A stretch of DNA of 64,000 nt from a bacterium (lineage in GTDB: Bacteria; Hinthialibacterota; Hinthialibacteria; OLB16): contig JAJVIK010000011.1 of NCBI GenBank assembly GCA_022072055.1, positions 308,597 through 372,596 on the forward strand, written 5' to 3'. This document shows positions 1 to 64,000 of this stretch, piece after piece. A program made the position numbers and the translations under genes. The notes beneath the pieces were generated by a model. The model searched no databases. It was not told the origin of the DNA and saw nothing but the letters and a program-made list of their open reading frames with translations. Numbering within the stretch: the first letter of the stretch is position 1; each line of letters opens with the position of its first letter.

Positions 1-281
1 CCCAAGAAACCCCCTTGTCGGCGGAGGGGGTGGTCACTCGCTTCGGAAAGGTGAGTGTGACCTACGAACCCCTATCGCCCGAAGGCGTCATCCGGGCGGA
101 ATTGGATCTCGGATTAAGGAGCGCGCCCGGAAAGGCGCTCATTCGATTTCGACATCCCGAGGCATCGCCGATCCGCTCGGTCCGGTTGAATGGGAAGGAG
201 TCCGAGCGCTTCGATCCGGTGAAGGGGGACGTGGAGATCACGGGCCTCGATGGGCGCATCACGGTCGAGGCGCGCTTCTAG
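1..281 (+). CDS. C-terminal end of an unidentified protein (5' end outside window)
   Basis: The reading frame is already open at base 3 and ends at the TAG at 279-281, so only about 92 C-terminal codons are seen. The visible part alternates hydrophobic and polar residues and looks like a final beta-sandwich of a secreted glycosidase-type protein, but no catalytic motif is in view and I do not assign a function. Its stop overlaps the stop of the convergent gene on the other strand: the palindrome CTAG at 278-281 serves both. The next gene is an esterase/fucosidase, so a carbohydrate role is plausible by context only. Confidence 0.6.
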   Translation, partial: QETPLSAEGVVTRFGKVSVTYEPLSPEGVIRAELDLGLRSAPGKALIRFRHPEASPIRSVRLNGKESERFDPVKGDVEITGLDGRITVEARF

Positions 282-2491
282 CGCCGCCCGGAATCCAGAT
301 GCAACCCGAGCGACCGGATCGTCGGGCACGCGAGCGATTTTTCGATCACCAATCGGACCTTGTCGGCGGCTACGGTCTCGAATCGGTCGAGTTTCTTGCG
401 GCCGATCGTGGTCCCTTCCGTAATCTTCTTCCACTCTCCGTCTACCCGGGCTTCCAGGCGGTACTTCTCCACCCGCTGACCGAGCGAAATCATCTCCTCC
501 AACCGCGCCACATTGAAGGTCTTGGGGGATCCCAGGTCCACCTCCAACGAAGCCTCGGTAACACTGTCATCGGTGGCCCAGTAGCTCCCGGCGCTGGTGT
601 CCGTGGCGTTCCCCGGGTGATAGGCGCGGTCACCGCCGCGCGAGTTGCTCGCGGTGCAGGGTTTCCCGAGCGCGAAGTCCAGGGAGAAGATCGCCTCCAA
701 CGCGGCGCGAAACTCACGCAGCCTGGCGACATCCGGCGCGGGGAGAAGTCCTTCGTTGTTCGGCGGGACATTGAGCAGGAGCAGCGAGTTGCGTCCCACG
801 GACTTGTAGTAAACATCCATCAGGGTCCCCAGGGACTTGACCTTGTCATCCTGGTCGGCGTGCCAGAACCAACCGGGACGAATTGAGGTGTCGCATTCCG
901 CCGGATACCACACCTTGGAACTTCCGGCTCCATGGAAGGAGGGGTTCGCGGGCTGGACACTCCACTCCGTCTCGCGCGCGACTCCGTCCTCATTGCCCAC
1001 CCAGCGCACATCCGGTCCGCAAATGGCGATCACGGCATCCGGTTGAAGTCTCCGGATCAAGGCGTAGTAGCCGGGAAAATCGTACACATGCCCTTCGCTT
1101 CCCGCGCCATCGAACCACACCTCGGAGATCGGACCATAGTTGCTCAGGAGCTCGGTGAGCTGGGCCTTGAAGTATTCGTCATAGGCCGGAGAGTCGTTAT
1201 AGCGCGGTTCGTGACGGTCCCACGGAGAGAGATACAGACCCAGGCGCAGCCCTTCCTCGCGGCAGGCCTCCGCGAGCTCAGCGACCACATCCCCCTTCCC
1301 TTCCAGCCACGGACTGTTGCGGACACTGTGCTCCGTGTGCGCGCTTGGCCACAGGCAGAAGCCATCATGGTGCTTGGCGGTGAGGATCACCCACTTGAAG
1401 CCCGCGTGTTTGGCCTCGCGCGCCCATTGCCTCGCGTCGAGTCGAGTCGGGTTGAATTGTTTGGGGTCCTCCGTTCCCTCTCCCCACTCCCGATTGGTGA
1501 AGGTGTTCATTCCGAAATGGAGGAACATCACAAGTTCGGCCTCCTGCCAAGCCAACTGTCTGGCCGTGGGAACCGGCTCAAGGGGCGTTGGGGGCGCTGT
1601 CCGCGCGGGAAGGAATTTCTGAAGGGTGAGCCAATCCTCCAAGCGCGCGGGCCACGCCGAGAGGATCGGATCGTTGAGCGCCAGACCGACCCCATGGCGA
1701 CCCTGCTGGAAGACATGCAACTCATACGGGACACCCGCCTTGCGGAGCGCCTCGGCGAACGCCAGGCTGTTTCCGGCGTCCACTCCTCCGTCATCGGCGG
1801 TGTGAAAAAGAAAGGTCGGCGGTGTCCGTGGGGTCACCTGCTTTTCATTCGAAAGCAGCTCCACCAGCTCCTCGGAGGGGTTCTCCCCCAAGAGGTTCTT
1901 GCGCGAACCTTTGTGGCCCAGGTCCCCCATGGAGATCACCGGATAACAGAGGATCAGGAGATCGGGACGAGAGCCGGCGCGCTCGATGGGATCCTCGTCC
2001 GTGGGATTTCCGGAGTCGAAATGGGTTCCCAAGGTGGATGCGAGGTGTCCCCCCGCGGAAAAGCCCATGATCCCGATTCGCGCGGGGTCCACACCCCACT
2101 CCGAACCGCGCGCGCGGACTGTGCGAACAGCCCGCGCGGCATCCTGAAGCGGAGCGGGATGTCCATAGCGCGGCGAGTGACGGTACTTGAGGACAAACCC
2201 TGCGATCCCCAGGGAGTTCAACCAACGGGCAATATCACGTCCCTCGTGTTCGGCAAGCCCTGAATACCCGCCTCCGGGACAGACCACCACGGCCGCCCCC
2301 GTGGCCATCGAGGAGTCCGGGAGGAACGGGGTGAGGGTTGGGACATCGGCTTCCTCGGTTCCCATTGCCTGGGGAGCGCCCGAGGGCCACAGCGGCATCG
2401 AGGGGTATTCATGGGCGCCGGCGGATTGGACAAGCAGGCTGCTCAGCGCGGACATCATGCCTCCAAGGATCAAGGCTCGAACGGTTCTCAT
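278..2491 (-). CDS. Secreted two-domain enzyme: alpha/beta-hydrolase esterase fused to GH29 alpha-L-fucosidase
   Basis: 737 residues. A signal peptide ends near AGA-H (about residue 27). Residues 45-290 are an alpha/beta hydrolase of the acetylxylan-esterase/BD-FAE type: the PGGGY oxyanion segment is near 72, the nucleophile is Ser145 in GFSAGGH, the Asp is near 233 in TADD, and the His is 266 in GRHGVG. Residues 305-600 are a GH29 alpha-L-fucosidase: FGMNTF, AKHHDGFCLW and LYLSPWDRHEP are visible, and the likely nucleophile is Asp461 in EVWFDG. Residues 610-735 form an F5/8-type (CBM32-like) beta-sandwich. The expected job is removal of acyl groups and terminal fucose from a glycan in the periplasm or outside the cell. 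A natural fusion of these two activities is unusual. Both catalytic sets look intact. Confidence 0.9.
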   Translation of the reverse strand: MRTVRALILGGMMSALSSLLVQSAGAHEYPSMPLWPSGAPQAMGTEEADVPTLTPFLPDSSMATGAAVVVCPGGGYSGLAEHEGRDIARWLNSLGIAGFVLKYRHSPRYGHPAPLQDAARAVRTVRARGSEWGVDPARIGIMGFSAGGHLASTLGTHFDSGNPTDEDPIERAGSRPDLLILCYPVISMGDLGHKGSRKNLLGENPSEELVELLSNEKQVTPRTPPTFLFHTADDGGVDAGNSLAFAEALRKAGVPYELHVFQQGRHGVGLALNDPILSAWPARLEDWLTLQKFLPARTAPPTPLEPVPTARQLAWQEAELVMFLHFGMNTFTNREWGEGTEDPKQFNPTRLDARQWAREAKHAGFKWVILTAKHHDGFCLWPSAHTEHSVRNSPWLEGKGDVVAELAEACREEGLRLGLYLSPWDRHEPRYNDSPAYDEYFKAQLTELLSNYGPISEVWFDGAGSEGHVYDFPGYYALIRRLQPDAVIAICGPDVRWVGNEDGVARETEWSVQPANPSFHGAGSSKVWYPAECDTSIRPGWFWHADQDDKVKSLGTLMDVYYKSVGRNSLLLLNVPPNNEGLLPAPDVARLREFRAALEAIFSLDFALGKPCTASNSRGGDRAYHPGNATDTSAGSYWATDDSVTEASLEVDLGSPKTFNVARLEEMISLGQRVEKYRLEARVDGEWKKITEGTTIGRKKLDRFETVAADKVRLVIEKSLACPTIRSLGLHLDSGRR

Positions 2492-2644
2492 GGCATCGGG
2501 TCCTCATGGAAGGGGTCAGGTCTTCTATTCGGTGAGTACAGTCCTATAAGCGGCGGATTGTGAAAAGACCCGGAGCATCCAACCTCCCGCACACCGCAAT
2601 CCGCCTGTATCCCTGGCATTTACGCGCTACAATTGCGGTTAACC

Positions 2645-4470
2645 ATGGTTCTCAAGGGCGTAGAGACCCCGAATTCGCTTCCCGAACGGCCTCCCAAGCG
2701 GCGCCGATTTCTGAAGTGGTCTCTGGGCATTTTTCTTACTGTCTTCCTTGTCATTCCCTATTTCCTCTTCGTGCTGCCTTTCTGGGGGATCCCCTTCAAC
2801 TATCAGCGCCACAGGCAAGTGCCGCTCACCCCATCCTGGGCGCTGGAGTGTTGGCTCTGGGAGGATGACCACAACACCGCCGCGCGGGTGGATGAACTTC
2901 TTGCGGGTTACAAGGAACATGACATCCCGGTTCGCACAATCCTCTTGGACAGCCCGTGGAGCACTCGCTACAACGATTTCATCATCGATGAGTCGCTCTA
3001 TCCGAATCCCGAAGTCTGGTTTAAGGAAAAGGAGCTGCAAGGATATCGTGTCGTCTTGTGGATGACCTGCATGGTCGACAGCAAGAACAAGGACACCGCC
3101 ATAAGGGACTCCGCGGACTGGTTTGAGGAGGCCAAGCGAAACGGATATCTCGCGGGGGATGGCCACCAGATCAACTGGTGGAAGGGGCGCGGCGGCTTCA
3201 TCGACTACACGAACCCGGAGGCCATGACCTGGTGGCGAGGTCTTCAACAAAGGGTATTCGATCTCGGTATTGACGGATGGAAGTTGGATGGAACGGGGAC
3301 CCTGTTCTCCGGGAGAATCGGGAAGCTCCCAATTCCGTATCAGCGAGTTCACGCGGGCTGGATGACCACCAGGGGCTATATGGACCATTATTACCGGGAT
3401 GAGTACGCCCACGGGCTTACCCAGAACCCCGAGTTTGTAACTCTCGCGCGGGCGATGGACCGTCCCTACACCCATCCCGAGGGGTTCGCTCGGCTTGACG
3501 CCGCCCCGGTCACTTGGGTGGGCGACCAGAAACATGCTTGGAAATCGAGTGGGGAGGGATCGGATGATCTTGAGCACAAGGATGATCTGGCGATGGGAGG
3601 GGACGAGGGAATCGAGGAAGCCCCCGAGACATCTTGGGGAGCGCGAAACTCGGCTACTGTGTCATCGGGTCCGATGTGGCGGGGTTTAGTGGGAGCGTGA
3701 TTCCCCCTCGCCTCTACATCCGCTGGGCCCAGTTCTCAACCTTCTGCGGACTCTTTCTCAACGGCGGGCACGGCGAACGCGCGCTTTGGAGGCGAAGCCC
3801 GGAGGAGCTCGAGATCATCCGCGAATTCTCCTGGCTTCACACCGAGCTTGTGCCGTATATGTACAGCCATGTGGCGAACTGCCACCGCGGCGGGAAACCT
3901 CTCCAGCGCCCCATGCCTGGGAAGTACCACTATCTCTTCGGGGAGGATTTCCTGGTCGCCCCCATTTACCAGGACTCCCTCCGCAACACGGTTCACATTC
4001 CAAGGGGGCGATGGCGCTATTTCTTTGACGACTCCGAGGTCTTTGAGGGTCCAAAGACCATCGAGAGAGATTTCCCCCTGGATGAGTACCCTGTCTATGT
4101 TCGAGACGGAGCGATCATCCCGATGCGAATCTCGCGGGACTACACCGGGATTGGAGACAAGGACTGGGAGGGTCTCCTGACCTTCAACATCTTCCCATCG
4201 GGTCGCTCCACCTTCGAGGTGCACCACCCCGAGGGCGGGGATTCCACCCGCGTGACAGTGGAAGAGGGAGCCACGCTGCGGATCCAAATCGAGGGCGCGC
4301 CGGTCGCGCACATCCTACGCGTGCTCCTTGCGGAGAGACCGGCGCGTGTGCTGCGAGGGGAAACGGAACTGGCCGAGGGGAGCGACTGGGAATACCGATC
4401 CGAACGGAAGCGCCTGATCCTGCGCTCCAAGAGGGAGTTCACCGGGCGCTACGCCATTGAACGGAATTGA
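2645..4470 (+). pseudogene. GH31-family glycosidase interrupted by a frameshift
   Basis: The N-terminal part (from the ATG at 2645) has a basic tail, a membrane anchor at about residues 24-48, and a GH31 barrel with nucleophile Asp215 in GWKLDG and probable acid/base Asp294 in TWVGDQ. The frame then runs off into nonsense and stops near 3700. The rest of the family pattern (AKLGYCVIGSDVAGF, then the C-terminal beta-domains) continues in another frame to 4470. Adding one C to the C-run at 3621-3625 would join the halves as EEAPRDILGSAKLGYC. The break is therefore a one-base loss in a homopolymer, either a real mutation or an assembly error. No strong ribosome site is seen. An alternative TTG start lies at 2633. 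If intact, it would be a membrane-anchored alpha-glucosidase/xylosidase-type hydrolase. Confidence 0.85.
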
Positions 4471-4476
4471 CCCACG

Positions 4477-4503
4477 CGGCGCGAATATGGTTGGAGCGCG
4501 CCG
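4477..4503. other. Hairpin between convergent genes
   Basis: CGGCGCG (4477-4483) and CGCGCCG (4497-4503) are a perfect 7-bp inverted repeat with a 13-nt loop, placed between the stops of the convergent GH31 and DUF1080 genes. It may help end transcription from either side, but there is no T-run, so it is not a standard intrinsic terminator. Confidence 0.3.
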
Positions 4504-4518
4504 GTTTCCACGGTCGTG

Positions 4519-5262
4519 TCAGTCCCCCGCCTTCATCTCGCGAATCTCAAACCTTCGGATGGCCACGGGCCCGTGGTCGCCCTGGATCATCAGCGGGCCT
4601 TTGGGTTGCTCATCCTCGAAGGCCGCCGCGCGAGTCGGTCCGGTCACTTCGACATTCTCGTGAACCAGCTTCCCGTTGTGCAGGACCTTCACAAACCTGG
4701 CGTTGGCTGTCTTCTTTCCCGCCGCATCAAAACGCGGGGCGCGGAAAAGGACCTCGAAGGTCTGCCACTCGCCCGGGCGCTTGGAGGCGTTTACCTTGGG
4801 GGCATAGCCCTCGTAGCCCTTCTCATCCTTCCAGCGCTGGTAGATTCCGCCGCAGTCGGAATACGTTGGTTCCGCCACGCCCCAACTGTCCAGGATTTGG
4901 ACCTCGTAGCGCCCCTGGAAGTAGATCCCGGAGTTGGATTGAGGGGGGACCATGAACTCGATCCGCGCCTCGAGATCCCCGTGCTCCAACTTGGAGAAAA
5001 GATTCTCGGTGTGGCCATCGGGGCCGTTGACCAGGATGCCGCCGCCGGTCTGGGTCTCGATCTTCTTGGAGCCATCAGGCGCCGCGGTCGCCTCTCCGAC
5101 ATTGGTCCAGGTCCCAAAGCCCTCGCGCCAGGTTTCCATGCCCTCCTTGGATATCAGAGAAACCCAGTTCTTGCCTGAGTCGGCGGCGAAGGCGCCCGCA
5201 TTGAGACCCAAGCACCCCAAGGCGGCAAGCATGAAAGCGTGGATGGGACTTTTTTTTCTCAT
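4519..5262 (-). CDS. Secreted DUF1080 protein (3-keto-disaccharide hydrolase family)
   Basis: 247 residues from the ATG at 5262, chosen because it begins MRKK followed by a clear signal peptide ending in AFA-A and has an AGGGGGG ribosome site upstream. An in-frame extension would run back toward the tRNA gene and is not believed. The mature part is one concanavalin-like jelly roll typical of DUF1080, with conserved segments such as NSGIYFQGRYEVQILDS, ADCGGIY-like YSDCGGIYQR, and GPLMIQGDHGPVAIR near the end. Members are related to enzymes that cleave 3-keto-glycosides, or act as sugar-binding modules, in the periplasm. It works alongside Gfo/Idh/MocA-type oxidoreductases such as the two found later in the window; that link is inferred from family knowledge. 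Confidence 0.9.
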   Translation of the reverse strand: MRKKSPIHAFMLAALGCLGLNAGAFAADSGKNWVSLISKEGMETWREGFGTWTNVGEATAAPDGSKKIETQTGGGILVNGPDGHTENLFSKLEHGDLEARIEFMVPPQSNSGIYFQGRYEVQILDSWGVAEPTYSDCGGIYQRWKDEKGYEGYAPKVNASKRPGEWQTFEVLFRAPRFDAAGKKTANARFVKVLHNGKLVHENVEVTGPTRAAAFEDEQPKGPLMIQGDHGPVAIRRFEIREMKAGD

Positions 5263-5325
5263 GGTGAGCCCCCCTGTGCGGATGCAATGCGGCCGCTTGA
5301 TAGAACGGAACTCCCGCGGCTGGAA

Positions 5326-5340
5326 GACCCCGGCGGGGTC
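5326..5340 (-). terminator. Stem-loop 3' of tRNA-Ser
   Basis: GACCCC-GGC-GGGGTC is a perfect 6-bp stem about 12 bases downstream of the tRNA CCA end. It could mark the end of the tRNA transcript. The T-run is too poor to call a confident intrinsic terminator. Confidence 0.35.
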
Positions 5341-5351
5341 GAGCGGTTCCC

Positions 5352-5441
5352 TGGCGGTGGGAGTGGGATTCGAACCCACGGAAGACGTAAGCCTTCGCCT
5401 GCTTTCAAGGCAGGTTCCTTAAACCGCTCGGACATCCCACC
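5352..5441 (-). tRNA. tRNA-Ser(UGA)
   Basis: The minus strand folds as a class II tRNA of 90 nt. The acceptor arm is GGTGGGA paired with TCCCACC, followed by discriminator G and an encoded CCA. The D-arm is present, and the anticodon loop CTTGAAA sits between CCTGC and GCAGG, giving anticodon TGA. There is a long variable arm, and the T-arm carries GGTTCGAATCC. The anticodon and long variable arm identify it as serine, reading UCN codons. The gene has its own good promoter just upstream. Confidence 0.97.
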
Positions 5442-5448
5442 GAGAGGC

Positions 5449-5476
5449 AGTATATCGCGTGGTTTCCCCTTGTAAA
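5449..5476 (-). promoter_or_regulatory. Promoter of tRNA-Ser
   Basis: On the minus strand TTTACA (5476-5471) and TATACT (5454-5449) are separated by 16 bp. Each matches five of six consensus bases of a sigma-70-type promoter. The -10 lies 7 bases ahead of the tRNA 5' end, as expected for a stable RNA gene. Confidence 0.7.
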
Positions 5477-5594
5477 CAGGGGGTTCCGTGAAGGGTGCAC
5501 GATTCGAGTGGCACTCGAGAAGACGGTTTGATTCCGAATTGATTCCGAGAGTATCCCGGTGAGAGTCGGCAGAGAGATGCGAGGTGGAAGGGGG

Positions 5595-6038
5595 TTATCG
5601 CTGGTGCACGGGGTCAACCACGGTTATCCCAGGGAACTGGAGGAAATCCGTGTCCGCGGTGTAGATGACGCGCAGTCCGTGTTCGCGCATGAGCACAACA
5701 GTTCGGATGTCGAAGAACAGATTCCCCGCGGGAAAGCCCAGGCGCCTCACTTCTTCATCGAGAAGGTCCCAGTGGCGCTCTCCTGGGCTTAACACCTGAA
5801 ACGCCGAACTCCGAATAAACGGTTGAATGAACCGGACGGCTTGGACAGCGGACAAGGGCTGCGGGAAGACGCGGGGGTGGGTGGAGACTCGGAGGAATTC
5901 ATATAGCAGACCCGAAGTGAGGTACCATTGCTCGGATGACCGGGCCGCCTGAGTGATGAAATCTCGAGCGTTCGGATGTTCGGCTGCCTGTCGATTTGCG
6001 GCGTACAGCAGGATGTTGGTGTCAATGACGCCGCCCAT
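5595..6038 (-). CDS. PIN-domain RNase toxin (VapC-type)
   Basis: 147 residues. A PIN fold: N-terminal hydrophobic strand with the first acidic residue at Asp6 (VIDTNILLYAAN), a middle Glu in LLYEFLRV, and the C-terminal TADTDF segment carrying the late Asp residues that bind Mg/Mn. Length and pattern fit VapC toxins, which cleave tRNA or rRNA when freed from their antitoxin. The start ATG overlaps the stop of the upstream ribbon-helix-helix gene (ATGA at 6035-6040), so translation is coupled, which is normal for this toxin-antitoxin type. All expected acidic positions seem present. Confidence 0.85.
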   Translation of the reverse strand: MGGVIDTNILLYAANRQAAEHPNARDFITQAARSSEQWYLTSGLLYEFLRVSTHPRVFPQPLSAVQAVRFIQPFIRSSAFQVLSPGERHWDLLDEEVRRLGFPAGNLFFDIRTVVLMREHGLRVIYTADTDFLQFPGITVVDPVHQR

Positions 6039-6268
6039 CAGGGTTCCATGGCGTTTTCCAGCTGGTCACGGTCCGCAATGTTGACCCGTGGCGCTCCCAT
6101 GTCAAAGGCCGGAAGCTCGAAAGGGGGACGTTTTCCCCGCCTTCGACGTTGAAGTCCTTCCGCCAGAAGCTCATTCACAACTTGAGATATCTGACGGTTC
6201 TCCCGCTTGGCGAGCTCCCGAACACCCTCCATGCAGCCATCCTCAAGCACGAGCGTCGTCCGTTTCAT
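6038..6268 (-). CDS. Ribbon-helix-helix antitoxin (VapB-type)
   Basis: 76 residues from the ATG at 6268 (MKRTTLVL...). An in-frame ATG at 6283 is possible but adds a poor MLVCK leader. The first 45 residues form a ribbon-helix-helix DNA-binding domain: the beta strand RTTLVLE, then helices with the KRENRQISQVVNELLAEGL pattern. The basic RRRRGKRPP linker and the tail are expected to mask the PIN toxin encoded next, with overlapping codons. Antitoxins of this kind repress their own operon. The CATAC repeats directly upstream are the likely operator. Confidence 0.8.
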   Translation of the reverse strand: MKRTTLVLEDGCMEGVRELAKRENRQISQVVNELLAEGLQRRRRGKRPPFELPAFDMGAPRVNIADRDQLENAMEP

Positions 6269-6272
6269 CTTG

Positions 6273-6298
6273 CATACAAGCATACGGCGAAGTCATAC
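6273..6298 (-). promoter_or_regulatory. Candidate operator of the toxin-antitoxin operon
   Basis: The pentamer CATAC (GTATG on the coding strand) occurs three times, at 6273-6277, 6281-6285 and 6294-6298, right at the antitoxin start. Repeated short sites next to a ribbon-helix-helix antitoxin gene are typical autoregulatory operators. The assignment is by position and repetition only. Confidence 0.4.
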
Positions 6299-6364
6299 GG
6301 ATGTCAACAATCCACCTTTGAACACATCGCCCATTGAGCCGCCGGGCAGCCCCTCTCCCTCGTC

Positions 6365-8278
6365 TTACTCCCACCCCACCTCCAGCGCCGCCAAACCCCA
6401 GCTTGGCAGGGTCACCGTGTAGCCCTCGCCCGGGGCGCCCAGCAAACCCACCTTGCCACTTGGATCGAGGTCCTTTTTCAGTTTGAGAGTCAATCCCTTG
6501 CCCTTGGGCGCTCGGGAGCCTTCGGGTTCCGGGGGATTTCCCCTCGCGAGCCGCTTGAGGTTCTCGGCGGCGACAGCCACTTGGACGGAGTCCCTTTTGA
6601 AGTTGGTCAAGATGAGAGTGTCCTTCCCATGGAAATACGCCCCGAAAGGCGGCGCGCCTTCGAGGACAATCGGGATCGGCATCGGTATCTCGGCGCGGAT
6701 CGCGTCCACAAAGCCTTTCGGCCAATTCGGCAGGGTCAGACGATAGGGTGACAGAAACATCTCACCCTCCGGGGAGAAATCATTCTCCTTGTACGTGTGG
6801 AGGTTAAGGTAGATCAGTCTTCCCCGTCCCACCACCCTTCGGGATAACAGGGGCAAAGAGGGGTTGTCATCCTGGATTCCGACACACAACGTGACGGCGC
6901 GGTCGGCGGCATCAAACCTCATGACCGGAAGGTCGAGCGCCGGGACATTCGCATCGTTGGGTTCGCTCGTGCCGGAAACAGCGATGACCTCGGGGACCAC
7001 CTCGAGGTAAGTTCCATCCCAGCTCTCCGAATACCCCAGGGTTTTCGCCATCCGAGGGGACCGTGACGCCAACGCGAACCCCGGAGTGAAAACCACCACG
7101 GAGCCGCCCTCAAGCCACTCCTCGATCCGATTCGCGATGTCCGGATCGGAGGAAGCCTGGGCCGCGAGCAGGATCGCGGCCGGGCTTTCCGGAGGGGACG
7201 CTGCCATCCGAATGGGAACCCCCATCGCGCACAGAAAATCATACGCATAGATGTCGATGCCCGGCTCACTGTGAGGGGGCTTGTAGCCCACAAGCCCTTC
7301 GGGTTTTCGGTCTCCGACCAGCGCCGCGAGGTGCTCCAAGAAATCGAGGTTGGCCTTGAGCCGCCCCACGAGCGGGCTGTCTCCGGCGATGTCCGCGAGA
7401 TTGAAGACCGTAAGATGCTTCGCCCCGGCCAGGACGCTCTGCACCGCCTGCATAAACACATGGTCGGGTTCACACTCAATCGTGTCGAACCAGCCCCCTT
7501 TCACCTTGTCCTCTCCGATGGAGGCCAACCAGGAGTAGTTGATAAACCCCTCCGTAGGTTGCGTGTATCCGAATCGAGCGGTGTCCGGGTTGCGTGTTTC
7601 CGTGCCCACCCAGACTTCATCAAACAGCTCCGGCCCGATCAACACATGGTAACCGTACACATGAAAGCGGTCGTACCACTGCGGGTATTTGATCGTGATC
7701 CGGACATCTGCATTTCTCGACTTCGCAGGGGCGAGGATGCACTCCCGGGCGATACGGGTTAAGAGCTCGAGACGATACTCCGACCAGGAGCGGTCCCCCT
7801 TCGCTGACTTTGAAAGCTCGCTCTCATCATCGGTCATCAGGAAGTCATCAATGATGATCTCGTCGAATTCAGCGGCGGTTTTTTCGAGTATCTCCGAGAG
7901 GGCTTTCCGTGTTTCCGGGGCCTCATAGTTCATGGCGTAGGCCGAACCGGTGCTGCCCACGCCAAATCCCGGACCCGGAACCGTGGCGATCCCCCCGGCC
8001 ACTCGGATGCCGTTCCGGCGCAGGAAGTCGCGGGTGGCGCGCAGCTCTTCCCAATCCGGCTCGCGGCCTGAGCGGACAGTCTCCAGGTACACCTTCGAGA
8101 TCCGGAACTCACGCAGCCGGTGGAGGACCTCGGCGCGCTTCGAGTCCGAACCGAGGAGCGAGTCCACCTGGTCCGAGGTGGCATAGACCTCGAATCTCAG
8201 TGGGTCGGCCTCACTTCGCATGGCGAGGGAGAACACCATCAAGGCAGTCAGCGGAAGGCAGCGAAACAAACGAGGCAT
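6365..8278 (-). CDS. Secreted TIM-barrel protein of unknown specificity, glycosidase-like
   Basis: 637 residues with a signal peptide (MPRLFRCLPL... to about SEA-D). The first about 300 residues alternate beta strands and helices like a TIM barrel and carry acidic strand ends such as EIIIDDFLMTDDE and DEVWVGTETR, where a glycosidase would hold its catalytic acids. Residues about 330-520 look like a flavodoxin/class I glutaminase-like fold (IDIYAYDFL, GGSVVVFTPGF), as in the trimerization domain of GH42 enzymes. The rest is a beta-domain. I do not recognise the exact family. It lies 37 bp upstream of nothing on its own strand but directly downstream of the sulfatase, so the two may be co-transcribed in glycan breakdown. 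Confidence 0.7.
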   Translation of the reverse strand: MPRLFRCLPLTALMVFSLAMRSEADPLRFEVYATSDQVDSLLGSDSKRAEVLHRLREFRISKVYLETVRSGREPDWEELRATRDFLRRNGIRVAGGIATVPGPGFGVGSTGSAYAMNYEAPETRKALSEILEKTAAEFDEIIIDDFLMTDDESELSKSAKGDRSWSEYRLELLTRIARECILAPAKSRNADVRITIKYPQWYDRFHVYGYHVLIGPELFDEVWVGTETRNPDTARFGYTQPTEGFINYSWLASIGEDKVKGGWFDTIECEPDHVFMQAVQSVLAGAKHLTVFNLADIAGDSPLVGRLKANLDFLEHLAALVGDRKPEGLVGYKPPHSEPGIDIYAYDFLCAMGVPIRMAASPPESPAAILLAAQASSDPDIANRIEEWLEGGSVVVFTPGFALASRSPRMAKTLGYSESWDGTYLEVVPEVIAVSGTSEPNDANVPALDLPVMRFDAADRAVTLCVGIQDDNPSLPLLSRRVVGRGRLIYLNLHTYKENDFSPEGEMFLSPYRLTLPNWPKGFVDAIRAEIPMPIPIVLEGAPPFGAYFHGKDTLILTNFKRDSVQVAVAAENLKRLARGNPPEPEGSRAPKGKGLTLKLKKDLDPSGKVGLLGAPGEGYTVTLPSWGLAALEVGWE

Positions 8279-8315
8279 GGGTCACTCCGACATTGGGATG
8301 TTGAAACATGGGAAT

Positions 8316-9707
8316 CTACCCGGAAGGAGGCGGCGCATGGGTGTCCCCCACGCGCGTCATCCAATCCCGAAGCTCTTCGCGCAGCCCCGATAGGGTAGCG
8401 CGGTGCTCGGCCAGTGAGGCCAGATTGCGCATTTCGTAGGGATCGGACTCCTCATCGAACAGGGCCTCCTCGTTGGTGTCGGTGAGAATGTATTTCCAAC
8501 GTTTGGCGCGCGCCATCCGGTGTCCCATGCCGCGCTTCCCGCCCACGCCGACACACTCCGAAAAGACACACTCCCGAATTGCCCGCTCCGGCTCATGGAA
8601 CAACGGCGCGAGCGAGCGGCCCTCAAGCCACCCCGGCGCCGGGACTCCGGCAAGTTCCATGAGGGTCGGAAACAGGTCCAGGCTGGACACCAACTCGCGG
8701 CAGCGGACTCCTCGGGCCGGAAATCGGCCCCAGCGGACAAACATCGGGACTCGCACCGATTCCTCGTGCATGGTGATCTTGTTCCCCAGGCCATGATTAC
8801 CGAGGTGGTATCCGTTGTCCGAAAGGAACACGATCAGAGTGTTTTCGAGAAGCTCGGCCTGGCGCAGTCCCGCGACAAGGTCGCCGATCTGCTTGTCGAG
8901 ATGGCTGATGGTGGCGTAGTAAGCGCGGATGAACTCAATGGCCTGCTCGCGGGTGCGCGGCGGTCCGCTTCGGAGCCCTTGGTGGTCGGGCGGATATTCC
9001 GACTCCCGGTAATACCTCTCCCCCGGCAGCCCCTGGTTGTAGAGGCTTCCCTCCGGCGGGCTTTCCCGGAAATTCGGGTCGAGCGGGATTTCCTTGTCGC
9101 GGTACAGGGCGAGCCACTCCTCGCCGGGCTGGAGCGGAATGTGCGGCTGCTTGGCCCCCAACCAAAACAGAAAGGGCTTGCGATCCGAGGCTCGTTCCTT
9201 GAGAAACCGGGAGGCAAAGGCAAACGACTGGTGATCATCGATATCCCGGAACTCCTCCGCCGCCTGGAACCCGTAATCCCGTGGCGAGCCGAGGTGGGAT
9301 TTCCCCGCGAACCCAGTCAGATACCCGTGTTCGCCGAGCAGATGCGCGGGAGTGCGATAGCGCTTGTCCTCGATCACCGATTGTCGGAAACCGTTCCCAT
9401 CCAACCCCACGGAACCATGCTGTTGTGGAAAAATGCCGGTCAGCAAACTCGCGCGACTGGCGACACAAATCGGGGAGGCGACATAGGCGTTTTCAAAGAC
9501 GATTCCCTGGCTGGCCAGGTCGGTGAGGTGAGGAGTTTGAACCAAGCTGTTGGTGTAGCCGATGGCGCGGTAGGTTTGGTCGTCGGTGAGGATGATCAGG
9601 AAATTCGGGCGAGATTCACTGCTGTTTCCCACGCCGCCGAAAACCCGGGGCGCGGTGGCCCCCATCGCTCCTGCCGCCGCGCCTTTGAGGAAATCCCTGC
9701 GCTTCAC
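8316..9707 (-). CDS. Tat-exported type I sulfatase
   Basis: 463 residues from the GTG at 9707, supported by an AGGGGG ribosome site and by the Tat leader that follows (KRRDFLKGAAAGA). Upstream in-frame codons intrude into the next gene and are rejected. Family marks: metal-binding Asp-Asp in ILTDDQ (42-43), and the formylglycine signature C-V-A-S-R with Cys81 as the residue to be oxidised. Then come GFAGKSHLGSP, KPFFLFW-like KPFLFWLGAKQPH, and LSDNGYHLGNHGLGNK in the C-terminal half. It should hydrolyse sulfate esters on glycans after export. It needs a formylglycine-generating enzyme, which is not in this window. It lies in a minus-strand row with glycan-active genes. Confidence 0.95.
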   Translation of the reverse strand: MKRRDFLKGAAAGAMGATAPRVFGGVGNSSESRPNFLIILTDDQTYRAIGYTNSLVQTPHLTDLASQGIVFENAYVASPICVASRASLLTGIFPQQHGSVGLDGNGFRQSVIEDKRYRTPAHLLGEHGYLTGFAGKSHLGSPRDYGFQAAEEFRDIDDHQSFAFASRFLKERASDRKPFLFWLGAKQPHIPLQPGEEWLALYRDKEIPLDPNFRESPPEGSLYNQGLPGERYYRESEYPPDHQGLRSGPPRTREQAIEFIRAYYATISHLDKQIGDLVAGLRQAELLENTLIVFLSDNGYHLGNHGLGNKITMHEESVRVPMFVRWGRFPARGVRCRELVSSLDLFPTLMELAGVPAPGWLEGRSLAPLFHEPERAIRECVFSECVGVGGKRGMGHRMARAKRWKYILTDTNEEALFDEESDPYEMRNLASLAEHRATLSGLREELRDWMTRVGDTHAPPPSG

Positions 9708-9798
9708 CTTGGCCCCCTTGTTGTCGCTCGAGACCCTCGCCCTTTTCCGAGGTGAACGAATTGTGGCATGAAACCGGGAGCGTTCCAGCTGTGCTCGA

Positions 9799-11184
9799 TC
9801 AGAGTGGGGCCAGTGAATGGAGATATTCCTCCAGGTTAGTGAACCCATCGGTGTCGGAATCCCCATTTCGATCCGTGGGATCGGCCGGGTCGAGACCTTG
9901 GGCGGTTTCCCATTCATCCGGCATGCCATCCGAATCGCTGTCGGTCGGAGGGGCGCCGCCGACAAGTTCCGGCCATCCGCCGACTTCATCCTGCGAGTCA
10001 ATCAGCCTCCCCTTTCGATTCCGGATATCTTCGATTAGGCGCTTGTCGACGGAGTCGCGGGAGTGCGCGGCCCCGGCGCGTTCCAGTACCTGTTCGTAGG
10101 CCTCCAGCGCCGAATCCGTCTCAGGGGTGTCCGCCCCTAGGTCATAGGCCTCTTCCACTTTCCAATCCTGGATGGTCCCCGCGTATTTGTAGTTGGACTC
10201 GGGACCGAGCCAGCGCTCGAAGTCCAAGGCCAGGTAATTGTTTTCGGTCAGGTCGTTCCTCCCCTCGAAAAAGTTCCCGCTCATGTGTCCACGCGCCTTG
10301 TCCGGGAGGCTGGCCTTCATGGCGATGGGCAGTCGCTTGGGATCCGATTCCGGACCGGGCCGGAAGTAGTTGTTGATCAGGTTGACCTGGTTGTCGCACA
10401 CGTTCGCCGCGCCACTCCAGTTGTAAATCAGGTTGTTCCGGAAATCGATGATCCACTGGGGGTCCTGGACCGAACCTCCGATGGTCGGGTGACGGTCCCG
10501 GCTGGTGGCGAAGATGTTGTGATGGATGGTGATGTTGCCGAGCGGCGCCCGAAATGAGGCGCACATCGCGTGGGGGCCCTTGGGGTGGATGCTATCATTG
10601 AGGGCCTCGCTGAAGATGCACCACTGGAGCGTGTAGTTCTTGCAGCGCCGGATATCCTGAATGCCATCAATTCCCCAACTTGCCGAGACATGATCCAGGA
10701 TCACCCGGTCGCAGTCGTTCACCGTGATGGCGTCGGGCCCGGCCTTGGGACCTTTGTTCTTGTCGCCGAGGCGGACACGGAGGCGTCGGATGACAATATT
10801 GTCGGCGTCTTCAAGAACGAGGGTCTGGTCCTTGAGGGTGATCCCCTCGCCGGGGGCGGTTTGTCCGGCAAGGGTGAGTCCCGAGTGGCGGATCTTGAGA
10901 GGAGTTTTGAGTTCAATGGTTCCGCCAACCCGGAAAACAATGGTCCTTGGACCCCGCGCCGAGACGATCCCTTCACGAAGGGATCCGGGTCCGGAATCCT
11001 CGAGGTTGGTGACGGCATAGACATCCCCGCCGCGTCCCCCAGTGGAGAATCGCCCATACCCTTCCGCTCCGGGGAAGGCGATCACTTCAGGCTCGACGCG
11101 CTCGGCCCCGACGACTCCCGGCTCGATGAGGATCCAGGCGAGGAGGGCAATGGCTAGAAGAACGTTGGAATAAATCCACGACAT
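9799..11184 (-). CDS. Secreted pectate-lyase-like beta-helix protein with a C-terminal calcium-repeat tail
   Basis: 461 residues. The start at 11184 has an AAGGAG ribosome site and is followed by a signal peptide (MSWIYSNVLLAIALLAW...). The body begins VIAFPGAEGYGRFSTGGRGG and shows the pectate lyase pattern: TGGRGGDVYAVTNLEDSG, PGSLREGI, RTIVFRVGG, AGQTAPGEGI, ISWG-like VSASWG. It contains successive beta-helix turns. Near the C-terminus DSDSDGMPDEWE and NGDSDTDGFTNLEEY are thrombospondin type 3 / dockerin-like calcium motifs. The expected activity is beta-elimination of polygalacturonate or a related uronic-acid polymer. It is 91 bp upstream of the sulfatase on the same strand. Confidence 0.88.
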   Translation of the reverse strand: MSWIYSNVLLAIALLAWILIEPGVVGAERVEPEVIAFPGAEGYGRFSTGGRGGDVYAVTNLEDSGPGSLREGIVSARGPRTIVFRVGGTIELKTPLKIRHSGLTLAGQTAPGEGITLKDQTLVLEDADNIVIRRLRVRLGDKNKGPKAGPDAITVNDCDRVILDHVSASWGIDGIQDIRRCKNYTLQWCIFSEALNDSIHPKGPHAMCASFRAPLGNITIHHNIFATSRDRHPTIGGSVQDPQWIIDFRNNLIYNWSGAANVCDNQVNLINNYFRPGPESDPKRLPIAMKASLPDKARGHMSGNFFEGRNDLTENNYLALDFERWLGPESNYKYAGTIQDWKVEEAYDLGADTPETDSALEAYEQVLERAGAAHSRDSVDKRLIEDIRNRKGRLIDSQDEVGGWPELVGGAPPTDSDSDGMPDEWETAQGLDPADPTDRNGDSDTDGFTNLEEYLHSLAPL

Positions 11185-11295
11185 GAGGAAGGCTCCTTGG
11201 CCCCTTTCGGGCAGAAGAGAAGGCGAAAGGAGGAGAAGGAGGTCGCCTCCCTCCGCCAATGACCGTTTACGGGTCATGCACCCCGAATCCTAAAG

Positions 11296-11305
11296 GTCGT
11301 ACGAC
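11296..11305. promoter_or_regulatory. 10-bp perfect palindrome upstream of the pectate-lyase-like gene
   Basis: GTCGTACGAC lies about 110 bp ahead of the start at 11184, in the gap after the oxidoreductase gene. A nearby TTGGGA...TCCCAA stem (11309-11326) is next to it. Either could be a regulator site or RNA structure. Function is unknown. Confidence 0.2.
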
Positions 11306-11333
11306 TCATTGGGAGAGGAGTCCCAACGCTCCC

Positions 11334-12635
11334 TCACGCGACCGATTTCCACGGCTCCCGGTAATCGTAGTGGAGGAGGCGGTTGGCCTCCTCCGAGTTG
11401 GTGATCCTCTCGGCCTTGGCGTCCCACTCGATCCGGGTCTTCATCTCGTAGGCGATGTTCCCCAGGTGAGAGAGAGTGGTGGAGCGATGGCCTTCCTCGA
11501 CATCCCCAATCGGTTTCTCGCGGGATTTGACGCAATCCAGAAAGTTGCGGATGTGCAGCTGGGTGTCGTCGCCGCTTGAGTCCTTCGAGACAATCGGCTT
11601 GATTCTCGGCTCCCACTCCTGCATCTGCCCGCCGGATTCGGGGATGACCTCGTAGCCATCCCAACTGAGCGCGAGGGTTCCGAGCGTGCCGCGCAGTTCG
11701 GTCCCGCCTCGCGGGAGCGCGGCGTTGCCGCAGGCCTCGTATTGCCCAAAAGTGAGAATCCGGCCCGAGGCGAACTCGTAGGTCACCTCCAAGGTGTCGG
11801 GGATCGTGCGGTCATCGTCCACCGCGAAGTTTCCGCCATGAGCGGACACGGAAACCGGGGCGAGTTCATCCAGGAGAATGCGAACAATGTCAAAGTGGTG
11901 GACCCCCCAATTGCCGAGCTGCGAGGAATAATCCTTCCACCAACGGAATTTGTAGGGGGCGATGGTGGCGCGATAGGGACGATAGGGGGCGGGTCCCAAC
12001 CAAAGGTCCCAGTTGAAGCCGGGGGGCGGGTCCGAATCGGGCGCCTTCCCGATCCCGGTGGGGGTCATGTTGCTCTTGCGATAGGCGCGGATGACGGTGA
12101 CCTTGCCGATGGTTCCATCCTGAATCAGCGCTTGGATCTCCCCGAGGTCCTTCCGTGAGCGGTGCTGGGTCCCGGTCTGGACCACGCGGTTGTGCTTGCG
12201 GGTGACCTCGACCATCATTCGTCCTTCCCGGATCGTGCGTGTGAGAGGTTTTTCCACATACACGTCCTTTCCAGCCTGGCAAGCGAGGATGGTCTGAAGG
12301 GCGTGCCAATGGTCCGGCGTCACAATGACCACGGCGTCGATGTCCTTGCGGTCGAGGAGGCGCCGAAAGTCCTCATGCGCGTCCACCGCGCCACCGGCTT
12401 CCGAGACCCGCTTATCGAGGGTTTTCTTGTAGACATCGCAAAGGGCGACCAGCTGGACATCCTCGTTGGCTTGAAAGCCCCTGAGCAGGCTTCCGGCGCG
12501 CCCTCCGACTCCGATGAAGCCGACACGGATGCGTTCGCTGGCGCCATGGACGCGCTTGCTTGACATCGCCGTGGCAAGACTCGCGGCGGCGAGAGCGCCG
12601 CCTTTGACAAAGCTTCGGCGTGTGGTGGTGTTCAT
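11334..12635 (-). CDS. Tat-exported Gfo/Idh/MocA-family oxidoreductase
   Basis: 433 residues. A Tat leader TRRSFVKGGALAAAS is followed by a Rossmann fold with the GFIGVGGRAGS nucleotide-binding loop (39-49), CDVY, and the family motif E-K-P-L at 128-131, whose Lys129 is the usual catalytic residue. The C-terminal half is the alpha/beta substrate domain. Members oxidise or reduce sugars, including 3-keto-glycoside formation, with tightly bound NAD(P). Export by Tat as a folded, cofactor-loaded enzyme is typical of PVC-like and candidate-phylum bacteria. Its likely partners here are the DUF1080 protein and the second Gfo/Idh/MocA protein at 25472-26818. Confidence 0.92.
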   Translation of the reverse strand: MNTTTRRSFVKGGALAAASLATAMSSKRVHGASERIRVGFIGVGGRAGSLLRGFQANEDVQLVALCDVYKKTLDKRVSEAGGAVDAHEDFRRLLDRKDIDAVVIVTPDHWHALQTILACQAGKDVYVEKPLTRTIREGRMMVEVTRKHNRVVQTGTQHRSRKDLGEIQALIQDGTIGKVTVIRAYRKSNMTPTGIGKAPDSDPPPGFNWDLWLGPAPYRPYRATIAPYKFRWWKDYSSQLGNWGVHHFDIVRILLDELAPVSVSAHGGNFAVDDDRTIPDTLEVTYEFASGRILTFGQYEACGNAALPRGGTELRGTLGTLALSWDGYEVIPESGGQMQEWEPRIKPIVSKDSSGDDTQLHIRNFLDCVKSREKPIGDVEEGHRSTTLSHLGNIAYEMKTRIEWDAKAERITNSEEANRLLHYDYREPWKSVA

Positions 12636-12728
12636 CCTTGTTTCCTCTCCCTTGCCCGAGGACGGAATCAGGCAGATTGTTTTTTCAACGGTCGAGATTC
12701 GGCCTCGACGGCCAATGCACCGTCTTCC

Positions 12729-13406
12729 TCACCTACTCGGCGGCAGGCGCTTGAAATAGGGCTGGTTGTCCAAAATGACCGGATCTCTCAGATGAGGGGC
12801 GTTGAGCAGGTCGGGTCGCGCGGAGTCCATGCGCATGCCGATATAGGCTGAATCTCCGCCCCACAGCACAATGTTGCCGTTGCTTCGAGTCCCATTTGTC
12901 GGGGTATAAGTCCGGTTGTTCCCGCCGTAGTGGGGGCTGTCTTGATCAAAAGGCTCCTCGTCGCCGTCGGGACCGGGCGAGAAGATTGTCCAAGTCACCA
13001 AACACTGATGACACTTGGGATAGATCCCCTGCCCCGGGCCTTGACCCGCCTCCATCCCGCCGAGCTCGTAGGTGACATACCCATGCGCGTCGGCCGCGGC
13101 CGCAGCGCTGCCGTTGTCAAAGGCGAAAAAGGGATCCTGAGGCATGTCGCTCATGTACTTGATCGGAGAGGTCAGCCAGAACAGCCCCCCCCTCTGGTGG
13201 CGTTCCTGGTCATCCGGATAGATCTTGAAGTCCAGGTAGTAGGCCGCCATCGCCGTGTCGATGGAGCGCATCTCGCTCTTCGCCCTGGCCACCTTGGAGC
13301 GAATCTGGGCCTCAAGGAAGTTCGGAAGCGCGATGGCGATGAGGATCAGGATGATGGCGATTACGATAAGCAGCTCGATCAGGGTGAACGCGGATTTGCG
13401 TTTCAT
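12729..13406 (-). CDS. Type II secretion/type IV pilin-like pseudopilin
   Basis: 225 residues. It starts MKRKSA|FTLIELLIVIAI, a class III prepilin leader with the cleavage site before Phe7 and Glu at +5, then a long hydrophobic helix ending AIALPNFLEAQ. The remaining about 180 residues form a globular head with SEMRSIDTAMAAYYLDFKIYPDD, as in GspG-like pseudopilins, but longer than the usual GspG of about 140. Strong AAGGAGAG ribosome site. No other secretion genes lie next to it. In candidate phyla many isolated proteins of this type occur, with unknown cargo. Confidence 0.9.
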   Translation of the reverse strand: MKRKSAFTLIELLIVIAIILILIAIALPNFLEAQIRSKVARAKSEMRSIDTAMAAYYLDFKIYPDDQERHQRGGLFWLTSPIKYMSDMPQDPFFAFDNGSAAAAADAHGYVTYELGGMEAGQGPGQGIYPKCHQCLVTWTIFSPGPDGDEEPFDQDSPHYGGNNRTYTPTNGTRSNGNIVLWGGDSAYIGMRMDSARPDLLNAPHLRDPVILDNQPYFKRLPPSR

Positions 13407-13492
13407 GATTGCTCTCCTTCCAATTCGATTCCGACCGCCGAGCGAAGGGGAGGAGTTCCCAAGGCTCCTCCCCCTTGTCGAAAGGTCTCAGC

Positions 13493-15430
13493 TCACCGGT
13501 ATAGCGACCAGTTCTCCACGTCCGTGGTGACAAAGCAGGTGTCCTTGGCCCCCGCGTTCTTGGCGCCATCAATCGCCGCGGCCATGCCGTCGGCGCGGAT
13601 GAACAAGTAAGTCAGCGAAAGCGGATCCTGGTCGCAGTACACGTCCTCAAGGGCCGAGGCGGTGAGGGATCCCCCTCCGTGGACAATCGCCGCGGCCTCA
13701 GCCCCTCCAAACTGAGCGCTTGAGCTCAGGTCGACGAACACATTGAAGTTTTCGCTCATGGCCACCCCGGTGGAGGCCTGCGAAAGCGCGTTCACCCCCC
13801 ACTCGCTGAAGATGCAGTAGTCGATGGTGATCGGGTAAGCGCTGCCCGCCGTGTTGGTGACGCCGTTCTGGTTGTTGTCGTGGAACGTGCAATTCCTGAA
13901 CAAGGCGCTTCCGCCGGGAGAGGCGGTATCCTCGAAGGAAACGGCTGTGAACTGGCCGGTGAAGCTGCTGCGAAGAATGACAGTCCCGGTGACGGTCAGC
14001 GTGTTCGGACCGCTGGAGGCCGCGGCCCCTTGAACACGAATCGCGCGTTGGTTGTTCTCAAAAAGGCTGTTTGAGAAGGTGATCGAGGAATTCCGGATGT
14101 GGCGCGGTTCGGAGGGAGTTCCCCCGCTTCCCGTGTTCCCGTTGAAGCATTCAATGCCCGATTGAAAACCATGGATCGACGAATTGGTGATCCGCCAACT
14201 GGCGTCGGTGGATTCGAGGATCTTGAACCCTTGCTCCGCCTCGCCGGACATGGCGAGGATGTGGGCGTCATTGATCAGGAAAGTGGTGCGGTGGTCCTGA
14301 TCACAGGTGACCGCCTCCTCCGAATTGCCGGTCTGGAGGCCGTCGATGGTCACCTCCATGTTCGTGCTGTTCTGGATGCGCAGCGCCTCGTCGCCGCCGT
14401 CCGGTTTGTTTCCCGGGCTGCCGATATAGCTGCAATCCGTGATAATCACCTCGCCATCCGTGAACTCCTGGATATGATTCCCGCGCCCGTTATTGAAATT
14501 CTGGAAGATGCAGTTGGTCAGATAGACGTTCCCCGGGGTGAAGTTTCCCTTCCATTCGGCGCAGTGGCGGAACCCGTTCACGGTGCAGTTGGTCAACGAG
14601 AAGGTGGTGTTCTTGGCCCTTGTTTTGACCCCGATTCCCTGGTTGTTCCCCATCAAGGTCATGGGATCCCAGAGCGGCGCGCTGATGTGGGTGTTGGTGA
14701 TCGTCAGAGTGGTGAAATCCAGGTCCCCATCGTCATACTGAACGGCTCGGTCGGAGGCTCCCTCGTCCGTGGCCGCGATGTCGCAATTGTTGATGATGAT
14801 ATCCGTGTGCTGAACATCCACGACCTCCACGCCCCTTCCGCGAGTACTGCTGGAGGTGGTCGCCGACTTGCTGTTCCGCAGGATGTCACAATTGTCGATC
14901 GTGACGGTCGAACCTGTGGTTGGTCCGCTGCCGTCCACGAGCACGCCTCGTCCCTGGTTGTCATTCAGATCCGAGTTCCGGATGGTGATGCCGGAGGTGC
15001 TTGCGTCGATTGTCACCCCGTGACTCGCGTTCTGGGAGAGGATGCAATTGTCGACCAGGATCGCGGAAGCGGTGGTTTCGAAGATGGTGACCGCGGACCC
15101 AAGGGTGTTTTGGACCTGGATGTTCGATAGCGTGAAGGGATTGCCGGCGACGACGATTCGTATGTTTCCATCGATGATTGGAAGGGGATTCTGGCTGCTT
15201 GTCAGGATCCCGGTCGTGGCGAAGGTGGCGCTCTCAACATAGTTCGCCGCGGTGAGATTGACCGTGTCTCCCGCGTTCATGGCCGAGGCCGCCGCTTGGA
15301 TAGTGGTCTGATCCCCCGGGACATTGATTGTGGCCGCATGGATTCCTCCAATGCCTGCCAGGCACGCCAGAGTGGTGGCCAGGGCTAGACTAGGCGTGCT
15401 CCAACTCTTGAAAATCCGTGTCTCTCTCAT
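13493..15430 (-). CDS. Secreted right-handed parallel beta-helix protein, paralogue of the neighbouring BlaR1-like sensor domain
   Basis: 645 residues from the ATG at 15430, behind a strong AGGAGG site. The signal peptide ends near GIHA-A (33). From residue 34 it is a long run of parallel beta-helix turns (VTIDNCDILRN, LTITNTHIS, VYLTNCIFQNF and so on) with a Nosd/pectin-lyase character. Residues about 36-430 line up with residues 398-800 of the downstream-sensor protein at 15591-18434 almost without gaps: NPLP at 81 versus 444, GFRH at 286 versus 649, NGRG at 314 versus 677, GDEALRI at 346 versus 708, EEA at 371 versus 733. No obvious lyase catalytic site. It may bind or process a surface polysaccharide. 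It follows the sensor gene after 160 bp on the same strand. Confidence 0.88.
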   Translation of the reverse strand: MRETRIFKSWSTPSLALATTLACLAGIGGIHAATINVPGDQTTIQAAASAMNAGDTVNLTAANYVESATFATTGILTSSQNPLPIIDGNIRIVVAGNPFTLSNIQVQNTLGSAVTIFETTASAILVDNCILSQNASHGVTIDASTSGITIRNSDLNDNQGRGVLVDGSGPTTGSTVTIDNCDILRNSKSATTSSSTRGRGVEVVDVQHTDIIINNCDIAATDEGASDRAVQYDDGDLDFTTLTITNTHISAPLWDPMTLMGNNQGIGVKTRAKNTTFSLTNCTVNGFRHCAEWKGNFTPGNVYLTNCIFQNFNNGRGNHIQEFTDGEVIITDCSYIGSPGNKPDGGDEALRIQNSTNMEVTIDGLQTGNSEEAVTCDQDHRTTFLINDAHILAMSGEAEQGFKILESTDASWRITNSSIHGFQSGIECFNGNTGSGGTPSEPRHIRNSSITFSNSLFENNQRAIRVQGAAASSGPNTLTVTGTVILRSSFTGQFTAVSFEDTASPGGSALFRNCTFHDNNQNGVTNTAGSAYPITIDYCIFSEWGVNALSQASTGVAMSENFNVFVDLSSSAQFGGAEAAAIVHGGGSLTASALEDVYCDQDPLSLTYLFIRADGMAAAIDGAKNAGAKDTCFVTTDVENWSLYR

Positions 15431-15590
15431 CTTATTTCCTCCTGTTTTTCCCAACACTGACCTGGGTTCCCCACGCCAAGACGCGGTTATTCGTATGCCT
15501 GGACACACGGGTAACGTCACCATACATACACATCCTCACCACTTTGTCACACAACAAGCGAAGACTTCCCCCTTGCGATTCCTCCTCTTG

Positions 15591-18434
15591 CTACTCTCTC
15601 ATTGCGGTTTTCTTGATCGCCCTTGCACCTTTTAAGGTTGAGGCGAGCTGCTCATGTCCTGAATCCGCCAACAGGCGCTTTCGCGAGGCTGCCGGGCCTG
15701 CGGGTGCGTAGTCACTCAGGGTTGTTGCCCGGGTTTCACGTCCCGAGGGGGACAGACCCCGGGCCGCCGGGAATTCCATCACCGCGCCGAGCGAGGCCAG
15801 TTTCATGGGACGCTCCAGCTCTTGGATTCCCAAGCTCGGTTCTTCATGCCCGCAATTTCCCCCGGTTGATGCGGTAGTAATCCAATTGCCGTCTTGGCTC
15901 CCGCGACATGCTTCCTCGCCGCCTTTGTGGGTTGCTTCGCAATTCACTAAGGTCAGCTCCGTGCACTCATCGAGGGGGGAACCCTCAAGGCAGGTGGGCT
16001 GATCAATGTCAAGGAAGCGCGTGTCTCGGACCAGGATTTCCTGCGGGGCCGCAAGGGATGAGCAGCGAACTCCGGTCTGAAACTCCTTCACCAGAGAGCC
16101 TTCAACCCGGATCAAGGACCCGCCGTTCGACAGGAATTTGAAACCGTTCGCGCCCCCTCCAAGCCCCTTGTTCAGCTCGACCTGGGAGATCAGGACAGAG
16201 TCCAGGTGAAGGCACTGGTCGATGGTGATTGCCTCCTCGGTGTTGGAGGTGAAGATACGCTTGAGGTTGACCATCAAATTGGTGCAGAAACGGATCCGGA
16301 GCGCCTCGTCGCCGCCAACGGGCTTCACTCCGGGGTTGCCGATCAGAGAAACATTCTCCACAAGGGCGCGCCCGCTGAGCCCCTCCAGGATCAACCCGCG
16401 ACCGTTAACGAATCCTCTAAACTCCGAATCGGTGATGCTCGCCTCGGTCGGGAAACCTCGGGTCTTGACCTCCACCGCGTGCCTGAAACCGACAACCCTG
16501 CACTCATCAATCCTCACTGTCGCCGTGGCGGACTTGATCTTAAAGCCGATGCCATTGGTGTTCCCCGACCCGGTGAGGGGATCGAATACCGGAGCCATGA
16601 CCGTGGTGTTGAGGAAGCTGAAGTCCATGTCCTGAAGGTTGGGGCTATCCAATTGGATCGCCCGGTCCGCCTTCCCATCGGGCGTCACCAAGATCACCGA
16701 ATCGGCCACGCGAAGGATTCCGGCCTTCATGGAACCCAGCTGGATTGCCCTTCCTCGACTGCTGCTGTCCGTGGGAAAACTCAGGCCGTTCCGGGCCAGG
16801 AGACAGCCCTCAACCCGGATACTGGTCCCGGGCTGAACCCTCTCTGAGGAGAACTCGATTCCCCGTCGTCCGTTGTCCAGGATGTTCGAGCTCCTCACAT
16901 GGATCTCCGTGAAGGGGGAGTTCACCCAGATCCCACACGATCCGCTGCACACGATGTTCGACTCTTCGATGAAAACCTTGGAACCGGTCGCGGAGACGAT
17001 CTCCACTCCGTTTCCACCGGGGTTGGTGATCTCAATCCCATCCAAACGGAGCGCGCTTTCGGCGGCCTCAAAGCGGATCGCGCCCAGAAGCACCGGGAGG
17101 GGATTTGAGTGACTCACCAGCGCAAGGGAGTGGCGCACCCGAAAGCTCTCTTCATACACCCTGGAGTCGGTGATCTCGATCACATCCCCGGGCTTCGAAT
17201 GGGAAAGAGCCTCGGAAATTGTGGGGTATCGTTCGCCTTGTCCGACTGCAAGCACGGTCCGGTGCGAAAAGAACCGGTGCAAGGAAGCCACCAGACCATG
17301 TGGGCCGGGCAGATCCGGGTCACTCGCGTCACCGGAAAGCGGAACGGAAAGCGCCAGTCCCATCGAGGCCAACCACGCGCACAAGGTGGCCATCAGCGCG
17401 GTGCGGGTCAGGCGCTTGAGCCCCGAGGAGCTTCCAGAAAGAACCGCCTCGACTCGCTGCACGAAAGTGGATCTGCAGAGCACGATTCCGGCCGCCAAGC
17501 GGTTTACGGAGATTCGAGGGCCGCGAAGCGTCTCCGCGAAATGGACCAACAGCCTGGCGTACGCGAGCGGCTTTTGAGTGGCGTTGAGCACCGTCTCGTC
17601 GGCGGTCTGCTCGATCAGGGCCCCAATCTGCCGCGAGGCAAGCCACACAAGCGGGTGGAAGAAGAGGATCGCGCGCACAATCGCGATCCCGAAGAGCACC
17701 AGGGGGTCATGGCGCTTGACATGCGCCAATTCGTGCGCGGCCACCGCTAGTAGCTCATCGTCGCTCAGGCTCACGCCCAGGTCTCCGGGCACAAGCACGC
17801 ATGGGCGCCAAAGTCCCACGGTCAGCGGCGAATTCACCCGGCTGCTTTCACGAATCAGCACCTGTTTCCGCAGCGCCAGGAGCTCTCGCGCGGTTTCATG
17901 GAGCCGGAGCACGCGCCGATCTCGAACCGGTCTTGAGGTCGTGATCCAGGAGCGTATCCGCCATCGTCCCATCCCGATCTGAAGGAGCATTCCCCCCGCA
18001 ATCATTCCATACAGGCACACCAACAGCGCCCATGGGTAATCGAACGGAGTCCCCCGATCGGTCGCGGATGGGGTTTGCGCAGGGATCTGCGGAAACGCCG
18101 AAAGGGGAAGGAGCGCGTCATCCTCCCACGCCACCTCCGGACGAACCGTTGGGGCCACATGGGCGTTGGGGTCATAGGCGGGCAACACATAGACCGGAAC
18201 CTGGGGAGCCCCCATCCGGGACGCCGCGATGCTGAAGAAGGGGATTGTCGGCGTGGCCAGAACGGCCCACAACAGGAGACCGCGCCGGCTCGAGGCGGAG
18301 CGGCTTCTGAGCGCTCGCGACAGGAGAAACGCAAGCAGAAAGAGGATGGAGCTCTGCCACAGGAGACCCAAGAGGATCCTTGACGCGACAAATCCGAATT
18401 GGTCAAGCGTCTCCAGGACAGAGGGAGGAGTCAT
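15591..18434 (-). CDS. BlaR1/MecR1-like M56 metalloprotease with a beta-helix sensor domain
   Basis: 947 residues. Residues 1-370 are an M56 transmembrane peptidase: hydrophobic helices near 17-42, 51-72, 133-158, 243-268 and 343-366, zinc motif H234-E-L-A-H238 in VAAHELAHVKRHD, and a probable third ligand Glu275 in IEQTADETVL. After the last helix, residues 395-830 form an outward-facing parallel beta-helix in place of the beta-lactam-binding domain of true BlaR1. This sensor is a clear paralogue of the secreted protein encoded next. The tail (850-947) is low in structure. By analogy, ligand binding outside would switch on the cytoplasmic-side protease, which inactivates the BlaI-like repressor encoded upstream with a 4-bp ATGA overlap. 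The protease motif is intact. Ligand unknown, perhaps a polysaccharide. Confidence 0.88.
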   Translation of the reverse strand: MTPPSVLETLDQFGFVASRILLGLLWQSSILFLLAFLLSRALRSRSASSRRGLLLWAVLATPTIPFFSIAASRMGAPQVPVYVLPAYDPNAHVAPTVRPEVAWEDDALLPLSAFPQIPAQTPSATDRGTPFDYPWALLVCLYGMIAGGMLLQIGMGRWRIRSWITTSRPVRDRRVLRLHETARELLALRKQVLIRESSRVNSPLTVGLWRPCVLVPGDLGVSLSDDELLAVAAHELAHVKRHDPLVLFGIAIVRAILFFHPLVWLASRQIGALIEQTADETVLNATQKPLAYARLLVHFAETLRGPRISVNRLAAGIVLCRSTFVQRVEAVLSGSSSGLKRLTRTALMATLCAWLASMGLALSVPLSGDASDPDLPGPHGLVASLHRFFSHRTVLAVGQGERYPTISEALSHSKPGDVIEITDSRVYEESFRVRHSLALVSHSNPLPVLLGAIRFEAAESALRLDGIEITNPGGNGVEIVSATGSKVFIEESNIVCSGSCGIWVNSPFTEIHVRSSNILDNGRRGIEFSSERVQPGTSIRVEGCLLARNGLSFPTDSSSRGRAIQLGSMKAGILRVADSVILVTPDGKADRAIQLDSPNLQDMDFSFLNTTVMAPVFDPLTGSGNTNGIGFKIKSATATVRIDECRVVGFRHAVEVKTRGFPTEASITDSEFRGFVNGRGLILEGLSGRALVENVSLIGNPGVKPVGGDEALRIRFCTNLMVNLKRIFTSNTEEAITIDQCLHLDSVLISQVELNKGLGGGANGFKFLSNGGSLIRVEGSLVKEFQTGVRCSSLAAPQEILVRDTRFLDIDQPTCLEGSPLDECTELTLVNCEATHKGGEEACRGSQDGNWITTASTGGNCGHEEPSLGIQELERPMKLASLGAVMEFPAARGLSPSGRETRATTLSDYAPAGPAASRKRLLADSGHEQLASTLKGARAIKKTAMRE

Positions 18435-18835
18435 TTCCCGTTCAAATCCTTTCCCAGCTCATACTTGTCAATCAGCTCCTTGACCTCGGCGATCTCGTCC
18501 TCGCGGACAAGATTGGACTTGAGAAGAGCCACAACCAGACCGAGCGCGCTTCCCTCAAAGGCGCGATCCACCAGGTCTCGGATAAAACTGCGGTGAGCCT
18601 GGGTCCGGCTGATGGTGGTTCGATAGGCATGGCCACGTCCCTGCGGACGTCGCGCCACGTACCCCTTCTCTTGGAGGATTGAGAGCATCTTACGGACACT
18701 CGGCAACGCGAGCGGTTTGCCGTGATGGGCCAAGGCGTCCCGGATCTCCTCGACCGTGGCCTCCTCACGGTCCCAGACAATCTTCATGATCTCGAGCTCC
18801 AGCTCGGTCAGGGTTTTTGAGGGTCGACGAGCCAT
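18431..18835 (-). CDS. BlaI/MecI/CopY-family transcriptional repressor
   Basis: 134 residues. The N-terminal winged helix has the family pattern LTELELEIMKIVWDRE, TVEEIRDAL, SVRKMLSILQEKGYVAR. The C-terminal helices form the dimer domain (SFIRDLVDRAFEGSALGLVVALL). BlaI-type repressors bind DNA as dimers and are inactivated when a partner M56 protease is triggered. That partner is encoded directly downstream with a 4-bp overlap. Two GCGAA-N4-TTCGC palindromes flank its promoter, consistent with autoregulation. The GGAAGG ribosome site is about 11 nt ahead of the ATG, slightly far. The classical TACA/TGTA box of beta-lactamase operons is not seen, so the target site differs. Confidence 0.93.
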   Translation of the reverse strand: MARRPSKTLTELELEIMKIVWDREEATVEEIRDALAHHGKPLALPSVRKMLSILQEKGYVARRPQGRGHAYRTTISRTQAHRSFIRDLVDRAFEGSALGLVVALLKSNLVREDEIAEVKELIDKYELGKDLNGK

Positions 18836-18873
18836 TCAGTGTAAAACCTTCCTTTCAACAGCGGATTCGCATA

Positions 18874-18893
18874 TCCGCGAAACAATTCGCGGA
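18874..18893 (-). promoter_or_regulatory. Operator O2 of the BlaI-like repressor (covers expected start site)
   Basis: TCCGCGAA-N4-TTCGCGGA is a perfect 8-bp inverted repeat with a 4-bp spacer, immediately after the -10 element on the minus strand and so over the expected transcription start. Its core GCGAA-N4-TTCGC is identical in arms and spacing to the site at 18925-18938. A further GCGAA half-site follows at 18866-18870. Confidence 0.7.
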
Positions 18894-18895
18894 GG

Positions 18896-18924
18896 ATACT
18901 ACTTCCCCCTCGGTCGCGTGTCAA
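18896..18924 (-). promoter_or_regulatory. Promoter of the repressor-sensor operon
   Basis: On the minus strand a perfect TTGACA (18924-18919) and TAGTAT (18901-18896) are spaced by exactly 17 bp. The leader to the ATG at 18835 is about 50 nt. Both ends touch or nearly touch a palindromic operator, so a bound repressor would block polymerase. Confidence 0.78.
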
Positions 18925-18938
18925 GCGAATTTTTTCGC
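18925..18938 (-). promoter_or_regulatory. Operator O1 of the BlaI-like repressor (abuts the -35)
   Basis: GCGAA-N4-TTCGC, perfect 5-bp arms, ends directly against the TTGACA of the promoter. The centre lies 48 bp from the centre of the second operator. Same arms and spacer as O2. Confidence 0.68.
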
Positions 18939-18971
18939 CTTTAACCGGGCACCCTCGGCCCCACACTCCAA

Positions 18972-21900
18972 TCAAGCCATCCGGACCGCTTCTTGCTCGA
19001 TCTGTCTCGCGGGTGTGTGGCTGCGCAGGAAGGACCGAAGGGCTTCCATGTATATGTAGAAAACCGGGGTGATGTAAAGGGTCAGGAACTGAGAAACCAG
19101 CAACCCCCCGACCACCGCGAGTCCCAAAGGCCTTCTCGCCTCGGACCCCGCTCCAAGGGCCAGGGCGATCGGAAGCGTCCCCATCAGCGCTGCGAGTGTG
19201 GTCATCATGATGGGGCGGAAACGGATCACACAGGCCCGGAAGATCGCCTCGGCGGGCTCCAAATGGGAGGCGCGCTGAGCCTCGATGGCAAAATCAATCA
19301 TCATGATCGCGTTCTTCTTCACAATCCCAACCAGCATGATGATTCCAACGAAGGAGTAGACATTCAGATCCATCCCGAAGATCAGGAGAGTGACGAGCGC
19401 CCCCACACCCGCCGACGGCAGTCCCGAGAGGATCGTGATCGGATGGATGAAACTTTCATAGAGTATCCCCAGAACAATGTAGATCACAAGAATCGCGGCA
19501 AGGAGCAAGTATCCCAGCCCACGGCTGGAGGATTCGAAGGCTTGCGCGGTCCCTTGGAAGCTCGTGTTGATCCCCGCCGGAAGGACCTCCCGGGCGGCTT
19601 CGTTCACCTTGGCGACGGCGGTTCCGAGCGAGATCCCAGGGGCCAGGCTGAAGGAAAGGGTCACCGCCGGGAGCTGCCCCAAATGGGTGACAGTCAGCGG
19701 GCCCACCGACTTCCTGACCGTGGCGATGGTCTCGAGTGGGATCAGGTCCCCATCCCGCGACCGGATATACAGCCTCGATAGGACAGTCGGATCGAGTTGG
19801 AACTCGGGCGCCAATTCGAGGATCACCTGGTACTCATTGTTCGGGCCATAGATGGTCGAGACCTGGCGGGAGCCATAGGCCGAGAAGAGGGCGGTTTCGA
19901 TCCGCTCCACGCTCACCCCCAGGGAGGCCGCCTTGTCCCGGTCGATCTGGATCCGCGCCTCGGGGTTGCTGATCTGCAAGTCGCTGGTGACATCCTGGAA
20001 GCCCTCGATCCCGCGCAACCTCTCCTCAAGGACCGGAGCATGGCGATAGAGGTTTTCGGTGTCCGGGGATTGAAGCGTGAATTGGTACTGGCTCTTGGTG
20101 AATTGTCCCCCGATGCGAATCGAGGGGGGATTCTGGAAGAAGACTCGGATCCCGGGAAGGTCGGCGGTCTTTCGACGCAGGCTTTGGATGATCTCCTCCA
20201 CTCCCGGGCGCTCTTCCCGGGGCTTCAGTTGGATCAGCATCCTCCCCGCGTTGGAGGTGCTTGTCGATCCTCCGGTTCCCACCGAAGACATGAAACCCTG
20301 GACTCCCGGCTCCGCCTCGACAATGGCGGCGGCCCCTCGCTGATTGCGGACCATCTCCTCGAACGAGATGCCCTGCGCGGCTTCGGTGACCGCCGAAATC
20401 TGTCCGATGTCCTCGCTCGGGAGAAACCCTTTTGGCATGGTCACGAACAAATATCCGGTCAGGACCACCAGGGGGATCAAGATCGAAAAGGTCAGGAGCC
20501 TCCAGCGGAGGGCCCAGGCCAGGGAGGCCTCATAGGCGCGCAACATCCCATCGAAGAGCCGCTCAAGCGCGTTATAGAGGATGCCGTGCCTGTTTCCCGC
20601 CGGACGAAGAAACCGGGAACAGAGGGTTGGGGTCTGGGTGAGCGACACAAATCCGGAAATCAGAATCGCCATGGCGATGGTCACGGAAAACTCCCGGAGC
20701 AAGCGGCCCATCAGACCCCCCATGAACAGAACCGGAATGAACACCGCCGCCAGCGAGAGGGTCATGGAGACGATCGTGAAGCCGATCTCCCGGGAGCCTT
20801 TGAAGGAGGCTTCGAGGGGAGTTTCGCCATGCTCCATGTGGCGGACGATGTTCTCGATCATGACAATGGCGTCATCCACGACGAATCCCACGGAGAGGGT
20901 GAGGGCCATCAAGGTGAGGTTGTTCAGGCTGTATCCGAGGAGGTGCATGACCGCGAAGCTCCCGACCACGGAGAGGATCAACGCCAAGCTCGGAATCACC
21001 GTGGCGGTGATGTTCCGCAGGAAGAGAAAGATGACCAGGATCACCAGCGAGATGGTGAGCGCCAGGGTGAACTTCACCTCGTGGACCGACTCGCGAATGC
21101 TCCGTGATCGGTCGGAGAGAATGTTGAGTTTCATGGCCGCGGGCATCTGGGCTTCAAAGGTCGGCAGGAGTTCGCGGATGTTGTCCACGACCTCGACCGT
21201 GTTGGTTCCCGGCTGACGCTGGATGGCAAGCACAATCGCCCTCTCGTTGTTGAACCAGCCCGCCGCGCGGTCATCCTCCACGCTATCCGCCGCTTCTCCC
21301 AGGTCGGAGATCCGGACGGGGGAATTGTCACGCCATGTGACCACGACATCTTCGTACAGGACGGCGCGGGCCAGCTGCCCCTCGCTTTCCACGGTGTACG
21401 CATGGTGCGCGCCTTGGAGGTCGCCCGTGGGCATGTTGACATTGGCCTCACGGATCGCTTCCGCGACCTCATCGATCCCGATCTCCTTGGACGCAAGCGA
21501 CTCGGGGTTCACTCGGATGCGAACCGCGTACTTCTGGGAGCCGTAGACGGAGACCTGAGCGACCCCGTTGACCATGGAGATGCGCTGGGCGATGAAGGTG
21601 TCGGCGAATTCATCCACCTCCGAGAGCGGGAGCGCCGAGGAGCTCAGCGCAAGGTAAAGGATAGGCTGGTCGGCGGGGTTGACCTTGCGATACGAAGGAG
21701 GGGTCGGCATGTCCTCGGGCAGGGATCGGATCACCCGGCTGATCGCGGATTGGACATCCAGCGCGGCGGCGTCAATGTCCCGCCCCAGATCGAACTGAAG
21801 CGTGATCCGCGTCTGGCCAAGGGAGCTGACCGAGGACATCGAGTCCAGGCCGGCGATGGTCGTGAATTGACGTTCGAGGGGGGTGGCCACGGTTCCGGCA

Positions 21901-22076
21901 ATGGTTTCGGGGCTCGCTCCGGGAAGACTGGCCGATACCAGGAGCGTGGGGAAATCCACGTTGGGCAGGTCGCTCACCGGGAGGAGGAAGTAGCCCCCGA
22001 TCCCGGTTAAGAGGATGGCAAGCATGACCAAGGTGGTCATGACAGGCCGTCGGATAAAAAGGTCTGAAACACCCAT
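18972..22076 (-). CDS. RND-family efflux pump inner-membrane subunit (HAE1, AcrB/MdtB-like)
   Basis: 1034 residues, full length for the family. It begins MGVSDLFIRRPVMTTLVMLAILLTG with the first membrane helix, followed by a long periplasmic porter loop (PNVDFPTLLVSASLPGASPE). Helices 2-6 come next, including the proton-relay Asp pair in VGFVVDDAIVMIENI, then a second large loop and C-terminal helices (GIVKKNAIMMIDFA). It exports drugs or toxic small molecules using proton flow, as a trimer linked by the adaptor encoded 5 bp upstream. No TolC-type outer-membrane gene is present nearby, so the channel must come from elsewhere. It precedes the BlaI-like gene by 136 bp on the same strand, and some read-through is possible. 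Confidence 0.95.
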   Translation of the reverse strand: MGVSDLFIRRPVMTTLVMLAILLTGIGGYFLLPVSDLPNVDFPTLLVSASLPGASPETIAGTVATPLERQFTTIAGLDSMSSVSSLGQTRITLQFDLGRDIDAAALDVQSAISRVIRSLPEDMPTPPSYRKVNPADQPILYLALSSSALPLSEVDEFADTFIAQRISMVNGVAQVSVYGSQKYAVRIRVNPESLASKEIGIDEVAEAIREANVNMPTGDLQGAHHAYTVESEGQLARAVLYEDVVVTWRDNSPVRISDLGEAADSVEDDRAAGWFNNERAIVLAIQRQPGTNTVEVVDNIRELLPTFEAQMPAAMKLNILSDRSRSIRESVHEVKFTLALTISLVILVIFLFLRNITATVIPSLALILSVVGSFAVMHLLGYSLNNLTLMALTLSVGFVVDDAIVMIENIVRHMEHGETPLEASFKGSREIGFTIVSMTLSLAAVFIPVLFMGGLMGRLLREFSVTIAMAILISGFVSLTQTPTLCSRFLRPAGNRHGILYNALERLFDGMLRAYEASLAWALRWRLLTFSILIPLVVLTGYLFVTMPKGFLPSEDIGQISAVTEAAQGISFEEMVRNQRGAAAIVEAEPGVQGFMSSVGTGGSTSTSNAGRMLIQLKPREERPGVEEIIQSLRRKTADLPGIRVFFQNPPSIRIGGQFTKSQYQFTLQSPDTENLYRHAPVLEERLRGIEGFQDVTSDLQISNPEARIQIDRDKAASLGVSVERIETALFSAYGSRQVSTIYGPNNEYQVILELAPEFQLDPTVLSRLYIRSRDGDLIPLETIATVRKSVGPLTVTHLGQLPAVTLSFSLAPGISLGTAVAKVNEAAREVLPAGINTSFQGTAQAFESSSRGLGYLLLAAILVIYIVLGILYESFIHPITILSGLPSAGVGALVTLLIFGMDLNVYSFVGIIMLVGIVKKNAIMMIDFAIEAQRASHLEPAEAIFRACVIRFRPIMMTTLAALMGTLPIALALGAGSEARRPLGLAVVGGLLVSQFLTLYITPVFYIYMEALRSFLRSHTPARQIEQEAVRMA

Positions 22077-22081
22077 GAGGA

Positions 22082-23344
22082 TCAGCCTTTGTCCGCGGCT
22101 TTTTCCTCAAGGACTCGGGCGCGCGAGCCGGGCGCGAGCCGGATATGCCCATCGGTGACCACCCGCTCGCCTCGCGAAAGGCCCTCGCGGATGATGGTCA
22201 AGCCATCCCGTGCGTTCCCGGTGACCACCTGCCTCAACTCCACGGTCGAATCCGGGCGGAGAACATAGGCGTACGATCCCATCTGACCGGTCTGAATCGC
22301 CGCGAGGGGCGCCACGGTCGCTCCGCGCTCCACGGAGACCACCACGCGAACGGTCACGAATTGCCCGGGCCAAAGGACCCGATTCCTGTTCTCGAAGGTC
22401 CCCTTGAGACGGATCGTGCCGGTCTTCTGGTTCACCGTGTTGTCCAAGAATGTCAGAGTTCCCGTGGCCAGCGCGATATTTGTCTCGGGCGCGAGGGCGC
22501 GGACCACGAGCGGCCCCGCGCGCATGGTTTCCTTGATTTCTGGAATGTGTCGCTCGGGGAGAGTGAACCGCACAAACACCGGATCGATCTGATGGATCAC
22601 CACAAGCGCTGGGGTATCGTTTTCCTTGACCAGGTTCCCTCGGTGAACCAGCAAGCTCCCGGTCCTCCCATCAATCGGCGAGCGAATCGTGCAGTACTCC
22701 AACTCGATTCGAGCGCGCTCGATGGCCGCGGAAGCCACTTGGATGGAGGCTGAGGCCGATTCCGCGGCGGCCGCCTCGGCGCGCGCGGCGGCCTCAAGCG
22801 ACCTGTAATTGGTGACAATTCGCTCGTACTCATCCACCGGAACGACGCCTTGGTCCACCAAGCGGGAGTTACGGTTCATTTCGGACAGGGCGTTCTCGGC
22901 CTGAATTCGGTTTTTCGCGAGGACCGCCTTGGCCACCTCCCACATGGCCCTCGACTTCTCCAGGTCCGCCCGGGCCTGCTGCAAAGCTACCTCATAGGGG
23001 CGCGGATCGATGGTGAACAGAATCTGGTCCTTTCGGACTTCCTCCCCTTCCTGAAACCAGACCTTGGTGATTTCCCCCGAAACGCGCGCCCGCACCTGGA
23101 TGGTCGAGTAGGATTCCACCGCGCCGATCGCGGCCAGCTCGAGCGGCATGTCGCGTTGGGTGACTTCGGTGACCCGAACCGGCGCGGGTTCCCCCCCTCC
23201 CGCCGCGGATTGAGGCTTGGCGTCGCTGTTTCGATTGCAGCCCGAAACCCAAAGGGCCATGGCGAGGAGCGCCGACCAGCAGAAACACAGCAATTGCGCT
23301 CGGAGGGGCCTTGAGGTCGGAATGCTTGTGAGAGCGAAGTTCAT
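22082..23344 (-). CDS. RND efflux periplasmic adaptor lipoprotein (MFP, AcrA/MdtA-like)
   Basis: 420 residues with a lipoprotein signal, LWVSGC with Cys36 as the lipid-bearing residue. Then follows the usual order: lipoyl half (VESYSTIQVRARVSGEITKVWFQEGEEVRKDQ), a long helical hairpin rich in Ala and Glu (about 110-210), the second lipoyl half (CTIRSPIDGRTGSLLVHRGNLV), a beta-barrel, and a membrane-proximal domain. It joins the inner-membrane pump, encoded 5 bp downstream, to an outer-membrane channel. It is first in a two-gene operon. There is a divergent gene 152 bp away, so promoters should lie at 23345-23496. Confidence 0.94.
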   Translation of the reverse strand: MNFALTSIPTSRPLRAQLLCFCWSALLAMALWVSGCNRNSDAKPQSAAGGGEPAPVRVTEVTQRDMPLELAAIGAVESYSTIQVRARVSGEITKVWFQEGEEVRKDQILFTIDPRPYEVALQQARADLEKSRAMWEVAKAVLAKNRIQAENALSEMNRNSRLVDQGVVPVDEYERIVTNYRSLEAAARAEAAAAESASASIQVASAAIERARIELEYCTIRSPIDGRTGSLLVHRGNLVKENDTPALVVIHQIDPVFVRFTLPERHIPEIKETMRAGPLVVRALAPETNIALATGTLTFLDNTVNQKTGTIRLKGTFENRNRVLWPGQFVTVRVVVSVERGATVAPLAAIQTGQMGSYAYVLRPDSTVELRQVVTGNARDGLTIIREGLSRGERVVTDGHIRLAPGSRARVLEEKAADKG

Positions 23345-23496
23345 TCGGCCGGCTCGGTTTCTTCAACATGGGAATTATCCCAAGAAGCGGCTCGAAATAC
23401 AACGCGCTGGGATGGCCTGTGAAAGGCGCCGAAATGCCTTAGCATGGGCGAGAGGCCCGTGCGTGGTCTGATTCGGGCTCCAAGAAAGGATGGCCC

Positions 23497-24405
23497 ATGA
23501 CGGAAACCCGACTCTCCTCTTTGGGACATGATATCCCAACCCATTTGTTCAGGAGGTTGAAGGAGCACACGCACCTCCTCTCCGCTCCGAGCGCCTTGCG
23601 GAGCGCGCTCGAGGAGGATGGCTATCTCCTCTTGCGGGGGGTCCTCGACCGAGGGAGCGTGCTTGCCGCGCGCTGTGAGGTTTTCGAGCGCCTCGTCGAG
23701 GTCGGGGAGGTCAAGCCGCCGGCGCTCGAGGGAATCCCGACCGGGACCAGTCGTCGCCGGGAGTTCGCCTCGAATCTTGGGGAGTTCTGGCGTTCCGTGT
23801 GCGAAGGACCCGCCCTACGGCGTGTGACTCATTCCGGACCGATCCTGGAAGTCATGCAAGAGCTTCTGGAAGGCGAGGCGCGACCCTTCGACTTCTTGTG
23901 GCTGCGCGCGATGCCGCCGGGGCGAGCCTCGGCGTTCCACTTCGACCATGTGTACATGAATCGGGGAACCGACCGCCTGTATACGGCATGGACCCCCTTG
24001 GGTGACGTCCCCCTTTCGGATGGTCCGATGCTGCTGGTGGAGGGATCGCATCGCTTCGAGGACCTCATCGAGCAGTTCCGAGGCTTTGATGTGGACAAGG
24101 ACAAGAGCCGACCGGGGCATGTCACGATGGACCCGGTGGCACTTGCTCAAGAGAGAAACTGCCGTCTGCTCAGCACGGATTTCGAGGCGGGCGATCTGCT
24201 GGTGGTCGGGATGTTCATGTTGCACGGTTCGCTCGACAACCGCTCCCCGCTGGGACGAGTGCGCCTGTCGTGCGACACCCGCTACCAGCGCGCGGATGAG
24301 CCCATCGACCCTCGGTTCGTGGGCAGTCCGCCGATTGCGCACGGCGACGGCTATGGGGGGATGAGCGGGGCGCGCCCGCTCACCCACGATCCCATACGCC
24401 GCTAA
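23497..24405 (+). CDS. Phytanoyl-CoA dioxygenase (PhyH)-family Fe(II)/2-oxoglutarate oxygenase
   Basis: 302 residues, double-stranded beta-helix fold. The iron ligands appear as H148-x-D150 in AFHFDHVYMNRG and a distal His243 in MFMLHGSLDN. Arg residues in RVRLSCDTRYQ (254-262) are suited to bind 2-oxoglutarate. The region MLLVEGSHRFEDL is typical of the family. The substrate cannot be told from sequence. PhyH proteins in such genomes often sit near sugar or natural-product genes. It ends 2 bp from the stop of the convergent HEAT gene. Confidence 0.85.
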   Translation: MTETRLSSLGHDIPTHLFRRLKEHTHLLSAPSALRSALEEDGYLLLRGVLDRGSVLAARCEVFERLVEVGEVKPPALEGIPTGTSRRREFASNLGEFWRSVCEGPALRRVTHSGPILEVMQELLEGEARPFDFLWLRAMPPGRASAFHFDHVYMNRGTDRLYTAWTPLGDVPLSDGPMLLVEGSHRFEDLIEQFRGFDVDKDKSRPGHVTMDPVALAQERNCRLLSTDFEAGDLLVVGMFMLHGSLDNRSPLGRVRLSCDTRYQRADEPIDPRFVGSPPIAHGDGYGGMSGARPLTHDPIRR

Positions 24406-24407
24406 TG

Positions 24408-25442
24408 TCAGCCTTCCGATCCGGTGTCGGAGGAATCCTCATCCGCGACGCCGGTGAGCGCGTTGATGCTGCGCTGGGCCGACCGGGAGATCACGCCATC
24501 GGAGTCCTTGGTGAGCTCCTTGAGCGCATCCACCGCCGCCGGGTCGCCCAACTGCGGAATGGCGCGGATGGCCGCGAGCCGCGCCGAGCGATCTCCGGAC
24601 CTGGCCAGCGCGAGCAGTCCGCCAAGGCCCGCCTTGTCTCCTCGGTCCCCGAGGGTCTGGGCCACAAGGACCTGCTTGTCGGCTGAAAGCTTGGGGAGCT
24701 CCTCCGCCAGCGCCTTGGAGACATCCTCGCCCTGGAGTTCCTGCGCGGCGCGAGCGGCCGCCGCGGCCATCGCGAAATCATCCCCGTGCAGCGCCTCAAG
24801 GAGCACTTTCATCCCATTCTTCTTGCGGGAATGGATCGCGCCGAGCAGCGCCCCGGCGCGAACCTGGTGGGGGGCCTCCACCTCGCGCAGGCTGTCGTAG
24901 ACCCCCTTGGCGGTGCGATTGTCACCCTTGGCGGCTGCCCTCTCGGCGCACCGCAGCAGCCCCTCGCAGATCGCGATGCGGCTCGCGCCCGTGGACCCTT
25001 CCAGCGCCCCTTTGAGGGCCTCAATTGCCGCAAGACCCCCGATTCGCCCGAGCGAGCGCGCGGCGGTCTGGACAATCTCGGAGTCGGCATCCTTGAGGAA
25101 CCCCGCGAGGGCCTCCACCGCGTTGGCGTCGCGACGGACGCCGAGGCTCGCGATCACGCCCATCAGCTGTTTCCCTTTGAGCGCGCCGAGCGCCTCCACG
25201 AGTGACTTATCGACTGAAGAGTCTGGATTGGTTTCAAGGCCGTAGCGCGCCATGTGGGACAGTTTCTCATCTCCCAGAAGCGCAATCAGCGGTTCGACCG
25301 CGGACTTGCCCCCGACAACCGCAAGCTTCCGGCACGCCTCGGTCTTCTCGTAAAGGCCCGCGTCGGATTTCAGCACCGCGAGCAAGTCGCTTTCCGACTC
25401 GGCCGCGGCGATCAGGTTTGATTTGAGTTGAGTCACGGACAT
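24408..25442 (-). CDS. HEAT-repeat protein
   Basis: 344 residues made of about ten HEAT-type helical hairpins of 30-35 residues, e.g. AVEPLIALLGDEKLSHMARYGLE, AVEALAGFLKDADSEIVQTAARSLGRIGG, LGGLLALARSGDRSARLAAIRAI. No signal peptide and no catalytic motif. HEAT solenoids serve as protein-binding scaffolds. In planctomycete-like genomes they often sit with Gfo/Idh/MocA genes, as here, where the oxidoreductase lies 29 bp upstream on the same strand, so the two are probably one operon. Confidence 0.85.
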   Translation of the reverse strand: MSVTQLKSNLIAAAESESDLLAVLKSDAGLYEKTEACRKLAVVGGKSAVEPLIALLGDEKLSHMARYGLETNPDSSVDKSLVEALGALKGKQLMGVIASLGVRRDANAVEALAGFLKDADSEIVQTAARSLGRIGGLAAIEALKGALEGSTGASRIAICEGLLRCAERAAAKGDNRTAKGVYDSLREVEAPHQVRAGALLGAIHSRKKNGMKVLLEALHGDDFAMAAAAARAAQELQGEDVSKALAEELPKLSADKQVLVAQTLGDRGDKAGLGGLLALARSGDRSARLAAIRAIPQLGDPAAVDALKELTKDSDGVISRSAQRSINALTGVADEDSSDTGSEG

Positions 25443-25471
25443 CTTGATGTCTCCTTTGAGTTTGAGCGGGT

Positions 25472-26818
25472 TCAGGCGGTCCAGGGTTCACGCTGGGCGC
25501 GGGAGCGAAGGCGATTGGCCTCGTCATCGTTGACAAATTCTTCCTTGACCGGGTCGTACTCCATGTCCCTGGCGAGCCAAACGCAGGCGTTGGCGGCGTG
25601 CACGGTGGACATCGAGCGGTGCATGACCTCCGGATTCGCCACGGTCTGTCGCCGCGATTTCACGCAGCGCAGGAAGTCGCGCCAGTGGTTCATCGGGTGC
25701 TGCGTGCGCGCGATGTATTCGCTCACAATCTTGTCGAAGTCGGCGAGCAGCGCGGGGTCGGAGACATCCGGCTTCTCGTAACCGTCGGCCATCGCCACCC
25801 AACCTTCATCGCCCTCATAGCGGACACCGCACGACCCGCGCCAGAGTTTCTTGTCTTCATCCCGATGGAGCACCATCTTGATGCCGTTCGCGAACACGGT
25901 TTCCATGGTGTCGCCCGTGGAGTTGTTCACGTAGTGGTATTTGATCGGCGAGGTGTCCAAGGCGCCGATGGCCCGCTGGCAACTTGCGAAGGTGTGCGCG
26001 CCCCATTCGCCGATGCAGCTGGTGTGGAAATCGTGATGCCCGCGCCAGCCGCCATCCACGTACTTCTTGTTATATGGTCGCCAGGGGCAAGGCCCCAGCC
26101 AGAGGTCCCAATTGACCTCATCCGGCGCGGGAAGCGGCTCCTCCGGCAGCCACTCGTGATTCATGATCCCGGAATCCCACGGGGCGATATGCGCGCGGAC
26201 CGTGTGGACTTTGCCGAGGCGCCCCAGGCGGACCAGCTCGTCCGCGAACGCAAAGTTCGCCTCGCTCAGGCGCTGGGTGCCGGTCTGATAGACCCTCCCG
26301 AACCGCCGCGCGGTCTCCACCACCGCCTGCCCCTCCGCGATCGTCATGGCCGAGGGCTTTTCGGAATACACATCCTTGCCGGCGCGCATCGCGTTAATCG
26401 AAGCCATGGCGTGCCAGCGGTCCCCGGTGGCGATCAGCACGGCGTCAATGTCGGTCCGCTCGGCAAGGAATTCGCGCATGTCGATGTACATCTTGCAGTC
26501 GCTGTTGCCGTGATGTTTGTCGACCTTTTCCTTTACCGCCTCGCGCTTGACCTTCTTGACATCGCAGATGGCCACGAACTGGACATCTTTGGATTCCAAG
26601 AGTCGCTCCAGGTCGTAGGTTCCCCGTGGGCCGATTCCGATCCCCCCGAGAATGATCCGCTCGCTGGGTGGGACCGAACCGTTAAGACCGAGCGCGGAGC
26701 CGGGAATGATGGTCGGCGCCGCGAGCACGAGTCCCGCCTTGGCGGTGGTTTTGAGGAATTTACGCCGGGAAAACTTGCTCCAGTTGTTGTGTTCCTGATC
26801 CTTGCATGAAGATGACAT
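25472..26818 (-). CDS. Tat-exported Gfo/Idh/MocA-family oxidoreductase
   Basis: 448 residues. The leader has SRRKFLKTTAKAGLVLAAP (Tat). Rossmann domain with GGIGIGPRGTYDLERLL (58-74) and ICDVKK. Family motif E153-K154-P155-S, with Lys154 catalytic. The C-terminal domain includes the EWGAHTFASCQRA and GDRWHA segments. GGGAGG ribosome site. It belongs to the same broad family as the gene at 11334-12635, but the two are not close duplicates. It is likely to act on a sugar or keto-sugar in the periplasm and is probably co-transcribed with the HEAT gene downstream. Confidence 0.92.
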   Translation of the reverse strand: MSSSCKDQEHNNWSKFSRRKFLKTTAKAGLVLAAPTIIPGSALGLNGSVPPSERIILGGIGIGPRGTYDLERLLESKDVQFVAICDVKKVKREAVKEKVDKHHGNSDCKMYIDMREFLAERTDIDAVLIATGDRWHAMASINAMRAGKDVYSEKPSAMTIAEGQAVVETARRFGRVYQTGTQRLSEANFAFADELVRLGRLGKVHTVRAHIAPWDSGIMNHEWLPEEPLPAPDEVNWDLWLGPCPWRPYNKKYVDGGWRGHHDFHTSCIGEWGAHTFASCQRAIGALDTSPIKYHYVNNSTGDTMETVFANGIKMVLHRDEDKKLWRGSCGVRYEGDEGWVAMADGYEKPDVSDPALLADFDKIVSEYIARTQHPMNHWRDFLRCVKSRRQTVANPEVMHRSMSTVHAANACVWLARDMEYDPVKEEFVNDDEANRLRSRAQREPWTA

Positions 26819-26937
26819 TCCTATGCCTCCCAGAAAATGGCTGGAGAGAATGGTTTCTCACTCCGCGCGCGACGTCAAGTGAAGTCGCGCCCCTCACACA
26901 GGTGAGATTGGAATGGAACCTGCGGGACTTTGGACAC

Positions 26938-27690
26938 ATGCGGCCCCACAAGGAAATGCGGTCCCACATCCCTGGTTTTGCTCGGCATTTCTTGCCGCCG
27001 GCGATTCTTCTGGCCGTGTTTCATGCGGCTTGGACTGAACCGGACCCTGGCTTTGTGGATTCGAGCGGCGCGAAGGTCAATCAAGAGGAGAAGGTGATTC
27101 GCTACATCCTGCCGGATCCCCACGGCCGCCAGGGTTCAGGTAGTCTGGAGATCCTGAAGTCGCCGACTCGCCTCCGAGCTTTCGAATCCTTCCGAACCGC
27201 ACGGGAGCTGCTCCCGGATGGACGTATCCTCCTTCAAGGCGGGAGGCATATCGCGTTACTCGGCTGCGAGCCGATCCGATCCCCCACCCAGTCGGCATCC
27301 GCGGCATGGGAAAAGTGGAAGAAGAATCTCCCCGGCAGGATTCTCCGTTTGGTCTTCGAGGAGCGGACCCGGGACTCGAAGGGGTCGTTGGCGGCATATG
27401 TCTTTCTTTCGGACGGCACCCTCCTAAACGAGGCGCTGATCCGGGATGGGGTCTTTCGGGTGGACAGGAAGGCCACTCTGTCTCCAGAATATGCGCTGCG
27501 TCTCCAACAAGCGAATGCACCTCCTGCGCCTCGAAATCGAGAATTTCCGAAACATAAAAAAGGCTTCGCTGGAGTTTCCTCCGGGCGCGCAGCTCTTGAT
27601 CGGTGGGAACGCGCAGGGGAAGACCAGCCTGCTGGAGGCGGTCTATTTCCTCGCGACCGCCACCAGCCACCGGACCCGGAGCAACCGTGA
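26938..27690 (+). CDS. Thermonuclease-like (SNase fold) exported protein, probably inactive; 3' end overlaps recF
   Basis: About 250 residues from the ATG at 26938 (26956 also possible). A hydrophobic export segment (FLPPAILLAVF) lies near the start. The middle resembles a staphylococcal-nuclease barrel: HIALLGCEPIRS, then RILRLVFEERTRDSKGSLAAYVFLSDGTLLNEALIRDGV. The usual catalytic Arg in the GRLLAYV-type strand is Ser here, so nuclease activity is doubtful. The last about 58 codons (27515-27690) lie on top of the start of recF in another frame and have a Pro/Arg-rich, unnatural look. The true end was probably near 27510, and a stop or frame has been lost. The frame is fairly sure, both ends are not. 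Confidence 0.6.
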   Translation: MRPHKEMRSHIPGFARHFLPPAILLAVFHAAWTEPDPGFVDSSGAKVNQEEKVIRYILPDPHGRQGSGSLEILKSPTRLRAFESFRTARELLPDGRILLQGGRHIALLGCEPIRSPTQSASAAWEKWKKNLPGRILRLVFEERTRDSKGSLAAYVFLSDGTLLNEALIRDGVFRVDRKATLSPEYALRLQQANAPPAPRNREFPKHKKGFAGVSSGRAALDRWERAGEDQPAGGGLFPRDRHQPPDPEQP

Positions 27691-28651
27691 GTTGATCCGG
27701 TGGGGTTCCCCCTCCGCGTTCCTTCGAGCCGAATACCGGAAGGCGGGTAGGGATTGGAGTCTTACCGCGGGATTCAGCGAGAAGGAGCGGCGATTTCGGC
27801 TGGACGGAGAGGCCCTCGCAAGGAGCAGCGATCTCTACGGAAACCTGCGCGTGGTCTTTTTCGCTCCGGAGGACCTGGAGTTCCTGGCCGGCGGACCGAC
27901 CTTCCGACGCCGGATGCTGGACCTGAGCCTGTGCCAACGTTTCCCCCACATGGTCCGAGTCCTACTGGACTACCGCAAGGCGCTCAAGCAGAGGAACTCC
28001 GCGCTTCGCGGGGGAGATTCATCCGTCTCCGGGAAAGCCCTGGTAAGAGCGTGGGACCGGGAGCTCGCGCGGCTGGGAGCGCTGGTTATTCACTCCAGGG
28101 CTTCCCACGCCCTGGAGCTGCTGGACCAGACTGCCGGGCACTACCACGACCTCACCCTCAGCGCGGAGGTCCTTTCTGGGGAATACCGATCGAGTGGAAC
28201 CCGCGCGGCTTGGTCAACCTCTCAAGGGGTTCCACTCCTGGCCGAGATTGAGGCCGCGTTCCTTGAAACCCTGGTTGCCAACCTGGATCGAGACTTGGCT
28301 TACCGCCTCACCACTTGCGGTCCGCATCGCGATGATCTGGTCTTGCGCATCGATGGGCGCACCGCCGAGAAATACGCCTCCCAGGGGCAGCGACGGTCGA
28401 TTGCCCTTTCCCTTAAGCTCGCCGAGCGGGATCTGCTCCTGGAGCGGGATGAGCCGCCGATCCTTCTTGTGGATGATGTCACTCACGAAATGGACATCGC
28501 CCGCTGTACGCGATTCCTTGAGAAGGTATCCTCCGCGGGTCAGGCGCTGCTGACCTTCACCGAGGAGGAGGCGCATCGGGGGGTTGTCCGGGAGGCGACT
28601 CGCTGGAGAGTCTCGGAGGGGGAGGTAAGGCTAATCCCCTCCGACGAGTAG
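27515..28651 (+). CDS. recF: DNA replication/repair protein RecF
   Basis: 378 residues from MHLLRLEIENFRNI. SMC-like ATPase: Walker A GGNAQGKT (30-37), signature SQGQRRSIALSLKLAERDLL, and Walker B LLVDDVTHEMD. RecF loads RecA on gapped DNA together with RecO and RecR. The length is normal. It is not next to dnaA, dnaN or gyrB here, unlike in many bacteria. No strong ribosome site stands before the ATG, and the start lies inside the upstream nuclease-like frame. Translational coupling to it is possible. Confidence 0.93.
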   Translation: MHLLRLEIENFRNIKKASLEFPPGAQLLIGGNAQGKTSLLEAVYFLATATSHRTRSNRELIRWGSPSAFLRAEYRKAGRDWSLTAGFSEKERRFRLDGEALARSSDLYGNLRVVFFAPEDLEFLAGGPTFRRRMLDLSLCQRFPHMVRVLLDYRKALKQRNSALRGGDSSVSGKALVRAWDRELARLGALVIHSRASHALELLDQTAGHYHDLTLSAEVLSGEYRSSGTRAAWSTSQGVPLLAEIEAAFLETLVANLDRDLAYRLTTCGPHRDDLVLRIDGRTAEKYASQGQRRSIALSLKLAERDLLLERDEPPILLVDDVTHEMDIARCTRFLEKVSSAGQALLTFTEEEAHRGVVREATRWRVSEGEVRLIPSDE

Positions 28652-28682
28652 TGAAACCAAGCGACCGGGAAAACCGGGGGCC

Positions 28683-29112
28683 TCAGTTGGGAAGCTGGGT
28701 CTCGACCGATTCTTGGATTTCACTCAGATGGCGGAAATTCCAGCTGACGATGGCCTGACACCCGGAAACTGTCGCATGGGCAACATGAAGGGCGTCAGCC
28801 TCCCATTTTGGAGTCACAACCCCCGTTGCCTCACAAAAAAAAGGATTCGAAGGGGTGATTCGTTGCCTCACGAAAAAAGTATCTGAAATTTTCCTCCTTT
28901 CTATGGGGTCTTGGGAGGATCTCGGCATAGAAGGTCTTGACGGATTGCGGCGCACTTCGCAGGTCTCGCTCGAGCACAGGGGACGTGATCAAGTGAAATT
29001 GACCCGACAGAACCTGCGAGAAGAAGATCCTGCTCGCCGCCTCGAACTCCGCTTCAAAGACACCCCCATAAACTGAGGTATCCGCGTAGACCCTCAAGAC
29101 TCTGGTTCCCAT
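28683..29112 (-). pseudogene. PIN-domain gene broken by a 37-bp tandem duplication
   Basis: The N-terminal half (from the ATG at 29112, GTRVLRVYADTSVYGGVF) and the C-terminal half (EATGVVTPKWEADALHVAHATVSG...SWNFRHL) together make a PIN-domain protein, but they lie in different frames. At the break the sequence GTGAGGCAACG occurs twice, 37 bp apart, each behind a T-run. Removing 37 bp gives FFREATGVVTPKW and restores one open frame of about 130 residues. The insertion is not a multiple of three, so the product ends early at FESFFL. No antitoxin is found upstream. It is a decayed toxin gene or an error in assembly. Confidence 0.8.
28824..28888. repeat. Imperfect 37-bp tandem duplication inside the PIN gene
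   Basis: CGTTGCCTCAC occurs at 28824-28834 and again at 28861-28871, each followed by an A-run (eight and six A, the second after one G). The unit is 37 bp, which explains the frameshift. Confidence 0.8.
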
Positions 29113-29378
29113 TTGGTCGGACCATGTTCCTGTTGCCCTGTCAGTTTCAAGGCCAACCTGCCAGCCGTAGATGAACGCCCCAGCCACCGTCAGATTCCCA
29201 GAGGTCTCTGCAAGTCGCGTGATCACTGCACAAAAATACACCGATAACCCGTTACCATTTTTTCGCTTTAGATCGCGCCGTGGGATAACGATATTTGAAC
29301 CGACTTGCTTTGCATTCCTCTGCCAAGACGCGAGCAAGGGGTAGGGGGTTCTTCTTTGACCACAGGGAGGCGGTCGCG
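29113..29378. other. Noncoding gap upstream of the broken PIN gene
   Basis: I see no credible gene here on either strand. An in-frame extension of the PIN gene crosses it but shows no protein-like pattern. It may hold remains of a lost antitoxin and the promoter of the next plus-strand gene. Confidence 0.4.
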
Positions 29379-29981
29379 ATGGGGCTCAATCGTTTGAGAG
29401 GCATGTGGCTCTCTGAAGAGGAGCCGGGCCAGGCTTTTCTCTTCAAGGACATCCGTACCGCCGAGGCGGATTTTCAACCGGTGATGCCAAGGAAGGCGGA
29501 CCGGGAGGAGCCCCGCCCCTACGCCGCAAGGCCCGAGCACCTCGATTCCGACCGTCTCTACAACGCCCTCTCCGAGCAGCTCCGCATCCTTCTCGATCAA
29601 TGCCTGGATGTGGTCAGCCGCGATCCGGAGGTGGCGCTGAATACCCCCCCGGCAAGCTGGGAGCTCTGGTTTCAGGAGCCGCTGCTTTCCTCGGTTCGGC
29701 GCAGCACCCTCCCGCTGGCCCTCAAGCTTCGTCTGCTGGCGTTCCTCGCGCTGATGCTGCCTTTCCTCGATGAGCGAGAGCAGGAGCGGGTCAAGATGAC
29801 CATCGCGGGGCTTTCCCCGGCCAACTCCCAGGCTTTCGGGGAAATCCTCACCGAGCAGGACCTGCTCCACACCCAGTGGCTGGTCCAGTCGATTCGCCGC
29901 TCGAAAGACATCAAGCCGCAGATGGAGGCGCTGCGCCGGAGCATCCTCGCGCGTATCCCGGCCACCTTTGCGAGCTCGTAA
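29379..29981 (+). CDS. Conserved-looking hypothetical protein, mostly helical
   Basis: 201 residues from the ATG at 29379, chosen for its GGGAGG site 8 nt upstream. No signal peptide or membrane helix. The N-terminal 40 residues are polar. From about 65 on it is a series of amphipathic helices (RLYNALSEQLRILLDQCLDVV, LALKLRLLAFLALMLPFLDEREQERV, ALRRSILARI). I do not recognise a family. It ends 9 bp from the convergent gene. The in-frame upstream extension to 29295 has no ribosome site. Confidence 0.6.
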   Translation: MGLNRLRGMWLSEEEPGQAFLFKDIRTAEADFQPVMPRKADREEPRPYAARPEHLDSDRLYNALSEQLRILLDQCLDVVSRDPEVALNTPPASWELWFQEPLLSSVRRSTLPLALKLRLLAFLALMLPFLDEREQERVKMTIAGLSPANSQAFGEILTEQDLLHTQWLVQSIRRSKDIKPQMEALRRSILARIPATFASS

Positions 29982-29990
29982 GGCTCTGCT

Positions 29991-31934
29991 TCACCGAATC
30001 GGCACCTTGGGCGCCTGGCCTCCCGGGAGCAGTCGCAGCGCGCCTCTTTCGCTCGGAACCTTCCCCGCGCGCAGCCGCCCCCCGCGTTGCACCATCAGCA
30101 GCGGCGTCCCATCCCACTCCACCCCCTGGACCTGACTCGAGGGCCCCACCTCAAGCGGCCCCACGGACCCCGCCTCGACAGAGAGGCTCCAACCCAGCTT
30201 GGGATCACGCGCCATCGATGAGAACCGCGCGGGACGGTTCAGCTGGATAAAGGGACCACCCTGTTCGGCCAAGAGCGTCAGGTTCCTGGAAAGGGTCAAA
30301 TCCACAAGGCTTCCGGAGAGTGGAATGCTATCGACCTTCCACTTTCCAAGCCCCCACTCCGGATTTCCAAGAACCGGATTGCCGCTTGAATCGAACGAAT
30401 AGAGCTGTTCCAGGCGCGCGAATGCCGAAAGCGCGCGAATCCAACCCCTCGCGGCATCCGTGACATGCTGGGGGGGGGGACCGGATCCCCCCAACCCGGT
30501 GGGAACACGAGGGGGGTGGACATCGCCCTTGCCAAGGGACTCCAGGACATTCTTCAGCTCGGCCAGATCCTCGGTGGATGAGGACACAAAGGCCGCCCCC
30601 ACAGTGTCCAGATTGAGCGTCTGCCCAAGCGCCTCCCACTCTTCGCGCAGATCAGGGGCAATCCCCCGCGTCATTCGCGAGGCGGCCTCGGGAAGTTTCG
30701 CGGCCACGGCGTCGATCATCCATTTCCTCGTGACTGAGAGCTTCCCCGGTCGCTCCGCCGGAGCGCTCTTTAGGGCATCCAACAACAGGCGGTTCCAGTA
30801 GCGTCCGGAGGGCACCAGATCCGCGTCGAATTCGGCAAGCCCCTCGGAGAGGGTGATCCGGGAGTCATCGAAAACTTTCTGAGCGGAATCGAGCTGGGTG
30901 GAAACCGAGGGGCCCGACTGCACCGTGCTCCCTTTTTCCCAGAACCGAATGGGTTCGGCGGGGGTGATCGGGATGTGCGGGACACGCTGGGTTTCGGTTT
31001 CGGCGAATAGAACCCCCCGTGGGCTTGGCTCCGTTTCAATCCAATTGCCCGGACGGTCGAAAAACAGCTCCAGGTGGGTCGTTCCGGAGGCATCCCGGAT
31101 CTCCATCGAAGTGGCGCTCCCTTGAACACGGAGGTCCCTCCTTCCCCGTGAAGGAGCTTCAGGGAGGAGGCGCACGCGCCCCTCGCGATTCGCGCTGATC
31201 TCACCCATAAGGGCCCCTTCGTGAATTCCCCAACGGAAGCGGAGAGTCGGCAGATCCTCCAAGCGCTCAAAGGGGCCACTTTCGCCCCAATTGAAAGCAA
31301 TCATCGGGTCGATCCGGACAAACTCCTCGGACGCAAACCGCTCGCCCAGTGAGTATTTCCCCTCCCAGCCCTCGACCTCTTCACCTCCGGCCTTGTTGGT
31401 CACGGGGACCGGTTTCCAGTCGCGCTCCGGCTCGCGCCATTCAAGGAAGATGTAGGCGGGACCTTCGCGCTCCAGATATTCCAGGCGCAGGTCATGCGGC
31501 TTTTGGTCCAGGCTGATGGCGGCGGTTACCCCCGCGGGGCAATCCGTGCAAACCAAGAGGGGACTCCCGTCCAGCGAGAGAGTCGCCTGCTCATCCGCCC
31601 GCAGGCGAATCTCCCCCGCAAGGTTCCCCGGGCGCCAAGTTCCGCTCCACACAATGGAGAAGTGGTCGACCCGATCCGGGGGTGAGGGCGACCAACTTTG
31701 AAGCCAGAAGGTTTCTCCGGGCGCTTGGATGCCCTCGATCACTCCGGCGGGTGTGTACCCTTCCGGCGCGCCCTCGAAATCAAGTCCGAGATGGAGGAGG
31801 GGCATGTTCCCACCAAGGAGGATGACAAACCGGTTCCACTCCGGCGGACCGGTCGGGTGCATCTCCACGGCGGGGGAATTGTTACCGACCGCGAAGAAAA
31901 GAAGAATGAGAACAGAGAGGTTTCGGGTAGGCAT
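29991..31934 (-). CDS. Secreted protein with a PA14-like domain, otherwise unknown
   Basis: 647 residues from the ATG at 31934, followed by a signal peptide (MPTRNLSVLILLFFAVG). Residues about 50-190 resemble a PA14 beta-barrel: FSIVWSGTWRPG, LRADEQATLSLDGSPLLV, HDLRLEYLEREGPAYIFLEWREP, the order seen in carbohydrate-binding PA14 modules. The centre is beta-rich, and 380-520 is helical. The C-terminus returns to beta. No catalytic motif recognised. It is divergent from a glycosyltransferase gene with only 34 bp between starts. A role in binding glycans at the surface is an inference from the PA14 part. Confidence 0.65.
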   Translation of the reverse strand: MPTRNLSVLILLFFAVGNNSPAVEMHPTGPPEWNRFVILLGGNMPLLHLGLDFEGAPEGYTPAGVIEGIQAPGETFWLQSWSPSPPDRVDHFSIVWSGTWRPGNLAGEIRLRADEQATLSLDGSPLLVCTDCPAGVTAAISLDQKPHDLRLEYLEREGPAYIFLEWREPERDWKPVPVTNKAGGEEVEGWEGKYSLGERFASEEFVRIDPMIAFNWGESGPFERLEDLPTLRFRWGIHEGALMGEISANREGRVRLLPEAPSRGRRDLRVQGSATSMEIRDASGTTHLELFFDRPGNWIETEPSPRGVLFAETETQRVPHIPITPAEPIRFWEKGSTVQSGPSVSTQLDSAQKVFDDSRITLSEGLAEFDADLVPSGRYWNRLLLDALKSAPAERPGKLSVTRKWMIDAVAAKLPEAASRMTRGIAPDLREEWEALGQTLNLDTVGAAFVSSSTEDLAELKNVLESLGKGDVHPPRVPTGLGGSGPPPQHVTDAARGWIRALSAFARLEQLYSFDSSGNPVLGNPEWGLGKWKVDSIPLSGSLVDLTLSRNLTLLAEQGGPFIQLNRPARFSSMARDPKLGWSLSVEAGSVGPLEVGPSSQVQGVEWDGTPLLMVQRGGRLRAGKVPSERGALRLLPGGQAPKVPIR

Positions 31935-31968
31935 GTCGGATGCTGAACGATAGATTAGATTCGCGATC

Positions 31969-33069
31969 ATGCCCACCGCAAGCATCCTGGTCCCGCACTA
32001 CAACAACCCCGAACTCCTGCGCCCCTGCCTTGAGTCCCTTCGCGCGCTTCGGGCGGACAACCCGACCCACGAGGTCGTGGTCGTGGATGATGGGTCAAGC
32101 GACGGGAGCGTGGAATGGGTCCGCAGGGAGCACCCTTGGGCGCGGGTGGTCGCGCGCGCGGAGAACGGGGGCTTTGTGCGCGCCATCCAAACCGGGGTAA
32201 ATGAAAGCCAGAGCGATATCCTGGTGTTTCTCAACAATGACACCTGGGTGGAGCCGGACTGGCTCAAGAATCTCGTGGACCCTCTCCTTTCAGGCCAGGT
32301 GGAGGGGGTGACCGGAAGTATCTTGATGAACTGGGAAGGAACACGCGCCAACTTTCTTGGGGCCACCTTCAATTACCTGGGGTACGGGTTCGAGGTCCCG
32401 GGGGAGCTTCCCGACCCGCGGGGGCCGCTGATCCCCGTGCTGTGCGCTTGCGGGGGAGCGATGGCGGTGTCGCGAAAGGTTTACCTCGAAACCGGCGGGT
32501 TTGATGAGTCGTTTGGGATGATCTATGAGGACCTCGACTTCGGTTGGCGGCTGAACCTGATTGGGCGCGCCTGTTGCCTGGTACCGGGATCGCGGGTGGG
32601 TCACCGGGCGCATAGCTCGCTGGGACGCAGTAGCTTCGAGCGCAAGGCGCGCTACTATCTCCTCAATCCGCTGCGGATGTTGCTCAAGAACGGGGATGAG
32701 GAGGGCCACCTGGAGCGAATGCAGATGGCGGTCACCCTGGCACAGGCGCGCGAGCGCATCTGCCTCCTCGGGCAATCACGACCGCCCGGTTTCCTGGATC
32801 GCCTGGGGCAGCTTTTCCACAAGGAGACCACCCCGCTTGTGGCCTCCCTGGTCGAGGAGGAGGAGAGAACCCGGGCCCTGGCCGAAAAACGGGCCACCAT
32901 CCTTAAGCGGCGTCGATGCACGACTCGTGAAGTCTTCGAGCGCTTCGCGCCGGAGCCGACACGCCCGTGGTTCTTTGATGAGGAGCAACGGCAACTCCTT
33001 GAAACCGCCGGGTACTTCGAGCTGGAGCGGCGGATGTATCGAAGTTGTGGCATCATTGGGCGCGGTTGA
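31969..33069 (+). CDS. Family 2 glycosyltransferase
   Basis: 366 residues. GT-A fold: SILVPHYNNPELLRPCLESL, VVVVDDGSSDGSVEW (sugar-nucleotide site), the DxD-like FLNNDTWVEPDW, and the acceptor/base segment GMIYEDLDFGWRL, as in rhamnosyl-type GT2 enzymes. The C-terminal 120 residues are charged and helical. It is soluble, acts in the cytoplasm or at the membrane face, and adds a sugar to a surface glycan. It is followed 72 bp later by a radical SAM enzyme on the same strand. Confidence 0.9.
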   Translation: MPTASILVPHYNNPELLRPCLESLRALRADNPTHEVVVVDDGSSDGSVEWVRREHPWARVVARAENGGFVRAIQTGVNESQSDILVFLNNDTWVEPDWLKNLVDPLLSGQVEGVTGSILMNWEGTRANFLGATFNYLGYGFEVPGELPDPRGPLIPVLCACGGAMAVSRKVYLETGGFDESFGMIYEDLDFGWRLNLIGRACCLVPGSRVGHRAHSSLGRSSFERKARYYLLNPLRMLLKNGDEEGHLERMQMAVTLAQARERICLLGQSRPPGFLDRLGQLFHKETTPLVASLVEEEERTRALAEKRATILKRRRCTTREVFERFAPEPTRPWFFDEEQRQLLETAGYFELERRMYRSCGIIGRG

Positions 33070-33141
33070 CAGGCTTTCGAGTCGACCTCTAAAGTAAACG
33101 GGCAAACGCGCGAAAAAGCGCGCCCAAAGGCCAAGGACCCC

Positions 33142-34632
33142 ATGCGGATCACCTTCATCTCCCCATTCCCGGATGTCTATTCCTTCGGAGTCCGCTCGCT
33201 TTCCGCGACCGCGCGCGCGGCGGGGCACGACACCCGCATCCTCTTTGTCACTCAGGAATTCACCCAGCCCTACAGCGCAAAAGTGGTCGATCAGGTTGTG
33301 GAGCTGTGCCGGGACTCCGACCTGGTCGGCGTGAGCCTGATGTCCAACTTCTGGGACAACTCGGTGGCGCTCACCGAGGCGGTCCGGAAACGCCTGAACA
33401 TCCCGGTGGCGTGGGGCGGCATCCACCCAACCGTGCGCCCGGAGGAGTGCCTGCGTGTGGCCGACTATGTCACGGTCGGCGAGGCGGAGGAGAGCTTTGT
33501 GGGGCTGCTTGGCGCCCTGGGCAGCGGCCACTCGGTCCCCGGGGTTCGGGCACGGGGCCAGAAGGGCTTCGAACGGGCGGCGCCGCCGGAAAACCTGGAC
33601 AGCCTTGCCCAACCGGATTTCGATCTGGAGCATCACTTTGTCCTTGTTGGGGAGCGAATGCTGCCGATGACTCCCGAACTCCTTCGGCAACGGACCGAGG
33701 GGATCTATCTCACCATCCCCTCGCGCGGGTGCCCGTTCGACTGCATCTACTGCTGCAACGTGTTCCTGAACAAGGAGTTTCCCGAGAACAAGAAGGTCCG
33801 TCACAAGAGCATGCGACGCCTGGTGGATGAGCTCGAAACGGCGCTCAACCGCCTCCCGGTGTTCAACCGGATCAAGTTTGACGATGACGCCTTCTTTTCC
33901 CTGCCCTACGAGGAGATCGCCGAGTTCAGCCTGGACTACAAGCGGCGGATCGGTCTCCCGCTGGTGGTCACCGGAGTCACCCCCTCGACTGTCCGGCGGG
34001 ACAAGCTTGAGGCGCTGGTGGAGGCGGGCCTGGTCGAGGTGCGGATGGGAATCGAGTCGGCCTCGGAGTCCATGCGCAAGGAATACAAGCGCCCCCAGAC
34101 CGAGCGGAAGGTTCAGCAGGCCGCCGCGCTGCTCAATGATTTCCGCGACAAGCTGATTCCGTACTACGACATGATCATCGACAATCCTTGGGAGTCGGAT
34201 GAATCCCTGGTGGAATCCCTGCGCTTCCTCGCGCGCTTGCCGCAGCCGTTCGAGGTCATCATGTACTCTCTCACCTTTTACCCCGGCACCGATGTCTATG
34301 ACCGCGCGGTGGCGGAGGGGCTGGTCCGGGATGACATCGAGGATGTTTATCGGAAGTACTACCACAGCTTCCGTCGGACTTACCTGAACGCCCTGTTTGA
34401 CGTGCTCATGCACTATGCCCACTGGAACGAACGGATTCCGATCCGCTCGTTGGACTTCGCCTCACGCCCCGAGGTCCGAAACAACCCCTTCGCCTGGATC
34501 ATCCCCAAACTCCTCAAGGGCCGTCTCCGTCTCAAGCTCAAACGTCGCGGGCAAGGCGGCGCGGCCGCGAAGCCGCCCCATTCCGAGCCGGCGGTGGCCG
34601 AGTTTTCAGCGCAGCCCTCTCCCGTCTCCTAA
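33142..34632 (+). CDS. B12-binding-domain radical SAM enzyme
   Basis: 496 residues. Residues 1-140 form a cobalamin-binding Rossmann-like domain (ISPFPDVYSFGVRSLSA, LVGVSLMSNFWDN, WGGIHPTVRPEECL). The radical SAM core carries C-x3-C-x2-C in RGCPFDCIYCCN (near 195) with downstream GIESAS. Such enzymes methylate or rearrange unreactive carbons. In this family (BchE/HpnJ-like architecture) targets include lipids, hopanoids, pigments and peptides. The C-terminal tail is basic. The neighbour GT2 suggests a modified lipid or glycan, but the substrate is open. Confidence 0.88.
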   Translation: MRITFISPFPDVYSFGVRSLSATARAAGHDTRILFVTQEFTQPYSAKVVDQVVELCRDSDLVGVSLMSNFWDNSVALTEAVRKRLNIPVAWGGIHPTVRPEECLRVADYVTVGEAEESFVGLLGALGSGHSVPGVRARGQKGFERAAPPENLDSLAQPDFDLEHHFVLVGERMLPMTPELLRQRTEGIYLTIPSRGCPFDCIYCCNVFLNKEFPENKKVRHKSMRRLVDELETALNRLPVFNRIKFDDDAFFSLPYEEIAEFSLDYKRRIGLPLVVTGVTPSTVRRDKLEALVEAGLVEVRMGIESASESMRKEYKRPQTERKVQQAAALLNDFRDKLIPYYDMIIDNPWESDESLVESLRFLARLPQPFEVIMYSLTFYPGTDVYDRAVAEGLVRDDIEDVYRKYYHSFRRTYLNALFDVLMHYAHWNERIPIRSLDFASRPEVRNNPFAWIIPKLLKGRLRLKLKRRGQGGAAAKPPHSEPAVAEFSAQPSPVS

Positions 34633-34688
34633 GAACTCCTTCCTCTGACTACACTCCCGCATCCTTGTTGTTCCGGGAGGCGCCGCCC

Positions 34689-35936
34689 ATGCCCGTTTTC
34701 CTTCAGTTCCTCGCTTTCCTTTTCCTGGTTGTCGTCCACGTTGAGTCCGAAGCCGAAACCTTCCGCAGAACTCTGATCAGCGCTGAAAAGAACATGCGCA
34801 CGGAAACCTGGCAAGTCACCCACCAGGAGCTCACCCCTCGCGCCGAGTCGGGCTGGTCGGTCCGAAAGATCACCCTGCATGGCGGCAAGCAGGAGGGGGT
34901 CGATCTGGTGATCCTGGACAATGGAATCCTCTCCATCACGGTCGTTCCCACGCGCGGGATGGGGATCCTCGAGGTGAAAGGGGGAAAGCTCCGGATCGGC
35001 TGGGAATCCCCGGTCAAGGAGGTGGTCCACCCTGCGTTCATCAACCTCCAGAGCCGTGGGGGTCTGGGGTGGTTGGAGGGTTTCAACGAATGGCTGGTCC
35101 GATGTGGGCTGGAAAACACCGGGCACCCCGGGACGGATGAGTTCATCAACAATGTCGGAGAGAAGGCCCAGATGGACCTGACCCTCCACGGCAAGATCGC
35201 CAACATCCCCGCCTCCGAGGTCGAGGTGGTCGTGGACCGCGAACCCCCTCACCGAATCGCGGTGCGCGGACGGGTGGATGAGCGGATGTTCTACGGTCCC
35301 CAGCTCGAGCTTTGGACTGAAGTCTCCGCGATTCCCGGCGAATATGGGTTTCGAGTGAGCGACACGCTCACCAACCGAGGGGATTCCGACTCCGAGTTTC
35401 AACTCCTCTATCATGTCAACTTCGGGGCTCCGCTGCTGGAGGAGGGCGCGCGCTTCATCGCCCCGATCCAGTCGGTGGCGCCATTCAACGCTCATGCCGC
35501 GGAGGCGATTCAAACCTTCCAAGATTACTCCGCCCCGACCCCGGGCTTTGTCGAGCAGGTGTATTGCATGCACCTGTATTCCGCCACCGACTCAAGGACC
35601 ACCGTGGGATTGGTCACCCAGAACCGGGGGCGGGCGGTGTCGATGTCCTTCTCAACGGAGGAGCTCCCCTGCATGACGCTCTGGAAAAACACCGGCGCGA
35701 TCAAGGATGGGTATGTCACGGGTCTTGAGCCGGGAACCAGCTTTCCCTACAACCGGCGGATCGAGCGCGGTTTCGGCAGGGTCCCCAAGATCGCCCCCGG
35801 GGGGAGCCGCGAATTTCACATCGATTTCGAGGTTCATTCGGGCCACGAGAAGGTCGAGGAACTCGGGAGGAGGATCGAGGCGATTCGTGCCGGGCGCCCC
35901 ACCGAGGTGTCGGTCGAGCCGCCCAAAATCGACTGA
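34689..35936 (+). CDS. DUF4432 aldose-1-epimerase-like secreted protein
   Basis: 415 residues from the ATG at 34689, with a GGGAGG site 8 nt upstream and a signal peptide (MPVFLQFLAFLFLVVV). The fold is the galactose-mutarotase beta-sandwich: ILDNGILSITVVPTRGMGILEV, NVGEKAQMDLTLHGKIANIPA, LYHVNFGAPLLEEGARFIAP. These contain the His and Glu positions expected of an epimerase-like active site. DUF4432 proteins often sit with Gfo/Idh/MocA and sugar isomerase genes. Likely substrate: a sugar or sugar acid in the periplasm. Confidence 0.85.
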   Translation: MPVFLQFLAFLFLVVVHVESEAETFRRTLISAEKNMRTETWQVTHQELTPRAESGWSVRKITLHGGKQEGVDLVILDNGILSITVVPTRGMGILEVKGGKLRIGWESPVKEVVHPAFINLQSRGGLGWLEGFNEWLVRCGLENTGHPGTDEFINNVGEKAQMDLTLHGKIANIPASEVEVVVDREPPHRIAVRGRVDERMFYGPQLELWTEVSAIPGEYGFRVSDTLTNRGDSDSEFQLLYHVNFGAPLLEEGARFIAPIQSVAPFNAHAAEAIQTFQDYSAPTPGFVEQVYCMHLYSATDSRTTVGLVTQNRGRAVSMSFSTEELPCMTLWKNTGAIKDGYVTGLEPGTSFPYNRRIERGFGRVPKIAPGGSREFHIDFEVHSGHEKVEELGRRIEAIRAGRPTEVSVEPPKID

Positions 35937-35947
35937 GCAAGCCAAGC

Positions 35948-36829
35948 TTAGATCAAACCGAAGCGCGCGAGGGCATCCGCGATTCCGGCGCCATCGTTTG
36001 CCCCGGTCCGGTACAGGTTGGGGTGACGCAGCCTTTGAGCCACCGCAGGTGGGGCGTTGCCCATGAGAACCGCGGTCCCGGAGGCCTCAAGCATGGGGAT
36101 GTCGTTGTGCCAGTCTCCGAAGGCCATCACATTCTCCAGGGGCACGCCCAGACTGTCGGTGATCGCGGTGAGAGCGGTTCGCTTGTCCGCGCCGATGGGA
36201 GAAAGCATAGCCACCGCGTGGGTCTCGCGCAGCTCAGCGCTCGCGCGCGGGGCGTACACCGGAAAGAGTTCGGCCTGATAGAGGGGGACAGGCAAGCCGC
36301 GAACCGTGTCCAGAAACTTTCGAATCCGTTCCTTCAGTCCCATCACATAGACCAGGAAGGCATCCGCGCGCAGCTCCGCTTGCGGGATGAAGGATATGTT
36401 CTGCCCTCCCGCCGAGACCTCGCTCCGTTCGCTCTCGATCACAAAGCGCACGATCGGGTGGCCTTCATCCTCGCGCCGGAAGATCAGCCCGGTTTCAGTC
36501 TCCAATGGGATCACCATGGGGACACAGTCGAGCGAGGATGCGAGGTCAACCGCCTCGCGGACCCCAACCTTGGGGATCGCGCGCTTCAAAACCTCGATCC
36601 CAAGGGTGTCTCGGACCAGGGCCCCGTGATAGAGCCCAAACGGGATCTGCAATCGCAGCTCCTCGATATACGGCCGAGCGGAATGATAGCCCCGCCCGGT
36701 GACCACGGTGATGAACACACCCGCCTCCCGCAGGCGAGTCACCGCGCTCTTGGCCGAGGCGGGAATGCGCTTGTTGGAATCAAGCAGGGTTCCATCCAGG
36801 TCGAAGGCGACCAGACTGATCTCGCGCAT
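35948..36829 (-). CDS. Cof-type HAD-superfamily phosphatase
   Basis: 293 residues. HAD motif I is at the start, VAFDLDGTLLDS (nucleophile Asp9, acid/base Asp11). Motif II Thr lies in TVVTGRG. The C2B-type cap in the middle and motif IV GDWHNDIPMLE near 250 mark it as a Cof/YidA-like sugar-phosphate phosphatase. Cytoplasmic. Convergent with the DUF4432 gene and 39 bp upstream of the next minus-strand gene end. Confidence 0.92.
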   Translation of the reverse strand: MREISLVAFDLDGTLLDSNKRIPASAKSAVTRLREAGVFITVVTGRGYHSARPYIEELRLQIPFGLYHGALVRDTLGIEVLKRAIPKVGVREAVDLASSLDCVPMVIPLETETGLIFRREDEGHPIVRFVIESERSEVSAGGQNISFIPQAELRADAFLVYVMGLKERIRKFLDTVRGLPVPLYQAELFPVYAPRASAELRETHAVAMLSPIGADKRTALTAITDSLGVPLENVMAFGDWHNDIPMLEASGTAVLMGNAPPAVAQRLRHPNLYRTGANDGAGIADALARFGLI

Positions 36830-36868
36830 AACACCCCAAGAATGGAGGAAAAGGACCGGATCGGGAAG

Positions 36869-37570
36869 CTACACGCGCTTGCGCACGCGCTTCTGGTTGG
36901 TCTTGAAATCCAGAATGCGCCACGCGGTGTTCTCGAACACCATGCTGTAGGAGCGGTAGAGGATCATGTCCTCGGTTTTTCCGGTATGGCGCTCGGCGAC
37001 CTGGACCATGGCCACATCGCCATCCACCACCGGCGCCGAAATCTCAACCACCTGCTTGCTCAACGGACCGGTAAGATGGCGTTGCGCGTATTTTTCATAC
37101 CGGTGGGTCACATAATCCTCAACGGTCTGTCTGGACCGATTGCCTTGCTTGAAGCTATCGGAAAGGCAGAAGAACTCTTGCTTGAAATCCTGCTTGTCCC
37201 AGCACTCGACGAACAGGCGCACGACGGACTCGGGTTTGAGTCCCTGGAGCTTCTTGTTTTGTTGGATATTTGAATAATCCGGTCTCTCGGGCGGCGCCGC
37301 GGCGCGGAGGTCGACGCCCGCTTTGGGGGCCGGTTCCGGGGTGGGGCTTGGCACGCCCGCGCGAATGGATATCTCTTTCTTGGAGTCGGCCCGGGAGGCC
37401 AGCTCCTCAACAAGCGAGTCATAGACCTGGTGCTCTTCCTCGGTCAGATGGTCGATGCTGTACAGGAGCATCTTCCCGAGCAGAGCAACCTGCCGTTTAG
37501 CCAAATCCTGCGTTGAGCTGACCGGGCACACGTTCGATGACCTCCAGGTGTCACCTGACTCAACTCTCAC
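36869..37570 (-). CDS. Hypothetical protein with a C-terminal NTF2-like domain
   Basis: 233 residues if the GTG at 37570 is used (AAGGGA 4 nt upstream). An ATG at 37471 would remove 33 residues. An N-terminal helical part (MLLYSIDHLTEEEHQVYDSLVEELAS) is followed by a Pro-rich linker. The C-terminal about 120 residues resemble an NTF2/SnoaL-type cone (SVVRLFVECWDKQDFKQEFFCLS ... MVFENTAWRILDFKTNQ). No signal peptide. Unknown role. The tail ends with a very basic KRVRKRV. Confidence 0.6.
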   Translation of the reverse strand: MRVESGDTWRSSNVCPVSSTQDLAKRQVALLGKMLLYSIDHLTEEEHQVYDSLVEELASRADSKKEISIRAGVPSPTPEPAPKAGVDLRAAAPPERPDYSNIQQNKKLQGLKPESVVRLFVECWDKQDFKQEFFCLSDSFKQGNRSRQTVEDYVTHRYEKYAQRHLTGPLSKQVVEISAPVVDGDVAMVQVAERHTGKTEDMILYRSYSMVFENTAWRILDFKTNQKRVRKRV

Positions 37571-37674
37571 CGTTCCCTTGCGCCCGAGGGTTTCCGGGGC
37601 GCCCGGGTGGGTTGCATCACCTCCATCAATAACGCCAGGACGTCAATCAGCGGTGGACGGACCGCCGGATTCGC

Positions 37675-38076
37675 TCAGTCGACTAAAATCCGCGTCACAA
37701 TGTCATCCGGAGTGCCGCGCACTCTGTCGGACCCCGGAGAAGAGATGACCGCCTCCCTTCCCTGATACTGCAATTCGAAACGTTGGCCGAACGGATCGAC
37801 CTCCGCCCCATACGGCAGATAGTTGGCGTCGATCAGCTCCTGAATGCTGGTCGGATTCTTGCCCTTATTGAGTTTGAACATGACAAAGGCCTGTTTGTAG
37901 TCGTGCAGCGCCATCTGGGCGCCTCCCACTTTGCCGCGGTCGATGCTTCCCGCGATGTACTTTTCGGACTTGGGGGTCTCGGCGAGCTTTTGGGTCTGCT
38001 TCTTTCGCTCGCTTCGCACCCAATCCAAACCCAACCCGACAATCACCAAAACGGCGATGATGATGATGATGCGCAT
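37675..38076 (-). CDS. Small membrane-anchored protein with a pseudopilin-like C-terminus
   Basis: 133 residues. An N-terminal hydrophobic helix (MRIIIIIAVLVIVGLGL) is followed by a soluble domain with DPFGQRFELQYQG...SSPGSDRVRGTPDDI, close to the calcium-binding C-terminal loop of GspG pseudopilins. The leader lacks the F-T-x-x-E pilin cleavage motif, so it is probably an anchored relative, not an assembled pilin. The five-Ile run is encoded by five GAT/ATC triplet repeats. It is 104 bp upstream of the next minus-strand gene. Confidence 0.6.
   Translation of the reverse strand: MRIIIIIAVLVIVGLGLDWVRSERKKQTQKLAETPKSEKYIAGSIDRGKVGGAQMALHDYKQAFVMFKLNKGKNPTSIQELIDANYLPYGAEVDPFGQRFELQYQGREAVISSPGSDRVRGTPDDIVTRILVD
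38056..38070. repeat. (GAT)5 microsatellite in the start of the small membrane protein
   Basis: Five perfect GAT units code for the Ile run in the membrane helix. Changes in unit number would keep frame and change helix length. Confidence 0.6.
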
Positions 38077-38219
38077 GCGCCTTCAATCGCCCCGATCTCC
38101 CGTGGGATAGCCACAATTTACGAAAAAGCTAACACACTGAAACAAACAAGGTCAATGGCCTCCCAGGCACTTTTCGGTTCAATTCTCATTATACTCCGGT
38201 CGATGGCCTTGCGCCACCT

Positions 38220-39287
38220 TCAGGGCCTGAAAAGGACCATGTCCTCGGACGAGACCGAGAACCGGAGCGGAGAGCCGGAGGCCAGCGGAACCCGCAGCCA
38301 AGGCCAAGGCCACGCCAGGGTCAATGAGGCCTTCCCCGAGTCCACCGAGAGACGCCACCGCTCCCCCTCGTACGAGACGCCCCGCACGGTCCCCTCCCCA
38401 GCAAGTGAAAACATCCCCTCAGGGCCGGTCGCCTCGGGACGGAATGCGGCAAGGGCGGACTCACCGGGTTTCCAGCTGGCCGAGACCCCCACCTTCAATC
38501 CCACCTGCTGACCGAGAAAGCGGATGGTCGCCGTGGCGCCGTCCCGGACCTCCTCAACCATCACAGGAATGAGGTTCATTTCACCTAGGAACTCCGCCAC
38601 TCGAAGCGTTGCGGGACTTCGATACAGGGCCTCCGGTGGGTTCACCTGATGGAGTTCCCCATCCAGGAGGACCGCGACCCGGTCCGAAAGGGAAAACGCC
38701 TCGGCCTTATCGTGAGTCACATAGAGGGTGGTCATGCCGAGCCGCCGCTGAAGCTCGCGGATCTCAAGGCGAGTCTGGAGGCGCAGGCGGGCATCCAGAT
38801 TCGAGAGCGGTTCATCCATGAGCAGCACCTTGGGGTGAGGCGCGAGCGCGCGCGCGAGGGCCACTCGCTGTTGCTGGCCCCCTGAGAGGGAATGCACATC
38901 CCGCGGCTCGAACCCATCCAGCTCCACCAGGGCAAGCGCGTCGGCCACTCGGCCGGGAATCTCGGCTTTCGGAACTCCGATGGTCTTCAGGCCATACGCG
39001 ACATTGGCTCCAACAGAGAGGTGCGGAAACAGGGCGTAGTTCTGAAAGACCATCCCGATCCGGCGCTTTTCGGGGGGGAGATGGGTCACCTCACGGTCGC
39101 CGATCCAGATCTTTCCCCGGCTTGAGGGCTCAAACCCCGCGAGCAATCGAAGGAGCGTGGTCTTGCCGCTTCCGCTGGGTCCGAGCAGACCGAAGAACTC
39201 CCCTTCACGGACCTCCAGGGAAACCCCCCTGAGCGCGTGGTACGCGCCATAGACTTGATGGAGGTCCTCAACTCGGATGGCGGACAT
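38220..39287 (-). CDS. ABC transporter ATPase with TOBE domain (FbpC/PotA-like), no permease nearby
   Basis: 355 residues. Walker A GPSGSGKT (36-43), Q-loop FQNYALFPHL, signature LSGGQQQRVALARAL, Walker B VLLMDEPLSNLD, switch His in VTHDKAEAF. The C-terminal 110 residues form a TOBE-like regulatory domain, as in importers for Fe3+, spermidine/putrescine or sulfate. No binding protein or permease gene is adjacent. The start ATG lies 2 nt after the argJ stop, so it is the last gene of a coupled chain. Confidence 0.88.
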   Translation of the reverse strand: MSAIRVEDLHQVYGAYHALRGVSLEVREGEFFGLLGPSGSGKTTLLRLLAGFEPSSRGKIWIGDREVTHLPPEKRRIGMVFQNYALFPHLSVGANVAYGLKTIGVPKAEIPGRVADALALVELDGFEPRDVHSLSGGQQQRVALARALAPHPKVLLMDEPLSNLDARLRLQTRLEIRELQRRLGMTTLYVTHDKAEAFSLSDRVAVLLDGELHQVNPPEALYRSPATLRVAEFLGEMNLIPVMVEEVRDGATATIRFLGQQVGLKVGVSASWKPGESALAAFRPEATGPEGMFSLAGEGTVRGVSYEGERWRLSVDSGKASLTLAWPWPWLRVPLASGSPLRFSVSSEDMVLFRP

Positions 39288-39289
39288 GC

Positions 39290-40996
39290 TCAGGTCGTGT
39301 ATTCCGCGTTGATCCGGACATACTCATAGGAGAGATCGCAGGTGTACACTGTCGCGCGAGCCTCCCCGGCGCCGAGGTCCACCCGAATCTCCACTTCTTC
39401 ATGTCCCATCGCTTGAGAGACCTCGGCGGGCTCCTGTCCGGTTCCCATTCCGTTTTCAAACAGGAGCATCCCCGCAAGCCAGACCCGCACCCGGTTCGGA
39501 TCGAAGCGGGCGTCGCTGTTTCCGATCGCCATCAGGATTCGCCCCCAGTTTGGGTCTCTTCCGAACACGGCGGTCTTGACCAGCATGGAGTTGGCGATCG
39601 ACTTGGCAACCCGTTCCGCCTCCAAGGCGTTGAAGGCCCCTTCCACCGCGACGCGAACCAGGTGAGTCGCCCCCTCGCCATCCCGGGCCAGCCGGCGGGT
39701 CAGGTCAAGGCACAGTTCGCGCAGTTCGTCCACAAAGCGGAAGAACTCGGGATGGTCCGCGCCCACCGGATCGTTCCCCGCCGCTCCGCCGGCGAAGGCG
39801 ATCACGCTATCCGAGGTGCTGGTGTCGGCATCGACCGTGAGGCGATTGAAGGTTTGGTGGACGGCGATGCCAAGGGCCTGATCCAGCGCTGACTGTCGGA
39901 TTGCGGCGTCCGTGGTGATGAAGGCGAACATGGTGGCCAGATTGGGCTGGATCATGCCCGCCCCCTTGGTCGCGCCCGCGAGGGTCACCTCTCGGCCCCC
40001 AAGTTGAAACGCGCGAACGGAGTGCTTCATTCGGGTGTCCGTGGTCATCATCGCCTGAATGAAGCGTTCGTCGCGGCCGACCTCCAGTTCCTCGGCCGCC
40101 TCGCGGATGCCCGGCTCGATCTTCTCCATCGGGAGGAACCGTCCGATCACCCCGGTGCTACACACCAGAACCTGGTGGGCCTCAAGCCCAAGGCATTCGG
40201 CGACGAGCTCAGCCATCCGCTCGGCGTCGCGGTGGCCGCGCTCGCCGGTCGCGGCATTGGAGTTGCCGCTGTTCACCACCAGGGCCCGGATCGAATGCCG
40301 TTCCAGGTTGCGGCGGCAGAGCTGGACCGGGCCGGAGGCAAACCGGTTGCGCGTAAACCGTCCCGACACCGCGGGAAGCCCCTCGCAGAAGAGGATCCCC
40401 AGGTCGTATTTCCGCCCCTTGATCCCGCATCTCACTCCGGAGGCGCGAAATCCCTTGGGGAGCGTGAGGATCGCCAGACGCTCCTCCGCGGCGTGCGGCA
40501 AAGGCTCCGAATGGGAGTTCAAGTAAGTGGAACCTCCGTTTGAAAGGATGAACTTACGCGCGCGGTCGAGGAGGTCCTCCGGATCCTCTTCCTCGGGAAG
40601 AGGCTGGGGGGTCACGCCCGCATCGAAAAGCTGCTTGAGGTCCCCACGATCCTCCCAGGAGCTGGTCGCGCGCCTTTCAATCGAGGGACGTCGCAGGAGA
40701 TCCTCAAATGCCTCCGCCGCCGTGATCGGGATGATCGCCACGATCAGGTAGTCTCGCGCGGCCTCCGACTCAAGCGCGGGTTTCCCGGGATCGGGGGTGA
40801 CCCGCACCAGCTCGCCAAACTCCGAGATTTCATCCAAGAGCACCGAGGCCACCGCGCGGGAGTCATCCCCCGGCGCAACTCGGAAGAAGGCCGCGACAAC
40901 CTGACTGGGAACCTCGGTTTCGGCCAGGAGCCGCTGCCTTTCGGCCTCGGAGAATCGGAGACACTGCAGCACGGATATAAGCGGCGAGTCTTTCAT
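39290..40996 (-). CDS. argJ: ArgJ: bifunctional ornithine acetyltransferase/N-acetylglutamate synthase with a novel N-terminal extension
   Basis: 568 residues from the ATG at 40996, which overlaps the upstream stop by 4 bp (ATGA). Residues about 178-568 are a full ArgJ: LPKGFRASGVRCGIK, VNSGNSNAATG, CSTGVIG, and the self-cleavage site A354|T355 in GAGMIQPNLATMFAFITTDA, which makes the alpha and beta chains and the nucleophilic Thr. ArgJ moves acetyl from acetylornithine to glutamate, the cyclic route to arginine. Residues 1-175 are an extra, mostly helical part not found in ordinary ArgJ (about 400 residues), of unknown role. argC lies 12 kb away. Confidence 0.9.
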   Translation of the reverse strand: MKDSPLISVLQCLRFSEAERQRLLAETEVPSQVVAAFFRVAPGDDSRAVASVLLDEISEFGELVRVTPDPGKPALESEAARDYLIVAIIPITAAEAFEDLLRRPSIERRATSSWEDRGDLKQLFDAGVTPQPLPEEEDPEDLLDRARKFILSNGGSTYLNSHSEPLPHAAEERLAILTLPKGFRASGVRCGIKGRKYDLGILFCEGLPAVSGRFTRNRFASGPVQLCRRNLERHSIRALVVNSGNSNAATGERGHRDAERMAELVAECLGLEAHQVLVCSTGVIGRFLPMEKIEPGIREAAEELEVGRDERFIQAMMTTDTRMKHSVRAFQLGGREVTLAGATKGAGMIQPNLATMFAFITTDAAIRQSALDQALGIAVHQTFNRLTVDADTSTSDSVIAFAGGAAGNDPVGADHPEFFRFVDELRELCLDLTRRLARDGEGATHLVRVAVEGAFNALEAERVAKSIANSMLVKTAVFGRDPNWGRILMAIGNSDARFDPNRVRVWLAGMLLFENGMGTGQEPAEVSQAMGHEEVEIRVDLGAGEARATVYTCDLSYEYVRINAEYTT

Positions 40997-42564
40997 TGTT
41001 CCCAATATGAGCCCATCGGGCTGATTAGACCCAACGAGCGTAGAGTCGAACGATCCGGATCGGGATTCGTGGTGAAGCCGCGAAGGGGCCCTTCGGACCA
41101 CTCACGGTCAAGGGCATCGTAGTCGAAACCGGCGACCTCGCGCAATGCTTGCTCCGGAGATAGACCCTCCCGAAGGGCGACCAGGAGAGACAGGATCACT
41201 CCCAGCCCGCGTTTCTCGACAAGGAATTGCATCCCCCACTGGGACTGGACCATCGCGGTGGCGGCCTCCAGCATGTCCGGGAAACCAAGGAAGGACCCTT
41301 CGAGGGACCGGAAGCTGGGGAGGGAGCCGTTGTTCAGGCGCTTGCGGATTTCACCTTTCCCCCCATTCGGTGGTCCGAGAGGATAGGCCAATTGGTGGGC
41401 GATCCCTTCCTGGAGCCATGCGGGGGCCTTGCCCTCGGCGGCGATGTCCGCCATCCACAGTCCGAACCCATAGCGGATGGTCACCTCCAGGTCCTGGATT
41501 CGACCGCGGGCAAGGTCATTCCGGAGACGGAGCTTGCCGAGAATCGAGGCGGCCCCCGCCCAAGTGGGCGCGGAGGTGAAAACCCGGAAGTCGTTCCGTT
41601 GATAGAGCGAAAGACGGACCGGGAGCAGGGTCTCAAATCCGAACATCCGCTTGGCGGTCTCGCGCGCGGACAGGAGCGCGCGCTCCAGTCCCTGTCTGTC
41701 GTAGGCAAGTCCACGGGGCGAGAGCACGATCGCCCCCTTCAGTTCCGCGCGGTCATAACCGCGCTCCAGGTCGCGCTCCCTCTCGATGATGTCCCGGATC
41801 GCGCCGAGCGCGTGACGGTCCGCCGCACCCCGGGCCGCCGCCCGGATCTCCGCAAGGGCCTCCTCATGGTTGTCCTTGAGGTGCGCGATCCGCGAGAGGA
41901 GTAAGTGGATCGGTTCCGGCTCCAATCTCCAGGAAAGCGCCTCAATGGCTTTCTCCTTGGAACCGCTAAGGTCCCCTTTCCGGAACAGCTCCAGCGCCCG
42001 GTCCTCCATCAGATCACGGAGGTTTCTGGCGCAGGCTCCGACAAGGTCGGAGTCACGCGAGAGCCGCGCCTCGCGCCAGGCCTTGTCCAAGGCAACACGG
42101 GCTTTTTCCCATTCCCCGTTGTCCAAGGCATCCTCCGCGACAGAGGTGCGCGCCTCCACCAAGAAGGGGATGATCCGGTCTTCGTCGGCCCCCTGGGCAA
42201 GGGTCGTGGTCAGAACGGAAATGGCCTCCTCGGTGCGCCCGAGGCGCAAGAGGCTGTCGGCATAGAGAAGGGCCGCCCGCGCGGCGTCCTCTTTGGCCTC
42301 TTTCGAGCGATCGCTCAGAAGCCTTGTCCGCGCCTTGGAAAGATTCCCGCGGAGCTCCTCCAGACCGACATTCGGGTCGGCCTTGGGGCGCTCGGAATCA
42401 GTGGATTTCTCGGTCTGCTTGGAACGATTCTTTTCCTCGAATTCCCTGAGGAGGCGCGCCCGGGTTTCCGGGCTGACCTGGGCAGGCGCGGACAACGCCC
42501 CGAATAGGGCTGGGGCGATTCCCAGGACAAGCGCCCATTGAATCCCCGCCAATGGCTTGGTCAT
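40993..42564 (-). CDS. Secreted TPR protein with an inactive gluzincin (peptidase-MA-like) domain
   Basis: 523 residues from the ATG at 42564, which overlaps the stop of the heme A synthase gene by 4 bp. Signal peptide to about 28 (SAPAQ). Residues 90-270 are TPR-like helical repeats. The C-terminal half looks like a peptidase-MA fold: RLSLYQRNDFRVFT, then WLQEGIAHQLAYP (383-395), the region that carries the third zinc ligand. However, where HExxH should lie (about 363-372) it reads TIRYGFGLWM, with no His pair. It is therefore probably a pseudoenzyme. Role unknown, perhaps a scaffold. Confidence 0.7.
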   Translation of the reverse strand: MTKPLAGIQWALVLGIAPALFGALSAPAQVSPETRARLLREFEEKNRSKQTEKSTDSERPKADPNVGLEELRGNLSKARTRLLSDRSKEAKEDAARAALLYADSLLRLGRTEEAISVLTTTLAQGADEDRIIPFLVEARTSVAEDALDNGEWEKARVALDKAWREARLSRDSDLVGACARNLRDLMEDRALELFRKGDLSGSKEKAIEALSWRLEPEPIHLLLSRIAHLKDNHEEALAEIRAAARGAADRHALGAIRDIIERERDLERGYDRAELKGAIVLSPRGLAYDRQGLERALLSARETAKRMFGFETLLPVRLSLYQRNDFRVFTSAPTWAGAASILGKLRLRNDLARGRIQDLEVTIRYGFGLWMADIAAEGKAPAWLQEGIAHQLAYPLGPPNGGKGEIRKRLNNGSLPSFRSLEGSFLGFPDMLEAATAMVQSQWGMQFLVEKRGLGVILSLLVALREGLSPEQALREVAGFDYDALDREWSEGPLRGFTTNPDPDRSTLRSLGLISPMGSYWEQ

Positions 42565-43892
42565 GCCTCCCCCGCGGATTGTGTTGATGGCATCTCCCGC
42601 CGGACCCAAATCGCGAGCGCCACGGAGAGCGCCAGGAGTATCGCCCCCAAGGCTTGGTGAAGGGTGGGAAGAAAGGCCCGAACATTTTCGGAAAAGGAGT
42701 AGGCGGAACCCATCGGCAGGGTGGTGAGGAGCGCGCCGAAACCGGAAATCAATTGGAGGCCCACGACGACAATCAGCCATACCCCGCACTTCCGCGCCGG
42801 GGAGCTCGATGGGTGCAGCGCAAAGCCGCGGATCCCCACGACCAAGGCGACGAGAGTGGCGATGGAGGCCAGGGTGAGATGCGAAATCAGCGCGTTTGCG
42901 TAGTGACGTTGGATGGCCCCCAAAATGATCTGCGCGAAGAGCAGCACGACAAAGGAATCGGCCAGGCGGATATCCAGCCGACTCGTTGGAACTGGGGAAG
43001 CGGGCCGCGAGAGGCGGTAGCTGTGTGATGTAAGAACCGCCAGAGACCCCATCAGGGCAAAGAAAACCTGTCCAAAGACCCCATGCACGGCCGCCAGGAG
43101 CAGGTTCGGCGCGGTGTCCTCGGGTGAGGCGCTGAGGGTGAACCTTCCGGTCACCCGCAGCCCACCCATCACCCCTTGTGCAATCACGGCAAGCAGGGCC
43201 ACGAGCGCCAGCCCCTTGAGCCATCTCCTGTCCTCAACCAGCCAGAGATGAACCGCAAGGCAGAGTGTGGTAAGCCCCACCAGGGAGCCGAACAGGCGAT
43301 GAGCATGCTCGTAATACACCCCGCCGGTCATCCGGGAGAGCGGGTAGAGAAACATGTTGTAACCGAATGAGTTGGGCCAATCGACCACGGCCAGACCGGC
43401 ATCCTTAGAAGTCACCAGCCCACCGGCCACCAGAAGCAGGAAGGTTGCACCCACCCCAACCTGGGCGAACCGCCCTGTCCAAGAGTCCACAGGGGCGCGC
43501 TGTGGCCTTAAGGCGCCGAGTCCGGCCCCGATCGCGCCGAGTAGCGCCGCGAGTAGGAACCAGCCGGGTAGCCAAAGCGCCACGGTCGGAATGCCCCGGC
43601 TTTCGGCATGGTCGGTGAGCACCGATCCCAGAACCAGCAGGTTCAGGAACGAAGCCAACAGACCGATCTGAAGCCCGCCTTTCCAACCCCTTGGAGTCGT
43701 TCGCCCGATCCAAACCCCGCCGAAAAGGAGGCAGGCCACCATCAGGATCAGGACAATGGGGCTGGGAACCCATGCCGGGGGCATCCGACAGATGTAACCG
43801 ATCATCCAAAGGATGACCGTGGTCCCGAAGCTGACCGCAAGGAGGTCCGCGGCGGCGCGCGGGGGACTTGATGCCAAGGAGGAGTCAGCCAT
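42561..43892 (-). CDS. ctaA: Heme A synthase (COX15/CtaA family)
   Basis: 443 residues from MADSSLAS. A longer start at 44018 would reach into the divergent gene. Many membrane helices. Family motifs: VTSKDAGLAVVDWPNSFG (near 160) and EHAHRLFGSLVGL for heme binding, VHGVFGQVFFALMG, and a second LHQALGAILLA near the C-terminus. It oxidises the C8 methyl of heme O to the formyl group of heme A for aa3-type oxidases. The first about 130 residues carry extra helices beyond the usual eight. Divergent from heme O synthase. Confidence 0.9.
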   Translation of the reverse strand: MADSSLASSPPRAAADLLAVSFGTTVILWMIGYICRMPPAWVPSPIVLILMVACLLFGGVWIGRTTPRGWKGGLQIGLLASFLNLLVLGSVLTDHAESRGIPTVALWLPGWFLLAALLGAIGAGLGALRPQRAPVDSWTGRFAQVGVGATFLLLVAGGLVTSKDAGLAVVDWPNSFGYNMFLYPLSRMTGGVYYEHAHRLFGSLVGLTTLCLAVHLWLVEDRRWLKGLALVALLAVIAQGVMGGLRVTGRFTLSASPEDTAPNLLLAAVHGVFGQVFFALMGSLAVLTSHSYRLSRPASPVPTSRLDIRLADSFVVLLFAQIILGAIQRHYANALISHLTLASIATLVALVVGIRGFALHPSSSPARKCGVWLIVVVGLQLISGFGALLTTLPMGSAYSFSENVRAFLPTLHQALGAILLALSVALAIWVRREMPSTQSAGEA

Positions 43893-43910
43893 GGGAGACC
43901 TCAGAAAGAC

Positions 43911-43938
43911 TTGTTCATGGGCCGAAAGATGGTAGTAT
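43911..43938 (+). promoter_or_regulatory. Candidate promoter of heme O synthase
   Basis: TTGTTC (43911-43916) and TAGTAT (43933-43938) are 16 bp apart on the plus strand. The -10 is the same hexamer as in the BlaI-like promoter. The start site would fall near 43945, which supports the ATG at 43996 as the translation start. Confidence 0.35.
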
Positions 43939-43995
43939 CCTACTCGCTTGAATGCCCGATTGACACACCGAACAGGATTCATCGCGCGACCCTTC

Positions 43996-44949
43996 ATGAC
44001 CTTGAACCGTGACTCCATTGGACTCTACCTGGAACTCGCCAAGGCCAGGTTGACCGGATTGGTGGCCCTCACCACGGCCGTCGGTTTTCTCCTCGCGTGT
44101 CGCGGGGATTGGGACCTGTGGACCCTATTCTGGACAGTCATCGGTACAGGGCTGGCGGGAGGCGGGTCGAACGGACTGAACCAGTGGCGGGAGTCGAACC
44201 TGGATGGACAAATGGATCGCACCCGAATGCGTCCCTTGCCCTCGGGCAGGATCTCACCCCAGCGGGCGTTCCGGTTTTCAGTAGCGCTTTCGACGCTCGG
44301 AGTGGGAATCCTCGCGGCCTTTGTCAACGGGCTCACCGCGCTCTTGGGCGCTGTCACGGTGCTGCTTTATGTCCTGGTTTACACGCCGCTCAAGACCCAG
44401 ACCTCGCTTTGCACCCTTGTGGGAGCGGTCTGCGGGGCGATCCCGCCAATGATGGGATGGACCGGGGCGGTGGGACAGATCGAGAGCGGAGCCTGGATTC
44501 TTGCCGCGATACTGTTCGTCTGGCAGATCCCGCACTTCCTCGCACTGGCATGGCTGTACCGCGCCGACTACCTCCGGGGAGGGTTCCGGATGCTTCCGGT
44601 GGTGGATCCCCACGGGGCGTTGACCTGTCACGCCGTGGTCTTGTACTGCATTGCCCTGCTTCCGGTGGCTTTGACCCTCTCCCTGGTCGGGGTCACGGGG
44701 TGGCTGTTCGCGGTGGGCTCGGTCGTTCTGGGGGGCATGTTCCTTTCCCTGGGCATGCGCCTGTACCGCCAGCGCACCGACCGTGAGGCCCGGAGGGTAT
44801 TCCTGGGCAGTTTGATCTACCTCTCGCTGCTCATGGCGCTGATGGTTGCGGACCGACTCGCGCCTCCTCTCGGAGTGGCCGAGGCGACCGGCATCAGTCC
44901 ATTCGCCAAGATCTATATCGATATCGCGGATTCCCTTGAAGGGGATTGA
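43996..44949 (+). CDS. ctaB: Heme O synthase (protoheme IX farnesyltransferase)
   Basis: 317 residues from the ATG at 43996. A TTG at 43948 would add 16 poor residues. UbiA-type prenyltransferase with about eight membrane helices and the two Asp-rich sites: NQWRESNLDGQMDRTRMRPLPSG-type motif near 64-80 and YRADYLRGGFRML near 190. It adds a farnesyl group to heme b, making heme O for the enzyme encoded divergently. Together the pair makes heme A. No oxidase subunits are in the window. Confidence 0.93.
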   Translation: MTLNRDSIGLYLELAKARLTGLVALTTAVGFLLACRGDWDLWTLFWTVIGTGLAGGGSNGLNQWRESNLDGQMDRTRMRPLPSGRISPQRAFRFSVALSTLGVGILAAFVNGLTALLGAVTVLLYVLVYTPLKTQTSLCTLVGAVCGAIPPMMGWTGAVGQIESGAWILAAILFVWQIPHFLALAWLYRADYLRGGFRMLPVVDPHGALTCHAVVLYCIALLPVALTLSLVGVTGWLFAVGSVVLGGMFLSLGMRLYRQRTDREARRVFLGSLIYLSLLMALMVADRLAPPLGVAEATGISPFAKIYIDIADSLEGD

Positions 44950-44990
44950 GGCTCCCATCGGGGAGCCGGAAGTTGGGCGGGTCGGCTCTC

Positions 44991-46550
44991 ATGGCATCGG
45001 ACCACACGACAATCAAGGAAGACGAGGGTCTCACCGGGTTGCTGGAGCGCGCGCGGGAGTATGGGCGCGAACAGCGGTATTTCGAGGTCCTTGAGCTCTG
45101 CGAGAGTTTGGAGCGGGAAGATCCCTCGAACCTCGAGGTTCTTTTTCTCCAAGGGGGGGCGCATTACAAGCTGGGGGATTTCGCCTCCGCCATCCGCAGC
45201 TGGGAGCAGATCCTGGAGTTTCAACCGGATAACCACCAGGCGCGCGAGTGGCTGGAAAGGGCGACAAGCGCGATTGCCGGGCAGGACTTCGATCAGCCTT
45301 TGCCGGAATATGAGCCCCCCACACTTTCCGAAAGCGCGCTTTCCAGCCTCACCCAAACAGTAACCGTCGCCAGACCCTCGGCTGGGAAGCAGCCTGCCGC
45401 CGCGTCCAGATCCGAATCCGGGCCGCGCCCCACTTCGCTCCACACGAACATCCGGCGGAATACGGAAACCGGCGAAATCGAGGTGGTCTTCCATCCCCGT
45501 GTGGCCGAATCGGACATCGAGCGCGCCCTTGCCGTCCCGTCCGGATTTGAATACGGCGGGGACACCATCGCGACCATTCCCGAAGCGCGGACTGTGGCGC
45601 GCCGAAAAACGCTCGCGGTGACCGCCATGATCCTCGCGCTCGGCGCTCCGATTCTCTGGGTCGGTCAGACCGACCGGACCGTCCCGGGGGGGTTGCTGCC
45701 TTACCTCCCGGGCTTGTTGCTCGAAATCCTGGGAATGGCTGTCTGTCTTGCCGCGCCGATCTTTTTCCTCTGGGCCAATCGGCGGCCCGCCCTATGGATT
45801 TCGCAGAAGACCCCTGAGGCGACCGCGCGGCATTTTTACCGGAACCTCATCCGCGCCAAGGGAATCACCCCGCGTTTCCCCGACCCGGGAAGCGCCGTGC
45901 TCTTGCTCGCTCCCACCGCCGGGGCCCATCACACCGCCGACCCGGTCGGAACGCTCCATGAGCTTTGGAGCGAGTGGTCCAAGGAGTGGGGGGAACTCAT
46001 GGCTCGGGTGGCTCGCGGGCATGTCCTCGACACGGCCACCTGCAAGCGATGCCGCAAGAAAGGATCGGGGCTCTGGAGCCGTATCGAGCGGCGGGCCACC
46101 GCCAAGGATTTGAATTCCGGGGCGTATGTCCTTTGTGGCGGGTGCGGGGCGGCGTATTGCCCGGATTGCCTGGCCACGCTCCCCGAGGAGGGAAGGCGCA
46201 TCCACCGGTGTAAGTGCGGCAAGACTCTCGACAACACGCTCGTGCTCTTGCGCGATCCGCATCTCCATCTCAGCTTCCGATTAGACACCGTCAAGGAGCG
46301 CCAATCGCGCTTCAAGGTCAGGATCGTTCAGACCGAAATCCTGATCACCGTGGAATACTCGGAAAGGCGGCGCGGGGAGCGACATCTGGCGGGTTACATT
46401 CGTTGCACATTACCCAATGTGGAGGTCAAGATCGGGGACATGTGGTACCTGGTGGGGGATAAGCCCAACGACCTCCATCGCATCGAGGAGATCGGATCGG
46501 ATTCGATCCCCGCCGCCAAGGTGGAGACTCCCGGTCCCTCGGCGGCATAG
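44991..46550 (+). CDS. Membrane protein with N-terminal TPR and C-terminal zinc-ribbon, unknown function
   Basis: 519 residues from the ATG at 44991. Residues about 10-95 resemble two TPR units (LEVLFLQGGAHYKLGDFASAIRSWEQIL). After a linker come two membrane helices (about 210-265: TAMILALGAPILWVG, LLLEILGMAVCLAAPIFFLWA). The cytoplasmic-type C-terminal part has cysteine pairs CKRC, CGGC, CPDC and CKC, enough for two zinc-ribbon sites (about 345-420). The last 110 residues are beta-rich. I do not recognise the family. It lies 41 bp after ctaB on the same strand and may share its transcript. Confidence 0.65.
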   Translation: MASDHTTIKEDEGLTGLLERAREYGREQRYFEVLELCESLEREDPSNLEVLFLQGGAHYKLGDFASAIRSWEQILEFQPDNHQAREWLERATSAIAGQDFDQPLPEYEPPTLSESALSSLTQTVTVARPSAGKQPAAASRSESGPRPTSLHTNIRRNTETGEIEVVFHPRVAESDIERALAVPSGFEYGGDTIATIPEARTVARRKTLAVTAMILALGAPILWVGQTDRTVPGGLLPYLPGLLLEILGMAVCLAAPIFFLWANRRPALWISQKTPEATARHFYRNLIRAKGITPRFPDPGSAVLLLAPTAGAHHTADPVGTLHELWSEWSKEWGELMARVARGHVLDTATCKRCRKKGSGLWSRIERRATAKDLNSGAYVLCGGCGAAYCPDCLATLPEEGRRIHRCKCGKTLDNTLVLLRDPHLHLSFRLDTVKERQSRFKVRIVQTEILITVEYSERRRGERHLAGYIRCTLPNVEVKIGDMWYLVGDKPNDLHRIEEIGSDSIPAAKVETPGPSAA

Positions 46551-46603
46551 AAAAGCCGGTGCGGTCCTGAAGGACAGTCGAGCTCGCGGTCAAGATTCCC
46601 GTG

Positions 46604-47776
46604 TCACGGCGCCAAGCTCAGGCGCGCCAGGCCCACGAGCGGTTGGCAGGCGCTGGCGACATATCCGGGGACCGCGGAATCCCCTCCCTTAACCCACTCC
46701 TTGATTCCGTTCCGCTGGAAGTCCTCCACCAATTCGACGAAGGTTCGCTTGGCGAGCTCGGGATCCTTGTGGTAAACCGTCACAAACCACCACCCGAAAG
46801 GGGTGGCCCAGTGGCCGCCGTTCTGATAGCGATCCTTGGGCGTGAGCGACCTTTCCCAGTATTCCCCCGGCGCGCTGTGGCGGAGCTGACCCCGCTGCAT
46901 GAGCGCTTTGTGATGAGTGACGAGGTAATTCGAGATTCGCTCGGACTGCGCCTGGCTCGCAAGCCCCGAATAGACGGAAAACGCGGACCCCCAGATGTCG
47001 ATCTGATTGCAGTCCATGCTCGCGGCGCGAAACATCCCCGCCGAGGGATCCCAGAAGCGTTGAAGCGCGCGTTTGAGTTTCTCCGCGCGCGAGAGGTGTG
47101 TGGCGGCAACCTCTTCCCTGCCCGCCGAACGCTCCATCTCCGCGATGCGCTCATGCGCCTCCCACTGCAGGAGCGAGGCGAAGAAGAGTTCCCCGCTCAT
47201 CAGGATCGTGTCGAAGAACCCGTAGGAGGAGTGCGGCGCGCCGGGATCGACCCATATCAGTCCCGAAGCGCTTTTCAGCGGGTAGTCCAGAGCGCGTGCA
47301 AGCTGGGCGCGGCAACCTTCATACAATGAAAAGTCCCCGCGCCGTCGGCCCAAGAGGTGCGCCAGCTTGACCATGAAAGCGGGGTTGTCCGTGGCCGGGA
47401 GGGGACCGATTCCATTCTCCGGAGGACCCGGTTTGTAGACCGCGAGACCATCCGCCTGGACACGATCCGGCATCGCCCCATCCGCGCGTTGGCCGGCAAG
47501 GAGATATCTGAACCCGGCCTCCGCCTCCTCAAGGGAGAGCGCCTCCGGACACCCCTCAAGACAATAGAAGAAATCACGCGTCCACAACGCCGCGTAGTGG
47601 CCGGAGCTGTCGGGAGTCAGAATGAGCGTCCCATCCGTGGCTTCGCGCAGGGCCGCTCGGGCGGTTCCCGCCGCTTCCTGCCTGAGCCAGGCGGCGGCCT
47701 CCTCAAAGGAAAGAGCCATCACCGGAAGGGATTTGAGGAGACAGAGGACAAGGATGGGGAAAGGGGATGGGCGCAC
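46604..47776 (-). CDS. Secreted (alpha/alpha)6-barrel glycosidase-like protein
   Basis: 390 residues with a signal peptide ending near VMA-L. Helical hairpins with six-hairpin-glycosidase features: YAALWTRDFFYCLEG (WTRD as in GH37/GH63-like enzymes), PATDNPAFMVKLAHL, PGAPHSSYGFFDTI, and NGGHWATPFGWWFV. Acidic residues at WTRD and GFFD could be catalytic. The specific family is not recognised. It follows a small gene with only 3 bp between them. Confidence 0.75.
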   Translation of the reverse strand: MRPSPFPILVLCLLKSLPVMALSFEEAAAWLRQEAAGTARAALREATDGTLILTPDSSGHYAALWTRDFFYCLEGCPEALSLEEAEAGFRYLLAGQRADGAMPDRVQADGLAVYKPGPPENGIGPLPATDNPAFMVKLAHLLGRRRGDFSLYEGCRAQLARALDYPLKSASGLIWVDPGAPHSSYGFFDTILMSGELFFASLLQWEAHERIAEMERSAGREEVAATHLSRAEKLKRALQRFWDPSAGMFRAASMDCNQIDIWGSAFSVYSGLASQAQSERISNYLVTHHKALMQRGQLRHSAPGEYWERSLTPKDRYQNGGHWATPFGWWFVTVYHKDPELAKRTFVELVEDFQRNGIKEWVKGGDSAVPGYVASACQPLVGLARLSLAP

Positions 47777-47779
47777 TTC

Positions 47780-48100
47780 TCAAAGGCGCTTGAGGATCGA
47801 GTCCACCTTTTCCTTGATGGTGGCGATGTCGGTTTCAATCACCTCAAGACGTTGCGTGGTCTGTTCCATCAGGGAAAGGATCTGCCCGATCTGACGAGCT
47901 TGGCGCTCATCCCGCGACTCGACCGCGGCGGGAGCCGCGGAGCTTTCTTTTTCGGAAGTGGGGGTCTCTTTCGCCCAATACCGCTGGAAGATGCGTTTGG
48001 CCTGATCGCGCGTCAGACCCTCCTTGCTTTTCAACACCCAGGCATGCACCCCATCAAGATATCGATTGATTTCCGCAAGTGTAATGGCCAGCTCCGACAT
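47780..48100 (-). CDS. Small coiled-coil protein
   Basis: 106 residues. The N-terminal half is helical (LAITLAEINRYLDGVHAWVL). A Ser/Ala/Glu-rich linker follows, then a C-terminal heptad-type helix (QIGQILSLMEQTTQRLEVIETDIATIKEKVDSIL). No signal peptide or membrane helix. No known family. It stands ahead of the glycosidase-like gene in a two-gene operon. Its own promoter lies in the AT-rich gap upstream. Confidence 0.6.
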   Translation of the reverse strand: MSELAITLAEINRYLDGVHAWVLKSKEGLTRDQAKRIFQRYWAKETPTSEKESSAAPAAVESRDERQARQIGQILSLMEQTTQRLEVIETDIATIKEKVDSILKRL

Positions 48101-48204
48101 GACAATACCCCCCTTCCCTCTTGGGAACCCCGGTTTGCGGAGTCCCGTGGCATGTCTCCGTCGGGCAGGGCCTGGTGATCACCCAACCTGGAGGTCTGGC
48201 CAGG

Positions 48205-48233
48205 AGGATAGACCAACATAAACAATAAATCAA
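48205..48233 (-). promoter_or_regulatory. Candidate promoter in an AT-rich patch
   Basis: On the minus strand TTGATT (48233-48228) and TATCCT (48210-48205) are 17 bp apart, upstream of the small coiled-coil gene with a leader of about 100 nt. The stretch 48211-48260 is far richer in A and T than the genes around it. AAATCAA/TTGATTT arms form a dyad next to the -35. Confidence 0.45.
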
Positions 48234-48263
48234 GTCTTTTTGTTTTATTTGATTTGTTTGCTG

Positions 48264-49004
48264 TCATTGCGGTTTCCTCAGGCGAAACAACCAGCAAAGC
48301 CCTAGGAAAAACCGATGGCGGTGGGTGACTTCAAACCCCGACAATCGCACAACTTCGCCGAATTCCCGGTCGGTGCAAAACCCCTCCATCGAATCGGCGA
48401 GGTAGCGGTACGCGTGACGGTCACCGGAGATCAGGGCCCCCACCAGAGGGAGTACATGATGGACATAGAGACGGCCCAAGGCATCGGATAGGCCAGAACC
48501 GGCCCGAAAAAAATCGAGGATGATGAACTCCCCGCCCGGCTTCAACACCCGGAGCACCTCGCCAAGCCCTCCCCGAGGGTCCGACCAGTTCCGGACCCCA
48601 AAGGCGCAGTAGACGGCTTCGAAGGCTTGGTCGGGAAAGGGAAGCTGAAGGGCGTCCCCGCAAAGGGCGCCATGGCGAGGGGCGGAGACGCGCAGACGGT
48701 CTCGCGCCTTGGTGAGCATCGGATATGCAAAATCCGCGACCACGACCGTGTCGGAGGGGCGCGCCTTCAGGTTCTTCATGGCCACATCGCCGGTCCCGCC
48801 ACACAGATCGAGAACCCGCGCCGGGGAGGGAACGGTCAAATGACTCACGGCATGGCTCCGCCAACGCTGATCGACGCCGAGGGAAAGCAGCCGGTTGAGC
48901 AGGTCGTAAGTGGGGGCGATGCGCGAGAACATGTCGCGCACCTGGCGCGCCTTTCCCTCGCTTGAGCGTGGATTGGGAAGAACCGGAGTGGAGGCGGACG
49001 ACAT
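48264..49004 (-). CDS. UbiE/MenG-type quinone C-methyltransferase
   Basis: 246 residues. Starts with the KARQVRDMFSRIAPTYDLLNRLLSLGVDQRWR pattern of the family. SAM motif I is VLDLCGGTGDVA, then DFAYPMLTKAR, and the UbiE-specific FGVRNWSDP followed by LGEVLRVLKPGG. It methylates the ring of demethylmenaquinone (or the ubiquinone precursor). Which quinone cannot be told from this window, though menaquinone fits the suggested phyla. It fits with the heme A genes as part of respiration. The leading 17 residues are non-conserved. Confidence 0.92.
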   Translation of the reverse strand: MSSASTPVLPNPRSSEGKARQVRDMFSRIAPTYDLLNRLLSLGVDQRWRSHAVSHLTVPSPARVLDLCGGTGDVAMKNLKARPSDTVVVADFAYPMLTKARDRLRVSAPRHGALCGDALQLPFPDQAFEAVYCAFGVRNWSDPRGGLGEVLRVLKPGGEFIILDFFRAGSGLSDALGRLYVHHVLPLVGALISGDRHAYRYLADSMEGFCTDREFGEVVRLSGFEVTHRHRFFLGLCWLFRLRKPQ

Positions 49005-49039
49005 CGGAAGGGGCGGACTCGCGGCAACCGAAAGGACCG

Positions 49040-50248
49040 TTAAAAGGTCTCGATCAGTTTGGGGGCGTTGGGATCGTTCTTGAGACGCTCCTCAATCTCG
49101 ATCCGGTTGCGCTCGCGAATTTGATCACCGAGATTGGTGCGCATGAAGTAGCGCTCCAGAGCCAACATGCAGTCCTCGTCAAAGTGGGTTCCGATGTCTT
49201 TCTTCATCATTTCGAGGACCTCGTTGGGGTCAAGCGGACTGCGGTAGTCGCGGACCGAGGTGAGGGCGTCGAAGACATCCGCCACCGCCATGACCCTGGA
49301 GAGCGGGTGCATCTGGTCGCCGGTGAGGCCGTCGGGGTACCCGCGGCCATCCACGCGCTCGTGGTGGTGCCCGGCGATGTCGGGAATCTCGCGGAAGCGC
49401 GGGGCGAAGCGGATCTTGTTCAGGATGTCCATGGTGTAGACCACATGCTGCTTCATCTCGGAGTATTCCTCGTCGGTCAACCTCCCGGGCTTGGTTAGAA
49501 TAGACTCCCGGACCCCGATCTTGCCGTAGTCATGAAGCAGGGCGGCGTAATTGAGGATCTCCAGGTCTTCCTCGGAGTAACCCATCTCCGCGGCGATGGC
49601 GAGGGAATAGGCGCGGACTCGCATGGTGTGACCGGCGGTGGTCGGATGGCGCGCGTCGATGGTGGAGGCCATGGCTTCCATCATCGACTCGAAAAGACTC
49701 TTGAGGTCCTGGTAGAGGGTGGAGTTTTCGATCGCGAGCTGGATCTGCGCGGAGAGGGCCCGGAGGAAATCCTCATCCTGCTCGCTGAAGATCCCATCCA
49801 GTTTGTTGATGGCCTGAATCACCGCGATCACCACTCCTTCGCGGTCCTTGACCGGCATGCACAGGATCGAGTTGGTCTTGTATCCGGTGCGCCGGTCCAC
49901 CTCCGGATTGAAACGTTCGTCCTGGTAGGCGTCCGGAATGTTGAGAGTCTCGCCGGTCTGGGCCACATATCCCGAAATCCCGCGCCCCATGGGAACGGTG
50001 AAGGGTTCGGTTCCTTGAGCCACTTTGCTCCAAATCACCCGGCGCTCCTGGTCCACGATGAACAGAGTGGAACGGTCGGCCTTCATCGCTTTGGTGACTC
50101 GCGACATGACGACTGTAAGCAGCTCGTCGATGTTCCTGGCCCCGAAGATGTCCAGGGAAAGAGTGTAAAGCAGCTCCAGCCGTTCGAGACGGTCGCTGAT
50201 TTCGGGCGGGATGTTCGCCCCGATGGGTTTGGCGACAAGTTCACTCAT
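49040..50248 (-). CDS. GAF-HD-GYP cyclic-di-GMP phosphodiesterase
   Basis: 402 residues. GAF domain about 25-180 (RSTLFIVDQERRVIWSKVA, MGRGISGYVAQTGE). HD-GYP domain about 185-355: HPTTAGHTMRV, metal site H239-D240 in LLHDYGKIG, HHHERVDGRGYPDGL (294-308) with the GYP signature, and VMAVADVFDALTS. It is expected to break down c-di-GMP (or cGAMP) under GAF control in the cytoplasm. All metal-site residues are present. No membrane part. Confidence 0.95.
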   Translation of the reverse strand: MSELVAKPIGANIPPEISDRLERLELLYTLSLDIFGARNIDELLTVVMSRVTKAMKADRSTLFIVDQERRVIWSKVAQGTEPFTVPMGRGISGYVAQTGETLNIPDAYQDERFNPEVDRRTGYKTNSILCMPVKDREGVVIAVIQAINKLDGIFSEQDEDFLRALSAQIQLAIENSTLYQDLKSLFESMMEAMASTIDARHPTTAGHTMRVRAYSLAIAAEMGYSEEDLEILNYAALLHDYGKIGVRESILTKPGRLTDEEYSEMKQHVVYTMDILNKIRFAPRFREIPDIAGHHHERVDGRGYPDGLTGDQMHPLSRVMAVADVFDALTSVRDYRSPLDPNEVLEMMKKDIGTHFDEDCMLALERYFMRTNLGDQIRERNRIEIEERLKNDPNAPKLIETF

Positions 50249-50358
50249 GGCTTACTGCGCGCCTGCTTGAGGCGGCTCCATATTAGACTGGGATCAGGGG
50301 GTTGCCAGCCCCCTTTATCCGGAGCGGAGTTCCCTCTCCGAGAGGACTCCCACCCTTG

Positions 50359-51429
50359 TCAAATGTCCCAGTCGAACAGTCTCCCCTGCACCGGTCCCGG
50401 AGCACGGAAGGAGTCGGTTGAGAGTTCCGCCCTCGCCTCGCCGATCCCGGCCTTCCGGCGCGCCATCTTGAAGACCTTGTTCAACTGTTCGGCGAGGAGG
50501 CCATCCCCACGCATGCGGCGATGAAAGGCGGTGTCGTTCAGCGATCCGCCGCGCATCGCTCGGACCCGATTGAGAACTTTTTCCTTTCTGTCCGGAAAGT
50601 GGAGAGTGAGCCAATGTTCAAAAAGGTCGGCCACCGCGAGGGGCAGTCGAAGCGGGATATAGGCGGCAAAGCGTGCCCCGGCCTCGGCGGCATGTTTCAG
50701 AATTGTGGGCATCTCATGGTCCGTGAGTCCCGGAATGACCGGGGCCACCATCACCCCCACCGGAACTCCGGCCCGAGACAGGGTTCGAATCGCGTCCAGC
50801 CGCGCTTCGGGACGGCTGGTCCTCGGCTCAAGGACTTGGACCAGATTGGGATCCAGGGTTGTGATCGAAAGGTACACCGCCGCGGCCCGATGGCCAGCGA
50901 GTTCCCCTAGCAGATCGGAGTCCCGAGCGACAAGCCGGTTCTTGGTCACTAGGGTCACCGGGTTGCGAAACTCGGCCAGCACCTCAAGGCACCTCCGAGT
51001 AATCCTCAGTCTTCGCTCAATCGGCTGGTAGCAATCGGTCACCCCGCTCAGTCCGATAACCTGGGGGCGCCACTTGGGGGAACTGAGCTCCTCACGCAGC
51101 AGCTCGGGGGCGTCCTCCTTCACAAGAATCCTGGTCTCGAAGTCCAAGCCGGAGGAAAAGCCGAGGTACTCGTGATAAGGGCGGGCGTAGCAATACGCGC
51201 AGCCATGCTCGCAACCGCGATACGGGTTCAGCCCCAGGTTGTAGGGGATGTCCGGGCTGTCGTTCGGAGTCAGGATCGAGCGCGAGCTGTCGCGAAGGAA
51301 TTCGGTCCTCGGGGCGGGGGCCTCGGGATCGAATGCCTCCGATTCAGGTTCGTGGTTGAACTTCTCGAACCTCCCGGCGGGATTCCGGTTCAACCCCCGC
51401 CCGCGTACTGGAATATCCCCGATCTCCAC
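50359..51429 (-). CDS. Radical SAM protein, SplB/PA0069-Rv2578c type
   Basis: 356 residues. The cluster motif C-x3-C-x2-C is in NPYRGCEHGCAYCYARP (near 68-84). The core follows with QVIGLSGVTDCYQPIERRLRITRRCLEVL and NPVTLVTKNRL, and the C-terminal RLFDW tail, as in the PA0069/Rv2578c family related to spore photoproduct lyase. Biochemical role not established for this family. It lies alone, head to head with a GT2 gene 102 bp away. Confidence 0.9.
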   Translation of the reverse strand: MEIGDIPVRGRGLNRNPAGRFEKFNHEPESEAFDPEAPAPRTEFLRDSSRSILTPNDSPDIPYNLGLNPYRGCEHGCAYCYARPYHEYLGFSSGLDFETRILVKEDAPELLREELSSPKWRPQVIGLSGVTDCYQPIERRLRITRRCLEVLAEFRNPVTLVTKNRLVARDSDLLGELAGHRAAAVYLSITTLDPNLVQVLEPRTSRPEARLDAIRTLSRAGVPVGVMVAPVIPGLTDHEMPTILKHAAEAGARFAAYIPLRLPLAVADLFEHWLTLHFPDRKEKVLNRVRAMRGGSLNDTAFHRRMRGDGLLAEQLNKVFKMARRKAGIGEARAELSTDSFRAPGPVQGRLFDWDI

Positions 51430-51531
51430 TGACTCCCTCCGACCTCCCCCCCCTTGGCTCTGTTTCCGAGCGGGTTTCCGCCATTATAATCGCCGCGCCG
51501 TTGTCCGCCAGCAAGAAATGAAGGGGCTTTC

Positions 51532-52419
51532 ATGACCGCGCCAGTCGGGGATTCCGAGATCAGCATCATTTTGCCCGCGCTCAACGAGGCCGAGGCGCTC
51601 GCGATCCTCCTCCCGGAGCTCCGAAGGCTCCACCCTATGGCCGAGATTGTGGTGGTCGATGACGGCAGCACGGATGACACCGCTCAAGTCGCTTCGGAGG
51701 AGGGGGTCCGGGTGATCTCGCATCCGTACCGCAAGGGAAATGGGGCCGCGGTCAAGACCGGAATCCGTTCGGCGACACGGCCTTTTCTTGTCTTGATGGA
51801 TGCCGATGGCCAACACAACCCCGGCGAAATCGCTGCTTTGATGGAGAAACTGCCGCGCTATGAGTTGGTGGTCGGCGCGCGAATCGAGGATTTCACCAGC
51901 CCCTGGCACCGTCGCCTGGCCAACCGGGTCTACAACCGTTTCGCCACTTACCTCACCCAGATTCCGATCCTCGATCTCACCAGCGGGTTCCGCGCCTTGC
52001 CTCGGAGGCTCGCGCTTCAGTTCTGCTACCTCCTACCCAACACCTATTCGTACCCCTCGACCTTGACTCTTTCCCTGGTGCGCGCGGGTTATAGCGTGGC
52101 GTATGCGCCGATCCAGGTTCGCAAGCGAATCGGAAGGAGCAAGATCAGCCTGCTCCGGGATGGAGTCCGATTTCTGCTGATCATGATGAAGGTGATCATG
52201 CTCTTTGCACCCTTGCGGGTGTTCCTTCCGATCAGCATGGCCTCCTTTGTCCTGGGGCTCTTTTACGGCGGGTACATGCTGGCGACCGCGCATCACTTCA
52301 CCCCCGCGACCTTGCTGCTCTTGATCACCTCGCTGCTCACTTTCCTCATGGGACTGATCGGCGAACAGATCGCGCAGCTTCGACTGTCACGGATTGATGA
52401 GGAGCCGCCCAGCGCCTGA
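51532..52419 (+). CDS. Polyprenyl-phosphate glycosyltransferase (DPM1-like GT2) with C-terminal membrane helices
   Basis: 295 residues with a GAAGGGG ribosome site. GT-A domain: SIILPALNEAEALAILLPEL, IVVVDDGSTDDTAQVA, LMDADGQHNPGEI (DxD), SGFRALPRRLALQF. Two membrane helices follow (about 215-285: IMMKVIMLFAPLRVFLPISMASFVLGLFYGGYM and TLLLLITSLLTFLMGLIGE). This order is typical of enzymes that charge undecaprenyl phosphate with a sugar for later use outside. The membrane glycosyltransferase at 57281 could use such a donor. Confidence 0.92.
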   Translation: MTAPVGDSEISIILPALNEAEALAILLPELRRLHPMAEIVVVDDGSTDDTAQVASEEGVRVISHPYRKGNGAAVKTGIRSATRPFLVLMDADGQHNPGEIAALMEKLPRYELVVGARIEDFTSPWHRRLANRVYNRFATYLTQIPILDLTSGFRALPRRLALQFCYLLPNTYSYPSTLTLSLVRAGYSVAYAPIQVRKRIGRSKISLLRDGVRFLLIMMKVIMLFAPLRVFLPISMASFVLGLFYGGYMLATAHHFTPATLLLLITSLLTFLMGLIGEQIAQLRLSRIDEEPPSA

Positions 52420-52557
52420 ATTCGGATGGGGTGACACCCGCCTACTGGAATTCTTTTCACTCCACCCACTTAGGTCCTGGTCGAAATCGTTCCAGTTGCC
52501 TACACTCATGTCTTTCAGTGTTCCGGAAACGGTCATTCCGCATGGGGAGGGATAGCG

Positions 52558-53490
52558 GTGGCGATTGTCGAGATTCGCAACTTTTGGAAGAGCTACGGTG
52601 ACTTCGCCGCGGTCAAGGATTTCAGCCTGGATATCGAGGAGGGGGATATCTACGGCTTCATCGGCCCCAACGGCGCGGGGAAGACCACCACGATCCGCTT
52701 TCTTTCCACGTTGCTCGAACCCACTTCCGGGAGCGCCACGATCTGTGGGCTCGATGTTCTTCGCAAACCATTGGAGGTCCGCCGAATCATCGGTTACATG
52801 CCCGACATGTTCGGAGTCTACGAGGGCATGCGGGTGTGGGAGTACCTCGATTTCTTCGCGGCGCTCTACGGCATCAAGCGCGCCTCCCGCGAGGCGGTCA
52901 TCAACGATGTGATCCAACTCCTCGACCTGGAGAAGAAGCGGGAGACTTTCGTCGAAGCGCTCTCGCGCGGAATGCAGCAGCGGCTTTGCCTGGCGAAGAC
53001 CCTGCTGCATGACCCCAAGGTCTTGATTTTGGACGAACCCGCCTCGGGTCTTGATCCGCGCGCGCGGGTGTTCATCAAGGAGCTCCTCAAAGCCCTTCAG
53101 GAGATGGGCAAGACCATCTTCATCTCCTCGCACATCCTCTCGGAGCTCGCCGACTGCTGCAACAAGGTGGCCATCATCGAACAAGGCACGCTGGTCGCTG
53201 CGGGGGATGTGCGCGGGATTTTGGAGCAATTCCGGGAGACCCTCAAACTTGAAATCGAAATCCTGTCGGAGCCGGGGCCGTGCGAGGATGTGCTCGCGCG
53301 CATCCCCGAGGTGTCCTCGATCGAGGTTCACGGGAAGCTCTTCAAGGTGGACTTCACCGGGGAGCTTCCTCACATTTCAACGATCTTGAAGAAGCTTGTC
53401 GAGGCGGGCGTGGAGGTGCTTTGGTTCCGCGAGGTGCCGCCTGACCTGGAGGATGTCTTCATGCAGGTGACCAAGGGGGAGGTGGCGTGA
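52558..53490 (+). CDS. ABC transporter ATPase (CcmA/NatA type), no permease nearby
   Basis: 310 residues from a GTG with a GGGGAGG site. Walker A GPNGAGKT (about 38-45), signature LSRGMQQRLCLAKTL (a variant of LSGGQ), Walker B VLILDEPASGLDP, switch His SSHILSELADCC. A C-terminal domain of about 90 residues follows. This is the type used by ABC-2 exporters and gliding/NatA systems, normally followed by a permease gene. Here it is followed at once by convergent argC, with stops adjacent at 53490/53491, so the permease is elsewhere. Confidence 0.9.
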   Translation: MAIVEIRNFWKSYGDFAAVKDFSLDIEEGDIYGFIGPNGAGKTTTIRFLSTLLEPTSGSATICGLDVLRKPLEVRRIIGYMPDMFGVYEGMRVWEYLDFFAALYGIKRASREAVINDVIQLLDLEKKRETFVEALSRGMQQRLCLAKTLLHDPKVLILDEPASGLDPRARVFIKELLKALQEMGKTIFISSHILSELADCCNKVAIIEQGTLVAAGDVRGILEQFRETLKLEIEILSEPGPCEDVLARIPEVSSIEVHGKLFKVDFTGELPHISTILKKLVEAGVEVLWFREVPPDLEDVFMQVTKGEVA

Positions 53491-54525
53491 TTACAACCAC
53501 AGTCCCGGTTGCATCAAACCGGCGGTCTCCTCGAAACCAAGGGCGAGATTCATGTTCTGAACCGCCTGGCCCGAGGCCCCTTTGAGGAGATTATCCTCCA
53601 CACAGGTGAGGATCAGGAGTTGGGCGCGGGTGTCGAGGTGCACGGAGATGTCGCAGAAGTTCGAGCCTTGGACCCCCTTGAGGGTGCACTCCTCCCCGAG
53701 TGGAAGCACCCGGACAAACGGGCAATCGGCGTACTGACCTTCATACTCCGCCTGAATCTCTTCAAGGGATACGGGTTTCACAAGCGCGCCATAGATCGTG
53801 GTCAGAATCCCGCGAGTGACCGGAAGCAGATGGGGAACGAAGGTGATCCGCGCCGGTCCCGCGCCGAGGAGGGAGAGCTCTTGCTCAATCTCCGGAATGT
53901 GTTTGTGACCGGTGACCTTGTAGGCGTTGAAATTACCCTCGCACTCCGCGAAATGCATTCGCGCGGTAAGGTGCTTCCCCGCCCCGCTCACCCCCGACTT
54001 GCAGTCGGCGATGATCTTGCCCGGATCCACCAGACCGCGCCGCACCGCCGGGGCCGCGCCGAGGATCACGCTGGTGGCGTAACAACCGGGGTTGGCGATC
54101 ACCCGCGCGGTCTTGATCTCTTCGCGGTGAAGTTCGGGGATGCCATACACCGCCTCGGCCAGGAGCGCGGGGTCTTTGTGTTCAATCCCATAGAAGGCCT
54201 TGTGAACCTCCGGGCTGCGCAACCGCGTGTCACCCGAGAAGTCAATCACCCGAATCCCCCGGTCGAGATAGGACCGCGCGTGCTCCATCGCAACCCCATC
54301 CGGTGTGGCGAAGAACACCACTTCCGCCGGGGAGCCGTCATCCTTCCCGACCACCATCTGCTCGGTGGTCCCGCGCAGGTTGGGGCGGTATTTCCAGATG
54401 GGGATCGGCTCCTCGGCCTTGCGGTCGATAAGCTGGAGGGACTCCACATGGGGATGCGCAAGGAGCAGGCGCGCGAGCTCGCTCCCGGAATAACCGGCAA
54501 CTCCGATGACTTTGATCTTGGCCAT
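53491..54525 (-). CDS. argC: ArgC: N-acetyl-gamma-glutamyl-phosphate reductase
   Basis: 344 residues. NADP-binding start IKVIGVAGYSGSELARLLLAHP, catalytic Cys148 in IANPGCYATSVILG, HHMPE-like HKHIPEIEQEL, and C-terminal VEDNLLKGASGQAVQNMNL. It makes N-acetylglutamate semialdehyde in arginine biosynthesis, upstream of the ArgJ step. argB, argD and argJ are not adjacent. ArgJ is encoded about 12 kb away, so the pathway genes are scattered. Confidence 0.97.
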   Translation of the reverse strand: MAKIKVIGVAGYSGSELARLLLAHPHVESLQLIDRKAEEPIPIWKYRPNLRGTTEQMVVGKDDGSPAEVVFFATPDGVAMEHARSYLDRGIRVIDFSGDTRLRSPEVHKAFYGIEHKDPALLAEAVYGIPELHREEIKTARVIANPGCYATSVILGAAPAVRRGLVDPGKIIADCKSGVSGAGKHLTARMHFAECEGNFNAYKVTGHKHIPEIEQELSLLGAGPARITFVPHLLPVTRGILTTIYGALVKPVSLEEIQAEYEGQYADCPFVRVLPLGEECTLKGVQGSNFCDISVHLDTRAQLLILTCVEDNLLKGASGQAVQNMNLALGFEETAGLMQPGLWL

Positions 54526-54572
54526 GCTGGGATTGAATCATGGACAGGGGATCGAAGGAAGCGCGGGGGGGA

Positions 54573-54731
54573 CTATCGCTTCGGAATCTGAATCTGAACG
54601 CGTTTGGGCTGGGGCGCACTCTCTCCACAGCCGCAGCCCGCGCCACGCTTCCTCCACCAGCGAACAAGCAGATACCCCGCCGCCCCGAGAACCGAGGCTG
54701 TCACCAGGAGAGCATCCAGCAGCGGCGGCAT
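54573..54731 (-). CDS. FeoB-associated Cys-rich membrane miniprotein
   Basis: 52 residues, too short for most gene callers. The ATG at 54731 overlaps the last base of the feoB stop (TGATG). The sequence starts MPPLLDALLVTASVLGAAGY, one membrane helix, then LLVRWWRKRGAG-CGCG, and a basic tail ending PKR. This matches the small FeoB-associated Cys-rich proteins that replace FeoC in many bacteria. The C-G-C-G pair may bind Fe2+ or a cluster at the FeoB exit. Co-translated with feoB. Confidence 0.85.
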   Translation of the reverse strand: MPPLLDALLVTASVLGAAGYLLVRWWRKRGAGCGCGESAPQPKRVQIQIPKR

Positions 54732-56839
54732 CACTCAAACCCCAGCAGACTCCCAACCTGGTAGACCGTGAAGGACGCCGACCACGCGAGGACGGTCATG
54801 TAGGCGAACATGAGCGCCGGCCAGCGCCATGAGTTAGTCTCGCGTCGCGCCACCGCGATGGTGGACATGCACTGGCAGGCGAAAACATAGAAGAGCATGA
54901 GGGAAAAACCCACAAGGGGGGTGTAGAGCGGCTGGTCCGTTCCCGGTCGGCGCTCCGCGCGCATGGCCTCGCGGAGCGACAGATCCTCCTCGGTGGCCTC
55001 ATCCCCGATCCCATAGATCACGCCCATGGTGCTTACAAACACCTCGCGGGCGGCAAAGGAGGAAACGAGACCGACTCCGATCTTCCAGTCAAACCCGAGC
55101 GGCTCGATGACCGGCGCCAAGGCGTGCCCCAGCCGGCCACCCCAGCTGTGCGCAAGATCGGAGCCCCGTGGAAAAGAGAGTAGCGCCCAGAGCAGGATTG
55201 TCACCGAGAGGATCACGGTCCCGGCGCGCTTCAGGAATTGCAGACTCTTGTCCCACAGCAAGAACCCCAATCCCCTTAAGGAAGGGAGTTTGTAGGTTGG
55301 GAGCTCCAGCAGGAGCACCGGCTTCGGCCCCCTGAGAATGCTCTTCTTGAACAGCGCGGCGATCAACACCGCGCCGAGAATCCCTGAGAAATACAGGGCA
55401 AACATCACCAATCCACCCAGATTGAAAACCCCCAAGACTCTTTCCTCCGCCGCGAAGACAGTCCCGATCAGGAGCACATAGACCGGAAGCCTTGCGCTAC
55501 ACGCCATCAGCGGCGCGATCAGGATGGTAACCAGGCGATCCTTCCGGTTGGGAATGGTTCGGGTGGCCATGATTCCCGGAATCGCGCACGCGAAGCTCGA
55601 CAGGAGGGGGATGAAGGCCTTGCCATCCAGACCGATCGAGGACATCAGCCGGTCCATCAGAAAGGCGGCCCGCGCGAGGTACCCCGAATCCTCCAACAAG
55701 CCCAGGAAGAAAAAGAGAATCAGAATCTGCGGGAGAAAGATCACAGTGTTCCCCACCCCGGATAGCACTCCCTCCACCAGAAGGTCGCGGAAGAGGGATT
55801 CGGGGAGCGCGGCCTCGATCCCGCCTCCCAGCCAACCGAAGAAGGCGTCAATGGCGTCCATCGCGGGTCCGGCCCAGGCGAAGATGCCCTGGAACAGGAG
55901 TGCGAACACGGCGACAAAGAGCGCGGGTCCAATGAACGGGTGAAGCAGAACCGAGTCCAACCGCTCGGTGAGGGTGTGAGGATGGTCCTCATGGCGAACT
56001 CCGGCGGTTTGAAGGATCCTTCCGATGTATTGATAGCGCGCCTCGGATTCCTGTTTGCGAAGATCGGAGGTGGACAGGTTGAAATCGGCAAGGGTCTCCC
56101 GGGTGAGGCGCACCTCCAGAGGCGGAAGTCGGATCGCCTCGTCCCCTTCCAGATTTCCGAGCAGGGCCCACAACGCCTCCGGACGCGAGCGTTGATTGGC
56201 GCCCCCATCCGTCGAACCGTTCAGCTGCGAAGCCAGCCGGCTGACTGCTTCCGCAATGGGCGAGGGAAGCTCTTCAATGAATGGGCGTAGGGCGCGGCCA
56301 TTGACAGCCTGAGAATGGATCAGCCGCGCCGCCTCCTCCCGGACCCGATCCATTCCCTCTCCTGTTCGCGCCACTGTGGGAATCACCGGACAGCCCAGGG
56401 TCTCCGAGAGCTTCTCCGGATCGAGATGGACCCCCTTCTCGCGCGCGATGTCCATCATGTTGAGGATGACAGCCAGTGGAATCCCCTGGTCCAAGAACTG
56501 GGTCACCAGGTACAGGCTGCGCTCCAGGTTGGAGGCATCCACCACGCAGAGCACCAGGGAGGGGGTGGGGCAATCGGGAATACGGCCAAAGAGAACATCA
56601 TGGGCGATCTGCTCCTCCGGGCTGCGGGCGGTCAGGCTGTAGCAGCCCGGCAGATCAATCAGGCGCGCTTGGGTTCCATCGGGAAGGCGCAGGATGGCTT
56701 CCTTGCGCTCGACCGTGACGCCGGGATAGTTCGCCACTTTCTGGCGCGCGCCGGCCAGGGTGTTGAACACGGTGGTCTTCCCCGCGTTCGGGTTTCCGGC
56801 AACAGCGATGGTGACAAGCTCGGCTTTGATGGAGGTCAC
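54731..56839 (-). CDS. feoB: Ferrous iron transporter FeoB
   Basis: 702 residues. N-terminal G domain: G1 GNPNAGKTTVFN, G3 DLPGCYSL, G4 NMMD, then a GDI-like helical part. From about residue 285 on, eight or more membrane helices with the Cys-containing gate segments (SFACAIPGIMATRTIPN, PLMACSARLPVY) of FeoB. Imports Fe2+ across the inner membrane using GTP. Middle gene of feoA-feoB-miniprotein. Length slightly below the 750-770 of enterobacterial FeoB, usual for this branch. Confidence 0.97.
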   Translation of the reverse strand: MTSIKAELVTIAVAGNPNAGKTTVFNTLAGARQKVANYPGVTVERKEAILRLPDGTQARLIDLPGCYSLTARSPEEQIAHDVLFGRIPDCPTPSLVLCVVDASNLERSLYLVTQFLDQGIPLAVILNMMDIAREKGVHLDPEKLSETLGCPVIPTVARTGEGMDRVREEAARLIHSQAVNGRALRPFIEELPSPIAEAVSRLASQLNGSTDGGANQRSRPEALWALLGNLEGDEAIRLPPLEVRLTRETLADFNLSTSDLRKQESEARYQYIGRILQTAGVRHEDHPHTLTERLDSVLLHPFIGPALFVAVFALLFQGIFAWAGPAMDAIDAFFGWLGGGIEAALPESLFRDLLVEGVLSGVGNTVIFLPQILILFFFLGLLEDSGYLARAAFLMDRLMSSIGLDGKAFIPLLSSFACAIPGIMATRTIPNRKDRLVTILIAPLMACSARLPVYVLLIGTVFAAEERVLGVFNLGGLVMFALYFSGILGAVLIAALFKKSILRGPKPVLLLELPTYKLPSLRGLGFLLWDKSLQFLKRAGTVILSVTILLWALLSFPRGSDLAHSWGGRLGHALAPVIEPLGFDWKIGVGLVSSFAAREVFVSTMGVIYGIGDEATEEDLSLREAMRAERRPGTDQPLYTPLVGFSLMLFYVFACQCMSTIAVARRETNSWRWPALMFAYMTVLAWSASFTVYQVGSLLGFE

Positions 56840-56863
56840 TTCAGGGACCGCCCGTGACTGGAA

Positions 56864-57100
56864 TCACGCGGGCAGGGCTTCAAGCACAACCTTGCGGGCA
56901 TCGGATAGTCGAATCGCTATGGAGGCCCCCTTGAGACGGATCGCGATGGGACAGCCGAAGGGAGAGGTGCGTTCGATCTTGATGAAGGAGCCGGTCACCA
57001 GCCCCATCTCCATCAATCGCGTGATCGAATCCCCTCCTCCCAGCACGGCGGCAATCCGAGCCTTTGTGCCGACCGGGAGCTTATCGAGCGTGAAGTCCAT
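56864..57100 (-). CDS. feoA: FeoA family protein
   Basis: 78 residues, an SH3-like barrel: LPVGTKARIAAVLGGGDSITRLMEMGLVTGSFIKIERTSPFG, then PIAIRLKGASIAIRLSDARKVVLE. FeoA supports FeoB activity at the cytoplasmic face. It is 24 bp upstream of feoB on the same strand and starts the operon. The start has no perfect ribosome site. Confidence 0.95.
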   Translation of the reverse strand: MDFTLDKLPVGTKARIAAVLGGGDSITRLMEMGLVTGSFIKIERTSPFGCPIAIRLKGASIAIRLSDARKVVLEALPA

Positions 57101-57128
57101 CGTTATCCACCCTTGACTGTTTGCTGTA

Positions 57129-57134
57129 AGTATA
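57129..57134 (-). promoter_or_regulatory. Candidate -10 of the feo operon
   Basis: TATACT on the minus strand about 30 bp ahead of feoA. No good -35 stands 16-18 bp upstream, so an activator may be needed. I do not see a clear Fur or DtxR box. Confidence 0.3.
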
Positions 57135-57280
57135 CCCTAACGGCTGGTGGAATACTAGACTCTTGGCGGGATTCCACCCAAGAATCGTGGTCGCCGCCAT
57201 GATAGGCACCTGAAATTAGACGAAAACCTTGGGTTTGCCCGCTTGTCCCGGTTCCAAAATTCCGGTTTGATCCCCTCCGG

Positions 57281-58975
57281 ATGGCCTTGCTCCCGATGAG
57301 TGACCCACTAAACGGCGGCGAATCCAGGAGAGCCTTTTCACCACGGGATGATCATCTCCTTGGCATTGTGCTTGTCCTCTTGGTGTGTTCCGGTTTGGTC
57401 CAGGCGCTGTCGGCGCTGTGGGCGAACACAAGTCTGCAAGCCGGAGATCAAGGGGCCTATCTCCAGCTTGCTCTGGCCCAGGCGGAGGGCAGAGCGCTCA
57501 CGGATGGGAACCGTCACCCGCTCTATCCCGCCTTGTTGATCCCCCTGGCCGAGCGTGACCCGCGCTTCTTCATGCGCGCGCGCTGGGTGAGCTTCGGGAT
57601 TGGCGCGCTCCTGATTGTGATGATGGTCTGGGGTGAATGGAGGCGGGGGAAAAACATCGCGGCCCTGGTGATTGCCGGGTTTCTTTCCTTCCATGTGCAG
57701 ATGGCGCGGACCCTTTCGGAGATCTGGTGCGAACCGCTTGTCTACTTGCTGGTTTTCCTGCTTTGGAAAGAGACCGAGCGCGATGTTGAGCGACAGCCTA
57801 CTGGGAGGTGGGCGCGCCCTTCCTTGTGGGGAGCGTTGTCCGGATTGTTGTTCCTGACCAAGGGAACTGGGCTTCAGGTGGCCGCGTTGTTCTGGCTGAC
57901 CCATGTCGTCCTGACCCCACGTTGCCGCGCGACTTGGCGGGAGTTCGGGATCGGCGCGGCCGTGTTCCTGACGGTCTCCAGTCCGCTCCTGACATGGAAC
58001 TCGTTTCAATACGGCAGTCCCTTTTACAGCTTCGCCTCGACCCACAACATGTGGTTCGATGAAGCGGACGAGATTTGGTTCGAGGACCCCGCTAAACTGC
58101 CGACCTTGGGGAGCTACATCGCAACCCACTCGGTGACCGAGGTGGTGGGTCGGCTCTTTCGAGGTCTCCTCCTGGAAGGCGAGATGGCGCGCGGGGTTCT
58201 CTGGTCGGATTGGCGTCACCCGGAGCCGCTTCCTTTTCCGGTTCATCTATTCCACTTGCTCTTCAAGGGGTTGATCGGGATCGCCATCCTCACTGGGGCG
58301 TTCGTGTCCCTGAGGCGGCGCGGTGAGCCGCTCACAAGCCGATGGGGATGGTTCTATTGCGCCGCCCTGGTTGTCTTCCTGGTCCCTTCCTTCGGCTGGT
58401 ACGCGCAGTTGACCAACGAGCCGCGATTCCTGATGACGCTTGTCCCGGTCGCGGCGGTTCTCCTCGGGAGGGTGGCCTCACGGGGATTCGAGGAGATGGC
58501 AACCTGGTTTCCCCGCCGCCCATCCTTTCCTTCGCCCGGACGGGTCTGTTTGGCGCTGGTCCTGGTTTACACCCTGGTTGTCGCGGCTTTCTCTTTGATT
58601 CTGGCGTGGAGGACCACGATGGTCCCTTCGCCGACCGTCACCGCGCTCCAGCAGGACTTGTACATCCGCTTGAATGAGCTCCCGGAGGGGGCGAAGATCG
58701 CGCATGGCCCCAGCCATGGCCTCCCGGTGTGGATGGCTCGCGGTGATCTGCAGTGGCGCGCGACCCCGTGGAAGATCGACTGGGATCGTTTTACAGGAAT
58801 GCTCAAGCGGGAGAGGATTGGGTTTGTCCTGGTGGACAACGAAACAATCGCGCGCAGACCTTACTTGGAACGGTTGCTCAAACCCTCGGTGGAGAAGGAG
58901 ACGGGCTGGAAGGTCCTGTTCCGAGACCGAGACTTAGAAGGTTTCTTTCTGCTTTTTGAAACCGACATGGATTGA
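57281..58975 (+). CDS. Membrane glycosyltransferase-like protein (GT-C fold, PMT/ArnT-like)
   Basis: 564 residues. About ten to eleven membrane helices. The first outer loop has LQAGDQGAYLQLALAQAEGR, the Asp-bearing loop typical of GT39/GT83-type enzymes, followed by PLYPALLIPL. A long C-terminal soluble part (about 455-564) faces the periplasm. Likely uses a polyprenyl-phosphate sugar, which the DPM1-like enzyme at 51532 could supply. The start at 57281 is uncertain; a second ATG lies at 57296. Substrate unknown. Confidence 0.75.
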   Translation: MALLPMSDPLNGGESRRAFSPRDDHLLGIVLVLLVCSGLVQALSALWANTSLQAGDQGAYLQLALAQAEGRALTDGNRHPLYPALLIPLAERDPRFFMRARWVSFGIGALLIVMMVWGEWRRGKNIAALVIAGFLSFHVQMARTLSEIWCEPLVYLLVFLLWKETERDVERQPTGRWARPSLWGALSGLLFLTKGTGLQVAALFWLTHVVLTPRCRATWREFGIGAAVFLTVSSPLLTWNSFQYGSPFYSFASTHNMWFDEADEIWFEDPAKLPTLGSYIATHSVTEVVGRLFRGLLLEGEMARGVLWSDWRHPEPLPFPVHLFHLLFKGLIGIAILTGAFVSLRRRGEPLTSRWGWFYCAALVVFLVPSFGWYAQLTNEPRFLMTLVPVAAVLLGRVASRGFEEMATWFPRRPSFPSPGRVCLALVLVYTLVVAAFSLILAWRTTMVPSPTVTALQQDLYIRLNELPEGAKIAHGPSHGLPVWMARGDLQWRATPWKIDWDRFTGMLKRERIGFVLVDNETIARRPYLERLLKPSVEKETGWKVLFRDRDLEGFFLLFETDMD

Positions 58976-59020
58976 GGCTGGGAAACTCCCGGCGAGCAAG
59001 GAATCGATTGGAGATCAGGA

Positions 59021-59371
59021 ATGGAAAAGGCGGAAGTGGTTCAGGCGCTGCGCGAGGCGCTGAATGAGGCGTTGGGGATTGAGCCTGTGGAGATCGGAGC
59101 GAAATGGAAGGGCGGCGAGATGATCCTGCAGCCCGCCAACCCTTCGCTGAAACCCCAGCGTCTCCCGGTTGAGACCTTTTTCCACAAAATCGTGATGGTC
59201 CGCGACAAGCTCCGTTTGCTGGAGGCCAAGATCAACGCCCATCCGAAGCTCGATGACGCCGAGAAGGTGGAGTTTCAGCAGTACATTACGCGAGTATACG
59301 GCTCGCTGACCAGCTTCAATGTCCTCTTTCAGGATCGCGAGGATGGTTTCCGGGGGACGGGAGGATGTTGA
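59021..59371 (+). CDS. Small hypothetical protein
   Basis: 116 residues with a GGAG site. Helical start (MEKAEVVQALREALNEALGI), a short beta part with GGEMILQPANP, then a helical hairpin (KIVMVRDKLRLLEAKINAHPKLDDAEKVEFQQYITRVYG). No signal peptide. No family recognised. It ends inside the start region of the next gene (stop 59369-59371, next ATG 59374). Confidence 0.65.
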   Translation: MEKAEVVQALREALNEALGIEPVEIGAKWKGGEMILQPANPSLKPQRLPVETFFHKIVMVRDKLRLLEAKINAHPKLDDAEKVEFQQYITRVYGSLTSFNVLFQDREDGFRGTGGC

Positions 59372-59373
59372 AA

Positions 59374-61254
59374 ATGCTCAGGAACTTATTGATGGAACGA
59401 ATCGTGAAGGGGGCCCTGCTCCTGGTCTTGATGTGGCCGATTCGCGTTTTCCCGATGGACACTCCGTACACCCCCGGGCCCGGCAAGTACCCCCGGTTTC
59501 AGGCCAAGGAGGCGGAGCCGGGGCTGACATACGGAAAGGCGGATGGCTTTGAGCTTCCCAAGACGATCCTGTTCAGCCTCAGTCCGGATGAACTTGCGGC
59601 GGACGCCGAGACCTGGATCGACCATGGATTCCAGGCTTTCTTCCTGACCGGCGCCGCCTCCGAATGGTCCGTGGATATCTGGGGAACCGATGGAGAATCG
59701 TGGACCATCGGGAGTTCCGACAAGACCTTTCAGAAGGTGAAGGAGGGCGTGGAAATCTGCCGTCGCCGAGGAGCGGAGGTGTTCCTCACCGTCGCCTTTT
59801 CGCGCTATTTCGAATGGTTCAACGATGTCGCCTGGGGGCGGATCGAAAATAACTTCCGCCAGTTCGCGATCTTCGCGCGCGATACCGGGTGCAAGGGGCT
59901 GGCGCTCGACATCGAGTATGTCTGGCCCCAATACCATTTCTCATGGGACGGTTACACATACGACGGTTATTCGCGAAAGGACTTGGCGGACACGATTCGG
60001 AAGCGCATGACCGGAGTCGCCAAGGCAATCTACGACGAATTCCCGGACATGGTCCTGCTCACCTTCCCGGAGCAGTCCTTCAGCCTGGGGAGCCATGTTC
60101 ACACGGCCTGGATCGAGGAGGCGGCGCGCCGGGATGCTCCCGGCGGAGTCCATCTCTGCACCGAGTACACCTATCGCCGCCCCAACATCCGTTACATGTT
60201 CGGGCACGCTTGCATGAACAACCGGCTGATGCAATCCAAGCTTTCCCAACGCGCTTGGACCTATTGGCGGAACCGATGCTCCATCTCAGCTGGGCTATGG
60301 CCCTTCGGACAGGACCCGGAGGATTATCATGGCGAGGCTCCCAACCTGGACGAATTCCGCCAAGCCTTCGCCGCCTCGCTCATGATGTCCGCGAAGTACA
60401 ACTGGATCTACAGCCACAATCTGCGCCCCTTCATGCTCGGTCGGGACCTTCAGGGCTATGGCGATGAGCGGATGCGCGAGGATTACATGGGAATCATCCG
60501 CGACCGCGCCGTGGTTACGGCTCCCAAATATCTTAAGGTCGCCGCGGATCTGAGGCGAATGGAAGTTCGAGACTTTTCCGATGAGCTCGGATTGGTGGTG
60601 GCCGCGAGTTTTGCCGGACCGCGCGAAGAGGGGGAGGTGGGCTTGTTTCCCAAGGAGGTTTACTCGCCCAGCCTGATCGCCTCCGCCGCCGACTCGATCT
60701 GGAAGCTCGGCCTGCGACTTCAACGTGGCGAAGAGCTCGACCTCAGGAAGGAATTTGGAACCCAGACTCGCTGGCTGCTCGTGGGGCCGTTTGACAACCA
60801 CGAAAAACAAGGCTTCCACTTTGCTTACCCGCCGGAACCGCGCGCGGATCCTCGTCAGGAATACGAAACAGAGCGCGGGAACTTGAAATGGAACCTGTTT
60901 GAAGCTGCCGAGGGGAGAGCCACGGTCAACCTCACCGAGGCGTTCGACCGGACCGAGGAGGTGTGCGCCTATGCCCTCTGCTATGTCTCCTCGGAAACCG
61001 ATCAGGAGGTTCAAATTCGAGTGGGCGCGAACGACTCTTGGAAGCTCTGGGTCGGAGGAGAGCTGCTTCGCGAGTGTCCGGAGGAGGGCCGCATCCTGCT
61101 TGACCGGGAAATCCTCCCCGTGCGCCTTTCCGCCGGCAAGACACCGGTCCTTCTGAAGGTCTGCAACAACAAGAAGGACTGGGGCTTCATTTTCCGGATC
61201 ACGGACTCACGCGGAAAACCGGCGCGGGGACTGAGATACGAGCTGGAGCCTTAA
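59374..61254 (+). CDS. Secreted TIM-barrel protein with C-terminal beta-domain, unknown specificity
   Basis: 626 residues from the ATG at 59374, chosen because GGGAGG lies 9 nt upstream; an ATG at 59365 is too close to it. Hydrophobic leader (LLLVLMWPIRVFPMD). Residues about 45-400 alternate strands and helices with acidic strand ends (KGLALDIEYVWPQY, VLLTFPEQSFSLG, CTEYTYRRPNIRY), like a glycosidase barrel. Residues 450-626 are beta-rich (RWLLVGPFDNH ... RVGANDSWKLWVGGELL), similar to the PA14/jelly-roll part seen in other proteins here. No known family. Possibly a surface glycan hydrolase. Confidence 0.7.
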   Translation: MLRNLLMERIVKGALLLVLMWPIRVFPMDTPYTPGPGKYPRFQAKEAEPGLTYGKADGFELPKTILFSLSPDELAADAETWIDHGFQAFFLTGAASEWSVDIWGTDGESWTIGSSDKTFQKVKEGVEICRRRGAEVFLTVAFSRYFEWFNDVAWGRIENNFRQFAIFARDTGCKGLALDIEYVWPQYHFSWDGYTYDGYSRKDLADTIRKRMTGVAKAIYDEFPDMVLLTFPEQSFSLGSHVHTAWIEEAARRDAPGGVHLCTEYTYRRPNIRYMFGHACMNNRLMQSKLSQRAWTYWRNRCSISAGLWPFGQDPEDYHGEAPNLDEFRQAFAASLMMSAKYNWIYSHNLRPFMLGRDLQGYGDERMREDYMGIIRDRAVVTAPKYLKVAADLRRMEVRDFSDELGLVVAASFAGPREEGEVGLFPKEVYSPSLIASAADSIWKLGLRLQRGEELDLRKEFGTQTRWLLVGPFDNHEKQGFHFAYPPEPRADPRQEYETERGNLKWNLFEAAEGRATVNLTEAFDRTEEVCAYALCYVSSETDQEVQIRVGANDSWKLWVGGELLRECPEEGRILLDREILPVRLSAGKTPVLLKVCNNKKDWGFIFRITDSRGKPARGLRYELEP

Positions 61255-61353
61255 CGGCTCGCCCCCGTGCTCCCCATTCCCGCGCGCCCCAGCCGGGCCC
61301 GCCTCGATTTCACCTCCCACGGGGCGCGGGGAAAGATGGACTGGGAACCAAGT

Positions 61354-62202
61354 TCAAGACCCTAGAACGATTACCGCCGCAAGCGCGATCCGATACCAAC
61401 CGAACACCGCCATCCCATGTCGGTTCAGATAGGAGAGAAAGCCGGTCACCGCGACCCAGGCTGAAATGCAGGCCGCGGCAAATCCCAGCCCAAGCCCCAC
61501 CGCGCCAGTGACCTCAAGGATCGTGTGGCCATCTTTGACCAAGTCGTGGACGGTCGCCCCTCCAAGGGTCGGGATCGCCAGCAAGAAGCTGAACTCCGCC
61601 GCCGCGCGCGGGCTGAAGCCGAGCAGAAGCGCCGCCACAATGGTCATCATCGAGCGGCTGGTTCCCGGCCACATCGCCACGCATTGGGCAAAACCGATCA
61701 AGACGGCGGCCCTTGCGGTCATCGCCCCAAGGGTGAGTCCGGCTTGGCCTTCTGTCCCAGGGGCGGGAGTCTTGTGGAGACGGTGGCGCTCCACCCCCAC
61801 CATGAGAACTCCCCCCGCGGCAAGCGCAGCCACCACCGGCCAGACTCCGAAGAGGTGCTCCTTGATCCAATCCGCCGAGAAGACTCCAATCACGGCGGCG
61901 GGGAGAAACGCCAGAATCAGATGGAATAGGAGGTTCCGACCGACGCGGTCTTTCCCGAGCAGTCCGAAAATCAATGAGGCCATTGTGGCCCGATAGTGGC
62001 CAATCACGGCAAGGAGCGCTCCGGATTGAATCACCACCTCAAAGGCATCCACACCGCGTTTGACGTCGGGGTCTTGGGTGTCGATCCCCAGCCATGCCGC
62101 CGCCAGAATCAGGTGTCCGGTGGAGGAAACCGGGAGAAATTCCGTGAGTCCCTCAACAACGCCCAGGATCAGGGCTTCAACCGGAGAGATGGCTGGATTC
62201 AT
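61354..62202 (-). CDS. uppP: Undecaprenyl-diphosphate phosphatase UppP (BacA)
   Basis: 282 residues from the ATG at 62202. Longer in-frame starts cross the divergent promoter and lack family pattern. Motifs: EGLTEFLPVSSTGHL near the N-terminus and PGTSRSMMTI near residue 190, the two halves of the active site. About eight membrane helices. Recycles undecaprenyl diphosphate for peptidoglycan and surface glycans, in line with the nearby polyprenyl glycosyltransferases. Bacitracin resistance is a known side effect of this family. Confidence 0.97.
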   Translation of the reverse strand: MNPAISPVEALILGVVEGLTEFLPVSSTGHLILAAAWLGIDTQDPDVKRGVDAFEVVIQSGALLAVIGHYRATMASLIFGLLGKDRVGRNLLFHLILAFLPAAVIGVFSADWIKEHLFGVWPVVAALAAGGVLMVGVERHRLHKTPAPGTEGQAGLTLGAMTARAAVLIGFAQCVAMWPGTSRSMMTIVAALLLGFSPRAAAEFSFLLAIPTLGGATVHDLVKDGHTILEVTGAVGLGLGFAAACISAWVAVTGFLSYLNRHGMAVFGWYRIALAAVIVLGS

Positions 62203-62367
62203 GGAGATCTTGTTCCTAACCCAGAACAGGCGCCATTTGAAGGGGAAGCAGGGATGGACCAAGATCACGCCGATTGAGTTCGCCATTCCCTCCCAGTACA
62301 ATTCCTTCCTTGTAGGACGCATTGATCCCTCCAGCCGCCCTTGGAGGGAGTTTCCAAGGAGGCTCCC

Positions 62368-63192
62368 ATGGGCAAGGTCGCGATTGGCATCAACCTCGAA
62401 TTCGTTCGTCATGAGGACAAACCCTTCGAGTGGGGGGTGGAGAAGGCCGCCGAGCTCGGCTACGAGTATGTCGAGCCGATGGTTCACTTGGGGCGTGAGC
62501 TCCTGAGCGAGGCGGGCTATTTCCACAGCGTTTCCATGTGGGATGACCCGCTGCGGTTGCGCCGAGCCTGCGAAACGGCGGGAGTCAAATTGTCCGGTCT
62601 TTCGGCCCATTGCCCTCTCTGCAAGCCCGAGGTGAGCACCGAATACCTGAAGCAAGCCATCCGGTTTGCCGCCGAGGCGGGTGCGCCGGTGATCAATTCC
62701 GATGAAGGCCCGAAGCCCAAGTGGACCACCGAGGATGAGGACCATGTCCTCATGCGCTATGTCCTTAAAGAGGCCTCACTCCTCGCCGAGCCGCGCGGGA
62801 TCCTGATCGGCCTGGAGCCACACCAGCAGTACAGCAAACACCCGGATGGTCTTGATCGCATCTACAGGCTAGTGGATAGCCCGGCCATCGGGATCAACTT
62901 CGACACGGGCAACAGCTATCTTTGCGGGCATGACCCCTATGAGTGGTTGGAGCGAGTGAAAGATCGCCTCGTTCACCTCCACGCCAAGGACATCTCGGTC
63001 CAGCAGTCCGGCGCTGAGCGCGGCAAGGTGACCGGAACCCCGGTGGGCTGCGCTTGCGGCGAGGGGGTGATCGATTGGAAGCGGGTGGTCGATATCTGCA
63101 AGACCGCGCCAAGAGACATCGTGTTTTCAGTCGAATGCGGCACGGTTCCCCAGGCGGAGCGGAGCGTGAAACACTTGAAAGGCCTCTTGTAG
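62368..63192 (+). CDS. Sugar phosphate isomerase/epimerase (xylose-isomerase-like TIM barrel)
   Basis: 274 residues from the ATG at 62368, behind AAGGAGG. AP-endonuclease-2 fold: KVAIGINLEFVRHEDKPFEWGVEKAAELGYEYVE, GLEPHQQYS, GINFDTGNSYLCGHDP, LHAKDI, FSVECGT. The Glu/Asp/His/Glu metal ligands are visible in these four motifs. Such proteins interconvert or dehydrate sugars and inositols and often work with Gfo/Idh/MocA dehydrogenases. No signal peptide, so cytoplasmic. Confidence 0.92.
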   Translation: MGKVAIGINLEFVRHEDKPFEWGVEKAAELGYEYVEPMVHLGRELLSEAGYFHSVSMWDDPLRLRRACETAGVKLSGLSAHCPLCKPEVSTEYLKQAIRFAAEAGAPVINSDEGPKPKWTTEDEDHVLMRYVLKEASLLAEPRGILIGLEPHQQYSKHPDGLDRIYRLVDSPAIGINFDTGNSYLCGHDPYEWLERVKDRLVHLHAKDISVQQSGAERGKVTGTPVGCACGEGVIDWKRVVDICKTAPRDIVFSVECGTVPQAERSVKHLKGLL

Positions 63193-63269
63193 CGTAAACT
63201 GGTTGTCATTTCAGCCGACCCACTGTCCGTAGCCCTGACCTTCGGATATCCTCCCGGCTTGGTAGGATG

Positions 63270-63292
63270 AGGAAGGTGTGCCATTCCTTCCT
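63270..63292. promoter_or_regulatory. Inverted repeat upstream of the last gene
   Basis: AGGAAGG (63270-63276) and CCTTCCT (63286-63292) with a 9-nt spacer, about 28 bp ahead of the GTG start. It could be an operator or an mRNA hairpin near the ribosome site. No partner regulator known. Confidence 0.3.
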
Positions 63293-63319
63293 AAGATTAA
63301 CGGCCGTGGAGACAGGATC

Positions 63320-64000
63320 GTGCTCAAGAGTCCGAACGCTCGTTTGCCCGCCCTCGCGTCGATCTTTCTGTCTTCATTGCTTGACGCGCCTGGTTTCGCC
63401 GCCACGGTCACCGTGGACCGTGGATCTCCCCAGGTTCCCGGGGTGAACTATCATGAGGTCTCCTCGGCCGTGGGCAACTTTCGGAAGGTCGATGTTTGGG
63501 GAAACGGGTCCGGGGACACGGTGCTCATTTCCCAAGGCTCTTACCGGATCGCCAATGAGCTCCTTCCCGGCTTTGTCACCAACAACGATGTGGACGAGGC
63601 CGTTCCAGGAGGAGATGGGACACTGACACTCCGAGCCGCGCCTGGCGCGACTCCGATCATTGCGCTGGATCCCGTCAATCCTGGAGTCCAGTTCTTCTAT
63701 TTCAAGAAGCAGGGGCGCTACATCCTCGAAGGTCTGACCTTTGTCGGTCCGGAGGGGCAACCCAACATCATGGGGGGAACAAACCGGGCCTGTCTGGCCG
63801 CCGACCCCTTTCAGATGGAAGGCGTGGCCATCCGGCTTGAAGTCCGAAACTGCGTGTTCACCAAGAACAACGGCTCCGATGGCGCGGTGATGGACTTTAC
63901 CGGATCCCCGCCGGACAACTCCACGCCGGGGGTCCTTCAGAGGATTCTGTATGTGGGCGATAACCAGTCCGTGGGAACGCTGGATGTTCTGTTCGAGGAC
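63320..64000 (+). CDS. Start of a secreted right-handed beta-helix protein (3' end outside window)
   Basis: 227 codons without stop from the GTG at 63320, with GGAG 8-9 nt upstream. A signal peptide (LPALASIFLSSLLDAPGFAA) leads to ATVTVDRG and then strand-turn repeats: DTVLISQGSYRIANELL, LTLRAAPGATPIIALD, RYILEGLTFVG, RLEVRNCVFTKNNGSDGAVM, GTLDVLFED. This is the DUF1565/pectin-lyase-like style also seen in the secreted protein at 13493. It is open at the window end, so size and activity are unknown. Confidence 0.75.
   Translation, partial: MLKSPNARLPALASIFLSSLLDAPGFAATVTVDRGSPQVPGVNYHEVSSAVGNFRKVDVWGNGSGDTVLISQGSYRIANELLPGFVTNNDVDEAVPGGDGTLTLRAAPGATPIIALDPVNPGVQFFYFKKQGRYILEGLTFVGPEGQPNIMGGTNRACLAADPFQMEGVAIRLEVRNCVFTKNNGSDGAVMDFTGSPPDNSTPGVLQRILYVGDNQSVGTLDVLFED

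What the first reader, a model, noticed from the sequence alone, without database searches (positions are those of the whole stretch)
13493..18835. BlaI/BlaR1-type circuit whose sensor is a beta-helix paralogous to the adjacent secreted protein
A BlaI-like repressor, a 947-residue M56 protease (HELAH 234-238) and a secreted beta-helix protein follow one another. The protease has no penicillin-binding domain. Its outer domain (398-800) aligns collinearly with residues 36-430 of the secreted protein: shared NPLP, GFRH, NGRG, GDEALRI and EEA landmarks keep an offset of 362-363 residues over about 290 positions. I know of no described BlaR1 with such a sensor. It suggests a system that senses a polysaccharide or envelope state, with a released paralogue that may share, compete for, or present the ligand.
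Basis: partly seen in the sequence, partly recalled or inferred. Interest (0 to 1): 0.88.

Follow-up and report, generated by a model that had tools for sequence, protein, structure and literature searches.

The report
Protease receptor sensing through borrowed beta-helix
A bacterial relative of the antibiotic-resistance receptor BlaR1 has, in place of its penicillin-sensing part, a copy of the secreted beta-helix protein encoded next to it, and the same receptor-copies-its-neighbour design recurs with unrelated proteins in other bacteria, which suggests a general way in which bacteria make receptors out of the secreted proteins they control.

Summary
A BlaI-type repressor, an M56 protease with the BlaR1 active-site landmarks but no penicillin-binding domain, and an exported right-handed beta-helix protein lie in one likely unit. 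The protease's outer domain matches the exported protein at 34% identity over 388 residues (E=2e-64).

It is not a lone oddity. Of 126 M56 outer domains examined, 10 had an adjacent exported paralogue, against 24 hits in 15,750 non-cognate comparisons (odds ratio 56). Folds include Kelch propellers, a deacetylase and a cyclase-like domain. In the deacetylase case the receptor copy has lost catalytic motifs that its neighbour keeps. In one Kelch locus the exported gene and blaI share an operator-like dyad found nowhere else in 9.5 kb.

In the window, two GCGAA-N4-TTCGC dyads flank the blaI promoter; two further genomic copies lie upstream of the only two other pectate-lyase-like units.

Best reading: the receptor is a tethered copy of a secreted effector, senses the same, probably carbohydrate, ligand, and relieves BlaI repression by proteolysis. 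Domain content and paralogy are shown; ligand, cleavage and regulon are inferred. New variant of the BlaR1/BlaI kind.

The parts
18431..18835 (-). BlaI/MecI-type repressor, 134 aa
   Evidence: PF03965 E=1.7e-27; MecI structures E=5e-7
15591..18434 (-). M56 receptor-protease with beta-helix outer domain, 947 aa; start codon overlaps blaI stop (ATGA)
17517..18356 (-). Peptidase_M56 domain (aa 27-306)
   Evidence: PF05569 E=3.2e-27; BlaR1 8exp E=7e-8 by sequence; BlaR1 8exr TM+protease domain TMt 0.60 by fold
17721..17735 (-). HELAH zinc motif (aa 234-238); with E275xxxD279 and R327 the BlaR1 gluzincin signature
   Evidence: BlaR1 H201EXXH / E242XXXD / R294 in PMC9834060
17343..17399 (-). last transmembrane helix before the outer domain (aa 346-364)
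   Evidence: hydropathy, helix 340-363 in model
15930..17255 (-). outer right-handed beta-helix sensor (aa 394-835)
   Evidence: PF13229, model pLDDT about 80-95, 34% identity to exported protein
13493..15430 (-). exported beta-helix paralogue, 645 aa with Sec-type signal peptide (the longer ORF starts at 15523)
   Evidence: PF13229 E=1.6e-13; AGGAGG Shine-Dalgarno at 15438-15443; model
18896..18924 (-). blaI promoter: TTGACA-17-TAGTAT
18925..18938 (.). operator-like dyad GCGAA-N4-TTCGC just upstream of the -35
   Evidence: 2 exact matches in the window against 0.09 expected
18874..18893 (.). operator-like dyad TCCGCGAA-N4-TTCGCGGA just downstream of the -10
13447..13474 (-). G+C-rich hairpin after the exported gene, possible end of the unit (no T-run)
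9799..11277 (-). pectate-lyase-like exported protein, one of three in the genome; the other two units carry the candidate operator
   Evidence: 9buj pectate lyase E=8e-50; genome count

Best explanation
It is a BlaR1/BlaI-type signalling unit whose receptor reads the outside through a membrane-tethered copy of the exported beta-helix protein encoded next to it. Proposed cycle: without ligand, BlaI sits on the two dyads around its own promoter and represses blaI, the M56 gene and the exported beta-helix gene, and probably two distant pectate-lyase-like units that carry the same dyad. When the outer beta-helix binds its ligand, most likely a polysaccharide or a product of one that the exported paralogue also binds, the signal crosses the membrane to the M56 zinc site, which cleaves BlaI, and the genes are derepressed. 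Evolutionarily the receptor domain is a captured copy of a secreted effector, as the class-D-beta-lactamase-like sensor of BlaR1 may also be. SHOWN from sequence and models: gene order, domain content, paralogy, active-site residues, membrane-helix pattern, dyads and promoter, recurrence with other folds. INFERRED: autorepression, BlaI cleavage, shared ligand, carbohydrate nature of the ligand, the pectate-lyase regulon.
For: Paralogy 34% over 388 aa, E=2e-64, unique in the genome. BlaR1 catalytic landmarks HELAH, E275xxxD279, R327 present (reference residues in PMC9834060). BlaR1 cryo-EM structures are among the top fold hits of the same model that also matches beta-helix enzymes. The genome has four BlaI genes and four M56 genes, paired one to one. 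Operator-like dyads flank the promoter, and the closest M56 relative, L114, shows the same layout with CGAGAA-N4-TTCTCG twice around a TTGACA promoter. L114 is 37% identical over aa 1-371 but carries a PD40 propeller, so sensors are swapped on a common protease. Sensor-neighbour paralogy recurs: 10 of 126 sensors, odds ratio 56, Fisher P=8e-14; all ten neighbours on the same strand, all with an N-terminal export signal by inspection. L129: the receptor copy of a polysaccharide deacetylase lost TFDD, the first His of HTYSH, the Arg of RHPF and the His of LVH, while the exported neighbour keeps them. L085: CATCTA-N6-TAGAT occurs only in the promoters of the exported Kelch gene and of blaI. Regulon: of five exact genomic sites with A/T-rich spacers, two are at blaI, one is inside an ORF, and two lie 44-54 bp upstream of the only other pectate-lyase-like units.
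Against: No ligand, binding or induction data. The staphylococcal BlaI cleavage residues N101-F102 are Ala-Leu at the aligned place, so cleavage of this BlaI is assumed. The genome-wide dyad count is about the same as its reversed control (17 against 15), and the regulon link was found after looking. The pectate-lyase gene in the window itself has no such dyad. The C8 unit has no clear -35. Beta-helix fold hits have low TM-scores (0.12-0.43) and no catalytic motif was identified. No second genome with this beta-helix pair was found, so conservation of the pair cannot be tested. Most M56 sensors (116 of 126) have no adjacent paralogue in the stretch examined.
Confidence: 0.55

Rival explanations
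1. The exported paralogue is itself the signal: the tethered beta-helix pairs with the exported one (or a complex of it with substrate) and so meters how much has been released or bound, a feedback or decoy circuit.
For: The domains are collinear over about 400 residues with a shared N-terminal cap; packing of beta-helices on each other is common (own knowledge); exported paralogues are on the same strand in all ten cases.
Against: In the deacetylase case selective loss of catalytic motifs in the sensor fits substrate sensing better; there is no interaction evidence; 116 of 126 sensors have no adjacent partner.
Confidence: 0.2
2. Duplication by-product: a local tandem copy was fused to an M56 protein; the receptor works, but its ligand is unrelated to what the exported protein does.
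For: M56 sensors are very varied (160 Pfam families over 98 sensors) and swap on one protease; in the Kelch tree each sensor groups with its own neighbour, as fresh local copies would.
Against: In the Limisphaerales family sensors group with sensors and exported forms with exported forms (moderate support 91/89), a pair kept together over time; L085 shares an operator-like dyad between the two genes; enrichment with consistent strand and export.
Confidence: 0.15
3. Envelope or cell-surface integrity sensor: the beta-helix is an adhesin-like or matrix protein and the receptor reports its attachment or assembly, not a food polysaccharide.
For: Pertactin, antigen 43 and tailspikes are among the fold hits; the gene next downstream encodes a pseudopilin-like protein.
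Against: Candidate operators at two pectate-lyase-like units; a hairpin separates the pseudopilin gene; no C-terminal anchor was seen in the exported protein.
Confidence: 0.1

Closest known systems
BlaR1-BlaI / MecR1-MecI of Staphylococcus aureus and Bacillus licheniformis
   Same: BlaI-family repressor beside an M56 protease; HExxH, ExxxD and Arg landmarks; four membrane helices plus a re-entrant stretch; outward C-terminal domain related to a secreted protein family (class D beta-lactamases)
   Different: No penicillin-binding domain; the sensor is a beta-helix; the paralogue of the sensor is the adjacent gene; different operator sequence; BlaI cleavage-site residues differ
M56 proteins fused to TIGR03435/DUF3738 domains in Acidobacteria (L119)
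   Same: BlaI next door; M56 fused to a domain that also occurs in a free exported protein in the same locus
   Different: Unrelated domain of unknown function; no operator or motif evidence collected here
Sigma-I / RsgI biomass sensors of Clostridium thermocellum (PMC12203970, PMC4711584, abstracts only; domain detail from own knowledge)
   Same: Membrane receptor senses polysaccharides outside and controls secreted degradative enzymes; output by proteolysis; sensor modules of kinds also found in the enzymes
   Different: Anti-sigma factor and sigma factor instead of BlaI; the receptor is cut by other proteases instead of carrying an M56 domain

Membership tests
M56 / BlaR1-type receptor protease | HExxH plus ExxxD gluzincin signature and conserved Arg | tested here: met
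   H234ELAH, E275xxxD279, R327 against BlaR1 H201, E242, R294 (PMC9834060)
M56 / BlaR1-type receptor protease | four membrane helices, re-entrant stretch, outer C-terminal domain | tested here: met
   hydropathy peaks 20-38, 53-71, 137-155, 245-263, 346-364; model and BlaR1 fold match TMt 0.60; orientation in the membrane is inferred
M56 / BlaR1-type receptor protease | BlaI-family repressor gene adjacent | tested here: met
   same pairing in 114 of 129 surveyed M56 genes
BlaR1/MecR1 beta-lactam sensor (NCBIfam equivalog) | class-D-beta-lactamase-like penicillin-binding outer domain; curated score of 400 bits | tested here: not met
   90 bits, M56 part only; outer domain is a beta-helix
BlaR1/MecR1 beta-lactam sensor (NCBIfam equivalog) | acylation and induction by beta-lactams | not testable with these tools
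   needs experiment; no penicillin-binding domain present
BlaI/MecI repressor | Penicillinase_R winged helix plus C-terminal dimer helices | tested here: met
   PF03965 96.5 bits, cut-off 22.6; MecI aligned over aa 9-124
BlaI/MecI repressor | protease site Asn101-Phe102 | tested here: not met
   aligned residues are Ala-Leu; a staphylococcal feature, perhaps not required family-wide
BlaI/MecI repressor | dyad operators around its own promoter | tested here: met
   two exact dyads flank TTGACA-17-TAGTAT; binding itself not tested
right-handed beta-helix (PF13229) | score above gathering cut-off and parallel beta-helix in the model | tested here: met
   51 and 31 bits against 25.9
polysaccharide lyase (PL6-like) | catalytic residues and substrate cleft | tested here: inconclusive
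   fold hits only, low TM-scores; no sequence match in the PDB for the exported protein

The most novel reading that the evidence does not exclude
M56 receptors repeatedly arise by capturing a copy of the exported effector they control: the effector gene is duplicated, fused behind the protease, and kept as a non-catalytic reader of the effector's own ligand. BlaR1 with its slow beta-lactamase-like sensor would then be one case of a general rule, and the adjacent exported gene would predict what a given M56/BlaI system senses.
Probability: 0.45. Interest if true: 0.86.

Novelty: new variant of a known kind. Interest (0 to 1): 0.74.

Why it matters
BlaR1-like receptors are known almost only as antibiotic sensors, yet genomes of many environmental phyla carry M56/BlaI pairs whose inputs are unknown. 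If the outer domain is a copy of the exported protein it controls, the input of such a system can be predicted from its neighbour, and the origin of BlaR1 itself (a beta-lactamase-like sensor controlling beta-lactam resistance) becomes one example of a general route by which bacteria build receptors from effectors. The deacetylase pair (receptor copy without catalytic motifs, intact neighbour) and the Kelch pair (shared dyad) are directly testable cases.

Tried and rejected
Generic beta-helix similarity: rejected, because the alignment is collinear and unique in the genome. Orthologues of this beta-helix pair elsewhere: none found in the 14 held genomes of the phylum, in 98 relatives, or by a two-peptide scan of GTDB contigs (a weak test, and the own genome may be excluded). 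Separate promoter or operator in front of the exported gene: none found. Dyad in front of the window's own pectate-lyase unit: none. Genome-wide enrichment of the dyad: none to speak of, so single sites were judged by position. L081/L162 (one locus in two collections; shared dockerin, masked stretch), L131 (HEAT-like, 101 aa) and L166 (27%) were treated as weak cases; tandem M56-M56 loci (L115, L122) were not counted. Literature: no held paper describes M56 sensors other than beta-lactam sensors; this library is open access only and absence is not proof.

Full report
WHAT WAS CLAIMED AND WHAT IS THERE. The three genes lie on the minus strand as described: blaI 18431-18835, the M56 gene 15591-18434 (its ATG overlaps the blaI stop), and the exported beta-helix gene, whose likely start is 15430 behind an AGGAGG site. 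Pfam finds Penicillinase_R, Peptidase_M56 plus Beta_helix, and Beta_helix. The outer domain of the protease and the exported protein align over 388 residues at 34% identity, E=2e-64, and nothing else in the 5.86 Mb genome resembles them closely.

THE RECEPTOR. The protease has the BlaR1 signature HELAH (234-238), E275xxxD279 and R327, the counterparts of BlaR1 H201, E242/D246 and R294 (PMC9834060). Hydropathy gives four membrane helices and one further hydrophobic stretch after HELAH, as in BlaR1. The AlphaFold2 model has a confident protease (pLDDT about 90) and a confident beta-helix from 394 to 835. Its fold hits are BlaR1 cryo-EM structures (TM+protease domain, TMt 0.60) and beta-helix carbohydrate enzymes (GH87, PL6, GH28) and tailspikes, with low TM-scores for the latter. 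The exported protein gives PL6 lyases and tailspikes. No penicillin-binding domain is present.

THE CONTROL REGION. A TTGACA-17-TAGTAT promoter precedes blaI. Exact dyads GCGAA-N4-TTCGC lie directly upstream of the -35 and directly downstream of the -10, against 0.09 expected in the window. The closest M56 relative outside this genome, L114 (37% over aa 1-371), has the same layout with CGAGAA-N4-TTCTCG twice. No promoter or terminator was found between the M56 and exported genes; a hairpin follows the exported gene. One transcription unit is therefore likely but not shown.

A CANDIDATE REGULON. The genome holds 17 exact dyads, against 15 for the reversed control pattern. Five have A/T-rich spacers like the blaI pair: two are the blaI pair, one is inside an ORF, and two lie 44-54 bp upstream of exported genes. 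These two units are a pectate-lyase-like gene (C8) and a ThuA-like gene followed by a pectate-lyase-like gene (C6); the C6 dyad follows TTGACT-17-TAGCCT by 4 nt, the same layout as at blaI. The genome has exactly three such pectate-lyase-like genes by this search: these two and the one at 9799-11277 of the window, which matches a solved pectate lyase at E=8e-50. By simple density, 15 remaining sites times about 60 bp over 5.86 Mb gives about 1.5e-4 per unit, so two specific units by chance is about 2e-8; this was noticed after the fact and the true significance is weaker. The window's own pectate-lyase unit has no dyad.

IT IS A RECURRING DESIGN. I examined M56 genes from 46 stretches (mostly relatives) and 80 named GTDB loci. 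Of 126 outer domains, 10 had an adjacent non-M56 paralogue (E<1e-10, at least 100 aa); 24 such hits arose in 15,750 non-cognate comparisons, odds ratio 56, Fisher P=8e-14 (loci are not fully independent, and the window itself is one of the ten). All ten neighbours are on the same strand and, by inspection of their N-termini, all carry an export signal. Folds: beta-helix (window), Kelch propeller twice in a genome of the same class (L084, L085), polysaccharide deacetylase in an Acidobacterium (L129), squalene-cyclase-like domain in a Planctomycete (L158), an unnamed family in Verrucomicrobiota (L121, L127), TonB_C (L090), and weaker cases L131 and L166. L119 adds TIGR03435.

TWO INFORMATIVE CASES. 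In L129 the exported deacetylase has the NodB-type motifs TFDD, HTYSH, RHPF and LVH; the receptor copy, 51% identical overall, reads TFVA, EGFSH, SYPF and MLT. The receptor copy should be inactive but may still bind substrate, much as the BlaR1 sensor is a slow relative of class D beta-lactamases (PMC7593790). In L085 the dyad CATCTA-N6-TAGAT occurs at two places only in 9.5 kb: the promoter of the exported Kelch gene and the promoter of blaI, so both genes are probably controlled by the same BlaI. Trees show both recent local copies (Kelch) and a pair kept apart over time (Limisphaerales), with moderate support.

HOW IT PROBABLY WORKS. Ligand on the outer beta-helix activates the M56 site, which cleaves BlaI and derepresses the unit and probably the pectate-lyase units. 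Shown: anatomy, paralogy, active-site residues, dyads, recurrence. Inferred: ligand, cleavage (the staphylococcal N-F site is A-L here), regulon. The strongest rival is that the exported paralogue is itself the signal.

NOVELTY. M56/BlaI pairs with other outer domains are widespread in genomes (160 Pfam families over 98 sensors), so a non-penicillin sensor alone is not new. New, as far as the held literature shows, are the beta-helix sensor with its exported paralogue, and the pattern that M56 sensors can be copies of adjacent exported proteins. It works like BlaR1 and shares its protease family; it is not a member of the beta-lactam sensor family.

Noticed in passing
L129:7060-11067: Acidobacterial BlaI-M56 locus whose outer domain is a polysaccharide deacetylase copy without catalytic motifs, beside an intact exported deacetylase.
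   Followed up: partly
L084:5118-8760 and L085:906-4622: Two BlaI-M56 systems in one genome of the same class with Kelch-propeller sensors, each beside its own exported Kelch paralogue; L085 shares a dyad between the two promoters.
   Followed up: partly
L194:3390-5165 and L195:3174-6517 (same genome as the window): Pectate-lyase-like units with a GCGAA-N4-TTCGC dyad 44-54 bp upstream of the first gene.
   Followed up: partly
L115:2-5749: Three M56 genes in tandem in an Acidobacterium, with mutually related outer domains (45-52% identity).
   Followed up: no
L039:4416-10541: M56 protein of 2042 aa whose outer part consists largely of WD40-like repeats.
   Followed up: no
window 278-2491: One ORF joins a BD-FAE-type esterase domain, an alpha-L-fucosidase domain and an F5/8 type C domain.
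   Followed up: no
window 12729-13406: Pseudopilin-like protein with N-terminal methylation motif directly after the unit, on the same strand.
   Followed up: no

Follow-up and report, generated by a model that had tools for sequence, protein, structure and literature searches.

We consider it very probable that the two palindromes flanking the promoter of a BlaI/MecI-family repressor gene, in the 64-kb window (the whole stretch of DNA that was analysed), are dimer operators of the adjacent repressor, which would repress its own operon and two PelZ-like units elsewhere in the genome, while the beta-helix domain of a neighbouring M56 protease would sense a polysaccharide and relieve the repression. 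The sequence and position of the sites, a 6-4-6 frame shared across the family, the agreement between recognition helix and half-site and the identity of the non-coding genomic sites were computed here; from these we infer binding, repression, shared transcripts, the ligand and proteolysis.

Two identical palindromes bracket the repressor promoter

Read on the minus strand, the region upstream of the repressor gene runs GCGAA-AAAA-TTCGC, TTGACA, 17 bp, TAGTAT, two bases, TCCGCGAA-TTGT-TTCGCGGA, a lone GCGAA and then the start of the 134-residue gene at 18835. The elements are as follows.

18925..18938, unstranded: candidate operator site A, GCGAA-N4-TTCGC (GCGAAAAAATTCGC on the minus strand), abutting the -35
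18919..18924, minus strand: -35 hexamer TTGACA, from the promoter scan
18896..18901, minus strand: -10 hexamer TAGTAT, spacer 17, from the promoter scan
18874..18893, unstranded: candidate operator site B, TCCGCGAA-N4-TTCGCGGA, with 8-bp arms and a core at 18877-18890
18866..18870, minus strand: third half-site, a GCGAA with no partner arm, at 20 bp from the first half-site of site B

A promoter scan of 18400-19100 returned TTGACA-N17-TAGTAT (10/12 matches) as the sole promoter, and the original prediction that GCGAA-N4-TTCGC lies on both sides of it was borne out, with copies at 18877-18890 and 18925-18938. As had been proposed, one copy touches the -35 (site A directly adjoins TTGACA at 18924-18919), the other follows the -10 at 2-3 bp with arms extended to 8 bp (those of site B begin after two bases), and a third half-site, the lone GCGAA at 18870-18866, lies further downstream.

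Single 5-4-5 palindromes are common, and when one mismatch is allowed the window contains 5 sites against 4.3 expected, as would be the case if these were chance palindromes in G+C-rich DNA. The excess vanishes at one mismatch, therefore the signal resides in the exact pair: exact GCGAA-N4-TTCGC occurs twice in the 64-kb window, both times at the repressor promoter, against 0.09 expected per window, and two exact copies were found in 0/100 shuffles. With the motif left free, this is the sole pair of identical-arm 5-4-5 palindromes no more than 100 bp apart in 64 kb, shuffles giving a mean of 0.02 such pairs per window (at least one pair in 2/100 shuffles). Together with the location of the pair on either side of the only scored promoter, these counts leave chance a negligible probability.

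The 8-bp arms of site B, just past the -10, could also pair in RNA. That site B is an mRNA hairpin and site A incidental is nevertheless extremely unlikely, since site A precedes the promoter and is not part of this transcript, transcription starting about 7 bp past the -10 would begin inside the left arm of site B, the leader folds no better than shuffled sequence (z 0.06) and the scan found no terminator.

The repressor and its operator frame across PF03965

The gene downstream of these sites encodes a regulator of the BlaI/MecI family.

18431..18835, minus strand: BlaI/MecI-family repressor, 134 aa, recognition helix PSVRKMLSIL (PF03965 E 1.7e-27; MecI 1sd6 E 5e-7)

The Penicillinase_R domain (PF03965) scores 96.5 bits, above the curated cut-off of 22.6, and residues 9-124 align with MecI 8-122 in a full-length match to a solved structure (E 5e-7); 1SAX, 2D45 and 1XSD, which we take to be structures containing DNA, are among the structure matches. 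The NCBIfam equivalog and exception cut-offs were missed, CopY_TcrY being the best at 50.9 of 121.95 bits and BlaI_of_BCL reaching 39.7 of 180. The 134-aa translation contains no cysteine and therefore lacks the C-terminal CxC metal motifs of CopY/CopR. No orthologue was found in the phylum-mates compared, where the best match has 38% identity. The position of the palindromes and the family frame suggest that the repressor shares the PF03965 trait of a dyad operator at its own promoter.

The frame was examined in 196 upstream regions of PF03965 genes gathered from genomes of many phyla together with 14 named records. At a spacing of 4, exact inverted arms of 6 bp were counted 141 times, compared with 19.0 in dinucleotide shuffles; for the remaining spacings between 0 and 16 the counts are 25 to 91, with 15 to 25 in shuffles. 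Relatedness inflates the 141, since some 30 of the genes (L064-L093), all of one class, are nearly identical. At least one exact 6-4-6 copy lies upstream of 108/196 genes. The half-sites themselves differ across the family, and include TACTAA, TACTAT, TACGAA, AACTAA, TGCTAA, TCCTAA, GATTAC, TGAGAA, CGATCA and more. The earlier description of the window motif as unlike the TACA/TGTA box is thus literally true, the operator core of beta-lactam-resistance BlaI/MecI being absent at the window sites and replaced by GCGAA-N4-TTCGC, but the site fits the 16-bp dyad frame of the family, in which half-site variety (TACTAA, TACGAA, TGCTAA, TGAGAA, CGATCA) is common.

The closest repressors (43-48% identity) come from the class of genome G253, represented by four genomes and kin to the window genome only at the level of the same domain. 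In this clade, whose helices carry RK, RN or RR and which has M56-like neighbours in several loci, 7/12 genes examined carry a matching pair bracketing the promoter, in which the first palindrome precedes the -35 by 6-8 bp, the second follows the -10 by 1-9 bp and the centres are 52-62 bp apart; the same three measures for the window 16-mers are -1, 4 and 48. The bracket geometry is shared, whereas the half-sites (TGAGAA, CGATAA, CGATCA, AGCTAA, TACGAC) differ from those of the window and from one another, so that conservation is at the level of architecture, not of the letters. At locus L226 the repressor has an SIRN helix and both promoter-flanking sites are asymmetric, pairing a GCTAA arm with a GCGAA arm. 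The proposal of an autoregulated switch is well supported by this comparison, which points to 6-4-6 dyads at the promoters of PF03965 genes across phyla and to the same bracketing among the nearest relatives.

Recognition-helix residues and half-site letters

The relation between helix and half-site was derived from a training set in which 223 genes gave 125 operator calls, of which 90, the window gene included, were kept at less than 70% identity. A held-out set of 116 genes gave 67 calls and 52 non-redundant genes, the rules having been written before these genes were fetched; 80 held-out regions were hand-picked down a list and spread over genomes before any sequence was seen, and 36 further loci were added, 5 of which are G315 genes already in training (0 among the 52). 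Genes with less than 100 bp upstream, a gap in the helix columns or no operator call were dropped from both helix sets. The held-out genes come almost all from one phylum already in training, and subfamilies are therefore shared between the sets.

Among the 90 training genes half-site position 2 is best informed by helix offset a (z 10.9), position 4 by a+1 (z 8.9) and position 6 by a+5 (z 12.5); these offsets correspond in MecI to R46, T47 and R51 (residue numbers counted on the MecI sequence). Arginine at offset a goes with G2 in 21/25 genes against 2/63 otherwise in training, and in 12/15 against 3/35 in the held-out set. Lysine at a+1 (rule b) goes with G4 (15/16 against 9/74 in training, 9/10 against 5/42 held-out), and arginine at a+5 with C6 (23/30 against 7/56 and 9/10 against 3/38, respectively). 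For the window repressor, with R, K and I at a, a+1 and a+5, the rules predict xGxGxA, and the observed half-sites are (C/G)GCGAA, that is CGCGAA and GGCGAA. The open-access literature searched reports no recognition code for the BlaI/MecI family.

Several results bear on how far these rules reach. In predicting half-sites by nearest neighbours the rest of the protein has a small advantage over the seven helix residues (0.295 versus 0.337, with 0.558 for random), and the partial Mantel value is 0.10 for the helix given the rest (reached by 23/2000 permutations) versus 0.31 for the rest given the helix. In a tree from which the helix columns were left out, at least 6 changes were counted for each of K at a+1 and R at a, but only one independent pair per rule (a and b) falls on well-supported branches; it goes in the same direction in most random pairings and in the opposite one in very few. 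These comparisons suggest that ancestry accounts for much of the helix-operator correlation, and tree-independent support for the code is weak. Exceptions include L225 and L347 (both K with T4), L124 (R with A2) and MecI itself (R with the published ATTACA half-site); an absolute one-residue code is ruled out by L225 and by the MecI-type R with A2.

Among the paralogues in the same genome, that with R, S and I at the three offsets (L003) has right arms reading TGCGGA, that with V, T and R (L004) has TAC-N4-GTA, and that with L, T and R (L001) has an imperfect site only. The four PF03965 paralogues of this genome thus appear to differ in operator (GCGAA, GCGGA, TAC-N4-GTA and imperfect), and by these readings they are possibly parallel, insulated switches.

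The palindromes might instead bind another regulator, with the repressor using a classical half-site such as GTAGTA, which overlaps the -10, and indeed GAAGTAGTAT holds a classical TAC/GTA half-site. However, GTAGTA lacks an inverted partner, and GCGAA is favoured by the 6-4-6 frame, by the way the nearest clade brackets its promoters and by the helix rules, making this arrangement very unlikely.

An M56 protease with a beta-helix domain in a polysaccharide-related cluster

The genes that follow the repressor on the same strand are listed below.

15591..18434, minus strand: M56 (BlaR1-type) membrane protease, HELAH, with a right-handed beta-helix C-terminal domain (PF05569 E 3.2e-27; PF13229 2.3e-7; NF000326 1.1e-25, under its cut-off)
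13493..15523, minus strand: stand-alone beta-helix protein, same domain as the M56 ectodomain (34% over 388 aa), the only other copy in this genome
12729..13406, minus strand: pseudopilin-like protein (PF07963)
11334..12635, minus strand: Gfo/Idh/MocA-type oxidoreductase (PF01408)
9799..11277, minus strand: PelZ-like pectate lyase, third member of a family whose other two have a site upstream (NF041900 8.3e-42, under its cut-off)
8316..10001, minus strand: sulfatase, ORF as listed (PF00884 E 1.7e-46)
4519..5232, minus strand: 3-keto-disaccharide hydrolase, co-directional (PF06439 E 2.2e-30)

The protease gene overlaps the repressor gene by 4 bp, and its product has the M56 domain with the HExxH motif characteristic of BlaR1/MecR1 (HELAH in the translation). 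Pfam finds no penicillin-binding extracellular domain of the BlaR1/MecR1 kind in this protein, and a Beta_helix domain stands in its place. The structure model of the C-terminal part is a beta-helix (mean pLDDT 65, with most of residues 40-440 at 65-95 and a low-confidence tail), and Foldseek matched it best to polysaccharide lyases, sugar-binding tailspikes and pectin methylesterases, with a TM of 0.46 at most; these generic, low-TM matches indicate a predicted fold and not a ligand. BLASTP detected no similarity of the M56 sensor domain to the PelZ-like lyase, nor of the stand-alone beta-helix protein to the L390 lyase, so that the likeness is in fold only. Beyond these two genes, the sensor domain has no other copy in this genome and two weak matches in the other 97 genomes searched.

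After the beta-helix gene the same-strand order is pseudopilin, oxidoreductase, PelZ-like pectate lyase, sulfatase, a 637-aa protein and 3-keto-disaccharide hydrolase. The listed sulfatase ORF overlaps the PelZ-like ORF, and its true start is therefore probably further in. Upstream of the repressor, Pfam identifies an RND pump and its HlyD partner. Among the neighbours at 4.5-24.4 kb of the window, Pfam finds polysaccharide-degradation genes and no beta-lactamase or PBP.

Non-coding sites elsewhere in the genome precede PelZ-like units

The window's own genome (5.86 Mb, 32 contigs) was searched for the exact motif, with genes called by a codon-usage gene caller written for this analysis. In number the sites are at chance, 17 for GCGAA-N4-TTCGC versus 15 for the reversed pattern, and a broad regulon was rejected on this count. 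The original prediction was to be refuted by a random spread with no promoter bias, and the non-coding sites are non-random. Thirteen of the 17 lie inside genes and 4/17 are intergenic, all of these at gene starts and two of them at PelZ-like units, versus 0/15 intergenic in the reversed control (15/15 inside genes). The four are sites A and B, C6:289673 (L011) and C8:57389 (L012), the site end lying 41 bp from the ATG at site B, 40 bp at L011 and 43 bp at L012. The L012 site precedes a PelZ-like lyase gene, and the L011 site precedes a ThuA-like gene which overlaps a gene for a PelZ-like lyase with BNR repeats. A genome search with the L012 protein returned exactly three members, the L011 and L012 lyases and the window gene at 9799-11277, located in the repressor's cluster, downstream of the repressor gene and on the same strand. 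Outside the window 2/15 sites are intergenic, equal to the expectation from about 12% non-coding DNA (a window estimate); what is non-random is that both fall at a three-member lyase family whose third member is in the repressor's cluster, a link noticed after the fact. A heparinase II/III-like gene (L391:3919-6729), another polysaccharide lyase type, is divergent from the L012 lyase gene.

The promoter scan scored no sigma-70 promoter at L011 or L012. At L011 an imperfect TTGACT-N17-TAGCCT, seen by eye and unscored by the scan, stops four bases short of the site, an arrangement close to that at site B.

The palindromes could be operators of this repressor with a regulon confined to its own operon, the two lyase-linked sites being coincidence. 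The equality of site number with the reversed control, the lack of a scored promoter at L011 and L012, the after-the-fact nature of the lyase link and the very small size of the BlaI and CopY regulons described in PMC8457756 and PMC7253601 are all consistent with such a confined regulon. However, both other intergenic sites precede units containing 2/3 of the PelZ-like genes, at nearly the same distance from the ATG as site B, with the third gene in the repressor's cluster and no intergenic site in the control, and we consider coincidence rather unlikely.

Other candidate sites were set aside. One-mismatch W-rich sites gave 49 rows versus 9 in the control, but 26/32 loci examined lie inside genes (33 one-mismatch loci were examined, the L373 row being void as it is clipped at a contig end). 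A one-mismatch site, GAGAAATAATTCGC, 117 bp upstream of a pseudopilin gene (L386, C4:145823) was judged too weak; that pseudopilin is 38% identical to the one in the window cluster over 179 aligned positions. The site with an AT spacer at L008 lies inside an ORF of sulfatase type, by reading of the translation. The imperfect palindrome GCGAATCAATCCGC occurs exactly three times in the genome (C1:63250, C4:122189 and C5:274465), twice within predicted genes and once in an intergenic position about 90 bp before a predicted gene.

A proposed mechanism and its relation to known switches

In the mechanism that we propose, repressor bound at site A would exclude sigma from the -35, while repressor at site B would cover the start region and block the start, so that bound repressor would shut off its own operon. 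This operon would comprise the repressor, the M56 protease and the beta-helix protein, possibly with the co-directional sulfatase and lyase genes after them. The third GCGAA half-site, which would lie on the same helix face because it is 20 bp from the first half-site of site B, may help a further protomer to bind. Single copies of the site upstream of the two other PelZ-like units would place both under the same repressor. By analogy with the BlaR1 model (PMC9834060), the beta-helix ectodomain would sense a polysaccharide or a fragment of one and thereby activate the M56 protease, which would then cleave or displace the repressor.

Most of what is known of BlaI, MecI and CopY repressors comes from resistance genes that have TACA/TGTA operators (PMC7253601). 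Like S. aureus BlaI-BlaR1 and MecI-MecR1, the window system combines a PF03965 repressor of similar length with an M56 protease gene in one unit and a predicted dyad operator at its own promoter; the gene order here is repressor, then protease. It differs in the half-site, which in S. aureus is ATTACA/TACA (consensus quoted in PMC5341023) and here GCGAA, and in the sensor, described for BlaR1 as class-D-beta-lactamase-like (PMC9834060) whereas the window protein has a beta-helix ectodomain. The two-layer block suggested for sites A and B parallels that proposed for CopY, whose 16-base operator (RNYKACANNTGTMRNY) is a dyad present in two copies at one promoter, the distal one proposed to block the -35 and the proximal one to occlude RNA polymerase, and in which position 4 may be G or T (PMC7253601). 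CopY/CopR differ from the window repressor, which has neither cysteine nor a CxC metal motif and is partnered here by an M56 protease. The C. thermocellum proteins BlaI_0696 and BlaI_1845 bind GTCTAT and GACTAT repeats and regulate themselves, and they resemble the proposed window system in their non-TACA half-sites, self-regulation, tiny regulons and BlaR1 in the operon; they differ in the half-site itself and, in the portion of PMC8457756 consulted, no lyase link is reported. In Zobellia, BlaI is listed as one of the regulator families that polysaccharides induce (PMC5613140). In the open-access literature searched we found no BlaI/M56 system with a tie to pectate lyases or polysaccharide utilization.

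In our best reading the window system is a switch of a known type, set apart by its new operator half-site, its unusual sensor and a probable link to polysaccharide lyases, and a switch familiar from antibiotic resistance seems to have been reused for the breakdown of sugar polymers. The fullest version of this reading joins two proposals: that the BlaI/M56 proteolytic switch now serves to sense polysaccharides, with a lyase-type beta-helix ectodomain in place of the penicillin sensor and the PelZ-like lyases of the genome as its regulon, and that across PF03965 the operator may be read from three helix residues (R in the R46 column for G2, K in the T47 column for G4 and R in the R51 column for C6). 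We regard the case for and against that combined statement as evenly balanced.

If the reading is correct, PF03965 would be a family of widespread switches with operators that vary in step with the recognition helix, and one switch of this genome would be tied to the breakdown of plant- or algal-type polymers. If the helix code is true, the operators of many unstudied PF03965 members would be predictable, and the rules would allow regulons to be predicted in uncultured phyla.
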